From Crambe crambe (Eukaryota; Porifera; Demospongiae; Poecilosclerida; Crambeidae): a stretch of DNA of 64,000 nucleotides. Of this stretch, positions 1 to 64,000 are shown piece after piece (position 1 is the stretch's first letter; the number at the start of each line of letters is the position of its first letter). Under the pieces are notes generated by a model. The model did no database searches. It had not been told where the DNA came from and saw only the letters and a program-made list of their open reading frames with translations. Location of the stretch: the NCBI GenBank assembly GCA_963924555.1, contig OZ004598.1, positions 3,496,501 through 3,560,500 on the forward strand, read 5' to 3'. The translations under genes and the position numbers were made by a program.

Positions 1-560
1 CTGGATTGCTAAAACGTAATCACAAAGCAACACATCCCATCACTGTCAAAAAGAGACCAGATATTTTGAGGTTGTTTCAAAACCCCAAAACAGTGACCAC
101 AATTAAGAAATTGAGCTTATTCTGGCATAAGCTTGGCTCCATAACTGCAACATGTGAGTTACCACATACAGGATTCTCTCCCGGAGAAAGTATACCATAT
201 ACTATACATGTGAGAAATGAAAGTTCAAGAAACATTCACATCAAATGTGCATTGTTTAGGAAAGATAAATACATTGCAGACAGAAAAAGTAATAAAATAA
301 GACTCAAAATAGCCAAAGTAATTAGTCCAGTAATAAGAGCTGGTGATATTCAGTCAATTAGAGGTGGTCTGATAATACCCACTCAAGCTTTTGCAACGTT
401 ACGTCTTCAAGACTGTTCATGCATCAGTGCTAATACAACTTCGTCATCACAGTAAAAATCCCATGGAGTATAAATAGGAAAATGAAAATACCTATAATGA
501 TTGCACACCGACCCCCAATGCAAGAGTCAGTGGTATGCAGCCACACAGACTCTTAGCCAT
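1..560 (+). pseudogene. alpha-arrestin-like gene copy 1, 5' end outside window, broken C-terminus
   Basis: The reading frame from about position 6 to 455 encodes the second half of an arrestin-domain (ARRDC-type) protein: the KKRPDIL linker, then an Arrestin_C-like domain with TGFSPGESIPY, HVRNESSRNIHIKC and FATLRLQDCSCIS. After CISA the frame shifts relative to the intact copy at 6552-7547. The lost segment (ITVKIPWSI...) is still readable in another frame to about 540. The N-terminal domain would lie before the window. Nucleotide similarity to the other copies is very high, so this is a recent paralogue. The frame break and the truncated copies nearby argue for a pseudogene, though an assembly indel cannot be excluded. 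Confidence 0.75.
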
Positions 561-796
561 GATGGTTTTACACTTCAGGACTTGAGAGAACTGACATATA
601 TGTAACTAAATTAATGCTATTATAGCTAGCTATATTCAACTACATAATTATTCAGCAGCCAATTAATTTTTTTCAACAATATGTATTGGTGTAGCTATGG
701 ATGCCAAAGTGTGCAACTCATAATACATGAGCTAATGAGCACAAAAAATTTTCTTCTAAATAAACCTCTGCTTTTTTAACCCTTAAACTACCAAAG
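561..796. other. intergenic, no gene seen
   Basis: A+T-rich sequence that resembles the 3' flank of the other arrestin copies (compare 2580-2740 and 7560-7760). It therefore looks like the old 3' UTR and flank of the same duplicated unit. No other feature was recognised. Confidence 0.5.
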
Positions 797-1190
797 CTAT
801 GCTTCAGCAGTATACATGTCTACCTGAGTAAACTTTGGGTCACTAGATAGTCCACCAGCTCCTCCTGGAGGTTCAGTCAATTGTGCACTCTTTTCTCCTA
901 GAAAGCTTTTTAGTCCAACTTCTCGTGGAGCTTTGGAGAAAGGAGATGCTTCTTTCCAAGTGCCTGTGGTCTCTCTGTAGACTCTCCGGCCAGCAAAATG
1001 TTGGCTGCTGCGTTTCTGTCTCTGTCTACGAAGAGAGGTTTGCTTCCAGATCGACAGTTTGTGCACTTTAGCCTGGAGTGAGATAATCTTCCTCTTATGT
1101 TTCTGTATCTGGTCAACTCCCCAAAGCATCGGTTGTAGACCTTGGAGGTTCGAAATTCGTCTACGCTCACTGTCTCTAACCTCTTGCTCA
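797..1190 (-). pseudogene. Fanzor/TnpB-like (OrfB zinc-ribbon) C-terminal remnant
   Basis: On the minus strand the 910-1170 frame reads DEFRTSKVYNRC, then about 20 residues on CTNC, then VDRDRNAAANIL. This is the zinc-ribbon plus last RuvC motif of the TnpB/Fanzor family of RNA-guided nucleases (family pattern DEFRTSKxCxxC...CxxC...DRDxNAAxNI). One Cys of the first pair is Tyr here. The frame then shifts: the continuation (KSFLGEKSAQLTEPPGGAGG) lies in the overlapping 797-1294 frame. Only about 130 residues of a normally 400-700 residue protein remain, so this is a dead fragment. It sits between two arrestin copies. The catalytic upstream domains were not found. Confidence 0.72.
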
Positions 1191-1639
1191 GAAGCTTCCA
1201 GGAGATGTATGTATGTTAGGGAAGGTCTTGTGTTTGATAAATCCACAGGATCTCTCACTGGGTTTATTGATATGGGGGGGATATAAACAATCATTTAATG
1301 GATCCATTACCGATGAAAATCATCGCAGACATCATTGTCCACTGCCTAAAACTATACTAGTTTTTACGGTTCGTGGAGCAGTCTGCAACATTGAATTCCC
1401 CTTTCTTGTCTCTTTGGCGATCTTTTCCCACTACTCTGGCAGAAAATTGAACATTTGACAAGAAATGGCTTCAGAATACTAGAAGTCACCAGCGATGGTG
1501 CCTCTTGCAATAGCATTCAAACAGGTCTACAGAGTGAGAAATATTTCAGTAGAGATTACAAAAATACTGAAAATGGCTAATGTTATTTAGTACTGAAACT
1601 TTCAATCCCAGCTTGGAGGCTCTGTATTACGTATGTCAT

Positions 1640-2570
1640 TCAGACTTCTGGCTCCCAAATAGGAAGTATAACATTATCCCAAATGATTGAAGGCTGGCTT
1701 ATTACATATAAAAGATTGCTTGGTTGAAGCTGTCTATCATATCCAAAAGCTAGGAAGAAGGGGGCAGCAAGAATAGAAGCTCTACAACCACATTGAGTAT
1801 GTTAGAGAGGAATCAGTTGTGTGGTCCTTATAAAACTCACCTACCAACAATCTTCCCATTGATGAACATATTTTCCCCTTTGAACTTCTTTCGAAGGTGC
1901 TTATGGGCATGTGAGGTACCATGTCGGAATGACAGGGTCAAGAACTGGATTGCTGAAACGTAATCACAAAGCAGCACATCCTATCATTGTCAAAAAGAGA
2001 CCAGATATTTTGAGGTTGTTTCAAAACCCCAAAACAGTGACCACAGTTAAAAATTTGAGCTTATTCTGGCATAAGCTTGGCTCCATAACTGCAACATGTG
2101 AGTTACCACATACAGGATTCTCTCCCGGAGAAAGTATACCGCATACTATACATGTGAGAAATGAAAGTTCAAGAAACATTCACATCAAATGTGCATTGTT
2201 TAGGAAAGATAAATTCATTGCAAGTGGAGGAAGGCGTAATAAAATGAGACTCAAAATAGCCAAAGTAATTAGTCCAGTAATAAGAGCCAGTGATATTCAG
2301 TCAATTAGAGGTGGTCTGGCAATACCCACTCAAGCTTTTGCAACGTTACGTCTTCAAGACTTCATGCATCAGTGCTGAATACAACTTCGTCATCACAGTA
2401 AAAATCCCATGGAGTATAAATAGGAAAATGAAAGTACCCATAATGATTGCACACCAACCCCCAATGTAAGAGTCGGTGCAATTTAGCTAGTATGCAGCCA
2501 CAACAGACTCTTAGCCATGATGGTTTTACACTTCATGACTTGAGAGAACTGACACCTACCTTTCTACAGT
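1640..2570 (+). pseudogene. alpha-arrestin-like gene copy 2, N-terminal deletion plus stop
   Basis: The conserved 5' flank (ATATAAAAGATTGCTTGG at about 1706) and 5' UTR are present. The sequence then jumps from AAAGCTAGG straight to the middle of the Arrestin_N domain (CATTGAGTATGTTAGAGAGG), so the start codon and first ~70 codons are missing. A stop follows TGGTCCT at about 1829. From 1911 to 2378 the frame is open and encodes the linker and Arrestin_C domain (KKRPDIL, TGFSPGESIPH, FATLRLQD). It then terminates early relative to the intact copy after a small deletion near 2360. The 3' part resembles copy 1 most closely. Confidence 0.8.
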
Positions 2571-2904
2571 TATAGAGTGTGCTTCACCTAACTTTAGCTA
2601 GCTATAATATACATGTAGCTACGTAAATTAATACTAGGAATCAATTTATTCTCATAATTGGTATTGTATATTCAATTACATATTATTCAGCAGCCAATAA
2701 TTTTTTTTCAACAATATGTATTGGTGTACATAGGCGATGGAACAGGTCAGGCCAGTCAGGCCCAGGCCTGACCAATATTTGAGGTTAATTATTAAGTAGC
2801 TATCAATCAAAACAAAAGAAAGATGCTCAAATATAGAGTTTCAATAATCTGTGGATTCGGGCCTGACCAATCGAATCTTGCTTCCAACACTTCTGGTGTA
2901 TGGA

Positions 2905-3275
2905 TGCCAGTAAGAGAGTAGGAGTATGAGAGAGGGAAGGAGTACGAGAGATAGCAGGAGTATGAGAGATAGTAGGAGTATCTGGGCAAACTGCTTCTGA
3001 CACAAGCTGTCAAACAGATTCTTCTGGGTAGTACCCTGACACAAAATTAATAATTATAGTAAATTGTGCAAGATCACCTTCACTGTCTGCCTTTGAGAAG
3101 TCTTCCTTGGGAAGTCCTGGAGTATGAGAGATAGCAGGAGTATATGAGAGTATGACAGATAATAGGACTATGAGAGATAGCAGGACTGGAGTATGAGAGA
3201 TAGCAGGAATACGAGAGATAGCAGGAGTATATGAGAGACAGCAGGAGTATTATGAGAGACAGCAGGCTCTGTATC
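2905..3275. repeat. degenerate minisatellite, unit near GTATGAGAGATAGCAGGA
   Basis: Blocks of an ~18-bp motif (GAGTATGAGAGATAGCAG and variants) occur at about 2910-2990 and 3118-3268, separated by ~120 bp of unique sequence. A third short block of the same motif lies at 8045-8112. Long reading frames across the array on the minus strand (repeated SYSCYLSYS) are by-products of the repeat. Confidence 0.8.
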
Positions 3276-6200
3276 CAATTGATCGAAATGAACCCTCTTT
3301 GAGTCATCACTTGAAACGTCACTAGCCAAATGCTTGTGGGATGCCATAATCTTACAGCTATCTGCTAGATACCAGTAGCTAGAGTCCAGTAGCTATAGCA
3401 CCTTTATCCAGGACAGCAAGGCCTAGCAAAGACATATGAAAGGAAATACAACACACATGCAGGCATTATTACATTCTGTTCTATTGCCATGTTTGTGCTA
3501 GCGCTTTGGAGTCATCTAGCCTAGGGATTTTGAAGTGTAAGTATACCTACAGGGGTATTTGTTCCTTATTGCAGACTCAGATTTATTCCTAACCACTCTT
3601 GTGTGGGGTGTGTCTATGCTAAGCTGTAGGGTTAGGGCCATATATTCTTACAACTACTATTAAGAGGATGATTGGAGGTGAACAGCAAGAAACAACAGCA
3701 ACCAGCTAGGAACAGTGAACAGCAAATAGCCAGGGGAGAGATTCACACAAAACTTCTTCAAAGGAAATAACTGCATGTATATTGAAAAACATAGCAACAT
3801 ACATATTCAACTTACTAGAGGTTGTGCAGGAGGGCGAGGCCACAAGATTAATAGTTAACCAACTTCAATCATGCAAACACCCCCGACACATACACACCCT
3901 CGACACATACACACCCTGAATGAAGTGATGGGCACAAACACTCAGTTCAACACAAGAATAGCCTGCAAGGTAGGCCAGCAGAAGGGGTTTGGCAGCTTCT
4001 GATTGGTCAATACCATCTGATCCTCTGTAACTGATCAGGCAGGCCTAAGGGCTTTTTGGAACAGATTAACACTCCTGCATGCACTATAAAACCAGCAATT
4101 CTTGTATGGACTCAACAGTGCAAATTCTCCCCTCCCTCCCCAGGAGATAAGTGTGGAGTGCATGGTGCCAAAACAGCACCAGAAAAGTAGTTGTAGCTAT
4201 TTGGTTGGTCAATTTGGCTGGAGATCCACCAGTATAGCCCCACCCACATTTTTGATAGATTTTGTTAGATCACATCCTCTACATGGAGATACTGACATCT
4301 CACTGACTCACAACTGGATACTCAACTGGTGGAGAGAGCTTATAAGCAACCATAACCTTTTGTCCTTCATTTTATCATGTAAGTGAGATTGTTGGTAGGC
4401 AGTCGACTTCAACTCCACTGCACAAACATCTTCAAGGTGACTTACCTAACCATGTATGCTTTGTAGCAGAAAAATATATTTCCCATACACCATCACACAC
4501 ACAAGCCCTGGCTATAAAGGACACAAGCAAACACTAGCGGCCTAGCATTATATGACAACAAGAGGGGGGTGGGGTATACCAGAGGTCTACCTTGATAACT
4601 CATCCAACCATAAACGGGGGCAAAACCCCTTTAAAAATGGCACTGGCTTGACAGGCTCTGTAGGAAAAAGCTGAGAAAGACTATTTGTTTCAAGTCAAAA
4701 CCACATTAAAATGACTGGACAATGTCTGCTTTTAAGTTGTAGAGGCATATGATAGTCTACAGATGCTATAGGCTTACTTATATGAAAACAGTAAAACATA
4801 CTCGATTGACATGATCTAATTTGGAGATTCCAAGACTCAGCAATTGTGTATAAATCTTGTTACATTGGTGGGGGTATGATCAATAGCCAACCCTTTCCCT
4901 TCCTGCATTAACCAGTTAGTCATCCAGCAATTAGCAATAATATGGCATGCTGGTTGTACACTACATAGCTCAGAAAGACTGCAGTACTTTTAGTGATTAA
5001 ATTATTGCGGGTGGGGGTATAAAGTGAATATCCTATACTATACACAATTATGATTTAAATAAGTAATCCATGATTGAAGTAGAAAAGAAAGAATTAACTA
5101 TAACACAAAAAGGATATAATAGCTATAGCTATACATTATAATATGGTCAACACTTTACAGGTTCAATTAGGGGGGAAGAATATCCATGTGCTTGTGTGTG
5201 GGAAAAATTTTTGCCTTTGCCACACCCACTTTTGTCTAACCACACCCTTTTTGGATATCAAACCAGCCAACCATGCAAAAATATATACTTTTACCTAGCA
5301 GTTTGATATGACTCCTACATGTAGCTGGAATATACAGCTAACACTCTCTCTTTAATGGTCCACTGGCATGGGTGTGTGTGATTGCCACATCATGCCCAGG
5401 GGTGTTAATGGACATGTATAATAGTATTAGCAATGGAAATGTTTGGGGGGGGGGGGGGGGGGAGCTTCCTCCTCCCCACCCCCAGTAGATAGAACCCTGC
5501 TTTATTACTAATTTTTGAGATCTTCCCATCGTGTAGAACATAACTACAGAGAAACCTTTTCTTACAATTTGTTTCCGGGTTGACAATTTTTCCCCCATTA
5601 ATGACTGGACTAGCTATATTGTATGTACATAGTACATACAAGCATATCAATGTGGATATAGCTATGCTTGTTAGGCCATGGCACATTATGCTGGCATAAA
5701 TTTGAGCATAATTGGCGAGCGAAGCGAGCCACTCTCTGGTCATGTAAACGGGAGCTCAAGCTCGAGATACAAAAGAATTATCATTGCGCATGCGCTGAAC
5801 AACTAATCGTGTGCTACTATAGTATGGAGCCACCAAAGGCTAAAAAGAGAAAAACGGAGATAGAGAAAGAGATAAGAACTAGGCTGGACAAAAGAAATGC
5901 ATGTGCCCCTCCCACTGTCACACCCAATAATACATGTATACATGTAAACTGCATGTATGTGCATGAGGACATAACTTCACATTATCAACATTGCTTCGCT
6001 CGCCCAATAACGCTTTACAAGCGATTCCTAGTAGCTATCTTTTCAGTCTTGAGCAAAATGAGACAGCCTAGGAGGGAGACTCATAACGGGAGATTGGGTC
6101 CCATAAGCAGGGTAAATTGGTTACCCATTATGACAGGAGCTCACTGTAGCTACTTGGTTACAGGTCAACACCCACATGAACACCAGTAGCTATATCGTGA

Positions 6201-6480
6201 CTCTATGGTAGGACTGCAGCTACAAAGGCACAGAGTAGTCTCTACAGGCACAGCAGCATATTTACATGCCATGAACAGGCCACCTAACAGTCAGGAACCG
6301 AGCTGAAGCGGACAATATAGCTAGCTTGCTACAGCTGGCTTCCTGTCAAGTCAGGAAGTGTAAAGTTCATAGGAAGTATAAAGTTCTACAAAGTCCATAG
6401 GAAAGTATGAAGTCCATAGGAAGTATAACTTTGTCCCAAAAGGGATGTAACATTGCCCTACACAAAATTTGTATAACTTT
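3276..6480. other. long intergenic stretch without a recognisable gene
   Basis: Mostly A+T-rich sequence with scattered TAGCTA motifs. A 17-bp motif CGACACATACACACCCT is tandemly duplicated near 3897-3915, and a G homopolymer lies at 5443-5462. Open frames at 4102-4386 (94 aa) and 5668-6189 (173 aa, including a Lys-rich MEPPKAKKRKTE stretch) show no family signature. They may be chance. Polymerase motifs were not seen. Confidence 0.5.
5443..5462 (+). repeat. poly-G tract (~19 G)
   Basis: An uninterrupted G run adjoins CTTCCTCCTCCCCACCCCC on its 3' side. It could form a quadruplex and is prone to length error in assembly. Similar runs occur at 16650-16667, 21655-21680 and 22470-22490. Confidence 0.85.
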
Positions 6481-6485
6481 TAAGG

Positions 6486-6551
6486 CTGTTATAAAAGATC
6501 GCTTGGTTGAAGCTGTCTATCATATCTAAAAACTAGAGGACTGCAGTAAAG
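6486..6551 (+). promoter_or_regulatory. core promoter and 5' UTR of intact arrestin gene, conserved in paralogues
   Basis: TTATAAAAGATCGCTTGG lies ~55 bp before the ATG and looks like a TATA element. It is followed by GAAGCTGTCTATCATATC and CTAGAGGACTGCAGTAAAG immediately upstream of ATGGTTAAA. The same order is found before copies at 1706-1752, 9450-9511 and, on the minus strand, 13101-13180 and 19503-19580. Conservation across paralogues supports the chosen start codons. Confidence 0.6.
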
Positions 6552-7547
6552 ATGGTTAAAACGATCAGTATTACTCTCTGTGATAGTGATGACTATAGCT
6601 ACTACCCAGGATCCATAGTGACAGGGAAAGTAGTCATTACTGTGGATAAACCAAAGAACTACAAAAATATAGCCATTGGTCTCTATGGTGCAGCCCACGT
6701 TGAATGGACAGAAACAAGTGGAGGCGGCGAGAATCATAGCAGCTCTACTACAAGATATTCTAACCACATTGAGTATGTTAGAGAGGAATCAGTTTTGTGG
6801 TCCTTAGTGAACTCACCTACCAACAATCTTCCCATTGGTGAACATATTTTCCCCTTTGAACTTCAACTTCCACAAAATATACCAAACTCTTTCGAAGGTG
6901 CTTATGGGCATGTGAGGTACCATGTCGGAATGACAGTGTCAAGAACTGGATTGCTGAAACGTAATCACAAAGCAGCACATCCCATCACTGTTAAAAAGAG
7001 ACCAGATATTTTGAGGTTGTTTCAAAACCCCAAAACAGTGACCACGGTTAAAAAATTGAGCTTGTTCTGGCATAAGCTTGGCTCCATAACTGCAACATTT
7101 GATTTACCACATACAGGATTCTCTCCCGGGGAAAGTATACCATATACTATGCATGTGAGAAATGAAAGTTCAAGAAACATTCACATCAAATTTACATTGT
7201 TCAGGAAAGAAAAATACATTGCAAGAAGAGGAAGGCGTAAAAAAAGAAGATCCAAAATAACTGAAGTAATTAGTCCAGTAATAAGAGCTGGTAATATTCA
7301 GACAATTAGAAATGGTCTGGCAATACCCACTCAAACTTTTGCAACGTTACTGTTTCAAGACTGCCCATGCATCAGTGCTGAATACTACTTGGTCATCACA
7401 GTAAAAATCCCATGGAGTATAAACAAGAAAATGAAAGTACCTATAATGATTGCTCACCGACCTCCATGGCAAGAGTCTGTGCAATTTAGTATGCATCCAC
7501 TACAGACTCTTAGCCATGATGGTTTTACACTTCAAAATGACTTTTGA
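6552..7547 (+). CDS. arrestin domain-containing protein (alpha-arrestin-like), intact copy, 331 aa
   Basis: Single-exon reading frame. Residues ~1-130 form an Arrestin_N-like beta-sandwich (starts MVKTISITL, then YYPGSIVTGKVVITVDKPK and LPIGEHIFPFELQLPQNIPNSFEG). Residues ~145-290 form an Arrestin_C-like domain (GSITATFDLPHTGFSPGESI, HVRNESSRNIHIKF, FATLLFQDCPCIS, ITVKIPWSI). Alpha-arrestins are cytosolic adaptors linking membrane cargo to ubiquitin ligases and endocytosis, usually through C-terminal PPxY motifs. None is visible here, and the tail after the C domain is short (~45 aa), so NEDD4-type ligase recruitment is not supported. The start is fixed by the MVK(K/T)ISIT N-terminus shared by paralogues. 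Flanked by decayed copies; likely functional because the frame is full length. Confidence 0.85.
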   Translation: MVKTISITLCDSDDYSYYPGSIVTGKVVITVDKPKNYKNIAIGLYGAAHVEWTETSGGGENHSSSTTRYSNHIEYVREESVLWSLVNSPTNNLPIGEHIFPFELQLPQNIPNSFEGAYGHVRYHVGMTVSRTGLLKRNHKAAHPITVKKRPDILRLFQNPKTVTTVKKLSLFWHKLGSITATFDLPHTGFSPGESIPYTMHVRNESSRNIHIKFTLFRKEKYIARRGRRKKRRSKITEVISPVIRAGNIQTIRNGLAIPTQTFATLLFQDCPCISAEYYLVITVKIPWSINKKMKVPIMIAHRPPWQESVQFSMHPLQTLSHDGFTLQNDF

Positions 7548-7559
7548 GAACTGACACCT

Positions 7560-8140
7560 CTTCTACATACGTAGCTACAATGAGCTTTCACCTAACTTTA
7601 GCTAGCCATGTAAATGCTAAAAATCATTTTATTCTCATAATAATTATTATTCAACTACATATTTAGCAGCCAATTTATTATTTTTTCAGCAATATTTATT
7701 GGTGTATGGATATCAAAGTGTGCAATTCATAATACATGAGCTTATGAGCACAAAAAATGTTCTTCTATGTAAAAATCCGCTATTTAGGATTTGAGGCTGA
7801 GTTCGAAGCTATAGTAGCTAAGTGGCTGAAATGTAGGGATTGTTTTGATATGAGGCTGCAGTACATACCAGCTAGATTTTAGGGTCATCCTGTTCATTTC
7901 TGTCGTTCTTTCTTTCTTTTTAAAGTGACTGTGAAGTTCAATAAGCCATTAATTTTAGAGAAAATATTATTGTGCAGATAAGAGATTGACTTTCCCTGTG
8001 GTCAGGCTTATACTGCCACTCTATTTATGAAAGAAAGGTTTTAGGAGTAGAGTATGAGAGATAGCAGGAGTGTGAGAGATACAGGAGTATGAGAGATACA
8101 TAGCAGGAGTATATAATTATACAAGTGGGTGATTCTAAAT
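7560..8140. other. intergenic with residual minisatellite
   Basis: 3' flank of the arrestin unit to about 7760, then unremarkable A+T-rich DNA. A short block of the GAGTATGAGAGATAGCAG motif at 8045-8112 is also found at 2905-3275. No gene was recognised. Confidence 0.5.
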
Positions 8141-8148
8141 AGCTATAA

Positions 8149-8270
8149 AGTGAAGTAGGGATAGCCATAAATTTAGCTGCATTATATTACTACTCCAGGC
8201 CTATCACTCCTAGCCCTCCTAATTATCAATAACCACACCCATATCACCCAACTAAAATCCCTACTTCACT
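8149..8270. repeat. small inverted repeat (MITE-like), ends AGTGAAGTAGGGAT
   Basis: AGTGAAGTAGGGAT at the left and ATCCCTACTTCACT at the right are exact inverted copies bounding ~120 bp. The same terminal motif recurs near 8560 and in the foldback at 61170-61452 (AGTGAAGTAGGAAT). This suggests a dispersed family of non-autonomous elements. Confidence 0.6.
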
Positions 8271-8439
8271 CTAGAGACTAGGTAATATTGGTAATCTTGG
8301 TAAACGATATTATGTCAGCCATTTTTAATGACATCATTTGTGACGATCATATGCATATGTGCATACCATCCCAGTGAGCTAAATGGTCATAGAAAATATA
8401 TATACATTCACAGTTGATATACAGTAGAAGTAAATAAAC

Positions 8440-8960
8440 AAGTAAAGGGGAAAAAAATTATGCTAAATAAAAAGGCCATGTAGGGTTAGTTTGTACTTTA
8501 CTTATAGCAGTTTCTGTGAGCAAACATCAAAATTATGCTGCCTTAATAATAATCCCTACTTCACTGTCTAAACCAAGCAGAACTGACATGAACAGCTTGG
8601 TGGGAGGCAGTGATGCAGTGGTGTAGGAACAGGGCCATCCTTAATTTTTGAGGCAATGCATATCCTTACATGCTATAAAGTGCTTGTGATCTTCCCACAA
8701 ACCATATAGCTAGTCATGTTAGTAGACACATAGTTGTTTTGAGCAGGATGTCATTGAAGCAGAAGAAATTACAGGACAACACTGGAATAACTAATTTCTG
8801 TGCGTGCGTTATCTAGGCCACCCTAAGGAAAACCATCTTCCTACGGCATTGTGATGTAGGGATTATTATTAAGGCAGCATAATTTTGATGTTTGCTAGAT
8901 AAAAGTACAGACCCTACATGGCCTTTAAATTTTTTCCTTTCACTCTCTTTGCCAGAGGAA
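8440..8960. repeat. foldback element with ~90-bp arms
   Basis: The left arm (about 8465-8565; contains GGCCATGTAGGG, GCAAACATCAAAATTATGCT and CCTTAATAATAATCCCTAC) is repeated inverted at about 8853-8935 (GTAGGGATTATTATTAAGG ... CCCTACATGGCC). The ~290-bp centre has no coding sign. Small arm differences suggest an old insertion. Confidence 0.75.
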
Positions 8961-9449
8961 AAAATGCTAAAAGATCAGTCCATCAGTCTCTATATAGCAC
9001 TTTAACAGATAGGATGGAAGTATGGGCGGCGATCTTATATTTTAAAGCTTGGAGATTCTCTAGCTATAAATTATTTTTTTGCAAAAGAGTTCCTTGCGTG
9101 CTTCATTTATGGATCGTGGATGGTCAGTGAAACCTGCTCCACGGAAGAAAGTGGGCCTGGGTACAAGGTTATTGTTGAAGGCTGTTTTGACAGACCAAAA
9201 CTAACGAGCTAGCTAGCTAGCTACAATATAGCTATAGCTATGTTTGTTTACCATGCAGACAAAAATACCCAAAGAGAATTCAGACAGGAAGTGCATATTC
9301 CCAAACCCTTGACAAGCTCAGCAATGCCTTTTATCTTGGTCTAGACTATACTTTGGAATGACCTGTTCCCAAGATGTATATTACATCATTCAGGCTTCTG
9401 GCTCCCAAATAGGAAGTATAACATTATCCCAAAAGATTGGCCGCTGGCT
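8961..9449. other. intergenic, no gene seen
   Basis: Unique A+T-rich sequence with a TAGCTAGCTAGCTA run near 9210. From ~9388 it becomes the conserved 5' flank of arrestin copy 4 (CTTCTGGCTCCCAAATAGGA, also at about 1648). Confidence 0.5.
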
Positions 9450-9511
9450 CATCAAAAAGATTGCTTGGTTGAAGTATATCCAAAAGCTAGAGGACTGCAT
9501 GCAGTGTAAAG

Positions 9512-10490
9512 ATGGTTAAAAAAATCAGTATTACTCTCTGTGATAGTGATGACTATAGCTACTACCCAGGATCCATAGTGACAGGAAAAGTAGTCATTAC
9601 TGTGGATAAACAAAAGAAGTATAAAAATATAGCCATTGGTCTCTATGGTGCAGCCAAAGTTCTCTGGACAGAACAGCGATACAAGTGTACAATTAGAACA
9701 TACTAACCACATTGAGTATGTTCGAGAGGAATCAGTCATGTGGTCCTTGGAGAACTCACCTACCAACAACCTCCCCATTGGTGAACACACTTTCCCCTTC
9801 GAATTTCAACTTCCACAAAATATGCCAAGCTCTTTTGAAGGTCACTTTGGGTGTGTGAGGTACCATGTTGGAGTGACAGTGTCGAGAACTGGATTACTGA
9901 AACGAGATCACCAAGTAACACAAATCATCACTGTCAAAAAGAGACCAGATATTTTGAGGGTGACCACAGTTAAAAAATTGAGCTTGTTCTGGTACAACAT
10001 TGGCTCCATAACTGCAACATGTGATTTACCACGTACAGGATTCTCTCCCGGGGGGGAAAGTATACCGCATACTATATATGTGAGAAATGAAACATTCACA
10101 TCAAATGTGCATTGCTGAGGGAAGATGAATTCTTTGCAAGTACAGGACAACATCGAATAATAAGAACCAAAATATCAAAACTGATTAGTCCAGTAATAAG
10201 AGCTGGTGATATTCAGTCAATTAGAGGTGATCTGGCAATACCCATTGAAGCATTTGTAACGTTACGTCTTCAAGACTGTTCATGCATCAGTGTTAAATAT
10301 GACTTCATCATCACAGTAAAAATCCCATGGAGTATAAATAGGAAAATGAAAATACCTATAATGATTGCACACCGACCCCCAATGCAGTTTGGCATGCAGC
10401 CACAACATGCTCTCAGCCATGTGCATGATGATTTTCCACTGCACTCTGACTATTCGAATATGACACAGGGAGAGAGAACTGACCTGTCAC
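9512..10490 (+). pseudogene. alpha-arrestin-like gene copy 4, two frameshifts
   Basis: It starts with the family N-terminus MVKKISITLCDSDD and runs in frame to about 9690. It shifts frame near the GGACAGAACAGCG segment, continues to about 10115, then shifts back because ~10 bp are missing in the RNESSRNIH region (RNETF... followed by stop). Seven codons of the linker (LFQNPKT in the intact copy) are also deleted. The Arrestin_C domain resumes at about 10112 to ~10480. Beyond 10488 the sequence changes abruptly into GGACC-rich repeat DNA, so the native C-terminus is lost. Several independent lesions make a pseudogene more likely than assembly error. Confidence 0.85.
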
Positions 10491-10560
10491 GAAAAATTTG
10501 GACCGGGGAAAAAACTGGACCGGGGGTCCAATTTTTTCCATGAAAAAAGTGGACCGCCTT
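10488..10560. repeat. left end of GGACC-rich repeat unit interrupting the arrestin copy
   Basis: TGTCACGAAAAATTTGGACC begins abruptly after arrestin sequence. It is followed by alternating GGACCGGGG, AAAAAACTGGACC and GGTCCAATTTTTTCC. The composition matches the large array at 12107-13012, and the leading TGTCACGAAA...GGACC matches the inverted motif at about 57610-57640 (GGACCAAATATTTCGTGACA). It probably marks a transposon-like boundary. Confidence 0.6.
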
Positions 10561-11029
10561 TACCAAAAGTTATCCGGGCATATCAGCTTATACATAACTG
10601 AGCAGCGCTACCCACCAGACTGTAGTCAAGACAAAAAGAGAGCTATTGGAGAGAAAGCAGCTATGTTCAATGTAAAAAAGGGAGTTCTTTTCATCAAGAA
10701 GAAAAAGAAGAGCGTGGTAAGACCTGATTTTTCATAGGTGCTTAATTTGCTTGTAGATAGCTAGCTTAGCTAGCTACGCATGAAGTTGAGTCTAGATGCA
10801 ATCATGGTGATTCTACTTAATTATGGCCTTACTAGCTACCAGCATAGATACTATATATCTACTGCACAGTATAATTATGGTATCTGTACCAGATTTTTGG
10901 CCTCTGTAAAAGAAGCTCATGAAATTTGCCTGTAGCTGTAGCTAGCTATGTACCAAGTTACCCAGCTATTCTCTTCAAATAAATAATCAAATCAAATATC
11001 ATTCTGATGACCTTGGGTTTTCCCTATCC

Positions 11030-11790
11030 CTGACCAAAAGGCTGTATGGTTTAATAGTGGACATACTGATGCTGAGATCATGTGTGTGGTGTTCCAGAAA
11101 GTCTACTATCGGAGAAGGGACCCAATCAGCTATCCTACCTGATGACCGATGTATGCAGTCTTCTTGGAATTACAAAATTGAATACTACAGCATACCATCT
11201 TCAGTGTGATGGCCTCACCGAGAGGTTTAATCGTACTCTCGTACTCTGATATGCAAGCATGTTGATATGGGAAGCAGTGGGACAAGTATTTACATGGGAT
11301 GCCTATGAGGCAACAGGCGAGAAGCCATCTTACCTTCTTTATGGTAGCTATCCTATTGAAGCTGCATTTCTTCCTGCTAATGAGGTAGAAGGGGCTGACC
11401 TGACAGGCTACCGATGCGACAGGAACTCACTGAGATACTCAGTCAATCCAGAAAACCCAGAAGCATTGCAAAAAGTACTATAATAAGGTGAACAAATGTT
11501 CTCCTATGCAGTTCAAGATTGGCGGTCTAGTGCTATTTCGATTTCCTCAGGAAGAGTCCGGGAAGTTTCAGAAGTTATCTCGTCTGTGGCATGGACCCTA
11601 TATATATTGAGTTTTTGAGGTGACTCCAACCGGCATTGCAGGAAAACGTGTCTACACTTCAAAAGATGATATTATTCATGTACACTTAAATCTGAGTTAC
11701 CCTAGTTATCTGACCATCCCTCTACTATGGAAGAAAGTAAGCTCGGGGCAAGCTCTAACTGGAGGAGGGGGTGTGCGACAGTAACATTAA
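11030..11790 (+). pseudogene. Ty3/gypsy-type retrotransposon integrase remnant
   Basis: Translation around 11110-11240 gives TQSAILPDDRCMQSS in one frame and, allowing shifts, the integrase-core pattern S-D-x-G-T-Q followed by LLGITKLNTTAYHLQCDGLTER and FNRTL. From 11310 TGEKPSYLLYG and later NKCSPMQFKIGGLVLFRFPQ and SRLWHGPY match the C-terminal integrase region of Ty3/gypsy polyproteins. The frame is interrupted (for example the stop near 11612) and no reverse transcriptase or LTRs were found. It lies inside the segment bounded by GGACC-rich repeats and may be a nested insertion. Confidence 0.7.
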
Positions 11791-12100
11791 TTGTTACTTT
11801 TATCATTACTAACTGTTATGTAATCATCATTGTGATTTCACTTATGACGTAATCTTGTATCACATGTTCACTCCTTGATCTAATATCACTTGAGATGCTG
11901 CCTGGTGACATTACATGAATAACATATCTGATATAAAGTAGTCTTGTCCTACATGTAAATAATAACCAGATAGTCAACAAGTGAATTTTATATAGCATGC
12001 AGTTATATTCCTACATAGGCATCCTTTCAAGGAAAAAACAACTTGATAAACTTCAATAGACTTGATTAACTTATAATTATCGGGAGGAGGGTGGGTTAAT
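11791..12100. other. A+T-rich spacer, nothing recognised
   Basis: Sequence between the integrase remnant and the minisatellite. No repeat or coding signal was identified. Confidence 0.4.
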
Positions 12101-12106
12101 CTTCAA

Positions 12107-12860
12107 AGCCAGGTCCACTGGACCTGCCTAAATTTCAGCAGCAAAACTGGACCAGGTCCACTGTTTTCCCCTGCCAAAAATGGACCTGCTTGGATTTCGA
12201 CAGCGAAACTGGAACCGGGTCCACTTTTTTCCCCTGCCAAAAATGGACCTGCCTGGATTTCGGCAGGAAACTGGACCGGGTCCACTTTTTTCCCCTGCCA
12301 AAAATGGACCTGCCTGGATTTCGGCAGGAAACTGGACCGGGTCCACTTTTTTCCCCTGCCAAAAATGGACCTGCCTGGATTTCGACAGCGAAACTGGACC
12401 GGGTCCACTTTTTTCCCCTGCCAAAAATGGACCTGCCTGGATTTCGGCAGGAAACTGGACCGGGTCCACTTTTTTCCCCTGCCAAAAATGGACCTGCCTG
12501 GATTTTGACAGCGAAACTGGACCGGGTCCACTTTTTTCCCCTGCCAAAAATGGACCTGCCTGGATTTTGACAGCGAAACTGGACCGGGTCCACTTTTTTC
12601 CCCTGCCAAAAATGGACCTGCCTGGATTTTGACAGCGAAACTGGACCGGGTCCACTTTTTTCCCCTGCCAAAAATGGACCTGCCTGGATTTTGACAGCGA
12701 AACTGGACCGGGTCCACTTTTTTCCCCTGCCAAAAACGGACCTGCTTAGAATTTGACAGCGAAACTGGACCGGGTCCACTTTTTTCCCCTGCCAAAAACG
12801 GACCTGCTTAGAATTTGACAGCGAAACTGGACCGGGTCCACTTTTTTCCCCTGCCAAACT
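12107..12860. repeat. minisatellite, ~12 copies of a 61-62-bp GGACC-rich unit
   Basis: Tandem units consist of ACTGGACCGGGTCCACTTTT, TTCCCCTGCCAAAAATGGAC and CTGCCTGGATTT(C/T)(G/G)(A/G)CAG. Two length variants differ by 1 bp (CGGCAGGAAAC, 61 bp; GACAGCGAAAC, 62 bp). Each contains the near-palindrome TGGACCGGGTCCA. Copies are very alike, so the array is young or homogenised. Open frames exist on both strands in several phases simply because the unit lacks stops. Confidence 0.95.
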
Positions 12861-13012
12861 GGACCGGGTCCACTTTTTTCTTGATAAATGGACCAGGTCC
12901 ACTTTTGGCAAGGCAGGTCCACTTTTGGCAGAAAAAAGTGGACCCCCCGGTCCATTTTTTCTGCCAAAAGTGGACCGGGGGGTCCACTTTTTTCCCGGTC
13001 CACTTTTGGCAT
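12861..13012. repeat. compound inverted GGACC repeats at the right end of the array
   Basis: Here the GGACC motif alternates in orientation: GGTCCACTTTTGGCA, GAAAAAAGTGGACCCCCC, CCAAAAGTGGACCGGGGGG, GGTCCACTTTTTTCCC. These give several overlapping hairpins. Together with the left block at 10488 they bracket a ~2.5-kb segment. Confidence 0.8.
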
Positions 13013-13100
13013 GACAGACTACTTTCCCTGTGACTCTGGATCCTGGGTAGTAGCTATAGTCATCACTATCACAAATAGTAATACTAATCTTTTTAACCAT
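13013..13100 (-). pseudogene. alpha-arrestin-like N-terminal fragment (copy 5)
   Basis: The minus-strand start MVKKISITICDSDDYSYYPG continues to GKVV and is then cut by the GGACC repeat. Upstream (13101-13180) the paralogue 5' UTR and a TTATAAAAGAT element are kept, with short tandem TGATTGATGATT repeats inserted. Only ~30 codons remain, so this is a truncated copy broken by the repeat unit. Confidence 0.85.
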
Positions 13101-13270
13101 CTTTACTGCAGTCCTCTAGTTTTTATGATTGATGATTGATGATTTTTATGATTGATGATTGATCCAGCCATCTTTTATAATAAGCCTGCCCTACAGATTT
13201 CGTTTGGGGACAATGTTAGCTATACATTTCCTATGATCTCTGAGACAATGTAATACTTCCTTCCTCTCTC

Positions 13271-13673
13271 GCTAATAGAGTGGCTCTGACTTGACAGGAA
13301 ACAAGTGAATAACATAACTGACCTTTTGGTACACTTCATGCTCTGGAAAGTCTTTGCCCACTGACATCAACATGATTCATGCCACTTATCCTTTTGTGGT
13401 CACTCAGTGTTTCCTTTAGAACATTCTGGAGTTAAACAACCACAAATCCTTTTGTGGTAGCCAGTATCTCCTGTTAGGAGTTCACAGTTATAACTCCAAG
13501 AGGCCATCACCAACACCTTTTATTCAATAGTATAGCTAATTTATGTTCCTATACCTAATGCTATTCTCATGCACACTCAGCTTATAATACAATATCTATA
13601 CCTATAATATTATGCCTGAGTAGCTATTAGCTAGTCTTTAATTTCCTCTTCTTGAGGTCTGATGGAGCAGGAC
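13271..13673 (+). repeat. ~400-bp direct repeat, left copy
   Basis: It starts GCTAATAGAGTGGCTCTGAC and ends GATGGAGCAGGA. A diverged copy in the same orientation lies at 15213-15571 (shared blocks ACATAACTGACCTTTTGG, AATGCTATTCT, TTAATTTCCTCTTCTTG). The pair brackets 1.5 kb containing the PHD-finger exons and the 76-bp palindrome. They could be old terminal repeats or two insertions of one element. Confidence 0.7.
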
Positions 13674-13778
13674 TTTTCAGTTTACTCTAAAGAAACATAA
13701 GGGGAAAAACATTTCGTGAAATAAGATGTAGGGGAAAAAGTAAAGAAACAAGATCCATATGGGATCGATCTTTGTTCT

Positions 13779-13876
13779 GTATATCCAGCCAACAATCCCT
13801 ACATATACATTGGGTAGCTTCAGATTATAGTGCAGTAATGTACGTATATGTAGGGATTGTTGGCTGGATATCCCTG
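13779..13876. repeat. hairpin-forming inverted repeat, ~28-bp arms
   Basis: TATCCAGCCAACAATCCCTA (left) and TAGGGATTGTTGGCTGGATA (right) are exact inverted copies. The arms extend through ACATATAC/GTATATGT around a ~40-bp loop. The TCCCTAC motif resembles the ends of the 8149 and 8440 elements. Confidence 0.85.
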
Positions 13877-13880
13877 CTTA

Positions 13881-14239
13881 GAGCAACTGGTAACATGTCA
13901 GAAAAGTGCTCGGTCAAGACAGCATAAAGCTCCAGATTCCAAATCAGATTCTGTGGATGCTATTGATTCTTCTGATTCTGTAGTTCAAAAGTCCAAAAGC
14001 AAACGACAGGCTGAAAAGAAAACTGGTCAGTTGATTATTGTGCATTATGTGCTATAGCTACACTGTTAATTTTTTGTACAGATAGACCCTGCTTGCTTAA
14101 AGAGTGTAACCACTCTGCTGCATGGAAGTGGATAAAGTGTTCCATTTGTAATGGTTGGTACCACCAAATCTGTGTGGATCTCACCTCAAAAAAAGCTCAA
14201 GCACATGGCTTCATTTTCAAATGCAGTAAATGCGTTTAA
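13881..14239 (+). CDS. PHD-finger protein, last two exons (upstream part not found)
   Basis: Exon A ends ...KSKRQAEKKT at 14025 with a GT donor (GGTCAG). Exon B begins at 14082 after TTTTTTGTACAG and reads through a C4HC3 zinc finger (PCLLKEC, then WIKCSICNGWYHQIC and FKCSKCV) to a stop at 14239. This is the PHD pattern used for histone-tail reading. The upstream side of exon A has no in-frame ATG but has an AG acceptor at about 13880, so it is an internal exon. Ser/Asp-rich and Lys-rich linker precedes the finger. It lies between the two direct repeats, and PHD fingers also occur in some CR1-like retroelement ORF1 proteins, so either a host gene 3' end or a mobile-element relic is possible. 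Confidence 0.55.
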
Positions 14240-14588
14240 AACGGTTTTGTATCAACTATATTATGGTTAACAGTTTATCTTTCTAATGGTTTGTTTATAT
14301 ATCCAGCTGTCCGAGCATACCAATCGTAATTCAATGCTCTGTGTCAGGCGAGGAAAGGGTTTTGCGGGTAACTACAGTTGGTCTAAGTAGGGTGGTCTTC
14401 TATTGATATTTCACACGCATAAAAGTTGTGAGACGATGTAGGCCAGCCCAGAACTTGTGCTTGTCCAATGATGTATCAGTTTGTGCGAGTTTTGGTAAGA
14501 AGATCACTTAGTTGATGGTGCGCTCCATTAGAGTAAGTCGAACGACTTTGATTGTGGGTGTGGTCATGTGATGCCGCCTTCTGCATAT

Positions 14589-14664
14589 GTCATACCCGGG
14601 ACCATCGAGGGTGTTTGGCTTCATGGCCATGAAGCCAAACACCCTCGATGGTCCCGGGTATGAC
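14589..14664. repeat. perfect 76-bp palindrome, no loop
   Basis: Two 38-bp halves meet at TTCATGGCCATGAA and are exactly complementary out to GTCATACCC/GGGTATGAC. Symmetry stops at both flanks (T and T). Such a sequence could extrude as a cruciform, be the fused ends of an element, or be a foldback artefact of library or assembly. Confidence 0.95.
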
Positions 14665-14893
14665 TGTAAGGAATCTTAAGCGTCCGATGTATAGTAAAAT
14701 ACTCTAGCACTTTTCGTTTCCTTTTAGTGCCCCCCTCAGCCTCTTTCACATCAGCAGCCCTGCGTTTTTTTCCCGGTGCTGCTGTGGCATTAGTGGAAGA
14801 CGTACTTATTTCTTCCTCTATCTCAATTTCGTCATAAATGTCATCTAGATACAAATAGAAAGGACTATCATCATCACAGTCACCACTTGCCAT
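14665..14893 (-). CDS. 5' exon of unrecognised acidic/basic nuclear-type protein
   Basis: From ATG at 14893 (minus strand) the frame gives MASGDCDDDSPFYLYLDDIY, an acidic EIEIEEE stretch, then the basic clusters GKKRRA and TKRKRK, which look like nuclear localisation signals. The frame runs into the 76-bp palindrome and stops inside it. A possible donor (TTACA|GTCATA) lies at the palindrome edge. Codon texture and charge pattern look gene-like, but no domain is recognised and no downstream exon was assigned. Confidence 0.35.
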
Positions 14894-15212
14894 CTTGAGG
14901 GCATAGGTCACTTATTACGTACTTTGACGGAATTGTCACGCATGAGTTTAAGCATTAGTCACGTTACTTTCCAAATGGTGTTTGTACGGCTCTATGGGCA
15001 GTTCGACACTCTCCCTCCCTTATTTACTCTTGGTGCTACTTACAGCCATATGCTCTTACTTTCTTTTGCTTTTTGTCTTTGGAGGTGGACATTCCACACT
15101 AGAAAGGACATCCCCCGGAGGTTCTCCGCAATAGTGCTAGTGTACGTACACGTACACTCCGACACCGTATACGCGTATTTTTTTGTGATTAATAGCTGTT
15201 GGGGACTTGGCT

Positions 15213-15571
15213 GCTAATAGAGTGGCTCTGACTTTACAGGAAACCAGTGAATGACATAACTGACCTTTTGGCATACTTCATGCTCCAGAAAGTCTTCTAG
15301 CTAATACATGGCCCATTGACATCAGCACGATTCATGCCACGTGGTAGGTAACTCAGTGTCTCCTTTATCCTGTTGGGATCAAGAACCCAAGTGTGCTGGC
15401 AAGAATATAGGAGTTCATGCCCTTTTATTGTTAGGGCTCAATTATAATTATGCTCCTAACTATAGCTAATGCTATTCTGCATGCTCAGCTTAGATATCTA
15501 GCTACATACAATATCTATAATGCCAGAGTATATTTAGTTTTTAATTTCCTCTTCTTGCTGATGGAGCAGGA
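15213..15571 (+). repeat. ~370-bp direct repeat, right copy
   Basis: Diverged direct copy of 13271-13673, with some internal length differences (for example the segment around TTATCCTGTTGGGATCAAGA). No coding potential was seen. Confidence 0.7.
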
Positions 15572-16030
15572 TGTCCTCGATCTCAGGAAAGCTATCATGC
15601 TATCAAGTAGTCTTAAAAGACACACCTCTCTTGTGCTCTTATTCTCTTGTTAGCGTCTTAATCACCCACTTTCTCTCTAGCTTGAAGTCTTGCTCTTGCT
15701 GCATCACTTGATCTCCTTATTCTGCTATATAGCTGAGCTAGTTGTCTGTTTTATAGTAACTGTAGTAAGCATAGCACAGGTGCTAGCATAACCAGGTAGC
15801 TATAGATGAAAGCTGAGAACAAAAACCAAAAATAAGAACAAAAAACAAAAATGAGAAAATGACAAAAAAAAAAAAGAAGACATTTGAGACTGGATAGCTA
15901 CATACACAACCTTGTGTCTGATGCAGTAAAAAATTCCACAGAGAGATGGCATGACAGAAGAAACGTCCTGACAGCAGGATGAGTCAACACTGACACACTA
16001 AATCAAGTTATGAGCCTAACAGGTCCGAGA
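15572..16030. other. spacer with A-rich repeat, no gene seen
   Basis: Contains AAAACCAAAAATAAGAACA-type A-rich repeats at 15815-15880. No conserved coding sequence was recognised. Confidence 0.4.
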
Positions 16031-16148
16031 CTGGAGTAATAATTATGGTTTCAGTTGCCAAATAAAAAACATATAAAATATATCAAAACATAAACTATAA
16101 CTCTAAATAGCAAGTTAGTTGAAAGCACCTGCTCTAGTACATAGGAAG

Positions 16149-17214
16149 TAGGCCCTGCCATTATTATTTCAGCATAATAATAGACCTTTGTAGCATAATA
16201 GAATAATTCCAGAAATAATTGGAAAGTTTGGGGGAATAATTAGCTACACTGTAAAAACAAAAGTGTTTACTGCACACCATTTCATCCCATGCAGTTTTGT
16301 TTTTAGTGTGTGTAGCTATTAGGATAATTTAGTATGCAGTACACACTTTCGTTTTTATTGTAAATTGGCTTGGATTTTGTTGGATATCTTCACAGGTAAT
16401 ATTTACATGTACGTAGATGATGTACCTAAGCAATTTAGGCAGTAGGCGGAGGAACATAAATTTACCTGAGGGGGCCAACCCCAAACCCCCATTGCACCAT
16501 GTGTACCCGACAATAGTTGTGATTTGATTAAAAAACAAGAATCAAAATAGAGTTGAAAATGTTTCATTTTGCACATGCAGTCATGTAGCTATAATTGTCT
16601 CCTACAATGTTGAATGAAATCTGGGGGGCCAAAATCATAAGTCTAAAAATCTGGGGGGGGGGGGGGCCATGGCCCCCTGGCCCTCCTGGTTCCTCCGCCT
16701 ATGTAACTGAGCTTGCATAGTTTGGCCTGCTGGATAGTAGCAATGGTTTCTGAAGATATTCCAGTTCAAGAGCTGTTGTTTGCCTTAGATAGGTAGAGAA
16801 TCTGATTAAGCCGCATGTAAAAGAAAGGTACGAACCCAAGGGAGTCAAGAGAAGTAAAGGTGCTGCTTCTTTTGAACCACAGAATGTTTCTCTCTCATCT
16901 AGAATTAAAGAACTTCCTGATCAGCATCTTTCTATCAATAAGGGTGAACTCTTGCAATGCATGCAGAGAATTCCTGAACCTATAACATGTCTTTTCCATT
17001 CTTTCCAACAAGCATCCTCACTGCATGACTATAATAGAACATCTGTCAGGTTACAATAATAACACAACATGTGTCACAAACACTATAGAATTTGATGGAA
17101 TACTAGCCTTTCTTGCTGGAATAATTAGAGGTTTGGGGGGAATAATTAACAGCTTTTTGAGAATAAAAGAATAGAATAAAAGGGAAGAAATTGGGAATAA
17201 TATGGCAGAGCCTA
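16149..17214. mobile_element. non-autonomous hAT-type transposon with 8-bp target duplication
   Basis: The left end TAGGCCCTGCCATTATTATT and the inverted right end (TAGGCTCTGCCATATTATT on the other strand) are matching terminal repeats. They are flanked by ATAGGAAG and GTAGGAAG, an 8-bp target-site duplication with one mismatch. The uninterrupted site GTAGGAAG is seen in the paralogue at about 18478. Interior 16805-16990 (+) encodes RIKELPDQHLSINKGELLQC, resembling the BED/zinc-finger N-terminus of hAT transposases. Only ~60 codons remain. An 8-bp duplication and TAG-type ends fit the hAT superfamily. A nested inverted pair TAGGCGGAGGAAC/GTTCCTCCGCCTA lies at 16443-16700. Confidence 0.8.
16245..16314. 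repeat. 70-bp TA-flanked MITE
   Basis: TACACTGTAAAAACAAAA and TTTTGTTTTTAGTGTGTGTA are imperfect inverted ends around a short centre. It lies inside the larger hAT-type element. A related end TACACTGCAAAA occurs at 20918-21095. Confidence 0.6.
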
Positions 17215-17600
17215 GTAGGAAGGGAGGGGTCAGTTCTCTCTTCCTCTGTCATGTCTGAAAAGTCATGGTGAAATGAAAAATCATTATGCATATTATGGCT
17301 AAGAGCCTGTTGCAGCTGCATGTCAAACTGCACTGGCTCTCAATTACCTTGGATGTCAGTGTGTAATCATTACAGGTATTCCCATTATACTCCATGGGAC
17401 TTTTACTGTGGTAATTATGTCGTATTCAACACTGATACATGAGCAGTCTTGTAGCAGTAATGTTGCAAAAGCTTGAGTGGGTATCGTCAGATTACAGCTG
17501 AATGACTGGATTTCGCCTGCACTTATTACTTTGGTTATTTCGGTTAAAGTTTTCTTTGTTGTCCTGTAGCTACTTGCCAAATATCTTTCTTGCACCCTTC

Positions 17601-18437
17601 CCTATGGCCCAGTGTGTGTGTTCCTAGTCCTGTAACCCCACCTATCTAAAAATCCTGGATCCAGCCCTGTGTGATTTACCACGTAATGTCATAACTTTTG
17701 CACAAATTGAATCCAAGAAATTTAAGTCCAAAATTTTCCCTAAATGTGCACATGTGCATTAGCTATAATTATGACAGCATGAGTATAGGCAAGAAGGGTG
17801 AAGCATCTCAAAAACAAACTCTGAAATGACACATGCAGTCACAGGAAGGAAATCACAGTTAGTATGCACCGAGTTAAGCCAAAGTACTCAAAGATATCTT
17901 TGAAGTGACACATGCAAGGTCACAGGTGCGATCGTTAAGGAAATCACAGTTAGTATGCATTGAGTTATCCAATGACTCTGAAAGTGCAAGCCAAAATGGA
18001 TGTGTCATGTATACATAGACTCTTGGCCATAGCCTTAGATGATGGCTGTAGTAGCCACATTAGTTAACTACCTGTAGCAGAACACAAAGTTGTTCAAAAA
18101 AAATAGACACGGCTGCATAAGCAAGTAGCTAGGCATGATCAAATTGTATCATTTTATCTACAGGCTTGGGAACAAAAGGGGAGGGGGGGTTGCAACCCCT
18201 TCAACCCCACCCCTGGATCCAGCCCTGAAGTGAACATTTTTGTGTGAAGAAAGGTGAAGACTTGTAGCTATACTTTAAGTCTGGCCTAGAATAAGATGGT
18301 ACATGGCAGTGAATAAATGAGGGTTTAATCCTTATCCAGAATCTGGTGGATTTACCCTAATTATGGTTTCAGTTACCAAACTTAAATCAATTCAAAATGT
18401 AAACTATAAGTCTAAATAGCAAGCTAATTAGCTATAG
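17601..18437. other. intergenic with TE-end motifs and 3' flank of arrestin copy 7
   Basis: CTGGATCCAGCCCTG occurs in the same orientation at about 17655 and 18212, typical of right ends of hAT-like elements, but no complete element was defined. A direct duplication GGAAATCACAGTTAGTATGCA occurs near 17846 and 17938. From 18344 the sequence is the arrestin 3' flank. Confidence 0.45.
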
Positions 18438-19502
18438 TTAGTTGAAAGCACCTGCTCTATGGCATGCTTCATAGTATGTAGGAAGGGAGGGCTCAGTTCT
18501 CTCTTCCTTTGTCATGTTTGAAAAGTCATGATGAAATGAAAAATCATTATGCATATTATGGCTAAGAGCCTGTTGCAGCTGCATGTCAAACTGCACTGGC
18601 TCTTGCCCTGGATGTCGGTCTGCAATCATTAGAGGTATTCCCATTTTCTTGTTTATACTCCATGGGATTTTTACTGTGATGATTATGTCGTATTCAACAC
18701 TGATACATGAGCAGTCTTGTAGCAGTAATGTTGCAAAAGCTTGAGTGGGTATCGTCAGATTACAGCTGAATGACTGGATTTCGCCTGCTCTTATCACTGG
18801 GCTTATTACTTTGGTTATTTCGGTTAAAGTTTTTCTTTGTTGTCCTGTACTTGCAATGAATTTATCTTCCCTCAGCAATGCACATTTGATGTGAATGTTT
18901 CTTGAACTTTCATTTCTCACATGCATAGTATATGGTATACTTTCACCGGGAGAGAATCCTGTACGTGGTAAATCACATGTCGCAGTAATGGAGCCAAGCT
19001 TATGCCAGAACAAGCTCAATTTTTTGACTGTGGTCACTGTTTTGGGGTTCTGAAACAAGCTCAGAATATCTGATCGCTTTTTGACAGTGATGACATGTGT
19101 TGTTTGAAAATCATGTTTCAGCAATCCAATTCTCGACACTGTCACTCCAACCTGGTAATTCACACGCCCAATGCGACCTTCGAAAGAGTGTGGTATATTT
19201 TGTGGAAGTCGAAATTCAAAGGGAAAAGTGTATTCACCAATGGGGAGGTTGTTGGTAGGTGAGTTCTCCAAGGACCACACAACTGATTCCTCTCGAACAT
19301 ACTGAATGTGGTTAGTACGGCAAACTTCATTCTTTTCTCCTTCTGTCCATCGAACGTGGGCTGCACCATAGAGACCAATGGCTATATTTTTGTACTTCTT
19401 TGGTTTATCCACAGTAATAACCACTTTCCCCCTCACTATGGATCCTGGGTAGTAGACACTGTGATAATAATCACTAATAGTTATACTAATATCTTTAACC
19501 AT
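18438..19502 (-). CDS. arrestin domain-containing protein (alpha-arrestin-like), intact copy, 354 aa
   Basis: Single-exon frame starting MVKDISITISDYYHSVYYPG. Residues ~1-130 are Arrestin_N-like (RGKVVITVDKPKKYKNIAIG, YVREESVVWSLENSPTNNLP). Residues ~145-295 are Arrestin_C-like (CDLPRTGFSPGESIPYTMHV, LREDKFIAS, DCSCISVEYDIIITVKIPW). The tail of ~55 residues carries HNDFSFHHDFSNMTKEERTE and LPTYYEA, which is close to but not a canonical PPxY motif. Predicted cytosolic trafficking adaptor. About 60-70% identical to the copy at 6552-7547 by eye, so more diverged from the plus-strand group. Upstream are the conserved CTAGAGGACTGCAGT and ACAAAAGAT elements. Confidence 0.85.
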   Translation of the reverse strand: MVKDISITISDYYHSVYYPGSIVRGKVVITVDKPKKYKNIAIGLYGAAHVRWTEGEKNEVCRTNHIQYVREESVVWSLENSPTNNLPIGEYTFPFEFRLPQNIPHSFEGRIGRVNYQVGVTVSRIGLLKHDFQTTHVITVKKRSDILSLFQNPKTVTTVKKLSLFWHKLGSITATCDLPRTGFSPGESIPYTMHVRNESSRNIHIKCALLREDKFIASTGQQRKTLTEITKVISPVIRAGEIQSFSCNLTIPTQAFATLLLQDCSCISVEYDIIITVKIPWSINKKMGIPLMIADRHPGQEPVQFDMQLQQALSHNMHNDFSFHHDFSNMTKEERTEPSLPTYYEACHRAGAFN

Positions 19503-19697
19503 CTTTATAGTTACTGCAGTCCTCTAGCTACTAGCCGGCTTTTGAACGTGGTTGACAACCCAGTCATCTTTTGTAGCCAGCCAGCCAGCCATACAAATTA
19601 TTTCACAGTTGCACTTCCTCCTTCCTCTACACTTCCTCTTTTGGCTACTGATTATGTTCACCTTGCTTGACGTTTGACCCGGTGTCCGGAACAAAAA

Positions 19698-22600
19698 ATG
19701 AACCGTCTAGACTGGGCTCTATTGATTCTGCTGGCGGGAACCATATTTGTGATCAATAGCTGCTCGGGCATTGATGATCCGGGCTTCAGGGCCGCTGTGA
19801 CCTCCAAGGGACTCGATTACTGTACGTTCACAGTCTATTATAGTCCCATTTTATAGTGGTGGAGAGTTGCATGCTGTGGGGATAGTCTCATGAACCGTAG
19901 GGTCTGGTTCTCGAGATACTGAGGGGATTGAATGCCTATTTGAGTGCTACATCAAAGGGAAGCCACCAGAGATCCCCCCCCTCTGATTGAAATCCCCCCC
20001 CCCCTCCCCCCAAAATCAATTGCTGGATGTGTATAAATATCTTCCCTTCCACAGGTAATTGTACATAAGAATACAGTCACAACTTTGCTTTGAATTTGAA
20101 GTACACGACAGTCATGGAAAGTAATTAAAGTGGGTGTGGTAACTTTTTATTTCTCACCCATATCCTTTATCCAAAATTGATCTAACCGACTAAGACAATA
20201 GTACAGCGAGTTTCCTCACCTTTGCCTTACAAAGCCAAAACCACAGTTGATACAAACCTTTTTGTTCTATGAATCAAGGTGTTGAAACCACAGGTTCCTA
20301 AGTTGAAACCACAGGTTTCTATTGGTGATCTACTGACCACTTGCAGGGTGTCATGATATAGTAGAGTTCACCTTATCATGTCAGTAAGGAATAAACCTGA
20401 TCCTTTCATGTCCTACACAATCCATGCAGTTGTGTAAACCATGGAACAACTATTCCTCAAACCTTCCTGACAACCAACCTGCAGTGGACATGTGATAGTA
20501 CATCTCTATGTGTTTCCTAGAATGATACAGGCCTGCCTGTCTAGTGTACACTTTTATATCAGCCCTGGAAATTTATGGATGGTGAGAAATTTTTTTCAAT
20601 CACTGCTTATTGACTGCAAGACCTGGTATGCTTGTCAGACCATATGGCTGAAAATACTGTAAGTACTGAAAATGGAGCACTTTGTACTGAAATCAAGTCA
20701 GAGGCACTGTCATGTCAAGTGTGCACTGATCACATCATTGTATGCAAATTGGTTCTCAACAGGTTTAGCTTTAGCGAATTATTTTTAAATATATTTTGAC
20801 AAGAAAGTGCCAACATTTCGACCAATTTTTTTCTTTGGTCCTCTTCGAGGCTAGAGTATTAGCTATAATAACAAAAACTGAGAAAAGAGAATGTTGTTCT
20901 CTGTGGAAACCAGTCGCTACACTGCAAAATGAAATTGTTATTTTTAACAAACTTGCTTAGTTAGGTAAGATTAATTAAAAATCTGTCAAATGACACCATT
21001 GAATATGCAAAACTGTTGGGTTATTTCAACAATGATTAGTCTTACCTAACAGGTAGCTATATTTATCAAAATAACAATTCTGTTTTTGCAGTGTACCTAG
21101 TTACTCTGTAATAGCCTCAGACATTCCCCGGTCACAATGTTGTAGTCATGCCCTATCTCCCTCTCTCCATCTCCCTCCCCCTCCTTTTGTTCCTTGCTTC
21201 TTCCCATCTTTCCTCCCTCCCTTTTTTCATTTCCTCCTTCCCTTCCCCTTCCCTATCCTCCCCCTCTCCCTCCTTCCCTCCCCTCCCCTTCCCTTCCCCA
21301 TCCTCCCCTTCCTTATCCTCCCTCCTCCCCTTCCCTTCCCCATCCTCCCCTTCTCTATCCTCCCTCCTCCCCTTCCCCATCCTCCCCTTCCCTATCCTCC
21401 CTCCTCCTTTTCCCCTCCCCTTCCCTATCCTCCCTCCTCTCCTCCCCTTCCCTTCCCCATCCTCCCCTTCCTTATCCTCCCTCCTTCCCTTTCCCATCTT
21501 CCCCACTCCCTCCAGTGAATGAAATAGGGATCCCTCTACTCAAGAAAGAACTCTCTAAGATCGACATCCCTGATGTTAGTGACAAGGCAGATATCTTGAT
21601 TGGCAAAGTGAAGTACAAGTTGAAAAAGTTTAGTAAAGATCTGCAGAACAGAATGGGGGGGGGGGGGGGGGGGGGGGGGGTGATTATGAGGATTAATTAG
21701 GTTTATCATATAATGGGATCTCTCTTTAAGTTTGATGCCGAGATTAGATGGAGAAGGGGATAATTAGCTATATGCCGAGATTAGAATCTTGTGAGAAGGG
21801 GATAATTATAATGCAGAGATTAGGACATCTAAAGGACTTGTTTGGGCACATTCGACAGTGGAGGGGGAGAATGAGCAAAATTTAGAATGCTGTATGATTA
21901 CTGTTGCTTATAATAATTATAGGTAGTGATAGTTTAATAATCTACTTGATTGCACATCTGTTACTGTTGATGCTATAATTATTTTTGTGTTAAGTAGCTA
22001 TGTAAATATTTGTCGGGTCACTAGCTAGCTGTGGATAATAATTAGCTAGCTTTTTGGATAGAGCTGTTATTTATAAATTGCCAAACTCCTTTACCAACCA
22101 CATTAGAACATAATAATGATGTGTAAAATTGCCTCCTGATTTTATAGTATTCACCTCTCGCAATTTGAAGTGGGCTCCTCTTCCCTAACCTCCAGTGCTG
22201 GTAAAGGGTTGACACTACAAGCCACTGGCATCACTATCCAAGTGAAAGGAGACTGGTCCTACAAATCATGGTTGGTAGTGTAATAGAGCTAGAGCTATTT
22301 TTAGTTCACAGATACATAATGTATGTCGGTAATTCTGAATAGCTACAGGGTATAGAATTAGAAGAAGTGGCAAGAACTTGGTTGAATAGAAAATGCAATG
22401 CATATGTTTAGGTACCTTATACAGAACTGGAGCCAGCTCATTTGTAGTGGTACGGCCATAGCTACCATCTGGGGGGGGGGGGGGGGGGGGATTTGGGGAA
22501 AGCCCTCCAGTAAAATTCTGGTATGATCTAGGCAATGTCATGTACTAGCAGAAGTCATTGTTATTGCATACACACACATGCATGTACACACATCACAAAA

Positions 22601-23012
22601 CAAAACAAAAAAAACTCTGAATGGTGGTACAGCCATAGCCGTACCAGCTGTAGCAGTGCCTCCGACCATGTTATAGTGGGCCTGCCAGAGCTTCACTATC
22701 AGCTCTAGTGTATAGCTACATTTTCCCTGTATTATGGATGTTTTCAGGTTTGCTTCAGATCATGGCTCAGTCAAGGCCTCAGCTAGTAGCATTTCCCTCA
22801 CTGTTAGCATTCTGGTTGGCGCCACAAGCACTGGGCAGCCCAGCGTCACCAGTACAGGATGCTCCTTCAATGTGGGACGTCTCTCTGTGAAGTTGAGTGG
22901 TGGAGCAAGGCAAGTTAGAGCATATTCCAACCTCATCTTAACTACTAGGAGTAGACCCCCAATTTACATGTCGTGGCTTAGAGATTACCTATAGAGGAAA
23001 ACAAACATGCAA

Positions 23013-23101
<89 letters not shown>

Positions 23102-26100
23102 GTTGGTTGTACAATCTGTTTGATGGTGTGTTTGAGAGGCAGATCAAGAGAGCCCTCAATAGCAAAGTGTGTGATCTGACAAGAAACAGTATCAACAAGG
23201 GTGCCAATAAGGCCCTCAGCTCCCTCCCAGGTACGAACAGATATGATATCAGCTAGGATGCATGACCATGCACTTCTTCATTCATAACTAGTAGCCAAAA
23301 CCTGTTCGAGAAATGGCTTCTATTACTACTGGATATAGACTGCATCCTCTTTTGTTTTTGATATGCAGCTGTCATCAAAATAGACCAGTATGCTGAGCTG
23401 AGCTATGCTTTATTGAAGGAACCAGTATTCACTTTGTGGTTTGTCTTGACCAACCACAGGGTAAGCCCCTCCCCCTTCCTCCTCCCTTTTCTCTCTAATA
23501 AATTTAGAATATCTGGCCACAAATTTTATTACTGTTTTCCAGGGGGAGTTTCTCTCAGTGAGCCAGCCGAATGTTCAGCCCTCCTTTACCCCGTCCCCCT
23601 TACCTCCCATGCCCTCGACCCTTGACTCCAGCTGCAGCATGGTGCAACTGTGGGCTACCGACTACATGGTTAACACTGCCGCCTTTGTTTACATGAGGGC
23701 TGGCATCCTCCACTACAATATCACCTCAGACATGGTCAGTTATATCTGATCCTAGGCCTTCCTCTCTCACTTGTAGTCTCTCACCGAAGAAAAAGGTGAA
23801 GTACTACTACAAGTGAGAGAGGAAGGCCTGGGAACGAGGCTAATCTGATCCCTGATTGATCATAATATTTTGATATAATTATTGATATTGTAAGTAGTTT
23901 TTTTTTGTTTTGTTTTTTTGTCTCCAACTTTTTATAGGTTGGAAAGTTGGGGCCTCTCTTCAAGCTGAACACTGACACCTTTTCCCTCTTAATTAATTCC
24001 ATAAGTGAGGAGTTACGTTGAGATCTATAATCAGTAATTGGGCCCAACTTACTAGCTACATAGATAGGTAGTTACCATAACAACTTACTAGCTACATTGA
24101 TAGGTAGTTACCATAATTATTGGTCTTATTTTCCTTGTTATAACTTTTTCATGTACCAGTTATTAATGAACATGAGGATGGAAATACTTAAAGTTACGGT
24201 ATAGTGTTTGCTCATGAATAATTCATAAGTTAATGAGGTAAGTAGTTGCACTGGCTACAGTTGAAAACTACAGTTTCATATTGACTATCACATCCTACTC
24301 TACAACTGAGGGCAAACACGACGCTCTAGAACGCTACTGATGCAGAGAAACTCAACCGCTAAACAGCCATGACTCGATTGATTTTTTTGGCATCAATTTT
24401 CTCGAACTGCAGCTGTGTGCTGGCTGTCTTTTGTGCTTATTCCAGTTGTGCAAACCAAGATGCAGGTCCTCTTGAAGAGGTTTTGGCCGGGAAAGGCAGC
24501 AATCCCGAGTTTTGATTGTTTTTAGCCGTCAGTGGCCTCTTTTCGACTGGCCCTGCCCACTGAATAAGTACACAATACGGTCAACACATGGCTGCAGTTC
24601 GATAAAATTGATGCCAAAAAAATTGATTGAGTCATGGCTGCTTAGCAGTTGAGTTTCTCGGGAGCATCTGGTTTGCCCCCAGCTGTAGAGTAGGAAGTGC
24701 TAGTCAGTATGAAACTATGGTTTTCTACTGTAGCATCTCATAGCCAATGCAACTACTCACCTCATTAACCTATGAATTAATCACTGTAACCTCTCAATAC
24801 ATTCATTGATGCTTACTGACTTACATGCACACATGTACAACAGCTTTATCACAAATACCCGGACAAGAACATGACCATTGGCATTCGAGCAATGGAGAAT
24901 GAGCCACCTTTCATCAGCATTAGCCTCGAGGGGGCAAATCTCACAGTGCCAATGGCTATCGATTTTTACGTGATAGATGGAGACCACATGCCCCTTGCCT
25001 TCACACTAAAAATAGTGAGTTGATCAAGAGTAAAGTGCAGGGATATACCCACAATAGTTACCCACTAGTTATAATTATAGGGATATACCCACAATAGTTA
25101 GCCACTAGTTGGATGTACCCACAATTGTTAGCCACTAGTTATAATTATAGGGATGTACCCACAATTGTTAGCCACTAGTTATAATTATAGGGATATACCC
25201 ACAATTGTTAGCCTCTAGTTATAATTAAAGAGTTACTTTCTGTCTTAGATGGCTTTGCTGGATACTGAAGTGCTGGTGGAGGAAGATCGCAATGATAACA
25301 ACCTTATAGTCAAAGGAAATGCCAAAAGTATGAGGTGAGTTATAGCTACAGCCGTAAATATTTATGATCATCCGCTTGTTCTCTCGATAGTGCCATATCG
25401 AGTATAGTGGAGACAAATGTCGGAAATTTTGAGGTATGCCAGCTATCAGATGCATTTAATCAATATGCTTATAGTATTATTAATTTTAATGTCACTCTCA
25501 GATTTCCAAAATTCAAGGTATTTTTGATATTCTTAGCAAGTCAGTCCTCCTTGGCCAAATCAACAGTGAGTTTATAGTATTTTTAGCAGGAAAATTAGAA
25601 AGTGTAGTGTTTTGAGAATACAGTGAACTCCCTTTAATCAGGACCCCTGAAATGAGGCCACCCCTGTATTCAGGACACTTTTAAAAGCCCCAATGTATAC
25701 TTCATAAATCCACCCCTGAAATGAGGCCACCCCTCTAATCAGGACACTTCTGCTGGCCCCAGAGGTGGCCAGATTAAAGGGAGTCCACTGTAGTGAATTG
25801 TTTGAGCAATGAACCGTATAAAAATAGAACTATGGGAATAGTGTACTTAGCTACTGTCTTGCTCTGTGTACCAGTTGACTAGCTTGATTTTATGTTCAGA
25901 TATATACTCATTACTGACTGCATACAAAAAAAAAGAAGTTGTTCTTGCTGATTAATAAGTTGCAGATCACATTAGAGGGTGTTAGAGAGTGTTAATGTTG
26001 ATATTATCTGGTAGTGTTGACATGCCCTAACAGTGGCTAATCATTCTCATCATCATTCATTTTAGAATTTGCTAATAAAGGATTTCCTATCCCCAATGTC

Positions 26101-26293
26101 AAGAACCTTCAATTCGTTCGTCCTTCTCTACAACTAGGCAAGGTAACACCTCTATGCCCTAGTCCACAACTAGAGAATAATCTATGCCTTATACGTAGTG
26201 CTCTGGAAGGAGCATACAGTGGTTACAATATTGTTCTGATGTGTGCAGGGATATGTTATTATTGAGACCGACATCAATTATTCTGTCACATGA
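19698..26293 (+). CDS. BPI/LBP-family lipid-binding protein, 14 exons, ~494 aa
   Basis: Exons at about 19698-19821, 21516-21627, 22148-22270, 22748-22909, 23103-23230, 23369-23460, 23543-23734, 23938-24004, 24844-25014, 25249-25334, 25391-25433, 25502-25565, 26066-26142 and 26249-26293. Exon 1 has a signal peptide (MNRLDWALLILLAGTIFVIN) followed by DDPGFRAAVTSKGLDY, the family start. Then come IDIPD, GKGLTLQATGITIQVKGDW, a Cys pair candidate in TSTGCSF and SKVCDL, SDM/FVLTNH, ATDYMVNTAAFVY and KGFPIPNV near the end. The order matches the two-barrel BPI/LBP/CETP fold, which binds lipopolysaccharide or lipids extracellularly. Exon 4 uses a GC donor (AG|GCAAGT). Most junction phases agree, but exon 8 to exon 9 is off by one base. 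Likely secreted, innate-immune or lipid-transfer role (inference). Confidence 0.88.
20918..21095. mobile_element. 178-bp TA-flanked MITE
   Basis: Terminal inverted repeats of ~27 bp: left TACACTGCAAAATGAAATTG, right CAGAATTGTTATTTT read inverted, ending TTTTTGCAGTGTA. The outer TA dinucleotides fit a Tc1/mariner-type target. It is intronic and non-coding. Confidence 0.85.
21145..21515 (+). repeat. ~370-bp polypyrimidine (C/T) tract
   Basis: Almost only C and T on the plus strand, with a recurring CCTCCCCTTCCC/TATCCTCCCTCC sub-motif. It ends in the acceptor CTCCCTCCAG of exon 2. It could form triplex DNA or purine-strand quadruplexes and acts de facto as a very long polypyrimidine tract. Reading frames across it are artefacts. 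Confidence 0.92.
21655..21680 (+). repeat. poly-G tract (~26 G)
   Basis: G homopolymer 22 bp after the probable donor of exon 2 in the BPI/LBP gene. Length is uncertain in any assembly. Confidence 0.85.
23013..23100 (+). repeat. (CT)n microsatellite abutting a splice acceptor
   Basis: About 44 perfect CT repeats lead directly into the AG acceptor of BPI/LBP exon 5 (CTCTCTAG|T). The array is the polypyrimidine tract of this intron. Confidence 0.95.
23755..23830. repeat. hairpin in BPI/LBP intron 7
   Basis: AGGCCTTCCTCTCTCACTTG and CAAGTGAGAGAGGAAGGCCT are exact inverted copies; the stem is ~24 bp and the loop ~28 bp. Confidence 0.85.
24220..24785. mobile_element. 565-bp foldback element in BPI/LBP intron 8
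   Basis: The left arm (about 24220-24415; AATTCATAAGTTAATGAGGT..., GGCATCAATTTTCTCGAACT) is repeated inverted at about 24593-24785 (ATAAAATTGATGCC ... ACCTCATTAACCTATGAATT). Arms are ~190 bp and ~85-90% alike; the centre has no reading frame. A shorter tandem duplication (ACTAGCTACAT(A/T)GATAGGTAG) precedes it at 24047-24115. Confidence 0.85.
25041..25230 (+). repeat. 40-bp tandem repeat x5 in BPI/LBP intron 9
   Basis: Unit GGGATATACCCACAATTGTT followed by AGCCACTAGTTATAATTATA, with one shortened copy. The copies differ at only a few positions. Confidence 0.92.
25619..25792. mobile_element. 174-bp TA-flanked MITE
   Basis: Ends TACAGTGAACTCCCTTTAAT and ATTAAAGGGAGTCCACTGTA are inverted repeats. 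An internal direct repeat CCTGAAATGAGGCCACCCCT is present twice. Located in BPI/LBP intron 12. Confidence 0.9.
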
Positions 26294-29612
<3,319 letters not shown>

Positions 29613-29722
29613 CTTGACGAAAGTCTTCGGAATTATGCTGAATTTGCTTCCGAGAACAATCACGTGATAAATAGTAATCTATCTTATTATCCGAATCAAA
29701 GTAATATTAAACTTTAATACTG
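29613..29722. promoter_or_regulatory. bidirectional promoter between Rab2 and TMEM42-like gene
   Basis: Only 110 bp separate the two divergent start codons. The segment holds CACGTGAT (E-box core CACGTG) near 29660. No TATA element is obvious on either strand. Confidence 0.6.
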
Positions 29723-30559
29723 ATGTCTGGTTTTATGCTTGCAATTCTTGCTGGATCATGCGCTTCTCTGGCATCAGTGAGCTCCAAGTTGGCCTTGGAG
29801 GCAGAAGGAAAGACTCTTAGGTACGTAGTTCCTTGCTCGTGGATGAATCGACTCCAATGTACAAATGTGAGAATCCAGAATTAGCTCCGCCCATTGATCT
29901 ATGCTGCAATAGTGTTACACATTATTTTATACTACAGATAGTACTTGTGATTCGGTGCCTCTGTATAATTCTGATGCTTATCTTTAATGGTGTCATGTGG
30001 AACGTCTTCGTCAAAGCTCTGCAGAGGAGCAGATCTACTGTAGAAGCAACAGTGGTCAACGCTGCCTCTAATTTCTTCTTCACGGTATTTTACATATTAA
30101 TGCATTGCAATTTTTTAACATGGGGACTTTAATATGGGGGACTTTTACGATAAGAGAGGTGTCCTTGTCCTGATTATTAGGAGAAGGGTTCCATATTTTA
30201 TGATTCTATTGTAGCCACATTATTATTGTTGTTGTGTGCATTAAAGTGCCATACTTATAGTAATATTCTAATATTCTATTCTAAGTAATATAGACTTATA
30301 GTAATATTCTAAGGCTAATGTTTTTGAGCGCCCAGTCCCCTAGACAAAATGTATTCTCTGTCCCCATTAGTTTTATGCGAGCATGTTTGTGGCTAATTAT
30401 ACACTCCCTTTATTTCAGGCTCTTTTTGGTAAGGTTTTATTTGGGGAGACTTTGGCACTCTTGTGGTGGTTGGGAGCATCTTTCATTATCTTTGGTTTGA
30501 TATTCCTCAACTATGGAGCTTCACAGCTAGAAAAAACTCATGCAGAGAAGAGAGAGTGA
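29723..30559 (+). CDS. TMEM42-like multi-pass membrane protein, 3 exons, 129 aa
   Basis: Exons 29723-29824 (donor TAC|GTAGTT, which keeps the phase), 29938-30084 and 30419-30559. The product starts MSGFMLAILAGSCASLASVS, continues SSKLALEAEG, then a second helix with FNGVMWNVFVKAL, RSRSTVEATVVNAASNFFFT, ALFGKVLFGE and WWLGASFIIFGLIFLNYGAS. Four hydrophobic segments, with the NAxMW and ATVxNxAxNF motifs typical of TMEM42, a small member of the EamA/drug-metabolite-transporter-like fold. The substrate is unknown. Shares its promoter region with Rab2. Confidence 0.78.
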
Positions 30560-31611
30560 GAAATGACATTCAACCATGAATCATTTTAAAAAAATCACTT
30601 ATAACATTGGTATAATACAATCACATGCATGTCTGTATAATAATTGTGACACTGAATTTTAGTTGTAGCACCTCTTCCAAATGTTTGGGAAGTATCACTA
30701 CACATGCACAGTTGTAAGAATCATATTGACGACCCGATTATATACAGTTAGGGGTTGGCTCATTTTTTTGTGCTCATCATTTCAGCATTTATGTAGTAGC
30801 AAAGTGCTCCTATTATGCTCATTATTATGCTAGCTAAATGGGCAGTAGCAGCACAAAGAAACCATAATAACCTGTCACGTGATCACACAGCTGTTAGTCA
30901 AGTTATAATGTGTACACATGGGGTGGGCCGTGTGTCCTGCCAAGAATTGATTGGTTACTTACAGGTGTGTTTTCATTATTATAGTAATGATGTGAGTAAA
31001 GTGCTATTACTAGCTAATTATTTCCAGGAAGCTACTATAGGATTCTTGAGTAAAATAAACCAATGCTTTGGACAGAAAGAAAACACTTATGGAGCAGCAG
31101 ACCTCATGATTATAAGCCCATACATCCATTAGCTATATCCTTGGAACAAACTGGAACTTCAGGAAGAATACTTAAGTAAACTTAACTGACCTCAAATGCT
31201 TTAGAGAAATTACTTTTCCTAATCTAGATGATATTTCTGGGGGTGCTCTTGTATAAATTGGGATACCTGGTATTTGCATGGTAATTAATTTGTTGAACAT
31301 GACCAAAAAAAAAATGATTTAACAACGAAATCACTATCTCAAAATCAGAGGCAAAAATCATATGGCAGTCTTCTGGATTCCTATATAGGTCCCTTTTCCT
31401 ATGCCCCTCGAAATTACGTAATAATACTATGTTTGGCTGGTGCAGAGCTAAAATGCACTTAATTATTGCTGTACTCTACGCTCTCTATGCACATCTAAAC
31501 TCTTAATAAGGCCAGTGCAAAGGATATTCATAGAGAGCTATAGAATATTCATTATGACTATTAATAAAACAATAATTAGAGAATTGGTGAACACAATCAG
31601 ACTTAGTTCCT
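30560..31611. other. intergenic, no gene seen
   Basis: A 105-aa frame at 30815-31132 has no recognisable family. The rest is A+T-rich. Confidence 0.45.
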
Positions 31612-32649
31612 CTAATCTTTACCCCATTTTATAGCTCCCTTGTTCCCTTTGGTGTTAAATGTAACTTCAGTTCCAGATGCAAAAGACCTGGTCCACACTC
31701 CATTGGTGTAATTTGCTGGACCTTTAGGGACTCCTAGAGGCTTGTCATACTCTGAACGCCATGTGAGTGGACTAGTATCATTTTCTTCAGCATGCCAGTT
31801 ACCACATCCAAAGTATGCATAATCTCCAGCACCAATCAGGAATGCTGCTATGTAGTTGGTAAGGTCACTAGTGCATGGGACTCTAACTGGTACATGTGCT
31901 TGTACCACTTGACCAGCTTCAGCACCCAGGAGAAGATTTTCAATGCTACCATTAGAAGCTGCAAAGGATTCAATCTGCACAGCTTTAACATAAGATTGGT
32001 TAGCAATTTTTCCAATGAGCAGCTTGTCTTCACCCAAAGCTTCTTGCACTTCACGTGTCAGGTTCAGCAAGCCCTCACCCCAAGCCTTCAGTTTGGACTC
32101 TGATGGGTTGGGAGTGAATGTAGAATTGACACGTTGAGAAGAGTCACAGAAACAGCCATCTCCATTGGCATATTTAGTTGCATTCATGCAAGTATTCAGC
32201 CACCATTTACGCACTTCAGGGTTTGATAAATCAAAGACATAATATCCTTGATTATTTTTTACCTTGTTTCCGTTGCTGTCACGTAAGGCATAGTCTGAAT
32301 GCTGATCTAACTCCCTAGCCATTCTTGTCATTTCAGGACGAGCCTTGAAAGAATTCATGTAAAAGTAAGTGGCTATTTTTGGGTTGACTGCCTTGATGGT
32401 TTTCATAGCTAAAACCATTTCATCTTCATCATCGACATCCTTGATATCATAGCCCATCCATTTTTCTATGGTAGCCATCTGAAACTTGGCAATTGTTTGA
32501 AGAGCATCTTTACTGTACTGTCCACTAGAGTTGGATGAATGGAAAAACACCGGAAGTGTGTCCCATGAGAACTGAGGCAGGGCTGCCCAAGTTGGATGAA
32601 CGATAACAACTAGTACCAGTAATAAAATCAACATCTTAACATCTTCCAT
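31612..32649 (-). CDS. secreted putative glycoside hydrolase-like protein, intronless, 345 aa
   Basis: The N-terminal signal peptide MLILLLVLVVIVHPTWA is followed by FSWDTLPVFFHSSNSSGQYS, FQMATIEKWMGY, MKTIKAVNPKIATYFYMNS, GYYVFDLSNPEVRKWW, DGCFCDSSQRV, IESFAASN, AAFLIGAGDYAYFGCGNW and WRSEYDKPLGVPKGPA. The spacing (a barrel strand ending in YFYMNS, then DLSNPEVRxWW, then DGxFxDS) resembles hypothetical glycosyl-hydrolase families with a TIM barrel (GHL15/GH114-like). The Asp of DGCFCDS is a candidate active-site residue. There is no intron, unlike every neighbouring host gene, which would fit retroposition or lateral acquisition. Family assignment is from motif recollection, not a search. 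Confidence 0.55.
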   Translation of the reverse strand: MEDVKMLILLLVLVVIVHPTWAALPQFSWDTLPVFFHSSNSSGQYSKDALQTIAKFQMATIEKWMGYDIKDVDDEDEMVLAMKTIKAVNPKIATYFYMNSFKARPEMTRMARELDQHSDYALRDSNGNKVKNNQGYYVFDLSNPEVRKWWLNTCMNATKYANGDGCFCDSSQRVNSTFTPNPSESKLKAWGEGLLNLTREVQEALGEDKLLIGKIANQSYVKAVQIESFAASNGSIENLLLGAEAGQVVQAHVPVRVPCTSDLTNYIAAFLIGAGDYAYFGCGNWHAEENDTSPLTWRSEYDKPLGVPKGPANYTNGVWTRSFASGTEVTFNTKGNKGAIKWGKD

Positions 32650-32741
32650 TGCTTAGCTGGAGTCATGTGATAATGATGAATAGCTTTACAGTAGGACAAA
32701 GTGCCATTATGTCATAACAATAATAATAACTTAGCTATGTA

Positions 32742-32916
32742 TACAGTGGAACCTCTGAGTAAAGGACACTTTGGGATCAGCCACTTTGTCCTTTGTATAG
32801 AGAGGTCCTTTTCTCAGAGGTCAAGAATGTACTAATGCTAGCTATATGGGAAAGGGTGTCCTCTGTTAGGAAACTGTCCTCTTCTCGGAGGGTTCTTTAT
32901 TGGAAGTTCCACTGTA
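32742..32916. mobile_element. 175-bp TA-flanked MITE
   Basis: Ends TACAGTGGAACCTCTGAGTA and (inverted) TACAGTGGAACTTCCAATAA. It contains paired AGTAAAGGACACT/AGAGGTCC segments. Upstream of the hydrolase-like gene. Confidence 0.8.
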
Positions 32917-33389
32917 TTCTGGAAAGTAATAATTAAGGATTCTTGACTGAAATAAATCTAGTCCAATGCAGAAGAGCCGCCTCACTAACTGCTTTGATAT
33001 CCTGGTGATGGAAAATAAGTTTGTCAATGCAAAGTCAGCTGAAACAACCCCAAAGAGTCCCATATTTATACACGAGTTATTTACGAAATTCATTGATAAC
33101 TACAAAAATTGACATAAAAGCACAATATAATAATTATTAATAACCAGTAAACAGAACACCTCATTACCAAAATCCATATGCTCACTCAGCACAAGTTACA
33201 ATTATAATTAATAACCAAACAGAACACCTCAGCTTACCAATATTAATGCCATATGCTCACTCAATAACGAACTTTTAATTTAAATAATACCTCATTGTCC
33301 CAAAATATAGCTACTGAGATTACACTTAATAAAATGTACAGCAGTTAAACTGCATTGTTAAAGGCAAAACTGGTAACAAGCAAGTTGTT
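32917..33389. other. intergenic, tandem ~75-bp duplication
   Basis: CAGAACACCTCA...CCATATGCTCACTCA occurs twice (about 33152-33190 and 33222-33265). No gene was recognised. Confidence 0.5.
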
Positions 33390-35092
33390 TCAGATCGTGA
33401 TGAGAATGGCAAAGAGTGCAAGAATGATTGAAAGATTATATCCTGGACTGCTTAATGGAATGCTGAGACCACAAAAGGAAGGTATAAAAGTGTAATTGGG
33501 ATTCTCTGGAATCAGAAGAGCACATTGTAGCCTCCAGCCACCATTATCTTTGCCAAGAATCTTATTCTGCATTTTCTGTAATCTTCTGTGATAGTCATCG
33601 TGATATTGGTTCATAAGAGATACACAGTAGTATGGAACAAGAAAAAGGATGAGGTCATATACCAAATGTATAGTGACAAAGATTATTTCTGGATCGATTT
33701 TTTTGTCATTCAGCAAGTAGTTCATAATTACAGTGAAATCTTCCAAAAGCTTAATGAAATACACAATCCATTGCATGACAAACCATTGTTGAAAAATGCC
33801 ATTGAGTGGAGCAATGAAGTGGCCTGTTTGATTATAATTTTTAATAAGAGTCACAAACCTCTCCTGTGGATCTCCCATCACATCATCTTCAGCATCCATA
33901 TCACTCTCCAACTTATCTTCTAACCACGTTGAGCTTAGTATGACTTTAGCACAATCCATAAGACTGTTATCAACATTGTTAGTTCTTAGTAACGGCTCGG
34001 TTTGGTGCCATGCAGTTCGCACTACCACTGTCACACAGATCATAAAGATTCTAGTAAATGAATGACAAGCATGGCTAATGTAGGCTATTCCAATATATGC
34101 TCTGGTATCGATTGGCATGGCACCAATACGCGTATCTTTTGTAATATTTTCTGATCCTCCTGTGTCAGTAGTAACAATGTACGGCCAATGTGTCAGTATT
34201 ACAATTGGTGTAATGGTTACAGGTATATAGATTATTAGACCCAGCACACATAAGAATATAACTCCTAAACGAGTGTACCACTTACACTCAAAGGATTTCT
34301 TATAAGCATCATTCAGTTTGTTAAAGTTGTCTTTGTCGATCACTGCATACAAGTAAAATCCTCCAATGCCATAAAGTAAGACCAAATATTCTAACACATG
34401 AGCGCCTTGAATAAAGGAGTGGATTATATCAAATGCAGGTGAAGTGTTATTGCTTTTTTGTCTCACAATCGTTGATAGAATCACACATCGTACTAATGAA
34501 GCAATAAATGCAATTATTGCCACCACCGTCAGTATATGAACCATTGCTCCACACTTCATGTAGCATTTCTGAACAAGTAAGAAACAGTTCTTTATCAATT
34601 AGCTAGCTAGTAAGAGGATCAAGTCAAAGGAAATTTCCATGATGTGATACATAGAGTTCTTCCTTACCCAGGGATGTTAGCTAAAAGGGACTGGAAGTAT
34701 TAGAAGGTGTGTATGGCTGTAGATGATGATTAGATATCTAGCCCATTAGCTACAAACTATTACTTTCATAATTAAATTAATGTGTTCACTTTCCCACAGA
34801 AAGTGCAAAAGGGCACGGGGAGGGTAGCTATTCAATGGCTGGCACCTTATGCTTCAAATAGGGTCTTCATGTCTATTGTGTTCACTTTTCCCACTGAAAA
34901 TGCCTCTCATGCAGTACTCAAAGGGGCATGCATGCATGAGAAGGGTTTTAATGTAGCTACTCAATATAATGGTACCTTATGCTTCATTGATGTTGTCTCT
35001 TCACCTGAAGAAAGTAATGGTTTCTCTTCATAATCACTACCACCTTCAAGTTGCTGCTTCTGCACATCTGCTCCACCATTCTCAATATCCAT
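33390..35092 (-). CDS. seven-helix membrane protein, gustatory-receptor-like topology, 2 exons, 431 aa
   Basis: Exon 1 (35092-34976) encodes a 39-residue hydrophilic N-terminus with EEKPLL, an acidic dileucine sorting-type motif. Exon 2 (34568-33390) joins in phase (AAG|GTACCA ... TTGTTCAG|AAA). Seven hydrophobic segments follow: around AMVHILTVVAIIAFIASLV, VLEYLVLLYGIGGFYLYAV, LGVIFLCVLGLIIYIPVTI, IGIAYISHACHSF..., WFVMQWIVYFIKLLEDFTV, IIFVTIHLVYDLILFLVPYY and a last one at the very C-terminus. A long hydrophilic loop (~75 aa) joins helices 4 and 5 and another (~45 aa) joins 6 and 7, with no tail. A soluble N-terminus, long 4-5 and 6-7 loops and a terminal helix 7 fit the insect gustatory/odorant-receptor-like ion-channel fold rather than a GPCR. 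This is topology-based inference; no family motif is certain. Confidence 0.7.
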
Positions 35093-35390
35093 TATGTTTT
35101 CTTCTGCTTGACTGGCCTAGCTATGGTTAGATGAATCTTGTTTGAAAATCCCCCCACTGGACTAGTCCTGTGATTCCACATAATACTATTTTCAACATCT
35201 GGATGTGGCAGACTTGTTGACATAGTGAAACTATACAACTACCAGGTGAGTGAACTTTTTTCACTCTACTATACATACTATATATGGCTAGGCCTAAGCT
35301 TTAATTGGATAGAACTTCTTTCAAACGAACGTTCTGGTCAACCACTTTCAACAACATCATGATAATGCCAATCTACTGGCTACAGTGATT

Positions 35391-35519
35391 TTCAGAAATC
35401 TTGCAACTTGAAATCGGTACTGCACATGTGCAGTATCTGAATTGGGCTACTCCACATGCGCAATACCGGTTTCGTTTTTGCCAAAATTGCAAGAAAACCG
35501 CTGTATAGTTATCACTGTA
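35391..35519. mobile_element. 129-bp TA-flanked MITE
   Basis: Inverted ends TACAGTGAT and ATCACTGTA. The inner arms are partly complementary (CAGAAATCTTGCAA / TTGCAAGAAAACC). Non-coding. Confidence 0.7.
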
Positions 35520-35654
35520 ATGGAACGATACACAGAGACTCACCTTTTGCTATTAGTATTGACTAAGGTTATTGATAACACTAGCAAGTCTTTCTCCGCC
35601 ATTATCTGACTTCAGTTAATATTATCAAATTTACAATTGAGCTGAACCGGTTTA

Positions 35655-36650
35655 TTCCCAAGGTACAATTAAAGAAACGTCAGTTGCTATCTTGGTTTAC
35701 ACCAATGTTCAGGAAATGTCTAAGACTCTATGCTAAAGTGCAAAACCAGATCACAACAGTTGTCACTCCAAATTGGAAGATGCTTTTCGCTCGGCATGTG
35801 TCCTGGCAAAGAAAAAATATGAGGCTTCCTCAATAACAGAGTTCTCTTCTGCTGAATTGCATCTATAAGTACATTAATATCCCAAGGAAAGGGGAAACAA
35901 TATCAGAGAGAGCGGTACTCTATGTAGGGATGAAAGAAGGTACGTATGTGCAGGAATGACTGAACCAACCTTTGACCTCATAGGCCAGCGAAGCTGGACT
36001 ATATATTATTTGCATCCTTCATCCCTACCCTTGTTTCCTTACTTCTTCGAGCAATAGTTATCCCTACATTTCATGGAAATGTTTTTTTCCCTTATGTTCT
36101 CTGTAGTACTAGCTCCATTCATAGAGAGTTGAAATTTATTCCAATCCATAAGGCTGGAGATTGTACACTGGTAGACTTTAGTTGTACAAAGGTACTTGAG
36201 CACATTATATATATCTAGCTGCAATAGGTGCTTTTCAAAAGTACAAGACAACATAACTGTTTCACAGTTTGGATTTATGAAAAACTGCTCAGCAAATGTT
36301 CTTCATCAGTAATATTGCTACTAGAGACTGAGCTAGCAAGGGTCATTGATACAGCACAAACTTCAATTGACATGTGTGAGTGGAATCTTATGGTCATGGA
36401 TCCAAAGCTGTCTTATGGGGAGACAGCAATGTGTCATCAGTATTGGAAACTCATGCATGCTCTCTGCACAGGGGAGTTTGCTTGGCCCCTTAATATATAT
36501 AATTAATGATCTACAAAACGAGAGCGTATTGACTGTAGCAGGGTGCAAGAGGATCAAGTCATACACAACTAAAGGGCAATTATACTTTGGATAGACAGGC
36601 CGTACCCAAGATCTTGACCTTGTGGTTTCCAATGACCTGAAATGAACCAC
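35655..36650 (+). pseudogene. LINE (non-LTR retrotransposon) reverse-transcriptase remnant
   Basis: Three collinear pieces in shifting frames: 35660-35840 gives LKKRQLLSWFTPMFRKCLRL (region before the RT domain). 36245-36345 gives QFGFMKNCSANVLHQ (RT motif QxGFxxxxS). 36450-36510 gives AQGSLLGPLIYIINDLQNES (RT motif QGSxLGPxLFxxYxND). The catalytic FADD box is not readable. A small inverted-repeat element (CTATGTAGGGATGA ... TCATCCCTACCC, 35923-36030) interrupts it. Multiple stops make it dead. Confidence 0.85.
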
Positions 36651-36977
36651 TTGACCTCAAAATCAGGTAGCTAGCATAGCTAGCTATGTGCTCGCAACTA
36701 ATCTGGAGACCTCACCTACCCGAGTGGCTTCAATTTCGACTTCAATAGACTGCTACCATGATTAAGGAATTCCCTTCCACCCATGGACATGAGCCAGCTG
36801 ATGCCAGTGTAGCCAGTTCATCCTATGCTTGGATCCCTACCCAGGGGAATTATTTGTTGCAAATGGGTCCCCCCAGATTTATTTTTTAAGTACTCTAAAA
36901 GCAATGTGCTGGCCACATAAAAATGTTCATCTATCAGCACAAAAATTATAAAACAAGTATAAATTTTAGCATAGTCA

Positions 36978-37310
36978 TCATTTTTTAAGTTGTAGTTTTG
37001 CTTTCACTGATGGCAAGTTATATTTTTCTTTTGCGACTTCTTCTGCAAGGACTCCTAAAGATACAACTCTACCACGTAAGGCATTAATGAGTTTATCAAA
37101 CATAGGGTACGAGTTATGGATCCCGTCACTGGGGGTAATTTGACACCAACTAGCCAAACCAGCACTCAAATATTCAGAAGGGGTTGCCAAGCTGTATCCA
37201 ATGGTTTGTATTTCACTGGGAAGCAGGCCACATTGACTGCAGATATCTTTCCATTTGTAGGCATGAGTGCCTATCAGGCCAACTATAAATGGAACATCTT
37301 TTTCTTCAAC
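36978..37310 (-). CDS. Death-fold domain exon (C-terminal)
   Basis: An exon with acceptor at 37310 and stop at 36978 reads VEEKDVPFIVGLIGTHAYKW, then WKDICSQCGLLPSEIQTIG, ASWCQITPSDGIHNSYPMFD and KLINALRGRVVSLGVLAEEV. The W-xx-I-...-L-...-EI-xx-I...W...L-xx-AL spacing is the Death-domain pattern; Death domains assemble signalling complexes by homotypic contacts. Probably the last exon of the gene whose first Death-domain exon is at 38302-38577, linked by small Ser/Pro-rich exons (about 38161-38203 and 37936-37966). The phases of those linkers could not be reconciled, so the link is tentative. Confidence 0.6.
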   Translation of the reverse strand, partial: VEEKDVPFIVGLIGTHAYKWKDICSQCGLLPSEIQTIGYSLATPSEYLSAGLASWCQITPSDGIHNSYPMFDKLINALRGRVVSLGVLAEEVAKEKYNLPSVKAKLQLKK

Positions 37311-38329
37311 CTGTATATCTATAATGCAATAAAATTAAAATAAAATGGATGATGATTCTTGATTCTTAATTATTTAGCTACATGGAGCTCATGGTTTTTA
37401 ATGAAGGTTTAATTTGGGTATCAGAGGTAGCTATAGCCTTATGCAATGTGGGGACTTTCTGGAATCACAAGAATGATGTCAGAATTAGCTATGGGGCACA
37501 TTGGCAAGCCTGCAAACAACATTGCCTGCATAGCTATAGTTGTAGCAATGCTGACCCTGTACCTACCTACCTACCTAGCTCACATGTGACATGAACAGCT
37601 GCATGTGCAGCTGTTATGCTAGTACCATAAGCTTTCTTTTGAGAATGCATGATAATTATTAATTCTTGGAGCATTGTGGAATAGGAAAATCATAATCTAC
37701 CAAAGTCCAATGTATATAGCTATTATACCAACTAGCGAACTAGCTATAGAGTCCAATACTGCATTATAGCCTATGTGACAACATTTAAAGTTTTCTTTTG
37801 TTATGGCTGATGCTTTACAATAAAAATTTCTGACTTTTGAGCAAAAGTAGAAAGTGTGAATTACGTTTGATTTCTACCCTCGACTGTCACATATAGTAGC
37901 TATTATTTCAAAAAATATACTTGGTAAGTGAGTACCTGATGAACCAGTTGCAGCTGTGCTGGGTGACTGTGGTTAAAATAATGGATACTTAGCCTCCTAC
38001 ATTGTAGCTACCTAGCTATACACGAGGTGCTAGTGGTCCAGAATCAGAATGTGGATAGGAGGAACACACAGTTTATACAATAATATTTATTATAATGTGT
38101 AGGCTAGTTGTAAGTTTTTCAAGTGTATATCTACATAGTTAGCTAGATCTATATACCTGCTGATGAAGGAGAGGCAGAAGCGACAGAAAACATCTTTTCT
38201 GGAAATCAAAATGATTAGAATAGAAGCCTTGCCATGAGTCAGTTCCCTCTGAAATGGAAGTAGCTATTGACCCCTTTTTTGTGTTGTAGCTATTCTTATA
38301 GCTAGCTCATCCATCCAAACTTACCCTCC

Positions 38330-38577
38330 TTGATTGTAGAGGCAATGGTCGTGTGTCCCCTTTCTTCTAGTTTTGTGACTAAACTATCCCAGCTTGGAGT
38401 GCCACTGTAAGCTTTAACCTCATCGTCGCCTCTCAGCCATGCTGCAATCATGTCTTCCGGAAGCAGTTTCATCTTATTCAGTCTTGCTCTGGATAATCCA
38501 AGTGATAGCCCCAGTCTTATCACATCAGCATCATCTAACTCTCCAAGGTAGTCTGTGACTTTAACAAGGTCAGCCAT
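38330..38577 (-). CDS. Death-fold domain exon (N-terminal) of probable adaptor
   Basis: From ATG at 38577 the frame reads MADLVKVTDYLGELDDADVI, RLGLSLGLSRARLNKMKLLP, DMIAAWLRGDDEV and SWDSLVTKLEERGHTTIAST, a compact Death domain of ~85 residues. A GTAAGT donor follows at about 38329 in phase 1. It is followed on the same strand by small exons and the second Death-fold exon. A two-Death-domain adaptor would be unusual. Lies immediately outside the left inverted repeat of the kinase-bearing element. Confidence 0.65.
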
Positions 38578-38852
38578 TTGTAAAGGATTCTGAGTGGCAG
38601 CTACAATTTTAAAAAAGAGGATGAGAAGCTAGCTACTAAGCTATATACCTATAGTCTAGACCACTCGTATACTTTGGCTATAGCTAGACTATATTTGCAT
38701 CTTGGTCTCATCTCTGCTATGACACCACAGTTATCTGCAGGTCTTACTCGTTCTTGTAGCCATTTCTGTACTGTAGTTTGGGGGCTGGGCGGCTACGTAA
38801 ATCTTGTTTTACTATGGCAGTGTAAGTAAGAGGGTGAAGAAAATTCAGGGGC

Positions 38853-38950
38853 GTATGGTGGCCGAGAAGGGTCACCCGCGACCGCTTCGCAAATATTCAC
38901 TGCCGCCCGCGGTATCCATAATACCGCCAGCGGTACCCCCCCACCATAGA
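38853..38950. repeat. ~100-bp G+C-rich inverted-repeat element
   Basis: It starts TATGGTGGCCGAGAAGGGTC and ends CCACCATA. Its first 20 bp match the start of the adjacent long inverted repeat (TACGGTGGCCGAGAAGGGTC), so it is probably a non-autonomous relative of the 5.5-kb element. Confidence 0.55.
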
Positions 38951-38960
38951 CTATAGAGGT

Positions 38961-39080
38961 TACTACGGTGGCCGAGAAGGGTCATGTCGCTCTGCCGCGC
39001 CGACTTAGCGGCCGCGCGGTACTTGAGCGGCCGATCGGCCGATCGAGCGGTGACGGCTAATTGGAGAGAAATGTTTAAAT
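38961..39080 (+). repeat. left terminal inverted repeat of 5.5-kb element
   Basis: Strongly G+C-rich compared with surroundings, with internal GATCGGCCGATC palindromes. It ends 33 bp before the kinase ATG, so it must carry the kinase promoter or 5' UTR. Confidence 0.9.
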
Positions 39081-39113
39081 ATTGCAACCACGTGTTCACA
39101 ATCAGCTCGCTTG

Positions 39114-42100
39114 ATGGCAGACTCACACTCTCCTGGATCACTGCTACTAGAGATGAGTCAGGTGCTACACGACAAGGCAAAATCATTAAAAGCCTCTAAG
39201 TCAAAGAAAGTCAGGTCTGTTGGCTTGGATGACACTTCTGAAGACGAGAGAGAAGGTCAGTTATATAGCTAGTTGTGGGGAAGGTTTTACTTTAAAATGA
39301 AGGTGTGTACTTTGCAGATATACTTGTTAGAGCACACAAACTACAAAAAAAATTGAAGTCTAAACCTAAACTTGGCAATGACATTGTGCTAGTAAGTGAG
39401 GTACTGGAAAGAAGTTGCATTGATATGAATGTTATTTCAATATAGATAGCTATATGTAAGATGCAAGAAGGTCGACAGGGTGTATATAGTAAAGCCAAGT
39501 CCCCTTACATTGAAATGAGTGTCAGGCGGAGTGACTGCTATAAGGCGGTTACCAAAAAAGCCGCAAAAAAGTGCCATCTAGTTTACCATGGAAGCAACTC
39601 TCTCTCTTTTTAAATTGAATGGAGCACGTATTTTGGATGAGGAAATCACTGTAGGTGGCAAAACTAAACCGTGGACGATGGACAATTATATACTTCTAAT
39701 GAAAAAGTCGCCAAATAATATAAAGTTGGGTGTTGGTTGCATTACACCGGACGATGATAGGTTAGTACCTTGGTCCTGCTGCATGGTATAATTCTGTAGT
39801 GCATAGAATAAAGGGCTTTGTATCAATACTATAAAATTTCTCTATGCTTAGCTACTGCAAATTTAATTTTTTAGGAATCTGATGATGAAGCAAGTAATGG
39901 TGCATCTGGTATGCTGCATGTGAATCTTTTTTTTTTATGTCAATTATTATGTAGGTCATAGGTTTATGATTAGTTTTCTGTGGGGATTTATTGTAGCAGC
40001 TGATAATCAATTAAGTTGCTATTAATGATTATTGTGTAGTTTCAGAAGTGCACTATGAGACCTGTGGTGATGAAAAGTTGACTGGTAAAGCTAAGTTTTT
40101 TCTTATTCAAGTTATCAGATTGTTACCAACCTTTAGTTCTTTATACTCCTGTATTAATGGATGGAGACAGGAGGTTTATAAAGCCTGTTGATAGGAAATT
40201 CTTAGGCCAGCTTGGTGTGTATCAGCCCGAAAATGATGGTTACCAAGTAGCATCCTTTCATAAAGGTATTTGAGGGCATAATAATATGTAGTATCTTGGA
40301 TCATAATTTTACTGGCTTTAGGAAATGAGATAATATTAAGTCCTTTCGTGGATACTGCTGATAATGTGTTAATTACAATAATGATAAACTTAGACACTAT
40401 ATTGTGTATCATCTACACATGCTGGCTCACAGTATACTTGGTCTACCATAGTTGGAGAGCCTATGGAATTCCCCTCAACCCCTGTTATTTATGTGAATAA
40501 AGGGGGTCTATACCAATGTATTGTCAAGTTCAAAGAAAAGGAAATCAAAGGGAAATTAGTGACTGTTCGTGTTGATGTTGGTATGTTGTGTGATTATACT
40601 GCAGAAGTATTATTCAATTAAGTGATGCTCTTGCTTTTTAGCATCTCCTCAATCTTCCAGTACTGAAAAAAGACACCGTGTGCATGATGGCCCCCCTTCC
40701 AGCGGAGAGCACCTGAGGGGAACTCCCCAACAGGGTCCCAGTGTTAGTGTCAGTGCAGATTCTGCTGTGTCCAGTGCTGGATCGAGTTATGTGGCTTCCA
40801 CAAAAGTGTCAGTTCCTTCCACAAAGGTGCCAATCTTAGCCACTCAAGCACCTTGCACTTCCAGTCTAGACTCCTGTCAAGGTGCACAAGTTATTTATGT
40901 TTATATGTAATTACTTCCATTGCATAACTGTGTAGTCCTGCATTTCTCAGAGAGCGAGATTTCTAGTGCAACAAGTGGTTATGCACAAGAGAGATTGTTG
41001 GGCAGTGGAGGGTTTGGTGTTGTCTATAAAGGTATCCTCAATGGTTCATATGTTGCCATCAAGAAATTAACTGAGGTAATTCTAATAGTTATAATAATAT
41101 AGTGCTTTCAATTGGTCACTTTCAGGATGGTGCATTAGCTCTTGCTGGTGGTCAGGAAAAGAGGTTATCAGATTCATTCACTCTCTCTGGCCTACTTGCC
41201 AGTGAAATCAGAGCCCTGACGAAGTATAGATAATAATGCCATAGATACATAGTTTAAATTTTGGTAGTTACTGCTTACAGATGCCGCCATCGCAATTTAG
41301 TGGACTTGATGGGATTTTGCCTTTCTCCTCCTATGTTGGTATATGAATATATGGAGCAGGGAAATCTTTATGATCAAATTTTTAACAAGGTATAGTATAT
41401 TATTTTTCAAAGTCATAGATTTGAAGCTAATTTAATCACTACAGAAAGCTCCTCCCTTAACCTGGCGACAAAGATCTGTGATTTTGAAGGATGTCTGTCG
41501 TGGTTTGTTATGGCTTCATGGTGCCAATCCCCAAGTAGTTCATGGAGATATTAAAGCGTATGTGGACTCTATTACTCATTGTAATATTGCATTCATATTC
41601 TCTATCCAGGGCCAATATACTCCTGGATCAGCATTTGACTGCAAAACTGGGGGACTTTGGTTTCACCAGAGAATTTCCTCAGGTCGTTGGAGGGCGAACC
41701 ATGATAACTGCACCAGTAGTGGCCAAGTCATTGGGGTACTGCCCTCCAGAAATGGATACTTGCCACTTATCACCAAAGAGTGATGTTTTTTCTTATGGTG
41801 TTGTGAGTTAATAATGAAAATAGCTTATTATTATACATGCATTCTTATTCATTTAGGTAGCTCTGGAAACATTTAGTGGACAGGAAGCCTATGACAAGGG
41901 AAGGGTTGATCCACTTCTGGTAAGTCCATCTTATCCCATTTCTGTTCAAATATGCACAATAGTAGTTAGGTGGACAGGAATTCTGTGTTCTGGTACTTAG
42001 TCTAACCATACAATAATTATGCTAAGGCTCACCCCACAATGCAAAAAAATAATTTTGTCCAGACCGAGCATCTTGATGAAGCCAGAAAGAGTGTGAATGG

Positions 42101-42303
42101 GTACAAGAGCGTGGCTGATCCAAAGGCTGGTGAGCTGCCACATTACCTGCTTCTTCTCTATTATAAAATTATAGAGCAGAGCCTCTTGAAACACAGCAAA
42201 TGTCCTTCATCTAAAATGGTAAACCTTTGTACTCTGTTCTAGATAATAATAATAATTTCAATTATTGTAGTTGATGCAGTGGTGGTGTGAAACAAACTTC
42301 TAG
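39114..42303 (+). CDS. Pelle/IRAK-like protein kinase with Ig-like domain, ~16 exons
   Basis: ATG at 39114 ([16 protein letters not shown]). Exons 1-3 (39114-39255, 39318-39391, from 39446) encode a basic leader and an unrecognised ~90-aa domain ([20 protein letters not shown] ... [20 protein letters not shown]). Exons at 40143-40535 give an Ig-like module ([13 protein letters not shown] ... [10 protein letters not shown]), then a Ser/Thr/Pro-rich linker. The kinase domain has [11 protein letters not shown] (41001), VAIKK, a helix-C SEIRAL, HGDIKAANILLD (41541, split by an intron) and GDFGF (41653), stop at 42303. The catalytic Lys, Asp, Asn and DFG are present; HRD is HGD, as in IRAK/plant receptor kinases (non-RD). 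There is no Death domain, signal peptide or membrane span, so it is probably cytosolic. One apparent +1 frame change lies at ~39581-39612 in a CT/T run. Encoded inside the TIR-bounded element. Confidence 0.82.
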
Positions 42304-42415
42304 TATCTCTACCATTATAAAACTCTTTCAAAACAGTATAGCTAAGAATTCTGTATCAGATTCATCATAAACTTTGTGTTGTAGCTACTGTAAGAAATTT
42401 AGAATAAATCATCTG

Positions 42416-44203
42416 CTACCAAAGTTCAATGTGGTGAACTAGTTTGATATAAACATTCTGACAGTTATTGTGAGTGATATCACCCTCACTCAAGTGCAAT
42501 TCAGTCTCCAGAGCCCTTCTTGCAACAGTCCTAAAGAAATTTGGACACAGCAATGGTGCAGGCTTTGACTCTAGCATACTCTGCCCACAGGCTACAATCA
42601 ATGGATTGTAGCTGGTCTTCTGAGCCTTGAAACAAAACATGGTTACCAATGAAACTAAACTCAAAGCAGCAGACATACCATACAAGTCTGGCATATCATA
42701 GATGTCAATGGGACGGCCATGTGGAGTGTCTACAGTATGATTCTTTCTTATAGGATGATTATTCCAATCTCTGACGAAAGCCTCCAAATCTTTATGTAAA
42801 AGGTTTCCAAACACATAACCCAAGGTATATCTGGAGTTCAAAAGTGAGACCCAGCTATAGAAAAGACATCTGCATTATCAACCTGTGAATATTGTTCTTG
42901 TCGAATAGTCCATCTGTCAGAAGGTCCTTGATCATAAACAAGACAATCAACAAAAGATCTCCCACTAACTCGTATACCTACCCTGCACAATGTTATCCAC
43001 CAATCTGTTTTAAATCTCCTCAACTGGGCCCAAAGAGACTCAATTCTCTAATAAGATACTGTGATTACTATGTGGAAACTTTTGTAATAATTATTAATTT
43101 GCAGTATTAGATGTTGAAGGTCCATATATATAAAACTCTTACAACCGGCCAGTGAATCATTATGGTTCATTCGGAATGCTAAGTGAACTTTAGCAAGTTT
43201 GCAATTCTCAGTTCCGCAATCACATCGCACAACTTTAGGACAGCCTAGTCAAATACAGCTAGTTTATTCATGCAACCAAGCATTTGTACCTTAATATACC
43301 TCCACAGCTCTCCACACATTCTAAATAATATCGTGAAATCACCCTCGGGTCTTGATTTGTTGAGGACAGTTTCAGCCATAAAATCTTCCTAGAAAACCTA
43401 ATGGATACATGAACAGTAGCTACCAAGACTACTAAGATATATATTAAACAAGCATCAAAACATACCCATCGATGCAACCGTGAATGGAGAGTCCATACGG
43501 AGTGAGCTTATCATAACCATCAACATGCCATAATTGATTAGGTCCCTAATTATAACAGCTATACCTTTAATAATCCATACAATGATTATGGCTAGCTCAT
43601 TAACCTTGCACTTATATGATCTTCTTTTCAGGCGCCTGCTCTTCCTCTGCTCTACTCCCTCTGGATCCAATTGTCTCAGCAGCTGCATAACTGTATCTCT
43701 ATGATCAATAATTGCTAGATTCTATGAGGTTCTTTAATTAAAGGAAGTAGTTATAAACCTTCTCAATATTATCTTATATTTAGTCCTGAGTATCCTCCAC
43801 AATGCTCGATAGCCACACAACTTATCAGGTGACTGCAATAGAAGCTAGAACATGTACACATAACCATTTCATTTTAACACAACTTTACACCAATAATATT
43901 CATAAGAACTTGTATTAGAGCTTTAAGAGTATCTTCTGGTGGATCAGTAGTGCGTCTCTTAAGCCCTAGCTTTCGAAACTGCCGCTTTAACCAGGACATA
44001 CTGTAAGTGGGAAAATGCAAACTCAATACATAGCAGGCAGTGGTTGTGTGCCGTTTATGCTCTCCTTTAGTGTGCCACTTCATCAAGGATCTAGAACCCC
44101 ATCTATGTCTATGATAAGCTAGTGCTTGTATGACTATGGCTGCTTCATCTATATGACATGCCATACCTTTTTGTGACTCCATGTACCAAACATAATCTTT
44201 CAA
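42416..44203 (-). CDS. integrase-core DDE transposase, multi-exon
   Basis: Minus-strand exons give, in order: SWLKRQFRKLGLKRRTTDPP (helix-turn-helix-like start, ~44000), LLRQLDPEGVEQRKSRRLKR (~43660), LWHVDGYDKLTPYGLSIHGC (~43520, first Asp), RKILWLKLSSTNQDPRVISR (~43350), VVRCDCGTENCKL (~43220, second Asp), RIESLWAQLRRFKTDWW (~43040, Glu) and FVRDWNNHPIRKNHTVDTPH (~42790). This is the retroviral-integrase-like DDE fold used by some eukaryotic DNA transposons (Ginger/IS3EU-type; superfamily not settled). The 5' part may extend to a short exon near 44310. Coding looks largely intact across GT-AG introns, though not every junction was resolved. Convergent with the kinase gene. Confidence 0.8.
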
Positions 44204-44390
44204 GAATTACTTTGTACGGCCTTCCAGTATAAAAATATTCGATTAGGACTTCTGGGTAGGAAATAAACTACCATATCTAATCTAGAAGTCGCCTGCAAAC
44301 ATAGCCTTACCATCTGTTACAGCAGCATTCATTATGCATATGATAAGCATACAGACACCGTCGCATCTATTAATGGTCGCATGCGCAGTT

Positions 44391-44504
44391 TTTAAAAATT
44401 TCTCTCCAATTAGCCGTCACCGCTCGATCGGCCGATCGGCCGCTCAAATACCGCGCGACCGCTAAGTCGGCAGAGCGACATGACCCTTCTCGACCACCGT
44501 AGTA
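44391..44504 (-). repeat. right terminal inverted repeat of 5.5-kb element
   Basis: Inverted counterpart of 38961-39080, inner end adjacent to the transposase 5' region. It lacks a GCGCC segment present in the left copy. Confidence 0.9.
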
Positions 44505-44509
44505 TCTAT

Positions 44510-45502
44510 CCGCGCGTAAGGCTAATCCAAATAAAATTCCTGTTTCCCGTCCACCGCCCGCATCTTCCTTCCTGCACCGCTTAAAAATTTCATTTTTCAA
44601 TTATTTCTCACGTGATCAGCTAGCGAGGTGCAAAAAAAATGATCATGTTGCTTTAATAGTGTTAGTATTTATGACACTTGCTGTTTGTGCACTGTCACTC
44701 CCTGGACTATACATGAGCTGAAAGACGAGAGACTTTCTCTGCGCGAGTTCTATAATCGATTTCTTCGTGTCCATACTGGTCATGAGTTAACAGAGGCTCG
44801 AGTTGGCAGATCCAAAGATTCACTTGATCTAATCAACAGTTTAGGTAATACCTTTAGCTATTTTGTTCAAATGTGTAGGTCCTATAGGTACACATAAATG
44901 ATATTCTAAATGTAGCCCACCCAACTAAATTTTAATCCAGGAATGAAGATATCTGCAGTTATATCAGGTTTTGGACAATTTGTGAGATTCTACATTTCTG
45001 CAAGTCAACCAGCACTTCAATCATCTTTTCAGCGAAATGCCAGAGATGTATTGATGTCCTCCCAAGCTCGTATTGAGTCTGCTGTTCATCCAAATAAGAT
45101 GTGAGATGTGGAGGCTGCTTTGCGCTACTCAAAAATTTGAAGCCAAAGGAGATTACCAAGATCTCTCATTTTCCTGTGGAGCAGACTTGAAAGAAGCTAA
45201 CTTACCTGTGAATGAAAATGCACTGCATGCAATGATTCAGAACTCTGCTAACTATGATCCTGTGTGCATTTACTGTGTGTCTGGTGATGATATAATCCAT
45301 TTTATTATAATCCATTTTGTCCACAATGTGCAGATTGCAAGAACAAAGAAAAGATACCTCCAAGAAACATGACTATGATGTTTTTACAGTACTTCCTGTC
45401 ATAATAAATAATGAAATTTTACCGCCCGCGCCCGCGTGGAGGATGTGGTATTAAGTGGACGGGAAACAGGAAATTAATTTGGAGTGGCCTCAGCGCGGAA
45501 AA
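44510..45502. mobile_element. ~1-kb G+C-ended inverted-repeat element with decayed ORF
   Basis: Left arm 44510-44598 (CCGCGCGTAAGGCTAATCC, AATTCCTGTTTCCCGTCCAC) and right arm 45412-45502 (GTGGACGGGAAACAGGAAAT ... CAGCGCGG) are inverted copies. Interior 44690-45090 (+) reads LSLREFYNRFLRVHTGHELT, then after an intron-like break EDICSYIRFWTICEILHFCK and FSAKCQRCIDVLPSS, with Cys-pair motifs like the zinc-binding part of transposon-associated proteins. The frame is then broken. It directly abuts the 5.5-kb element. Confidence 0.6.
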
Positions 45503-45794
45503 TTTTGAAAACCACGCCCACTTCCCAAAAGCCACACCCACTTTTAATTATTTCTTTTTAATGAATATGAATAGGTTACTATCTAATGATGGATGATAAT
45601 GCTTGACTGATGAACTGACAAAAAATATTCATGATAACAGTGCTGAAGGAATCAGAGCATGTTGAATGAGGGGAGCATGTTATTAAGTGAATGGAGTGGA
45701 GAAAGTCAGTTTAAAAAGTATCATGCATACAACAATACATGCATACTCGGGAATTAAAAAGTATCAAGCATACCAATAATACATACATATTAAT
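45503..45794. other. spacer, nothing recognised
   Basis: A+T-rich; contains CCACGCCCACTTCCC and a tandem AAAAAGTATCA(T/A)GCATAC duplication (~45710-45775). Confidence 0.4.
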
Positions 45795-45795
45795 T

Positions 45796-45980
45796 GGTAA
45801 ATTGGGGGGATTCTGAATGGTGGGGTAATTCCCAATGGTTCAATACTTCTGAAAGTACTGAGACTTCTGAGCTCAAAGGGAAGATTTTATCTTCCAACTT
45901 TGAGCTCAGGATTCTCAGTAGTTTCAGAAATATTGAACCATTCGGAGTGACCCCGCCATTCAGAATTGCCCCGCTTTACG
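45796..45980. repeat. foldback element, ~85-bp arms
   Basis: Left GATTCTGAATGGTGGGGTAA... and right ...CCCCGCCATTCAGAATTGCC are inverted, with inner GAGCTCAAAG/CTTTGAGCTC pairing around a ~15-bp loop. Lies at the 3' side of the hAT pseudogene. Confidence 0.85.
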
Positions 45981-45999
45981 TTAAATCTAACACTACAAT

Positions 46000-48692
46000 A
46001 TACATTTTTATAGAGGAATTCTTCGATTACATACCAGCTTAAATCTATCAATAATGTCATCATAATCTATTTCTAAATCACGGTGTACACTCATCATGGT
46101 TAAAGCAGATAGCCTCTCCTGACCCATAGTGCTGCGCAGAGATGTTTTGACTCTCTCAAGAGTGTACTATTTGCCCTCTCATTTTCGCATGAGGTAACAG
46201 GCAATGTATGCTATTCTTCGCAAAGTATATATGTTAGGGAAAAAAATCAGCATCACATTGCCGTATGGTTTCCTTTAAAGTACATGGAAGATTGCTTTGG
46301 TCAAGCTACTTCAGTTTCCACCTGGAGAAACTCCAAGTTCAGAGTAGAGTCATCACAAAGGAATGAAGGTACTATAAGCACAGTAGTTTAGATACTAATA
46401 TATGACGGTCTCCAAATCTTTCCTGCATCTGCTGGATCAGGTGGTCTAGCAACAGTATTACAATGATTCTTCTATAGCTAGTACTCTTCAATTGAAGTAT
46501 ATTCAACATTTTCAACATTCTCACGACCAAGCTGCCGTCCAACAGTTCTAGGAACCATTGGTTCAACATCAACATCATTAGCCAGAGATGCAGCTTGTTC
46601 ATACCAAGTATGAAGTAATTGGTCATTAGCACGTATTGACTTTAATTCCTTAATTACATCTTTAATTTTAGAATAATATCTATTGTAGTTTAATGCTAAG
46701 AGGTTTAATTACTGACATGCAATTCATGGTAACTATAAATGAAATTAAAGCCACTAAATGCCTTCAATAGACCATTTGCTGTGACAATTGTGTTAGAATC
46801 CCAGTCCATATTGCCATATGTATTATCATTATTAGTAATTGCTAACATAACACTATGTAAATATTTAAATAATTCAAAAAAAACATTCATATGCTTCGTG
46901 GCGGTAAATCCAGCGAGTCCTGCATAAATCTTTTATTTTAGAAACTTTGGTTTGCTTATCTATTACAAGCTCAAGAAATTTTGCCTTTTGGGGCTATTCT
47001 TGAAGAAAAAGGAAGACTCAGTAACAGTACCATTCATATTCCGAATGGACTGCAAAGAACATGCCTGCACTATACACAAGTTGAGAATGTGTGAATTACA
47101 ATGGATGTATACAGCTTTGCTATTTTCTTCACTCAATATTCCCTGCACACCATGCCGAGCTGACATGTTAGAGGCCCCCGTCATATCCCTGGCCTCTACA
47201 ATTTTTGAAGTCCAAACCATATTTAGTAAGCGAAAACTTCTCCTGTTACCCTTTCAGTTAAGATGAAGTCTAAGAACTCTTCACGTATGCTATCTACAAA
47301 TCTTACAACTATTGAAACTTGTTCTTTATTAGACAGATCACTCACTTCATCACATAAAATGGAGTAATATTTTGCTTCTTTTATTTCACTTAGTATTTTA
47401 TCTCTAATGATTACCTATTATATCAATGATCTGACTTTGTACGGTTTTACTAGTGTACATAGCATTCTTGGAAGCATCTTTGAAATGATGAGCAAGCATA
47501 GTATTCCCACATTTTATGCTATAATTAAGTATTGCCAAAAAATTCCAAGTGCTGTCATCTCTGTGCCCACGGAGAACTATAGATTGTGTGCCACAGAGAT
47601 GAATAGCAGAAGCAATATGCTTTATTATAGTCCTATTTTTAGCTATCTCATCTTCTCTAATACCTTTAAGTTGATTATCTATTGCTAATTCAGGCCTATT
47701 ATGTCAAGATTTTAAAGCTTCAGCCAATTTATGGAATTATGATTAGAAAACTTAGAGGTTTTCTTTGTTCAATGATTGAACTTTTCAGGAACCAACTGGC
47801 CCAACTTCTCTTTACTAGCAAAGAGGACACATGGTAAACAAAATAAGCCATCTTCTTCCTTGCTGTACACGAACCACGGATTATCTACTAAGTAAGAGTA
47901 TTGGCAACACCTCTGGCAACCATCCATAAATTTACTTGGAAATTAAAAGTTGCTTGGAGGCTTAGTTAAAATGGAGTATTTCCTTGATGAAGAAAAACAC
48001 CGTACATGAGACTGATCATGAGGTGTTGATTTCAATAATAAACCAATATCATAGCAAGGTACGCTGCAAGACTCACTGAAAGTGCTCATATGCATAGATG
48101 ATGGGCCAGGAGAGGCTGGAGTATCAAAATCCGCTAAGTGACTAGCTGAGGGAGGATCAAAGAATCATGCAAGAATGGTGGGGGAAACAGAGATGCTAAA
48201 GATTCATTAGCATCAAGGTCTTGAGATATTGAAGAGGCAGAATGATCACCTTTAACCTGGCCTCCACTAGTACTGCACTCTGGGTCTTTTCCTATAGAGT
48301 AAAAAGTGCAATCAATAGAGTGGCATAGTGTACAAGCTTGCTATAATAGTAATAGTAGCTAGCTAGAGCATGTTTCCTACTTCCCAACTAGGTGCAGTAG
48401 CAGCTAGCTATCTTGTTGGTTCTGTGGTACCCACCAAAGGTTGATAACTAAACCGCTTACGTGGGAGTTGAAGAAGACTTCGGGGAAAAAAGATCCTAGC
48501 TTTCTCTGAGTCATCCTGACAGACCTTGGATCTTCTTGGGTCAGAATCACTGAATCACTAGACCTTCGAATTGAAACGAACAAGAACTGAGAACTGACAA
48601 CCGAACTTCAGATGTTAATAGAATAATTCTTATGCGCATGCGTCGAGGGGAAAAAGGGGGAACTACGTCGAACCATACTAGATCCGCCACTG
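46000..48692 (-). pseudogene. hAT transposase (TTF/ZMYM1-like) pseudogene
   Basis: Minus-strand fragments in shifting frames, N to C: DNPWFVYSKEEDGLFCLPCV (TTF-type zinc finger, ~47850), RDKILSEIKEAKYYSILCDE and VSDLSNKEQVSIVVRFVDS (~47350), MTGASNMSARHGVQGILSEE (~47170), AVYIHCNSHILNLCIV and SIRNMNGTVTESSFFFKNSP (~47050), and RRIIVILLLDHLIQQMQERF (~46450). This is the order in DUF4371/ZMYM1-like hAT transposases. The 5' end at 48692 is the TIR-like CAGTGGCGGATCTAG (inverted in the window). Stops and frame breaks are numerous, and the opposite TIR was not found (a foldback lies there). Dead element. Confidence 0.85.
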
Positions 48693-49190
48693 AAATTATC
48701 ATATGTAAGTCATGTAGCCCAGATAATTAGCTAACTACCCATCTAGCCATGAGTCATCACTGATTCCAAGTTTAGCTACCACTACAAGGATACTAAATGT
48801 CCGAAACCGGAGAAGATGCCTGTAAGCCACCCATATCCTTTGCTTGCATGATCTTTAGCTTGGCTGTGGATATGTGGCTATATGACCAGAAGACCCAGTT
48901 TGCTCTTAAATAAAGGTGGCATGTCTAATCTGTTTCACTGTCACAGATATAGTTACTGGAGCAAAAAGGGTACAGTCATAGGCAAGGATACTAGCTTGGC
49001 TGTGCATATGTGCCTATGACCAGAAAGGCCTTAAATATAAGGGTCTAATTGAAAGAATATTAAATCAGATTCACTACTGAGATGAGGCTGTGTATAGCTA
49101 CTTTCTTGTTACACAACAAAAATGTCAGACAACTACATACAAACAGCAGTATTCTGAGTGCCTAACAGAAGGTTTTAAAAAACCCACAGC
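48693..49190 (+). repeat. segmental duplicate, copy A
   Basis: Shares ordered blocks with 57690-58540 in the same orientation: ATCATATGTAAGTCATGT, CAAGGATACTAAATGTC, GTGGCTATATGACCAGAAGA, TTTCACTGTCACAGATATAG. The hAT end at 48692 abuts it. Non-coding. Confidence 0.8.
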
Positions 49191-50232
49191 TAACCATGCT
49201 ATCTCATTTAATTTATTAGCATGCTTATAAGAATAGTAGCTCTCCTACTGCTTCTAGCTAACTTAGCCCGTCAAAGAATGACAGCCAAAGAAGGAATAAG
49301 GCCACCACATAGCTAGCTAATAGTTTTCTTGTAGCTATAATTAGCTTAGTTTCTGTAGCTAGTAGTTAGTGGTTCTTTGTGTACACTGTATGTAACTAAG
49401 GCTAATTAGCACACCACTCATAATAGTGAATGGCACTCTCTACAGTTAGTTTCTATAGTATATTTTAACTAGCATTGCATGTGCAATCCATATCTGGCAG
49501 GATTGAATTAACTGATAGCCTTGGAGGCAGAGCCAGCAAGAAAAACATGCATTCAAGCCACGAAGAGAGCTATCAGCATTATGGCTTCAAGAAAACTAGT
49601 CAAATAGCGTAATTTTCTGCCACAGACATAATTGTATAAACAACCGGAATTGGAAACGCAATATAAACTGCCCGGCCACTCCTTATTGCGCATGCCCGCA
49701 CGATTATGGGAGTAAAAGTGATAAAATATTGTATTAATCTCTACAGCATGAATTAATACTATAGCTAGCTATCAACTGGAAAAATCAGTCTTTATAGCAT
49801 CATAATTCTTTTTTGTATTCACTTACATCATGAAATTAATACATTAAAAAAATTATTCCAACATAAAAGCCTGGGCGCTTACAATTATAATTCACTTGAT
49901 ACAGTCTTGATAAGAATGTGCAAGGTATAAAGTAGTCATAGTTAGAAAATCCAACTTCATTCCTATGGAGGGTAATAGGTCATCCCTACATAGAGAGCGC
50001 TATCACGCTCTCTGATAAATAATAACTGAAACCAAGTGGGAGGGCTGTAAATGATAGTCAATGAGGCGGGAATTCAATTAAAAATTCATAAGAAAACCAA
50101 ATGATCGATTAAAAATTCATAAGAAAACCAAATGACAGTAGTAATTCGATTAAAAATTCATAAGAAAATAAGACATAACAAAAATGATAGTAATAGCTAA
50201 TGTACTACTCAAAATCAAGTACTATGTTCTCA
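49191..50232. other. intergenic; inverted copy of 60110-60220 and short tandem repeats
   Basis: 49430-49590 (AGTTTCTATAGTATATTTTA, GCATTGCATGTGCAATC, ATGCATTCAAGCCAC) is inverted relative to about 60115-60225. At 50070-50170 a motif ATTAAAAATTCATAAGAAAA occurs three times. No gene was recognised. Confidence 0.55.
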
Positions 50233-51112
50233 TTATTTGCTTTCATCAATACGCTCAGTACAGTAAAGACAACAGTTATCTGAATCCAAAGGGCTGGAGA
50301 AATCCAAGAGCGTTTGTAAGACTCGATACTTCTTTCCAGCTGGTGCTGTGTATGTTGTTGCTGTTTCCTTGGACCAAGATTTCTCCTCAGAACTGGACAT
50401 ACTTGTTTGAATTTCCATGGAAAACTTGTATGTAGATTCCATACCAGCTGTAATGCCCTTTATTGGCACCGACAGAGAAGACTTCAGTGAGTACTCAAAC
50501 CCAATTTTTGTGGAAACTGATGTAGACTTTGTTAATTTCACCCCAGTGGTGATCTTGAAAACTTTAGTTACGTCTTTAGTCCCTCGCCTATAAATGGAAA
50601 ACAGGAATCTAACAAGGAGAACTCCATAACTCTATAATTATGACCTACCGATTGTCAATGGACCATATTTCATGTTCCCCAGCCCTGGCACTGAATCGAG
50701 GAACCAATTTCCACAACTGATCATCGTAGTCCTTACCATCATATGTTCCCCAGTCACCATCACCTTTACCCCATTTGGCAATCTTTGCAGAAGAATATTT
50801 TTTGTTATAAATGCGGTAGTAATCACCTTCTTGTTGGAATCGCCAAAGCTGGTCTTCATTGTATTGACCATTGTAGACACCAGCCTTTCTGTCACCACTA
50901 CCCCACTTTGCCAAACGATATCCATCATGTTTAGCATTCTTGATATAATAGTATCCAGGATACTTGGAGGATTCCTCAATCAGCCAAAGTTGATCAGGAC
51001 ATACCTTTTGCTCATAGGTACCGACATCACGTCCACTCGTACCCCATTGAGCAATCTTAGCGTGCTCATATACTTTGTTATAAATGAAAAAGGTATTCCC
51101 ATCTAACGTCAT
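50233..51112 (-). CDS. beta-trefoil lectin-like plus aerolysin-type pore-forming-family protein, 2 exons, 272 aa
   Basis: Exon 1 (51112-50649) has three ~45-aa repeats ending in DQLW (for example YNKKYSSAKIAKWGKGDGDW), a beta-trefoil carbohydrate-binding-type module of ~145 residues. Exon 2 (50587-50233, joined in phase) is Thr/Ser-rich beta sequence (TGVKLTKSTSVSTKIGFEY, SMSSSEEKSWSKETATTYTA), resembling the membrane-insertion region of aerolysin/ETX-MTX2-like proteins. No signal peptide is visible, and an AG acceptor just before the ATG suggests a 5' UTR exon. Lectin-plus-aerolysin architecture is known in fungi and invertebrates, usually for defence or digestion. Activity here is inferred, and both exons are intact. 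Confidence 0.78.
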
Positions 51113-51265
51113 TGCTGATAATCTAAAAGAAGAAAGAACATTATTCTTAGTAGCTATACTAACAAAGCTGAATGGGCATCTATGTACATGACCAGTGATC
51201 ATAATAACTAGCGAGTACCCGCAGAAACTCTGCGCATGCCTGCGTCCACAAAAAACTCTACACAC

Positions 51266-52020
51266 GGAATGTGTGTGTGTCCACTCACTGGCAGTGAGTG
51301 GCTACCAGTGACATATATGAAGGGTACAAGTTATGCATGTCAAGTAAAGGTCTATTTGAGACTATTGCAAGGGCATTATCATGTCAGATTCCACTAATTG
51401 TAATGTGCAAACTTTAAACGAGATTTAATTGTGCAAATATTTTGATTTTAACTTGTACGCTTGAGTTTATTCTCCCTTTTCACATGCATTAATCTGTAGT
51501 GAGTCTGACTATCCATCTAACACCATGCCACCAGTCCACATAGGTACCTGGAATCAAATCAAACTCTCAGCTGTGGGACTTCAGGTTCCCATACCACTTA
51601 CTGGAGAAGTATAGTCAGTTTGAGACAATAATTGTGTACAGCTGACCATCTGCCTTTACTGTCCTATATAGGATGTAGGTTCTGACTTTATTAAGTACCA
51701 CAACCTGCAATAGAGGGTTGCAAGTGTTTGCATAAGGATTGATTTTCTCACGTGCAACATAGCTAGCTAGTTACTCAATCCATTTCTCAACTGGAGTAAA
51801 TCCTTTTAGTGATCAATTCCAAGTTGTCCCAAATTTCATTTTAACCAGTAAACAGTTCTTTAAGTGCAGAAGGATAATCAGTAAGAGGTAGCTAGTCCAT
51901 TGTGACAGCAGTTGAGAGCCTCACTTGCAAACCTCAAACTTGACAATGGGCCCAAGGTGCTGCTTGTTTCATTAGCACCTAGCCTATGTCTTTGTTCTTC
52001 CCTGTTAGTTTTCTCCTAAT
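51266..52020. other. intergenic with dispersed repeat
   Basis: 51365-51470 (GGGCATTATCATGTCAGATT, AATGTGCAAACTTTAAACG) is repeated in diverged form at 56938-57045. No gene was recognised. Confidence 0.5.
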
Positions 52021-52225
52021 ACTCTCTCTCTCTCCCTTTTCTCCTTCACTCTGTACCTCTCTCTTTCTCTTGCTCTTTCATCTTCTGTCAAGTGTGTTCT
52101 TCGACTTCTCTCCCTCTCTCTCCCTTGCTCTTTCATCTTCAGTGAAATGTGCTCTCTGACTTCTTTGCCTCTCTCTCTCCCTTGATCTTCTAGTTTCTGA
52201 ACTTCAACTCTGCCTCTCTCTCCCT
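52021..52225 (+). repeat. C/T-rich tandem repeat, ~55-bp period x3
   Basis: TTGCTCTTTCATCTTC(T/A)GT(C/G)AA...TGACTTCT...CCTCTCTCTCTCCC recurs. Ends near 52225. Confidence 0.75.
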
Positions 52226-52529
52226 GAATTTCGCGCCATTGTATTTAAATCTGAGCATGCGCAGTCATGTCTAAGTATGCGCACATTCGTCGCAAGCTGA
52301 CTTCCCATCTCTCATCTTGCTACTCTGTGGGAGTTGAATTTATCCCGCTTGTGGCTGAAATTCTAGGTGGCCTCGTGGAGGATGCTATCACCTGATGCCA
52401 CCTCGTCCACCAAGCACCTTTTCGGGCATGTCGCCATTGCTCTTCGGCATGGGAATGCAAGTTTATGGCTGCGACCCTGCCCCCTGAACTGGATGGTCTT
52501 TGTTTTACTGTTGTTGTGTTTTTGTTGTT

Positions 52530-52910
52530 TTATTTTATCTTTCTTTTGATTTTTGTTCACTTGTTTTTTGCTTGTCCCTTGTTTGTTTGTCTTTTGGTTT
52601 CATATCATCAGAATTCAATCAAAAACAAACAAAAAAATAACAGCATATCTGATCTGCAAAATTATTATTATTATTATTATTTTTTTGGTTTCTGTTCACT
52701 TGTTTTTTTGTTTGTCCCTCTTTTGGTTTTATCTTTTCACAATCATCAGAATTCAATCAAAAACAAAAAATAAAAAAAACCCCAGCATATCTGATCTGTT
52801 TTTGTTTGTCCCTTATTTGTTTCTCTTTTGGTGTTATCAGTCAAAAACAAAAAAACTAAACCAAAAAAACAACAACAAAAAACAATAGCATATCTGATTT
52901 GCAATACCCT
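52530..52910 (+). repeat. T-rich/A-rich compound repeat, ~110-bp period x3
   Basis: Blocks TTTGTTTGTCCC...TTTTGGTTT...TCAGAATTCAATCAAAAACA...CAGCATATCTGATCTG recur three times with (ATT)n and poly-A interruptions. Open frames here are low-complexity artefacts. Confidence 0.8.
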
Positions 52911-52944
52911 TTGAAATCTTTAAAAAAATATATTGATAGCATTG

Positions 52945-53020
52945 CCGTTGTAGTTGTGCGGTAGTGGGTTGGCCAGCGAGGTCCGAGGACTCGGGTTCGA
53001 GCCCCAAATCAATTAGGTTT
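52945..53020 (+). mobile_element. tRNA-derived SINE head (pol III A/B boxes)
   Basis: CTCGGGTTCGAGCCCC is a perfect B box (GGTTCGANNCC) about 40 bp after TAGTTGTGCGGTAGTGGG, an A-box-like segment. The region does not fold into a full cloverleaf with acceptor stem, so a SINE head is more likely than a tRNA gene. The A-rich 52530-52910 block sits on the other side. Confidence 0.5.
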
Positions 53021-54060
53021 TTTTCTTTTTCTTTCTCAATTATTAACTGTGATGCATACCTTGACATAATGTGACGTAGTGCGTATGTACGCACTGACAA
53101 GCACATTATTATATAGATTATGGATCACAGCTATAGATTGCTAATTCACTTAGTATTACATGTTAGCTAGCTATAGCTATAGCTACTGAGAGGCTCTAAT
53201 ATTTTGAGCATCTTTGATAATATCAACTAAAATCATGCATGGATGTCCAAAGTGCAATATTGACATGGAAATCTGAAAATCTTTGATGATAAACAGCAAA
53301 TTTAGTTTGTGTGGTCTTAGCATAATAAGGAATTCACTGAAAAAAGTCGGTGGTTATTTTAACTTGTCTGAGTTGCATGATTCATTTCTGCATCATTAAT
53401 TGTCTTGATTTCAAGGAAATAGCTACCACATTCCAAACCGTAAACAACTTTTTAACAGCAATTGCTAGAATGCTTGATTGATGTCAACCAACAGTGAAGG
53501 TATGCCAATAGCTACCTTTAGGCAGACCATACATGTAATTCAGAAGACCACACCCTTCATAATTGACTATTTAATTGCAAAGGTGCGTGTAGACAACTTT
53601 GATTAGGCTAACGCCACCTCCCTCATCCAATTTTGTCAGCAAAATTTTGATGAGACAAAAATTTATAAAATTGGTAGCTAGATCTAGCTAAAGGCCTCAG
53701 CATTTTCCCCTTAAAATTGAAGTAGGCTTGGTTATCCAAAGTGCCGCACTAAAACTAATATTGAATATTGACCTCCCTCCCTCATGGAAATCTAAAAATA
53801 AACAGTTTGTGTGGCCTTTAATAACTAAGTGGTCTCAGCTATACTTCTGTTGATGAATAATGCTGTTCATCAAATCTGGAGAAGCTAGTTCAATAAGCTA
53901 CTAACTAGCAATACGAAGTTATTCCCTACATATTATTATGGTACATGTTGCAGTAATAATGCAATGGGTCTGATCATAAAAATGCAACGGGTGGCACCGC
54001 CAGACCACGTCTATAAGCTACTCACTCGCTCAGATTTAGTCTTACCTAAGCAATAGTCTC
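53021..54060. other. intergenic, no gene seen
   Basis: A+T-rich with TAGCTAGCTATAGCTATAGC near 53160. Two short duplicated phrases (GTTTGTGTGGTCTTA/GTTTGTGTGGCCTTT) indicate old repeats. Confidence 0.4.
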
Positions 54061-54699
54061 GAGCAACTTCTCTTCGAGCCTTGCAAAACAGGGGGCGAAA
54101 CTGCAGTGAGCAGCTAGCTATGCTCAAATTTACTTGCACCCGTAGAATGACGTAGTAGCCGTGTCAGGTGAGCTTCCTGTTTGTAAAGCTATCTATCTTG
54201 TTCCACACCCCTTTTTACATTTACAGCCAGAGAATTTGTTGAACCTTTGCTATATTTTCTGGCACTTTCCAGACCATTTCAAGCTTGCCATCACTCCTTT
54301 TCCAGCCATATTTTTCAAGATCTGTACATGCAATTAGCTATACCTGTCAATGTAGGTACCAATACTGGTAAATCCTGTAACGACTGGCGCCACATTTGAA
54401 TCAATCACCTTGTCCAATGCAATATCAATGCCGCTGTGGAAGGTAACATTTTATTTTCACTTTCCATACACTTGTCAGGATCCATCTCGGTTGAAATTCA
54501 GTTCGCTCCGATTGTTTGCACATTTATAACATATGAAGTCATCGCCCCTGCATGCTGTCCCCTCGGGTAAATGTTGAAAATTCAATGTTTGTGCATTTTG
54601 GCTTAAATTTCTATATTTCATGGAAGCATTTCCACACAGAATGTGTGGTCCCTTTGAACTAGTCCCCACCTTCACCTCTGACTCACTTGAACTTGTCAT
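54061..54699 (-). CDS. possible multi-exon gene of unknown function
   Basis: From 54699 (minus) MTSSSESEVKVGTSSKGPHI continues to ICYKCANNRSELN (a Cys-pair) and stops at 54475. 54433-54343 is open between an AG acceptor and GT donor (GIDIALDKVIDSNVAPVVTG), and 54110-54058 between AG and GT (PLFCKARREVARDYC). The three pieces have gene-like splice edges but do not join in a verified phase. Unrecognised; could be one decayed gene or unrelated. Confidence 0.3.
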
Positions 54700-56170
54700 C
54701 CTGTGAATATTATTGCAGTAGTAATATTATTGTATGTTCTTTTTGACAGGATTGTGAAGTGTCTACTCAATGTTACCATTCAATTGGCTGATTAATGCAC
54801 ATGTACCAGTGATGTATTTTAAACAATTGTGTGCTTTCATTATAAAAGAAGTGGATGGACACAATTTTAATGCTGTTCTATTATGTTAATTAAATTGGTA
54901 CAATCATTCATATTTACCTTCAAATTTCCAGTGTACTGTACAAAAAAAAAAACGGCCCCACTGAAAAGAACTCAGAGTAGAAAACAGTAAATGCACGTAC
55001 GTGTACTATAAAAACAAACAGTTATTGTCTGCAGGGTTCAATTTATCGAGACTCTTAACCCGCAGTTGCTACGGCTGAGTCGCCAGACTACCTATCTGTA
55101 TCGAAATAATGAACTGCGAAAAGAGGAAGTATCCGAGCAACAGTGGGGTCAAAGGTCGAATAGTGACGAATCCCGTGCAAGTAAAATTGTATTAGGTAAT
55201 AGCACTTCCGGTACGCTGGCCTGCAGACTGAATTGCAGCCTCTTTTAGTCATCCATCATAATTTTATCAGCAAGTTAGTTTGCTGGAACATTTAGTAAAG
55301 AAAACAGCAGCAGAAGACAGTTATAATAAGCTGCTCCGACTCTGAATAAATTTTTTTTTTGTTACCACCACCAATTACGTAGGTGGCTACTCTAATTCAC
55401 AAAGGAACTCAAGAGTCGACATCAATACCTCCACCTCCATATCTGCCAACCCCTGGAAGTAAAAATCCCAGCATTGTGCTGGCATTAAGGTTCAACCCAT
55501 GTATGCCAGCATAATTTGCATGTCCCTAGTGTGTATGTAGTGATCCATTGATGTGAATGCATGGTGGAGCTTACAGTCAGTTGTGGCCTATGACACAAAA
55601 TACAACTAAACCTCAGACACAACACATGACATCAATCTGTAGCTAAACTGTCACTATCCACAATCAATGGATGGCTATCAGGCCACAAAATTAGATTAAC
55701 ACTCATTAACACTACTTAACAATGTTACAATACTGTAACCTTTCTCAGAAAAGGCATTTTAACTTTTTTAATACGTGTACTAGCTTTCAAACTGCAGTAC
55801 TATAAACACCAGGAAACAAAGAAAATTAGGTAATAGTACCTTGCATAAGAATATGCATAGCCTAGTCATTAGTTTACAGCTTTAATTTGCTGAGCAATGT
55901 ATCAAACCAAGTCCCAAGAGTTAACCATATGTGTGCACTCAAAGTATACAGTAATTAACAAGTATACAGCTTTTATACTTGGTTCATATCCATAGCTAGC
56001 TGTAAATCTGTGCACATGAGTATATGACTAAACTTTCCAACCCTGTGCTGTTATGCTTCAATACAACACTTGTTATTATTGGGAATCTTGAGAGAATATT
56101 CGAGCATAATTCCACTTGTTTATCTCAGAGAGAAAGAAAGTTCTCAATGACAAGAAGATCACACTTTCAC
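54700..56170. other. intergenic, no gene seen
   Basis: A 60-aa frame at 55066-55248 has no recognisable family. The rest is A+T-rich unique sequence. Confidence 0.4.
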
Positions 56171-56175
56171 TATTA

Positions 56176-56502
56176 GTCAAAGTCAAAGTCAAAGTTCATT
56201 GTAAAGGCCCAGTGGGCATATAGAGTACAGAATTCAGAATAGGTTAGCTAAGGAACACAGGTAGCTAATTGAACAGAGTTGAGCCAAAAGTCAAAAGTAT
56301 TTCAAGGGACCCAGTAGGGTATAACAAAGCTAAAATTAAAATAATTTAGCAAAGTGACAGAGGTAGTCAAATAAGACAGAGTCAGAGTCTGAAACGGATG
56401 ACAGTTCTTGCAAAGTTCGTCAGAGGTGAAGTTGGCATCTACATGTGAAGTGATGACATGAGCGAGCAGGTGGTCCCTTTGAACACTGACACTGTCACAC
56501 AT
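56176..56502 (-). mobile_element. probable LINE 3' end with (TTTGAC)n tail
   Basis: On the minus strand the frame QRDHLLAHVITSHVDANFTS ... FSFVIPYWVP is followed by CCCACTGGGCCTTTACAATG and ends in three copies of TTTGAC. A coding tail, short 3' UTR and short tandem repeat is the usual non-LTR retrotransposon 3' organisation. The family was not identified. Confidence 0.4.
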
Positions 56503-56514
56503 ACGCGTGAGCAG

Positions 56515-57645
56515 TGAAAAATCTGTTCCGTGAAATAGGGTCCGATCCGGAACCGTTCCATAGAATAGTGAAGCCTGTCATGCCATATTTGGTCCTGCTA
56601 GATTTGGTCCATGAGGACAAAATATGGCAACCATATTTTGTCCTCATGGACCAAATCTGGTTGCAATATTTGGTCCCCTCTTGCCATATTTTGTCCCCCA
56701 ATAATTATCCCCAATTTTTTGTCCAGACCTATTGCAATTTCATCCAGATAATTATAGCTAGCTACATATTTTGCTCGGACAAAATATAACTGCTACATTC
56801 TGTCCAGGAGACTATAATGTTCAGACATTTTTTTATCTCGACAAATACAAATAGCAGCTAGCTATCAGTTAGCTAAATCACATGCACATAGCTATAAAGT
56901 AACTAAGTTTTGCAGCTGGCTATCTGCAATAAATGCAAGGCATTATCATGTGAGATTCAGTTATTCTACCGATGGCAATGTGCAAACTTTATAAGTGAAA
57001 TTTATTGTACAAACATTTTAATTTTAACTTGTACCCTTCACAAAAGACATGGCTAGTTTGCTAGCTACTCCACTGAATTCTTGGAACTGAGACAGGAACC
57101 ATGTATGAGTTCTGAAGACTTCTGCTATTGTAGCTATTAGCTAGATTAGCTAGCTAACTAGCTATCTAGCTATAGATATATGCTTGTTGTTGTTGTTATT
57201 GTTGTTGTTTTGTTGTTTTTGTATGACCCTACCAACTTGTATTATATGGAAGCTGATATGCATGGCTACTTTATAATTAGCTATATAGACAAAATATGGC
57301 TGCCGTATTTTATCTCACTGGACAATGTGATAATTTGGTCCCCTCCAGACATTAGCTAGAGCACAGATGATAAAAACCAGAGTTGGTAGCTATGGAGGGG
57401 TTTGACTTGTAGGTTAAACAAACTGTTGTGATAGCTGACTGTGTTACCCAGAAGACTGCATGCAGTGATCAATAGCTAGTAGCTATTATAGCTAATGCAT
57501 GCAAAGAGGTCAATCAGGGAAAAGATAGCACAGTTTGATGAAGAGAGGCTTTGTTCTCAAGAGGACAATTTATGGCAGCGCCGGACAAAAAATCGTCCGC
57601 CCCGGACAAAATATTTCCCCGGACCAAATATTTCGTGACAAGCCC
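56515..57645. mobile_element. possible transposon with GGACC/GGACAAAATAT terminal motifs
   Basis: The left part (TCCGTGAAATAGGGTCCGAT) and right part (inverted TGTCACGAAATATTTGGTCC) look like imperfect inverted termini. The interior is non-coding and contains the hairpin and a (GTT)n run at 57188-57210. The right terminal motif matches the start of the repeat unit at 10488. Boundaries are tentative. Confidence 0.45.
56600..56658. repeat. perfect hairpin, 28-bp arms, 3-bp loop
   Basis: AGATTTGGTCCATGAGGACA...ATATGG and its exact inverse around CAA. Part of a wider area (56520-57660) where GGTCC/GGACAAAATAT motifs alternate in orientation. Confidence 0.95.
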
Positions 57646-57659
57646 TTAATTTTCATGGC

Positions 57660-58540
57660 GGTGCAAGTAAGAGGGTGAAGAGAAATATCATATGTAAGTC
57701 ATATGTAAGTCATGTCTAGCCCAGACAATTAGCTAACTAGCCATGAGGTTCCGAGTTCAACTGTAGCCAGCTTCCATGTTCACCGGGACATGTTTAGCTA
57801 TAATAGCCACAAGGATACTAAATGTCTGAAGATGCCTGTAAGCCTATCCTTTTAGCTTGGCTGTGCATATGTGGCTATATGACCAGAAGACCCAGTTGGC
57901 TCTTAGAGCCATACCTATTTGATTTTGTGTTTCGCGGGTGAACTGGCTCTTTGGGTCGGTAGGTAGAAATGAAAATGATAATGATTCTCATTATCATGGT
58001 AACATGAATTATTATTCAAGATTATTAATAAAAAAAATTACTCCTTGGTGGTAGTGAGTTTGCCAATTGTTTGCCTGCCTAGTGGAAGTTATTTGCCTCA
58101 CTTAGATGTCACACTGAGCCAAGCCGTTTTGGGTGACAGGTCAATTCAAGGGTTTACTGAACCTTTGACCCTAAACTATCATTTTCATTTCAAGTTGAAA
58201 AAAATTGGGTAGTTAGGGCCCGCGAAACATATCATTAAATTGGTATGGCCTATAAATAGCTAAGGGTGGCATGTCTAACTGAAAGAATATATATGGAGTA
58301 AATCTGTTTCACTGTCACAGATATAGTTACTGGAGCAAAAAGGATACCACTGTAATACTACAGGCATAGGCAAGGATACTAGCTTGGCTGTACATATGTG
58401 GCTATATGACCAGAAAGGCCCAGTTGGCTCTTAAATAAGAGTCTAATTATGATCTGTGATTCACACTATACTGAGATGAGGCTGTGTATAGATAATACGT
58501 AACTGCTTTCCAAAATGTCAGGCAGTATTCTGAGTGCCTA
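57660..58540 (+). repeat. segmental duplicate, copy B
   Basis: Counterpart of 48693-49190, interrupted by the MITE at 57906-58248. The GGTGCAAGTAAGAGGGTGAAG leader at about 57659 also occurs near 38819, just outside the 5.5-kb element. Confidence 0.8.
57906..58248. mobile_element. 343-bp MITE inside segmental duplicate
   Basis: Ends GAGCCATACCTATTTGATTT...GTTTCGCGGG and inverted CCCGCGAAACATATC...GGTATGGCC. Comparison with the uninterrupted copy at about 48908 (CTCTTAAATAAAGG) shows the insertion point and fits a TA duplication. Confidence 0.85.
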
Positions 58541-58648
58541 ACAGGAGGAAAAAAACCTCCTGTTAGACACTCACAAACTGTAAAACTGCTGAACTATGAC
58601 CATCAGCCCCATCAAAAAGACAAAATTGTTCCTACATGCACAGGAACC

Positions 58649-59826
58649 CAGGGGCTGATCCAGGTAGGGGCCTAAGGGACCTGGGGCCCCCCTTTTCCAT
58701 TACAGTATACTCACTGCATGATGCAATAAAATTATAGCTGTAGATAATTATTGTGTTTTAAATGAAAGAGCCACATGGTAAATTAAAGACATATTTTGAG
58801 CCAGAGAAAGACTACATGTAGCTAGACAAGAACAGAATTATGAAGCCAAGCTACAGTTGATCTAGATGTTGTTTGGGTGTGGTTTGGTCAAAAGTGGGCC
58901 AAAAAGTTTCCATGTGCACAGGGCCAGAGCTAGCTATTTTATAGTGGTACGGCTTGTGACCACATACTGTGCAAAGTGCACTATCTAGGCCCAGAAAAAA
59001 TTTTAGATTTTAGGGTGTGTCAGATTCAATCTGGTGCAATCTGGAGCACCAAAAATGATCTAAGTCTACCTTCATTACTACCAACAAATTAATTTGCAAC
59101 TGAACTTGGATAAACTATCGATTTCATCTGTGTGAATGTGTAGCACCATTAGGTTATTCAAAGCATGACTCACTGTAGTTCTTAGGTAAGGACAATCCAT
59201 ACATTTGAGAATGCTAGTCTCTGAGGGATATAGCTTTATTATGAGCTTTTAAAGAGGGTAAACAATAAATAGTGCCAAAATTTAGAAATCACATGTGCAA
59301 CCATGGTAATTCGCCATGCTTTCTTAAATCAGCTAGGCTATATATAGCTAATTACAACTTCATTACTCTAATTAGTGGGTGGATGAATATCACATAACTT
59401 GCAGCTCTAGAGTAATGAAGTGTGAAATATGAAATTGCTGCAAGTTATGTGGTATTCATCCACCCACTAATTAGAGTAACGAAATATGAAATTGCTGCAA
59501 GTTATGTGGTATTCATCCACTCACTAATTAATTAGTGGGTGGATGAATACATTGCAGTCCCATGGGTGAACACTTGCTAGCACTAGACTACGGCCCTAAA
59601 GGACTGTTGAATATCAGACCCAGCGATGTGCATCTGGTGGGTTTTTACAATGTGAATAATTATCATTTGAGAGGGACCCATTTCACCCCTGGAGTCTCCA
59701 CTACAGTTTTCAGGGTTTATGTTCACTGAAATCCAACTATACTAACATCTTAATTAATTTAATATTTCAGAGTTGACCATACATAATCAGGGGCTCTTTC
59801 CAAAAACTCTGGATCAGCCCCTGGAA
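58649..59826. mobile_element. probable non-autonomous hAT-type element, 1.18 kb
   Basis: Inverted ends CAGGGGCTGATCCAG (58649) and CTGGATCAGCCCCTG (59812). Flanks share GGAACC, suggestive of an imperfect target duplication. No transposase is readable inside; it contains the foldback at 59353-59552. Confidence 0.6.
59353..59552. repeat. nested inverted and direct repeats
   Basis: ATTAGTGGGTGGATGAATA and its inverse TATTCATCCACCCACTAAT occur repeatedly, with a tandem GAAATATGAAATTGCTGCAA unit in between. Forms alternative stems. Confidence 0.85.
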
Positions 59827-61160
59827 CCAGCCCATATGGTGGTATGGAAGATTGAAGTCATGTGTGTATAGGTTGCAACCACATTAATGAAGAATTTGGT
59901 TAAGGGATATTTGACACCCTTGCCAGGCCCGGCCACTATGGTTGCCAAGGAAGCACATACAGAATTAACTTAGATGCGCTTCAAGTATGTACTATAATTA
60001 CAACTGATGGTTTCCCCCACTGTAAAAATGATTGCCCCGCTATGCATGCGCAGCAAGGGGTTAAGCAATCAGTTGGGATTCACTCTGTGGCAGAAAATTT
60101 TACATGCTTATCTCTCTTGGTGGCTTGAATGCATGTTTTTCTAGCTACTGCCGGATATAGATTGCACATGCAATGCTAGTTAAAATACTATACTATAGAA
60201 ACTAACTCTATGCAGAGTGCCATACAGTATTTTATAGGAACCCCATTGAGAGTGTCTTACTTGTTAAGGAAATGGCTGTTCTTATTGCCTGTGGTGAGGC
60301 ATCTTAATGGTGAATAGTCTGTGAGTAGGTATCTTACTTATGGTAAGAGACCTAGCCACACTAAGACAGGTGCATGGCTTCATGAGACTGAGCACCTGAT
60401 TAAGGTGGTGGGCAAGAGTAAGGCTTTTCCTGGCATCTTGCTTGCTGTAGCCATGTATTCTCCGCTGGCCTAGGCTTACTGCAGTGCTTGTTACTATCTT
60501 CACCAGCCTGGCTAGGCTTGCCCACTTTTGTTGTGGTGTTTCTCCCCCTTTGAACCGTATTTCTCTTTTTCTTTTTTTCTCCCCTCACCTCTTTGTAACA
60601 TTGGACACTTAGAGTGTCAAGATTCATTGTTGAGTCAAGTCCATAGCTAGAAACTCAAGTGCTGGGGCTCCTTGCTAGTGTACCAATTGAACCTTTGAAC
60701 AATGACGGACGTACATACGTACAAGTGTATCAGAAAGTACGATAGTACTCTCTAAGTAGGGATGGCATGGATGCTCCATTGGGACATTTTTATGCCCCGC
60801 CCCATACACATGATCCTTGGACCTTGACCTTGCAACTGTAGCAAATTTGTCATTAGCTTTCCATTCTCTTGATGTTGATCGGTCTCACCCTAGGCACTAG
60901 TCTGGTTATGAATCAAGCCTTGATGCAACAGTATATCAGGTACATATCAGTAAAAGCCTTAAAAATTATATACATAATTAGGTCAATGGCAATCTTATTA
61001 TAAACGCATTAGTCCTTATTTCGGCTCATACAATATTATAATGAAACCTCCAATGAACTACATAGCTACAATACGTGAACTTTAACTTTGATAGCAGGAT
61101 CACAACATCCAGTTGCCTATAAATAGAGCATTACATCAAAAAAGGTGATGAACAAGTAGC
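59827..61160. other. intergenic, no gene seen
   Basis: 60110-60225 is the inverted partner of 49430-49590. A 75-aa frame at 60400-60627 is unrecognised. The rest is plain. Confidence 0.4.
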
Positions 61161-61169
61161 TAAAGGAAA

Positions 61170-61452
61170 AAAATATTTATTCTAAATAAAAAAGAGATGG
61201 CTGTGTGCGGTTCAAAAAAGAGTTCAGCAACAAGAGAGTGAACTTCAGTCAAATAACCCCTTACCCATCACCAACTACGAGGTAACTATTCCTACTTCAC
61301 TCCCTTTATATCTCATCATGGGAGTGAAGTAGGAATAGTTGGCTCATAGTTGGTGATAGGTAAGGGGTTACTTGACTGAAGTTCACTCTCTTGTTGCTGA
61401 CCTTTTTTGAACCGCATCCCTACTTTTTCTTTTTTATTTAGAATAAATATTA
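61170..61452. mobile_element. foldback element, ~133-bp arms
   Basis: Left arm AAAATATTTATTCTAAATAA... to CTATTCCTACTTCACTCCC (61303) and right arm GGGAGTGAAGTAGGAATAG (61320) to ...TTTAGAATAAATATTA are inverted and nearly identical over ~133 bp with a 16-bp loop. Lies 465 bp upstream of the NLR start. Terminal motif related to 8149-8270. Confidence 0.92.
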
Positions 61453-61916
61453 TCCCTTTAGCATTAAGCATGGTTTGCTGTGATATTATTAGCATGTGAC
61501 ATAGCATGGTTAGCTGTGGTATTTTGGGATTAATAGCACTTGTAATGCAACTTTACCTCATGCTATTACCCCTGCATTACTCCTGCTATTAATCACCACA
61601 GCTTACCATTCTATTAAATACGCGTTAAAATTAATGATCCTTACCAAATTGGAGGTTGTGCACCTAGGCTAGTAATTATGCCTCAACCGGACATTTTATA
61701 CTCATTACAGCTCTAGCCCTAGCCCTCTTGAATTGAACTCTACATAGAGTGGAATTCCAACCCTTGTCTCTAATTCATTGATGTCATTACAGTAACTATA
61801 GACCTGAATTAGTTGAATTGCAAATTTTTTTATTGCTTTGATGTTTTCCCCCTCCAGATCAAAAAAAACAACAACATTATTACTGTTGTCATAACGTGCT
61901 TGCAAGAAGTGGCGAA
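61453..61916. other. 5' region of the NLR gene
   Basis: No upstream in-frame start was seen. A-rich at 61860. TTATTAGCATG and TAGCATGGTTAGCTGTG are partly duplicated near 61478-61515. Promoter elements were not identified. Confidence 0.4.
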
Positions 61917-64000
61917 ATGGAAACGGCTACTAAAGAAGTGTTCTCTCTTGAAAATGATGTAGCTGCGGTCGTGAGTGAATTTAGTGATAATTTAGTGCTT
62001 TGCGTTGAAACTTATGGTGAAGATTTGCGTAAAATAGCAAGAAAAATATATCTCACTCACCAGGTAGATGCAGTGATTGAACTAGTGAATGCACTCAAAA
62101 CAGAATCATCACTTGATGAAAGGACCTTTAAAGAAAATGTAACAGCTCTTCTGGATAGTATGGATTTAAAGGGTTTAATACAACGCAATACAAAGGTGAT
62201 GAACAAAGAGGAGCTGGTGCCACTTACAAAAATAGCAGATGCACATTGCACTTATAAAATTAATATAGAGAAAATAGTGTCAGCTGCTGTAAATGCTCTA
62301 AAATGTTATGAAGCAGAGGTGATAACTCATTTTACAAATGCTAGCTTACTGCAGGATTTGGTACAGGGTGCATGCAAGGCTAAATTCATCACCGAAAAAG
62401 TGAAGACTCGAATCACTTCAGTACACTTCAGTGTGCCACATTCATTAATCGGCAGGTACCTGATGCTGCATGTGTATGAAACAATAGCAAAGAGTTATAA
62501 TCTCATTGAACTCTGGCTTAGCCTTCTCCTCAAGTATGAAGGAATTAGTACTGTGCTAGATCTGGTAAAATTGTACTATGAGAGATTAAAAGGAGCCACT
62601 GATGTTTATAATGTAGAGGAGGAAATAGCTAGTGTGAAACAGCTTGCTCCTGATATTCATTTTGAAGATAAACATGTTGCAGGTTTAAGTAATGCTTTGG
62701 CTTCATGCTCTAGTTATTGGAGAGAAATAGCTATATCTTTAGGGTTACCTCATAATGAGATAAGTAGCATTGAGTCAATGATGCTAGTACGTAAAGTAAT
62801 TGGTTGTTTAAATGAAGTACTTCATACGTGGATAATACGAAAATATGACTGTGCTAAACCCCCTACACTGAAATGTCTTCGAAGTGCCTTACGCAGTGAA
62901 ATAGTAGGACTTGGTGTGGAAGCTAATAGTCTCCAGGAAAAGCTTATGAAAGAGGGAGTTCTAGCATCAAAAGACAGAAGTTTGATTGCAACAGCACTTC
63001 CCAAGAAAGATAAAAATATCTTCAAAATTGTTGACCAATCTCTAGATACCATTGTCTCTGAAGATAATTCTGTATTATTATTTGGTGTACAGGTAAACTC
63101 TAGCCCTGGAACTTCCCTTACTTATCAGTGGTGCAAAGATGGAAAAGTCTTAAAATTGAATGATAAATACAATGGTTCTAGAGATGGCATTATCAGTATA
63201 TATATTGACGATCTTACAGTAGAAGGGTCTTATACATGTATTATTGCACGGGATGATCATAAAATATATTCAGACCCAATACTACTGAAAATCAAGACTC
63301 AATTGGATCAGTACAGAGGTAAACTTAATGACTTCTATACAGCAAAGCCCGAAATTCCAGAAGACACTTGGCCTCCTGTAAATATTGACACTTATATCAA
63401 CCTAGCTCTAATCAAACAGCAGGGTATTGATAAAGGAGATGAATATGCTCACAGTACCATTCGAGGAGATGCAGATGATGTATTTAAGGATAAAGAGAGA
63501 ATTGAGTATGAGAGTGTTTTTGATGATTTAAGTAGTGGGGCACGTCTTTTGATTGAAGGTCGGCCTGGTAGTGGGAAGACAACTCTAGTTCATAAAGTTA
63601 GCAAAGACTGGGCTAGAGACAAGTTGAAGTTTAATCATGTTAGACTCTTGTTTTTAGTCCATCTCCGTGGATTTTTTAGTAAACCCAACATAAATCTGAG
63701 GAATATTCTTGAATGTTATTATGACTGTGATACCGATCCATCATTTCATGATATCATTAAGTATGCAAATAAGCATAATGGGTTAGGGCTTTGCTTCATC
63801 CTTGATGGTTTAGATGAATATTTGCCTGAGAAAAAAAATACATACATCCATAAGCTTATAGATAGATCAATGCTTCCCAGATCTCTTGTCATCATAGCCT
63901 CTCGTCCTGTTGCTGTAGCTGATTTTAGGTCCTCAATAACTAGACAAATAGAAGTTCTTGGATTTTTTAAGGAACAAATTACTGAGTATATAAAAGAGTA
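61917..64000 (+). CDS. NLR-type protein: death-fold, Ig-like and NACHT domains, runs off window
   Basis: Open from ATG 61917 to the window edge (694+ codons, no intron). Residues ~1-90 and ~100-250 are helical and may hold CARD/DED-like folds (not certain). Residues ~255-345 form a Death-domain pattern (YWREIAISLGLPHNEISSIE, LRSALRSEIVGLGVEA). Residues ~378-461 are Ig-like (LTYQWCKDGK with W405, then GSYTCIIARDD with C441; the usual first Cys is not evident). Residues ~540 onward are NACHT: Walker A GRPGSGKTTL (548-557), Walker B LCFILDGLDEY (625-635) and SLVIIASRPVAV (sensor 1 region). NLRs are cytosolic receptors that oligomerise on sensing ligand; Death folds recruit effectors. LRRs, if present, lie beyond the window. 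The Ig-like insert between Death and NACHT is unusual. Confidence 0.9.
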   Translation, partial: METATKEVFSLENDVAAVVSEFSDNLVLCVETYGEDLRKIARKIYLTHQVDAVIELVNALKTESSLDERTFKENVTALLDSMDLKGLIQRNTKVMNKEELVPLTKIADAHCTYKINIEKIVSAAVNALKCYEAEVITHFTNASLLQDLVQGACKAKFITEKVKTRITSVHFSVPHSLIGRYLMLHVYETIAKSYNLIELWLSLLLKYEGISTVLDLVKLYYERLKGATDVYNVEEEIASVKQLAPDIHFEDKHVAGLSNALASCSSYWREIAISLGLPHNEISSIESMMLVRKVIGCLNEVLHTWIIRKYDCAKPPTLKCLRSALRSEIVGLGVEANSLQEKLMKEGVLASKDRSLIATALPKKDKNIFKIVDQSLDTIVSEDNSVLLFGVQVNSSPGTSLTYQWCKDGKVLKLNDKYNGSRDGIISIYIDDLTVEGSYTCIIARDDHKIYSDPILLKIKTQLDQYRGKLNDFYTAKPEIPEDTWPPVNIDTYINLALIKQQGIDKGDEYAHSTIRGDADDVFKDKERIEYESVFDDLSSGARLLIEGRPGSGKTTLVHKVSKDWARDKLKFNHVRLLFLVHLRGFFSKPNINLRNILECYYDCDTDPSFHDIIKYANKHNGLGLCFILDGLDEYLPEKKNTYIHKLIDRSMLPRSLVIIASRPVAVADFRSSITRQIEVLGFFKEQITEYIKE

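Follow-up and report, generated by a model that had tools for sequence, protein, structure and literature searches.

The window, by which we mean the whole 64,000-nucleotide stretch of Crambe crambe DNA that was analysed (contig OZ004598.1, positions 3,496,501 to 3,560,500), contains at 38964-44501 an IS3EU-type cut-and-paste DNA transposon of 5.5 kb that carries an IRAK/Pelle-like kinase gene beside its transposase gene. The features of the locus, with positions in the window, are as follows.

38854..38948, no strand assigned: neighbouring short non-autonomous element with family B ends (TATGGTGGCCGAGAAGGGTCACC), 15 bp to the left of the transposon and outside it
38964..39085, plus strand: left terminal inverted repeat, starting TACGGTGGCCGAGAAGGGTC, placed by repeat alignment and copy ends
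39114..40881, plus strand: kinase exons 1-9 (39114-39255, 39318-39391, 39446-39760, 39875-39908, 40040-40084, 40119-40265, 40322-40365, 40433-40580, 40642-40881), encoding the N-terminal module and a Ser/Pro-rich linker; in the window copy, exon 3 carries a frame disruption
40951..42242, plus strand: kinase exons 10-16 (40951-41075, 41126-41223, 41281-41389, 41445-41557, 41610-41802, 41857-41919, 42063-42242), IRAK/Pelle-like protein kinase domain; exons open in the window copy
42416..44332, minus strand: transposase, 12 exons (44332-44311, 44251-44167, 44000-43889, 43832-43759, 43698-43605, 43545-43466, 43397-43300, 43244-43103, 43047-42982, 42926-42883, 42830-42679, 42625-42416), DDE integrase-type core; exon 8 frame disrupted in the window copy
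44385..44501, minus strand: right terminal inverted repeat, placed by repeat alignment and copy ends

A small gene at 38302-38577 gave no Pfam match.

An earlier note on this DNA had described inverted repeats of about 115 bp that bound exactly two convergent genes, each starting just inside a repeat, and this anatomy was borne out. The window repeats match at 97% across 37 nt and at 94% across 87 nt, and their alignment of 122 columns has 111 identities. The element itself runs from 38964 to 44501. Because the copies on contigs C9 and C8 begin TACGGTGG and finish CCACCGTA directly at their target duplications, we read the TAC/GTA at 38961-38963 and 44502-44504 as a palindromic flank. Both genes are spliced (kinase, 16 exons; transposase, 12), with the kinase ATG at 39114, beyond the repeat end at 39085, and the transposase ATG at 44332, short of the right repeat, which begins at 44385. 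The further proposal that the repeats carry both promoters fits the anatomy of the window's family, family A; it does not fit family B, in which the kinase gene is internal, behind the transposase gene and on the same strand.

The genome contains three further copies with both genes, 97.5-99.6% identical to the window element (one lacking a repeat tip, one lacking 1.1 kb), and an older copy on C3, at 87%, that keeps parts of both genes. When the repeat was searched against the genome, 8 of 10 matches turned out to be the left and right repeats of four elements, each enclosing this pair of genes (the remaining two were short, on C19), and the repeat pair is thus not a chance arrangement. Target duplications of 6 bp were found in 5 of the 6 copies read at both ends: perfect ones around the family A copies on C9 (ATGTTG) and C8 (CGCTAG), and others at B-C20 (ATTACT), a family B derivative (GATCTC) and C-C10 (CTTTTT). 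The window copy, with flanks GGTTAC and GTATCT, has none. When the C9 flanks were joined and used as a query, 24 of 44 matches ran across the join and covered 40 bases or more to either side of it, and 8 of these reached query base 291 or beyond, as judged from coordinates with target spans several bases off the query span. The joined C8 flanks matched a duplicate ∼2.4 kb away at 82%, in an alignment that crosses the junction with one diverged 6-mer. Empty paralogous sites therefore exist in the genome, and the checks proposed earlier (other copies with both genes, a constant target duplication, and empty sites) all came out positive within this genome. The spliced window kinase meets its first stop at residue 128 (exon 3), its kinase-domain exons alone being open, and the window transposase stops after residue 244 (exon 8). 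Among the four family A copies, the kinase frame is open in one, on C19, where the transposase frame is open as well and the outer 44 bp of the left repeat are missing; the C9 and C8 copies are disrupted also in the kinase domain. The window element is a broken copy of a recently mobile transposon.

The transposase is 392 aa long in the C9 copy and 393 aa in the C19 copy. As the earlier note had stated, it is of the DDE integrase type, with a Pfam match to rva_4 (E 1.4e-35, C9 copy) and one to rve that falls below the rve cut-off (E 9.9e-6). D138, D197, and E238 are invariant across families A, B, and C and, on their motifs, probably form the catalytic triad. Scanning viral contigs with the transposase alignment gave 51 pattern matches, none confirmed by tblastn. 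Polinton/Maverick elements also have a 6-bp duplication and an rve integrase, and are large elements with PolB and capsid genes; this identity was ruled out for a 5.5-kb element in which two genes only were found. IS3EU elements are described as having TAYGG..CCRTA ends, 6-bp duplications, repeats of >30 bp, and an IS3/IS481-like DDE core (PMC12730594, PMC10045372). Here the ends are TACGG..CCGTA in family A and TATGG in B and C, the duplication is 6 bp (5 of 6 copies), the DDE core is IS3/IS481-like, and the terminal inverted repeats measure 117-122 bp in A, 224/246 bp in B-C20, and 199/202 bp in C-C10.

What kind of kinase does the element carry? The domain matches PF00069 and PF07714 in Pfam, and its best PDB matches are PBL2, IRAK1, and IRAK4 in family A and IRAK4 (E 3e-42) in family B; in the kinase domain alignment, its identity to IRAK4, IRAK1, and PBL2 is 34-39%. 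By PDB ranking it appears closest to the IRAK/Pelle/RLK group, with the exact branch left unfixed by the tree. Aligned by eye, the kinases of A, B, C, and D contain what we take, from general knowledge of motif names, to be the G-loop, VAIK Lys, alphaC Glu, HxD, DFG, an APE-like motif (PPE/APE/PSE), and the subdomain XI Arg. This agrees with the catalytic motifs noted earlier in the window kinase and predicts active kinases in the four families; the family F kinase reads YGD and contains a stop. In building the gene model, low-score exon chains on the wrong strands were set aside as spurious, and 42130-42174 (45 bp, in frame), spliced out in a first model, was rejected as an intron and counted as exon in the 16-exon model because it encodes a region present in family B.

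IRAK and Pelle dock through an N-terminal Death domain. A Pfam search of the 678-aa kinase protein model found no Death domain at E values up to 0.5, and the N-terminal module of A and B matched no Pfam family above cut-off and no convincing PDB chain. The immune link drawn by the earlier note is therefore unsupported. A related module at locus E (C5:3342109-3345602) has a below-threshold match to DUF6038 and weak PDB matches to filamin (E 0.012-0.38); an Ig-like look (C..W..YxC) of the part before the linker occurs only there, at a sub-threshold E of 0.016.

The pairing of kinase and transposase extends beyond what had been claimed for the window. At least four further families have a homologous kinase; their transposases are 51-71% identical and their kinases 38-63% identical in amino acids, every motif can be aligned across the kinase domains of families A to D, and the number and phases of the kinase-domain exons match between families. 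Among the matches listed, 22 of 37 kinase loci that are at least 43% identical have a transposase match no more than 7 kb away, compared with 0 of 92 less similar loci (<43%); 0.94% of the genome falls inside this distance of a listed transposase match. This count used 129 kinase and 97 transposase entries from the ∼150 listed of 164 and 169 matches, and the other 21 and 53 entries listed were excluded as further exons of included loci. Fifteen of the 37 related loci have no listed transposase match within 7 kb, and 4 of these 15 lie inside family B repeat pairs. One of the 15 is locus E, which has module and kinase, and no IS3EU terminus was found within the 3.3 kb read there; a host gene of the module-kinase type may thus exist. 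Five family B deletion derivatives have kinase exons between their ends but lack a complete transposase. They provide no argument for selection, because L074, the one read, has a broken kinase.

The kinase and transposase trees agree within the element families, as ((A,F),B),(C,D), an agreement expected by chance in 1 of 15 cases for two unrooted trees of five families. Support for setting the element kinases apart from the six others in the tree (IRAK1, IRAK4, PBL2, and three kinases of the host) was moderate (90/86), with the host represented by its three kinases only and by no IRAK orthologue; the genome has an IRAK4-like exon at C19:3866646; outgroup placement in the transposase tree had support of 13.7/41. 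NG86 returned dS in 1 of 13 pairs, synonymous change being saturated in nearly all pairs, and for this reason we used differences at codon positions 1/2/3 in place of a dN/dS ratio. These were 0.38/0.28/0.64 (A-B) and 0.40/0.26/0.67 (C-D) for the kinases and 0.36/0.19/0.59 (A-B) for the transposases. The kinase thus shows codon-position constraint. It looks like a long-standing functional gene of the element and not a passenger.

The locus is a copy of a recently mobile IS3EU element whose second gene encodes an IRAK/Pelle-like kinase. This kinase probably joined the transposon lineage ahead of the split into families A, B, C, D, and F, was kept with the transposase, and regulates transposition. 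The kinase would have entered the lineage once, and purifying selection would have kept both genes since the split. Transposase and kinase may be made together. The N-terminal module would dock the kinase onto a partner protein, of which the transposase of the element itself or a host protein of chromatin or DNA repair is the likeliest, and phosphorylation of that partner would favor or time transposition. We thus favor an accessory regulator of transposition over a Toll/IL-1 receptor kinase. A more elaborate version, which we put forward tentatively, is that this clade of transposons possesses a signalling arm. Its IRAK-type kinase, maintained together with the transposase and fitted at the N terminus with a dedicated module for sensing or docking, might read or alter host cell state (damage, stress, innate signalling) and by phosphorylation license the timing of the transposase.

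Alternatively, the kinase could act in counter-defence or as an immune mimic, phosphorylating or titrating host proteins of innate signalling or silencing and thereby helping the element to persist, with transposition itself untouched. The closest solved relatives (plant PBL2, IRAK1, and IRAK4) point that way, as do fungal DNA transposons with TET/JBP genes that likely aid escape from silencing (PMC12730594). We consider this rather unlikely: there is neither a Death domain nor a Pfam or convincing PDB match for the module, a substrate cannot be read from an IRAK-like sequence, and congruence with the transposase tree suits an element-internal role equally or better. It is less likely still that each IS3EU family separately took a related host kinase, in which case the constraint would stem from the time of these genes in the host. 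Locus E could represent such a source, and the kinase tree contains no host IRAK genes; against this, the element kinases split from the three host kinases sampled and from IRAK1, IRAK4, and PBL2, branch as the transposases do, and match in exon phases. That the kinase is a captured passenger, functionless and carried by chance, is very improbable and largely refuted by the constraint. The disrupted frame in 3 of 4 family A copies and the deletion derivatives would suit it, whereas conservation across families, intact catalytic residues in A-D, the shared exon structure and module, and the association among listed matches (22 of 37 versus 0 of 92) do not. Host domestication, also raised earlier, with the repeats as remnants and the kinase serving the host, has in its favor the open kinase-domain exons of the window copy and nothing more, and is scarcely credible because there are four near-identical family A copies at separate places in the genome, target duplications as well as empty sites were found, several other families exist, and the full frame of the window copy is disrupted.

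Eukaryotic cut-and-paste transposons are mostly viewed as a transposase plus ends. Here, several transposon families of one genome have conserved, as their second gene, a signalling-type kinase related to IRAK/Pelle. IRAK-like genes in such genomes may therefore be transposon genes rather than immune genes, and a natural, recently mobile element makes the kinase-control hypothesis directly testable. If the signalling-arm reading is true, kinase acquisition would be a recurring IS3EU strategy, with alpha-kinases in fungi and Pelle-type kinases in this genome.

The literature searched contained no IRAK/Pelle-type kinase on a DNA transposon. For IS3EU, the earlier statement that cut-and-paste elements normally have a transposase and nothing else goes too far: in fungal TET+ IS3EU elements an alpha-kinase gene faces the other way from the transposase (PMC12730594), and four ORFs are found in Styx, a fungal element resembling IS3EU (PMC10853768). 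An alpha-kinase-bearing IS3EU was ruled out here, as the element kinase is PF00069/PF07714 with no Alpha_kinase (PF02816) match; the genome has seven PF02816 matches on three contigs, none near a listed transposase match. Compared with IS3EU as described, the sponge element is alike in ends, duplications, repeat length, and DDE core (PMC12730594, PMC10045372) and differs in its second gene, an IRAK/Pelle-like kinase with an N-terminal module unnamed in Pfam. It shares with the fungal TET+ elements a kinase gene opposite in orientation to the transposase, whereas the alpha-kinase belongs to another kinase family and a TET/JBP gene is present in the fungal elements as well (PMC12730594). Relative to IRAK/Pelle and plant receptor-like kinases, the kinase domain is alike, but no Death domain was found and the gene is transposon encoded. 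In Oxytricha, TBE (Tc1/mariner) elements are reported to have a 57-kD zinc finger-kinase ORF under purifying selection, likewise an accessory ORF of a DNA transposon with a kinase domain, in a different transposase superfamily and host and with a different N-terminal domain (PMC4724952, PMC12242761). Together with the fungal alpha-kinase elements and the ciliate TBE kinase, the sponge element suggests that transposons have repeatedly recruited kinases to control their own movement.

The kinase and the transposase that the earlier note had placed between two inverted repeats do lie together on one DNA transposon, which we assign to the IS3EU superfamily and which is laid out as follows.

38964-44501: the element, bounded by inverted repeats of ~120 bp
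39114-42242, + strand: kinase gene, 16 exons, with an N-terminal module, a Ser/Pro-rich linker and a protein kinase domain
44332-42416, - strand: DDE transposase gene, 12 exons

The repeats are identical in 111 of 122 aligned columns, and both of the convergent genes are spliced. The gene models are predictions from splice-site reading and from comparison across copies and families. A 45-bp intron near the end of the kinase gene in the first model was false, and the C-lobe is complete once it is removed. Pfam searches found Pkinase (E 2.3e-33) in a 678-aa model of the kinase from the copy on contig C19 (693 aa after correction) and the rva_4 integrase core (E 1.4e-35) in the transposase from the copy on C9. 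The donor site of one transposase intron is GT in the C8 copy and GC in the copies of the window, C9 and C19. Just outside the element, 15 bp from its left end, is a ~95-bp non-autonomous element with the ends of a related family, B (38854-38948). To the right lie an inverted repeat (44519-44554 and 45455-45490, 36 nt at 89%) and a hairpin (45797-45979, 82-nt arms at 85%), each perhaps a small repeat.

When the left repeat was searched against the genome (143 Mb, 119 contigs), it matched the ends of four elements; these are the window copy and three others, together called family A. Identities are to the window copy over aligned bases.

C9:905837-911993: 99.6% identical; an additional 492 bp inside the second transposase intron
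C19:4219953-4225602: 99.4% identical; outer 44 bp of the left repeat missing
C8:7857756-7862316: 97.5% identical

All four contain kinase and transposase sequence; further copies with both genes were what the earlier note named as support. Among the three copies with both outer ends, perfect 6-bp target duplications flank those on C9 (ATGTTG) and C8 (CGCTAG), and there is none at the flanks of the window copy, nor, by eye, a 6-bp one at its ~95-bp neighbor. Joining the flanks of the C9 and C8 copies revealed empty sites such as the earlier note had called for, which are paralogous, not orthologous. The joined C9 flanks match many element-free repeat copies; on coordinates only, 24 of 44 matches span the junction and cover 40 bases or more to either side of it, and 8 extend to query base 291 or further; target spans are several bases off the query span. 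The joined C8 flanks match, at 82%, a duplicate ~2.4 kb away, in which the alignment is continuous through the junction and a single, diverged copy of the 6-mer is present. These data show that the family A element is mobile. A copy on C3, 87% identical, retains parts of both genes. At a distance of a few kb to the left of the C19 copy, the family A repeat has two short matches at 86% (C19:4213418-4213462 and C19:4216598-4216642), 3.2 kb apart and in the same orientation. A fragment at C1:6695320-6697046, with DNA 99% identical to a 188-bp stretch of the family A kinase and an N-terminal module at 85-90% protein identity, is a mosaic or partial copy.

Among the four family A copies, only that on C19 has an uninterrupted kinase frame; transposase frames are open in C9 (392 aa) and C19 (393 aa). 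Kinase exon 3 is disrupted in the window and C9 copies, and exon 12 also in C9. In C8, 1.1 kb is missing from the N-terminal part of the kinase, the kinase domain is disrupted, and the transposase is disrupted from exon 2 onward. The kinase-domain exons of the window copy are open, and its transposase stops after 244 residues owing to exon 8. Given the disrupted kinase exon 3 and transposase exon 8, the window copy is unlikely to produce either protein at full length.

Searching the genome with protein queries uncovered many more loci at which a related kinase adjoins a related transposase. From the matches listed we took 129 kinase and 97 transposase rows, one per locus. Among kinase loci with 43% identity or more to the query, 22/37 were within 7 kb of a listed transposase match, compared to 0/92 of those below 43%; 0.94% of the genome lies within this distance of such a match. 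Four of the 15 remaining loci sit between family B repeat ends. The kinase-bearing elements fall into several families, represented here by the loci that were read.

Family B, C20:1692117-1698877: ends TATGGTGGCCGAGAAGGG, repeats of 224/246 bp, duplication ATTACT
Family C, C10:4842758-4849848: ends TATGGAAGCCGAGAAG, duplication CTTTTT, genes convergent
Family D, C13, left end at 6000915: transposase frame broken
Family F, C12:3072376-3076219: one stop in the kinase, IS3EU end on the 5' side of the kinase, no transposase match within 7 kb among the matches listed
Family F, C12:4087945-4091675: kinase adjoining transposase, both broken

In family B, the transposase is followed by the module and kinase on one strand. 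A family C copy on C9 has an open transposase and an open kinase domain. There are also many shorter relatives of family B, and five end pairs, 2.4-2.7 kb apart, enclose kinase exons; these are deletion derivatives with little or no transposase.

C21:2611815-2614277 (L074): 2463 bp, duplication GATCTC, only a piece of transposase, kinase broken
C18:1600334-1602953
C8:9049429-9052036
C18:2600754-2603444
C6:6743625-6746006

The transposases at C11:5405650, C16:1808412, C21:3489371, which is ~7 kb upstream of the window, and C6:8328793 form another related group, with 51-63% exon identity; three of the four have no listed kinase match of at least 43% within 7 kb.

We aligned the kinase domains of families A, B, C, D and F with IRAK4, IRAK1, PBL2 and three host kinases. 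Catalytic motifs are retained in A-D. Kinase-domain exons agree in number and phase in A, B and C, D and F share the set, and two exons are always 193 and 63 nt in all five families. Differences at codon positions 1/2/3 were 0.38/0.28/0.64 (A-B) and 0.40/0.26/0.67 (C-D) for the kinase, close to the A-B transposase pattern (0.36/0.19/0.59); synonymous change is saturated in nearly all pairs. The element kinase is under constraint. Maximum-likelihood trees of the two proteins agree for the element families, ((A,F),B),(C,D), an agreement that two unrooted five-leaf trees reach by chance 1 time in 15; family F rows are partial because F is broken. In the kinase tree (SH-aLRT/bootstrap), support was 88.6/82 for A+F, 98.2/95 for A+B+F, 95/93 for C+D and 90/86 for all element kinases versus the six others. 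In the transposase tree it was 93/74 for A+F, 92/92 for C+D and 13.7/41 for outgroup placement. The simplest reading is that one kinase capture preceded the split of the five families.

The best PDB matches were PBL2, IRAK1 and IRAK4 for the family A kinase and IRAK4 (3e-42) for that of family B, and element kinase domains are 34-36% identical to IRAK4. Pfam found no Death domain in the 678-aa C19 model. Within the N-terminal module, about 100 residues are conserved among A, B, C and a kinase locus on C5 termed locus E (24-38% identity to A); they had no Pfam match (A, B) and no PDB match. Locus E (L057, C5:3342109-3345602) has the module and kinase as in the elements, and no transposase match within 7 kb among the matches listed; one of its segments weakly resembles an Ig domain (Pfam Ig_2, E 0.016, below the cut-off). 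It may be a host gene related to the element kinase, or the one from which that kinase came. Searching the genome with IRAK4 listed no element kinase among its matches, in a search that disfavors multi-exon genes since it runs exon by exon. Its matches at other loci, including C19:3866646 (51% over 84 residues) and C15:2554633 (40%), show that the host has its own IRAK-like genes. Genes in other kinase clusters (C12:710-816k, C13:2190-2456k, C9:129-212k and C9:8245-8355k) share 33-38% identity with the element kinase, and no listed IS3EU transposase match lies within 7 kb of them.

How might such an element work? Its anatomy shows that the transposase cuts at the TAYGG..CCRTA ends and generates the 6-bp duplication. 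In family A, both start codons lie 30-55 bp from a repeat, so both promoters may sit in the repeats, as the earlier note proposed; the family B kinase is internal, so this does not hold in general. The parallel divergence of kinase and transposase sequences suggests a shared task, in which the kinase might phosphorylate the transposase or a host factor that limits transposition.

None of the papers listed in searches of a mostly open-access full-text collection describes a DNA transposon that carries an IRAK/Pelle-type kinase. In Oxytricha, the 57-kD zinc finger-kinase ORF of TBE elements evolves under purifying selection (PMC4724952, PMC12242761), and Styx, a fungal IS3EU-like element, has four ORFs (PMC10853768). 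IS3EU itself is described as a superfamily in Repbase whose elements have TA..TA ends and 6-bp duplications (PMC10045372), and the TAYGG..CCRTA ends and 6-bp duplication of the window element's family are like those of IS3EU.
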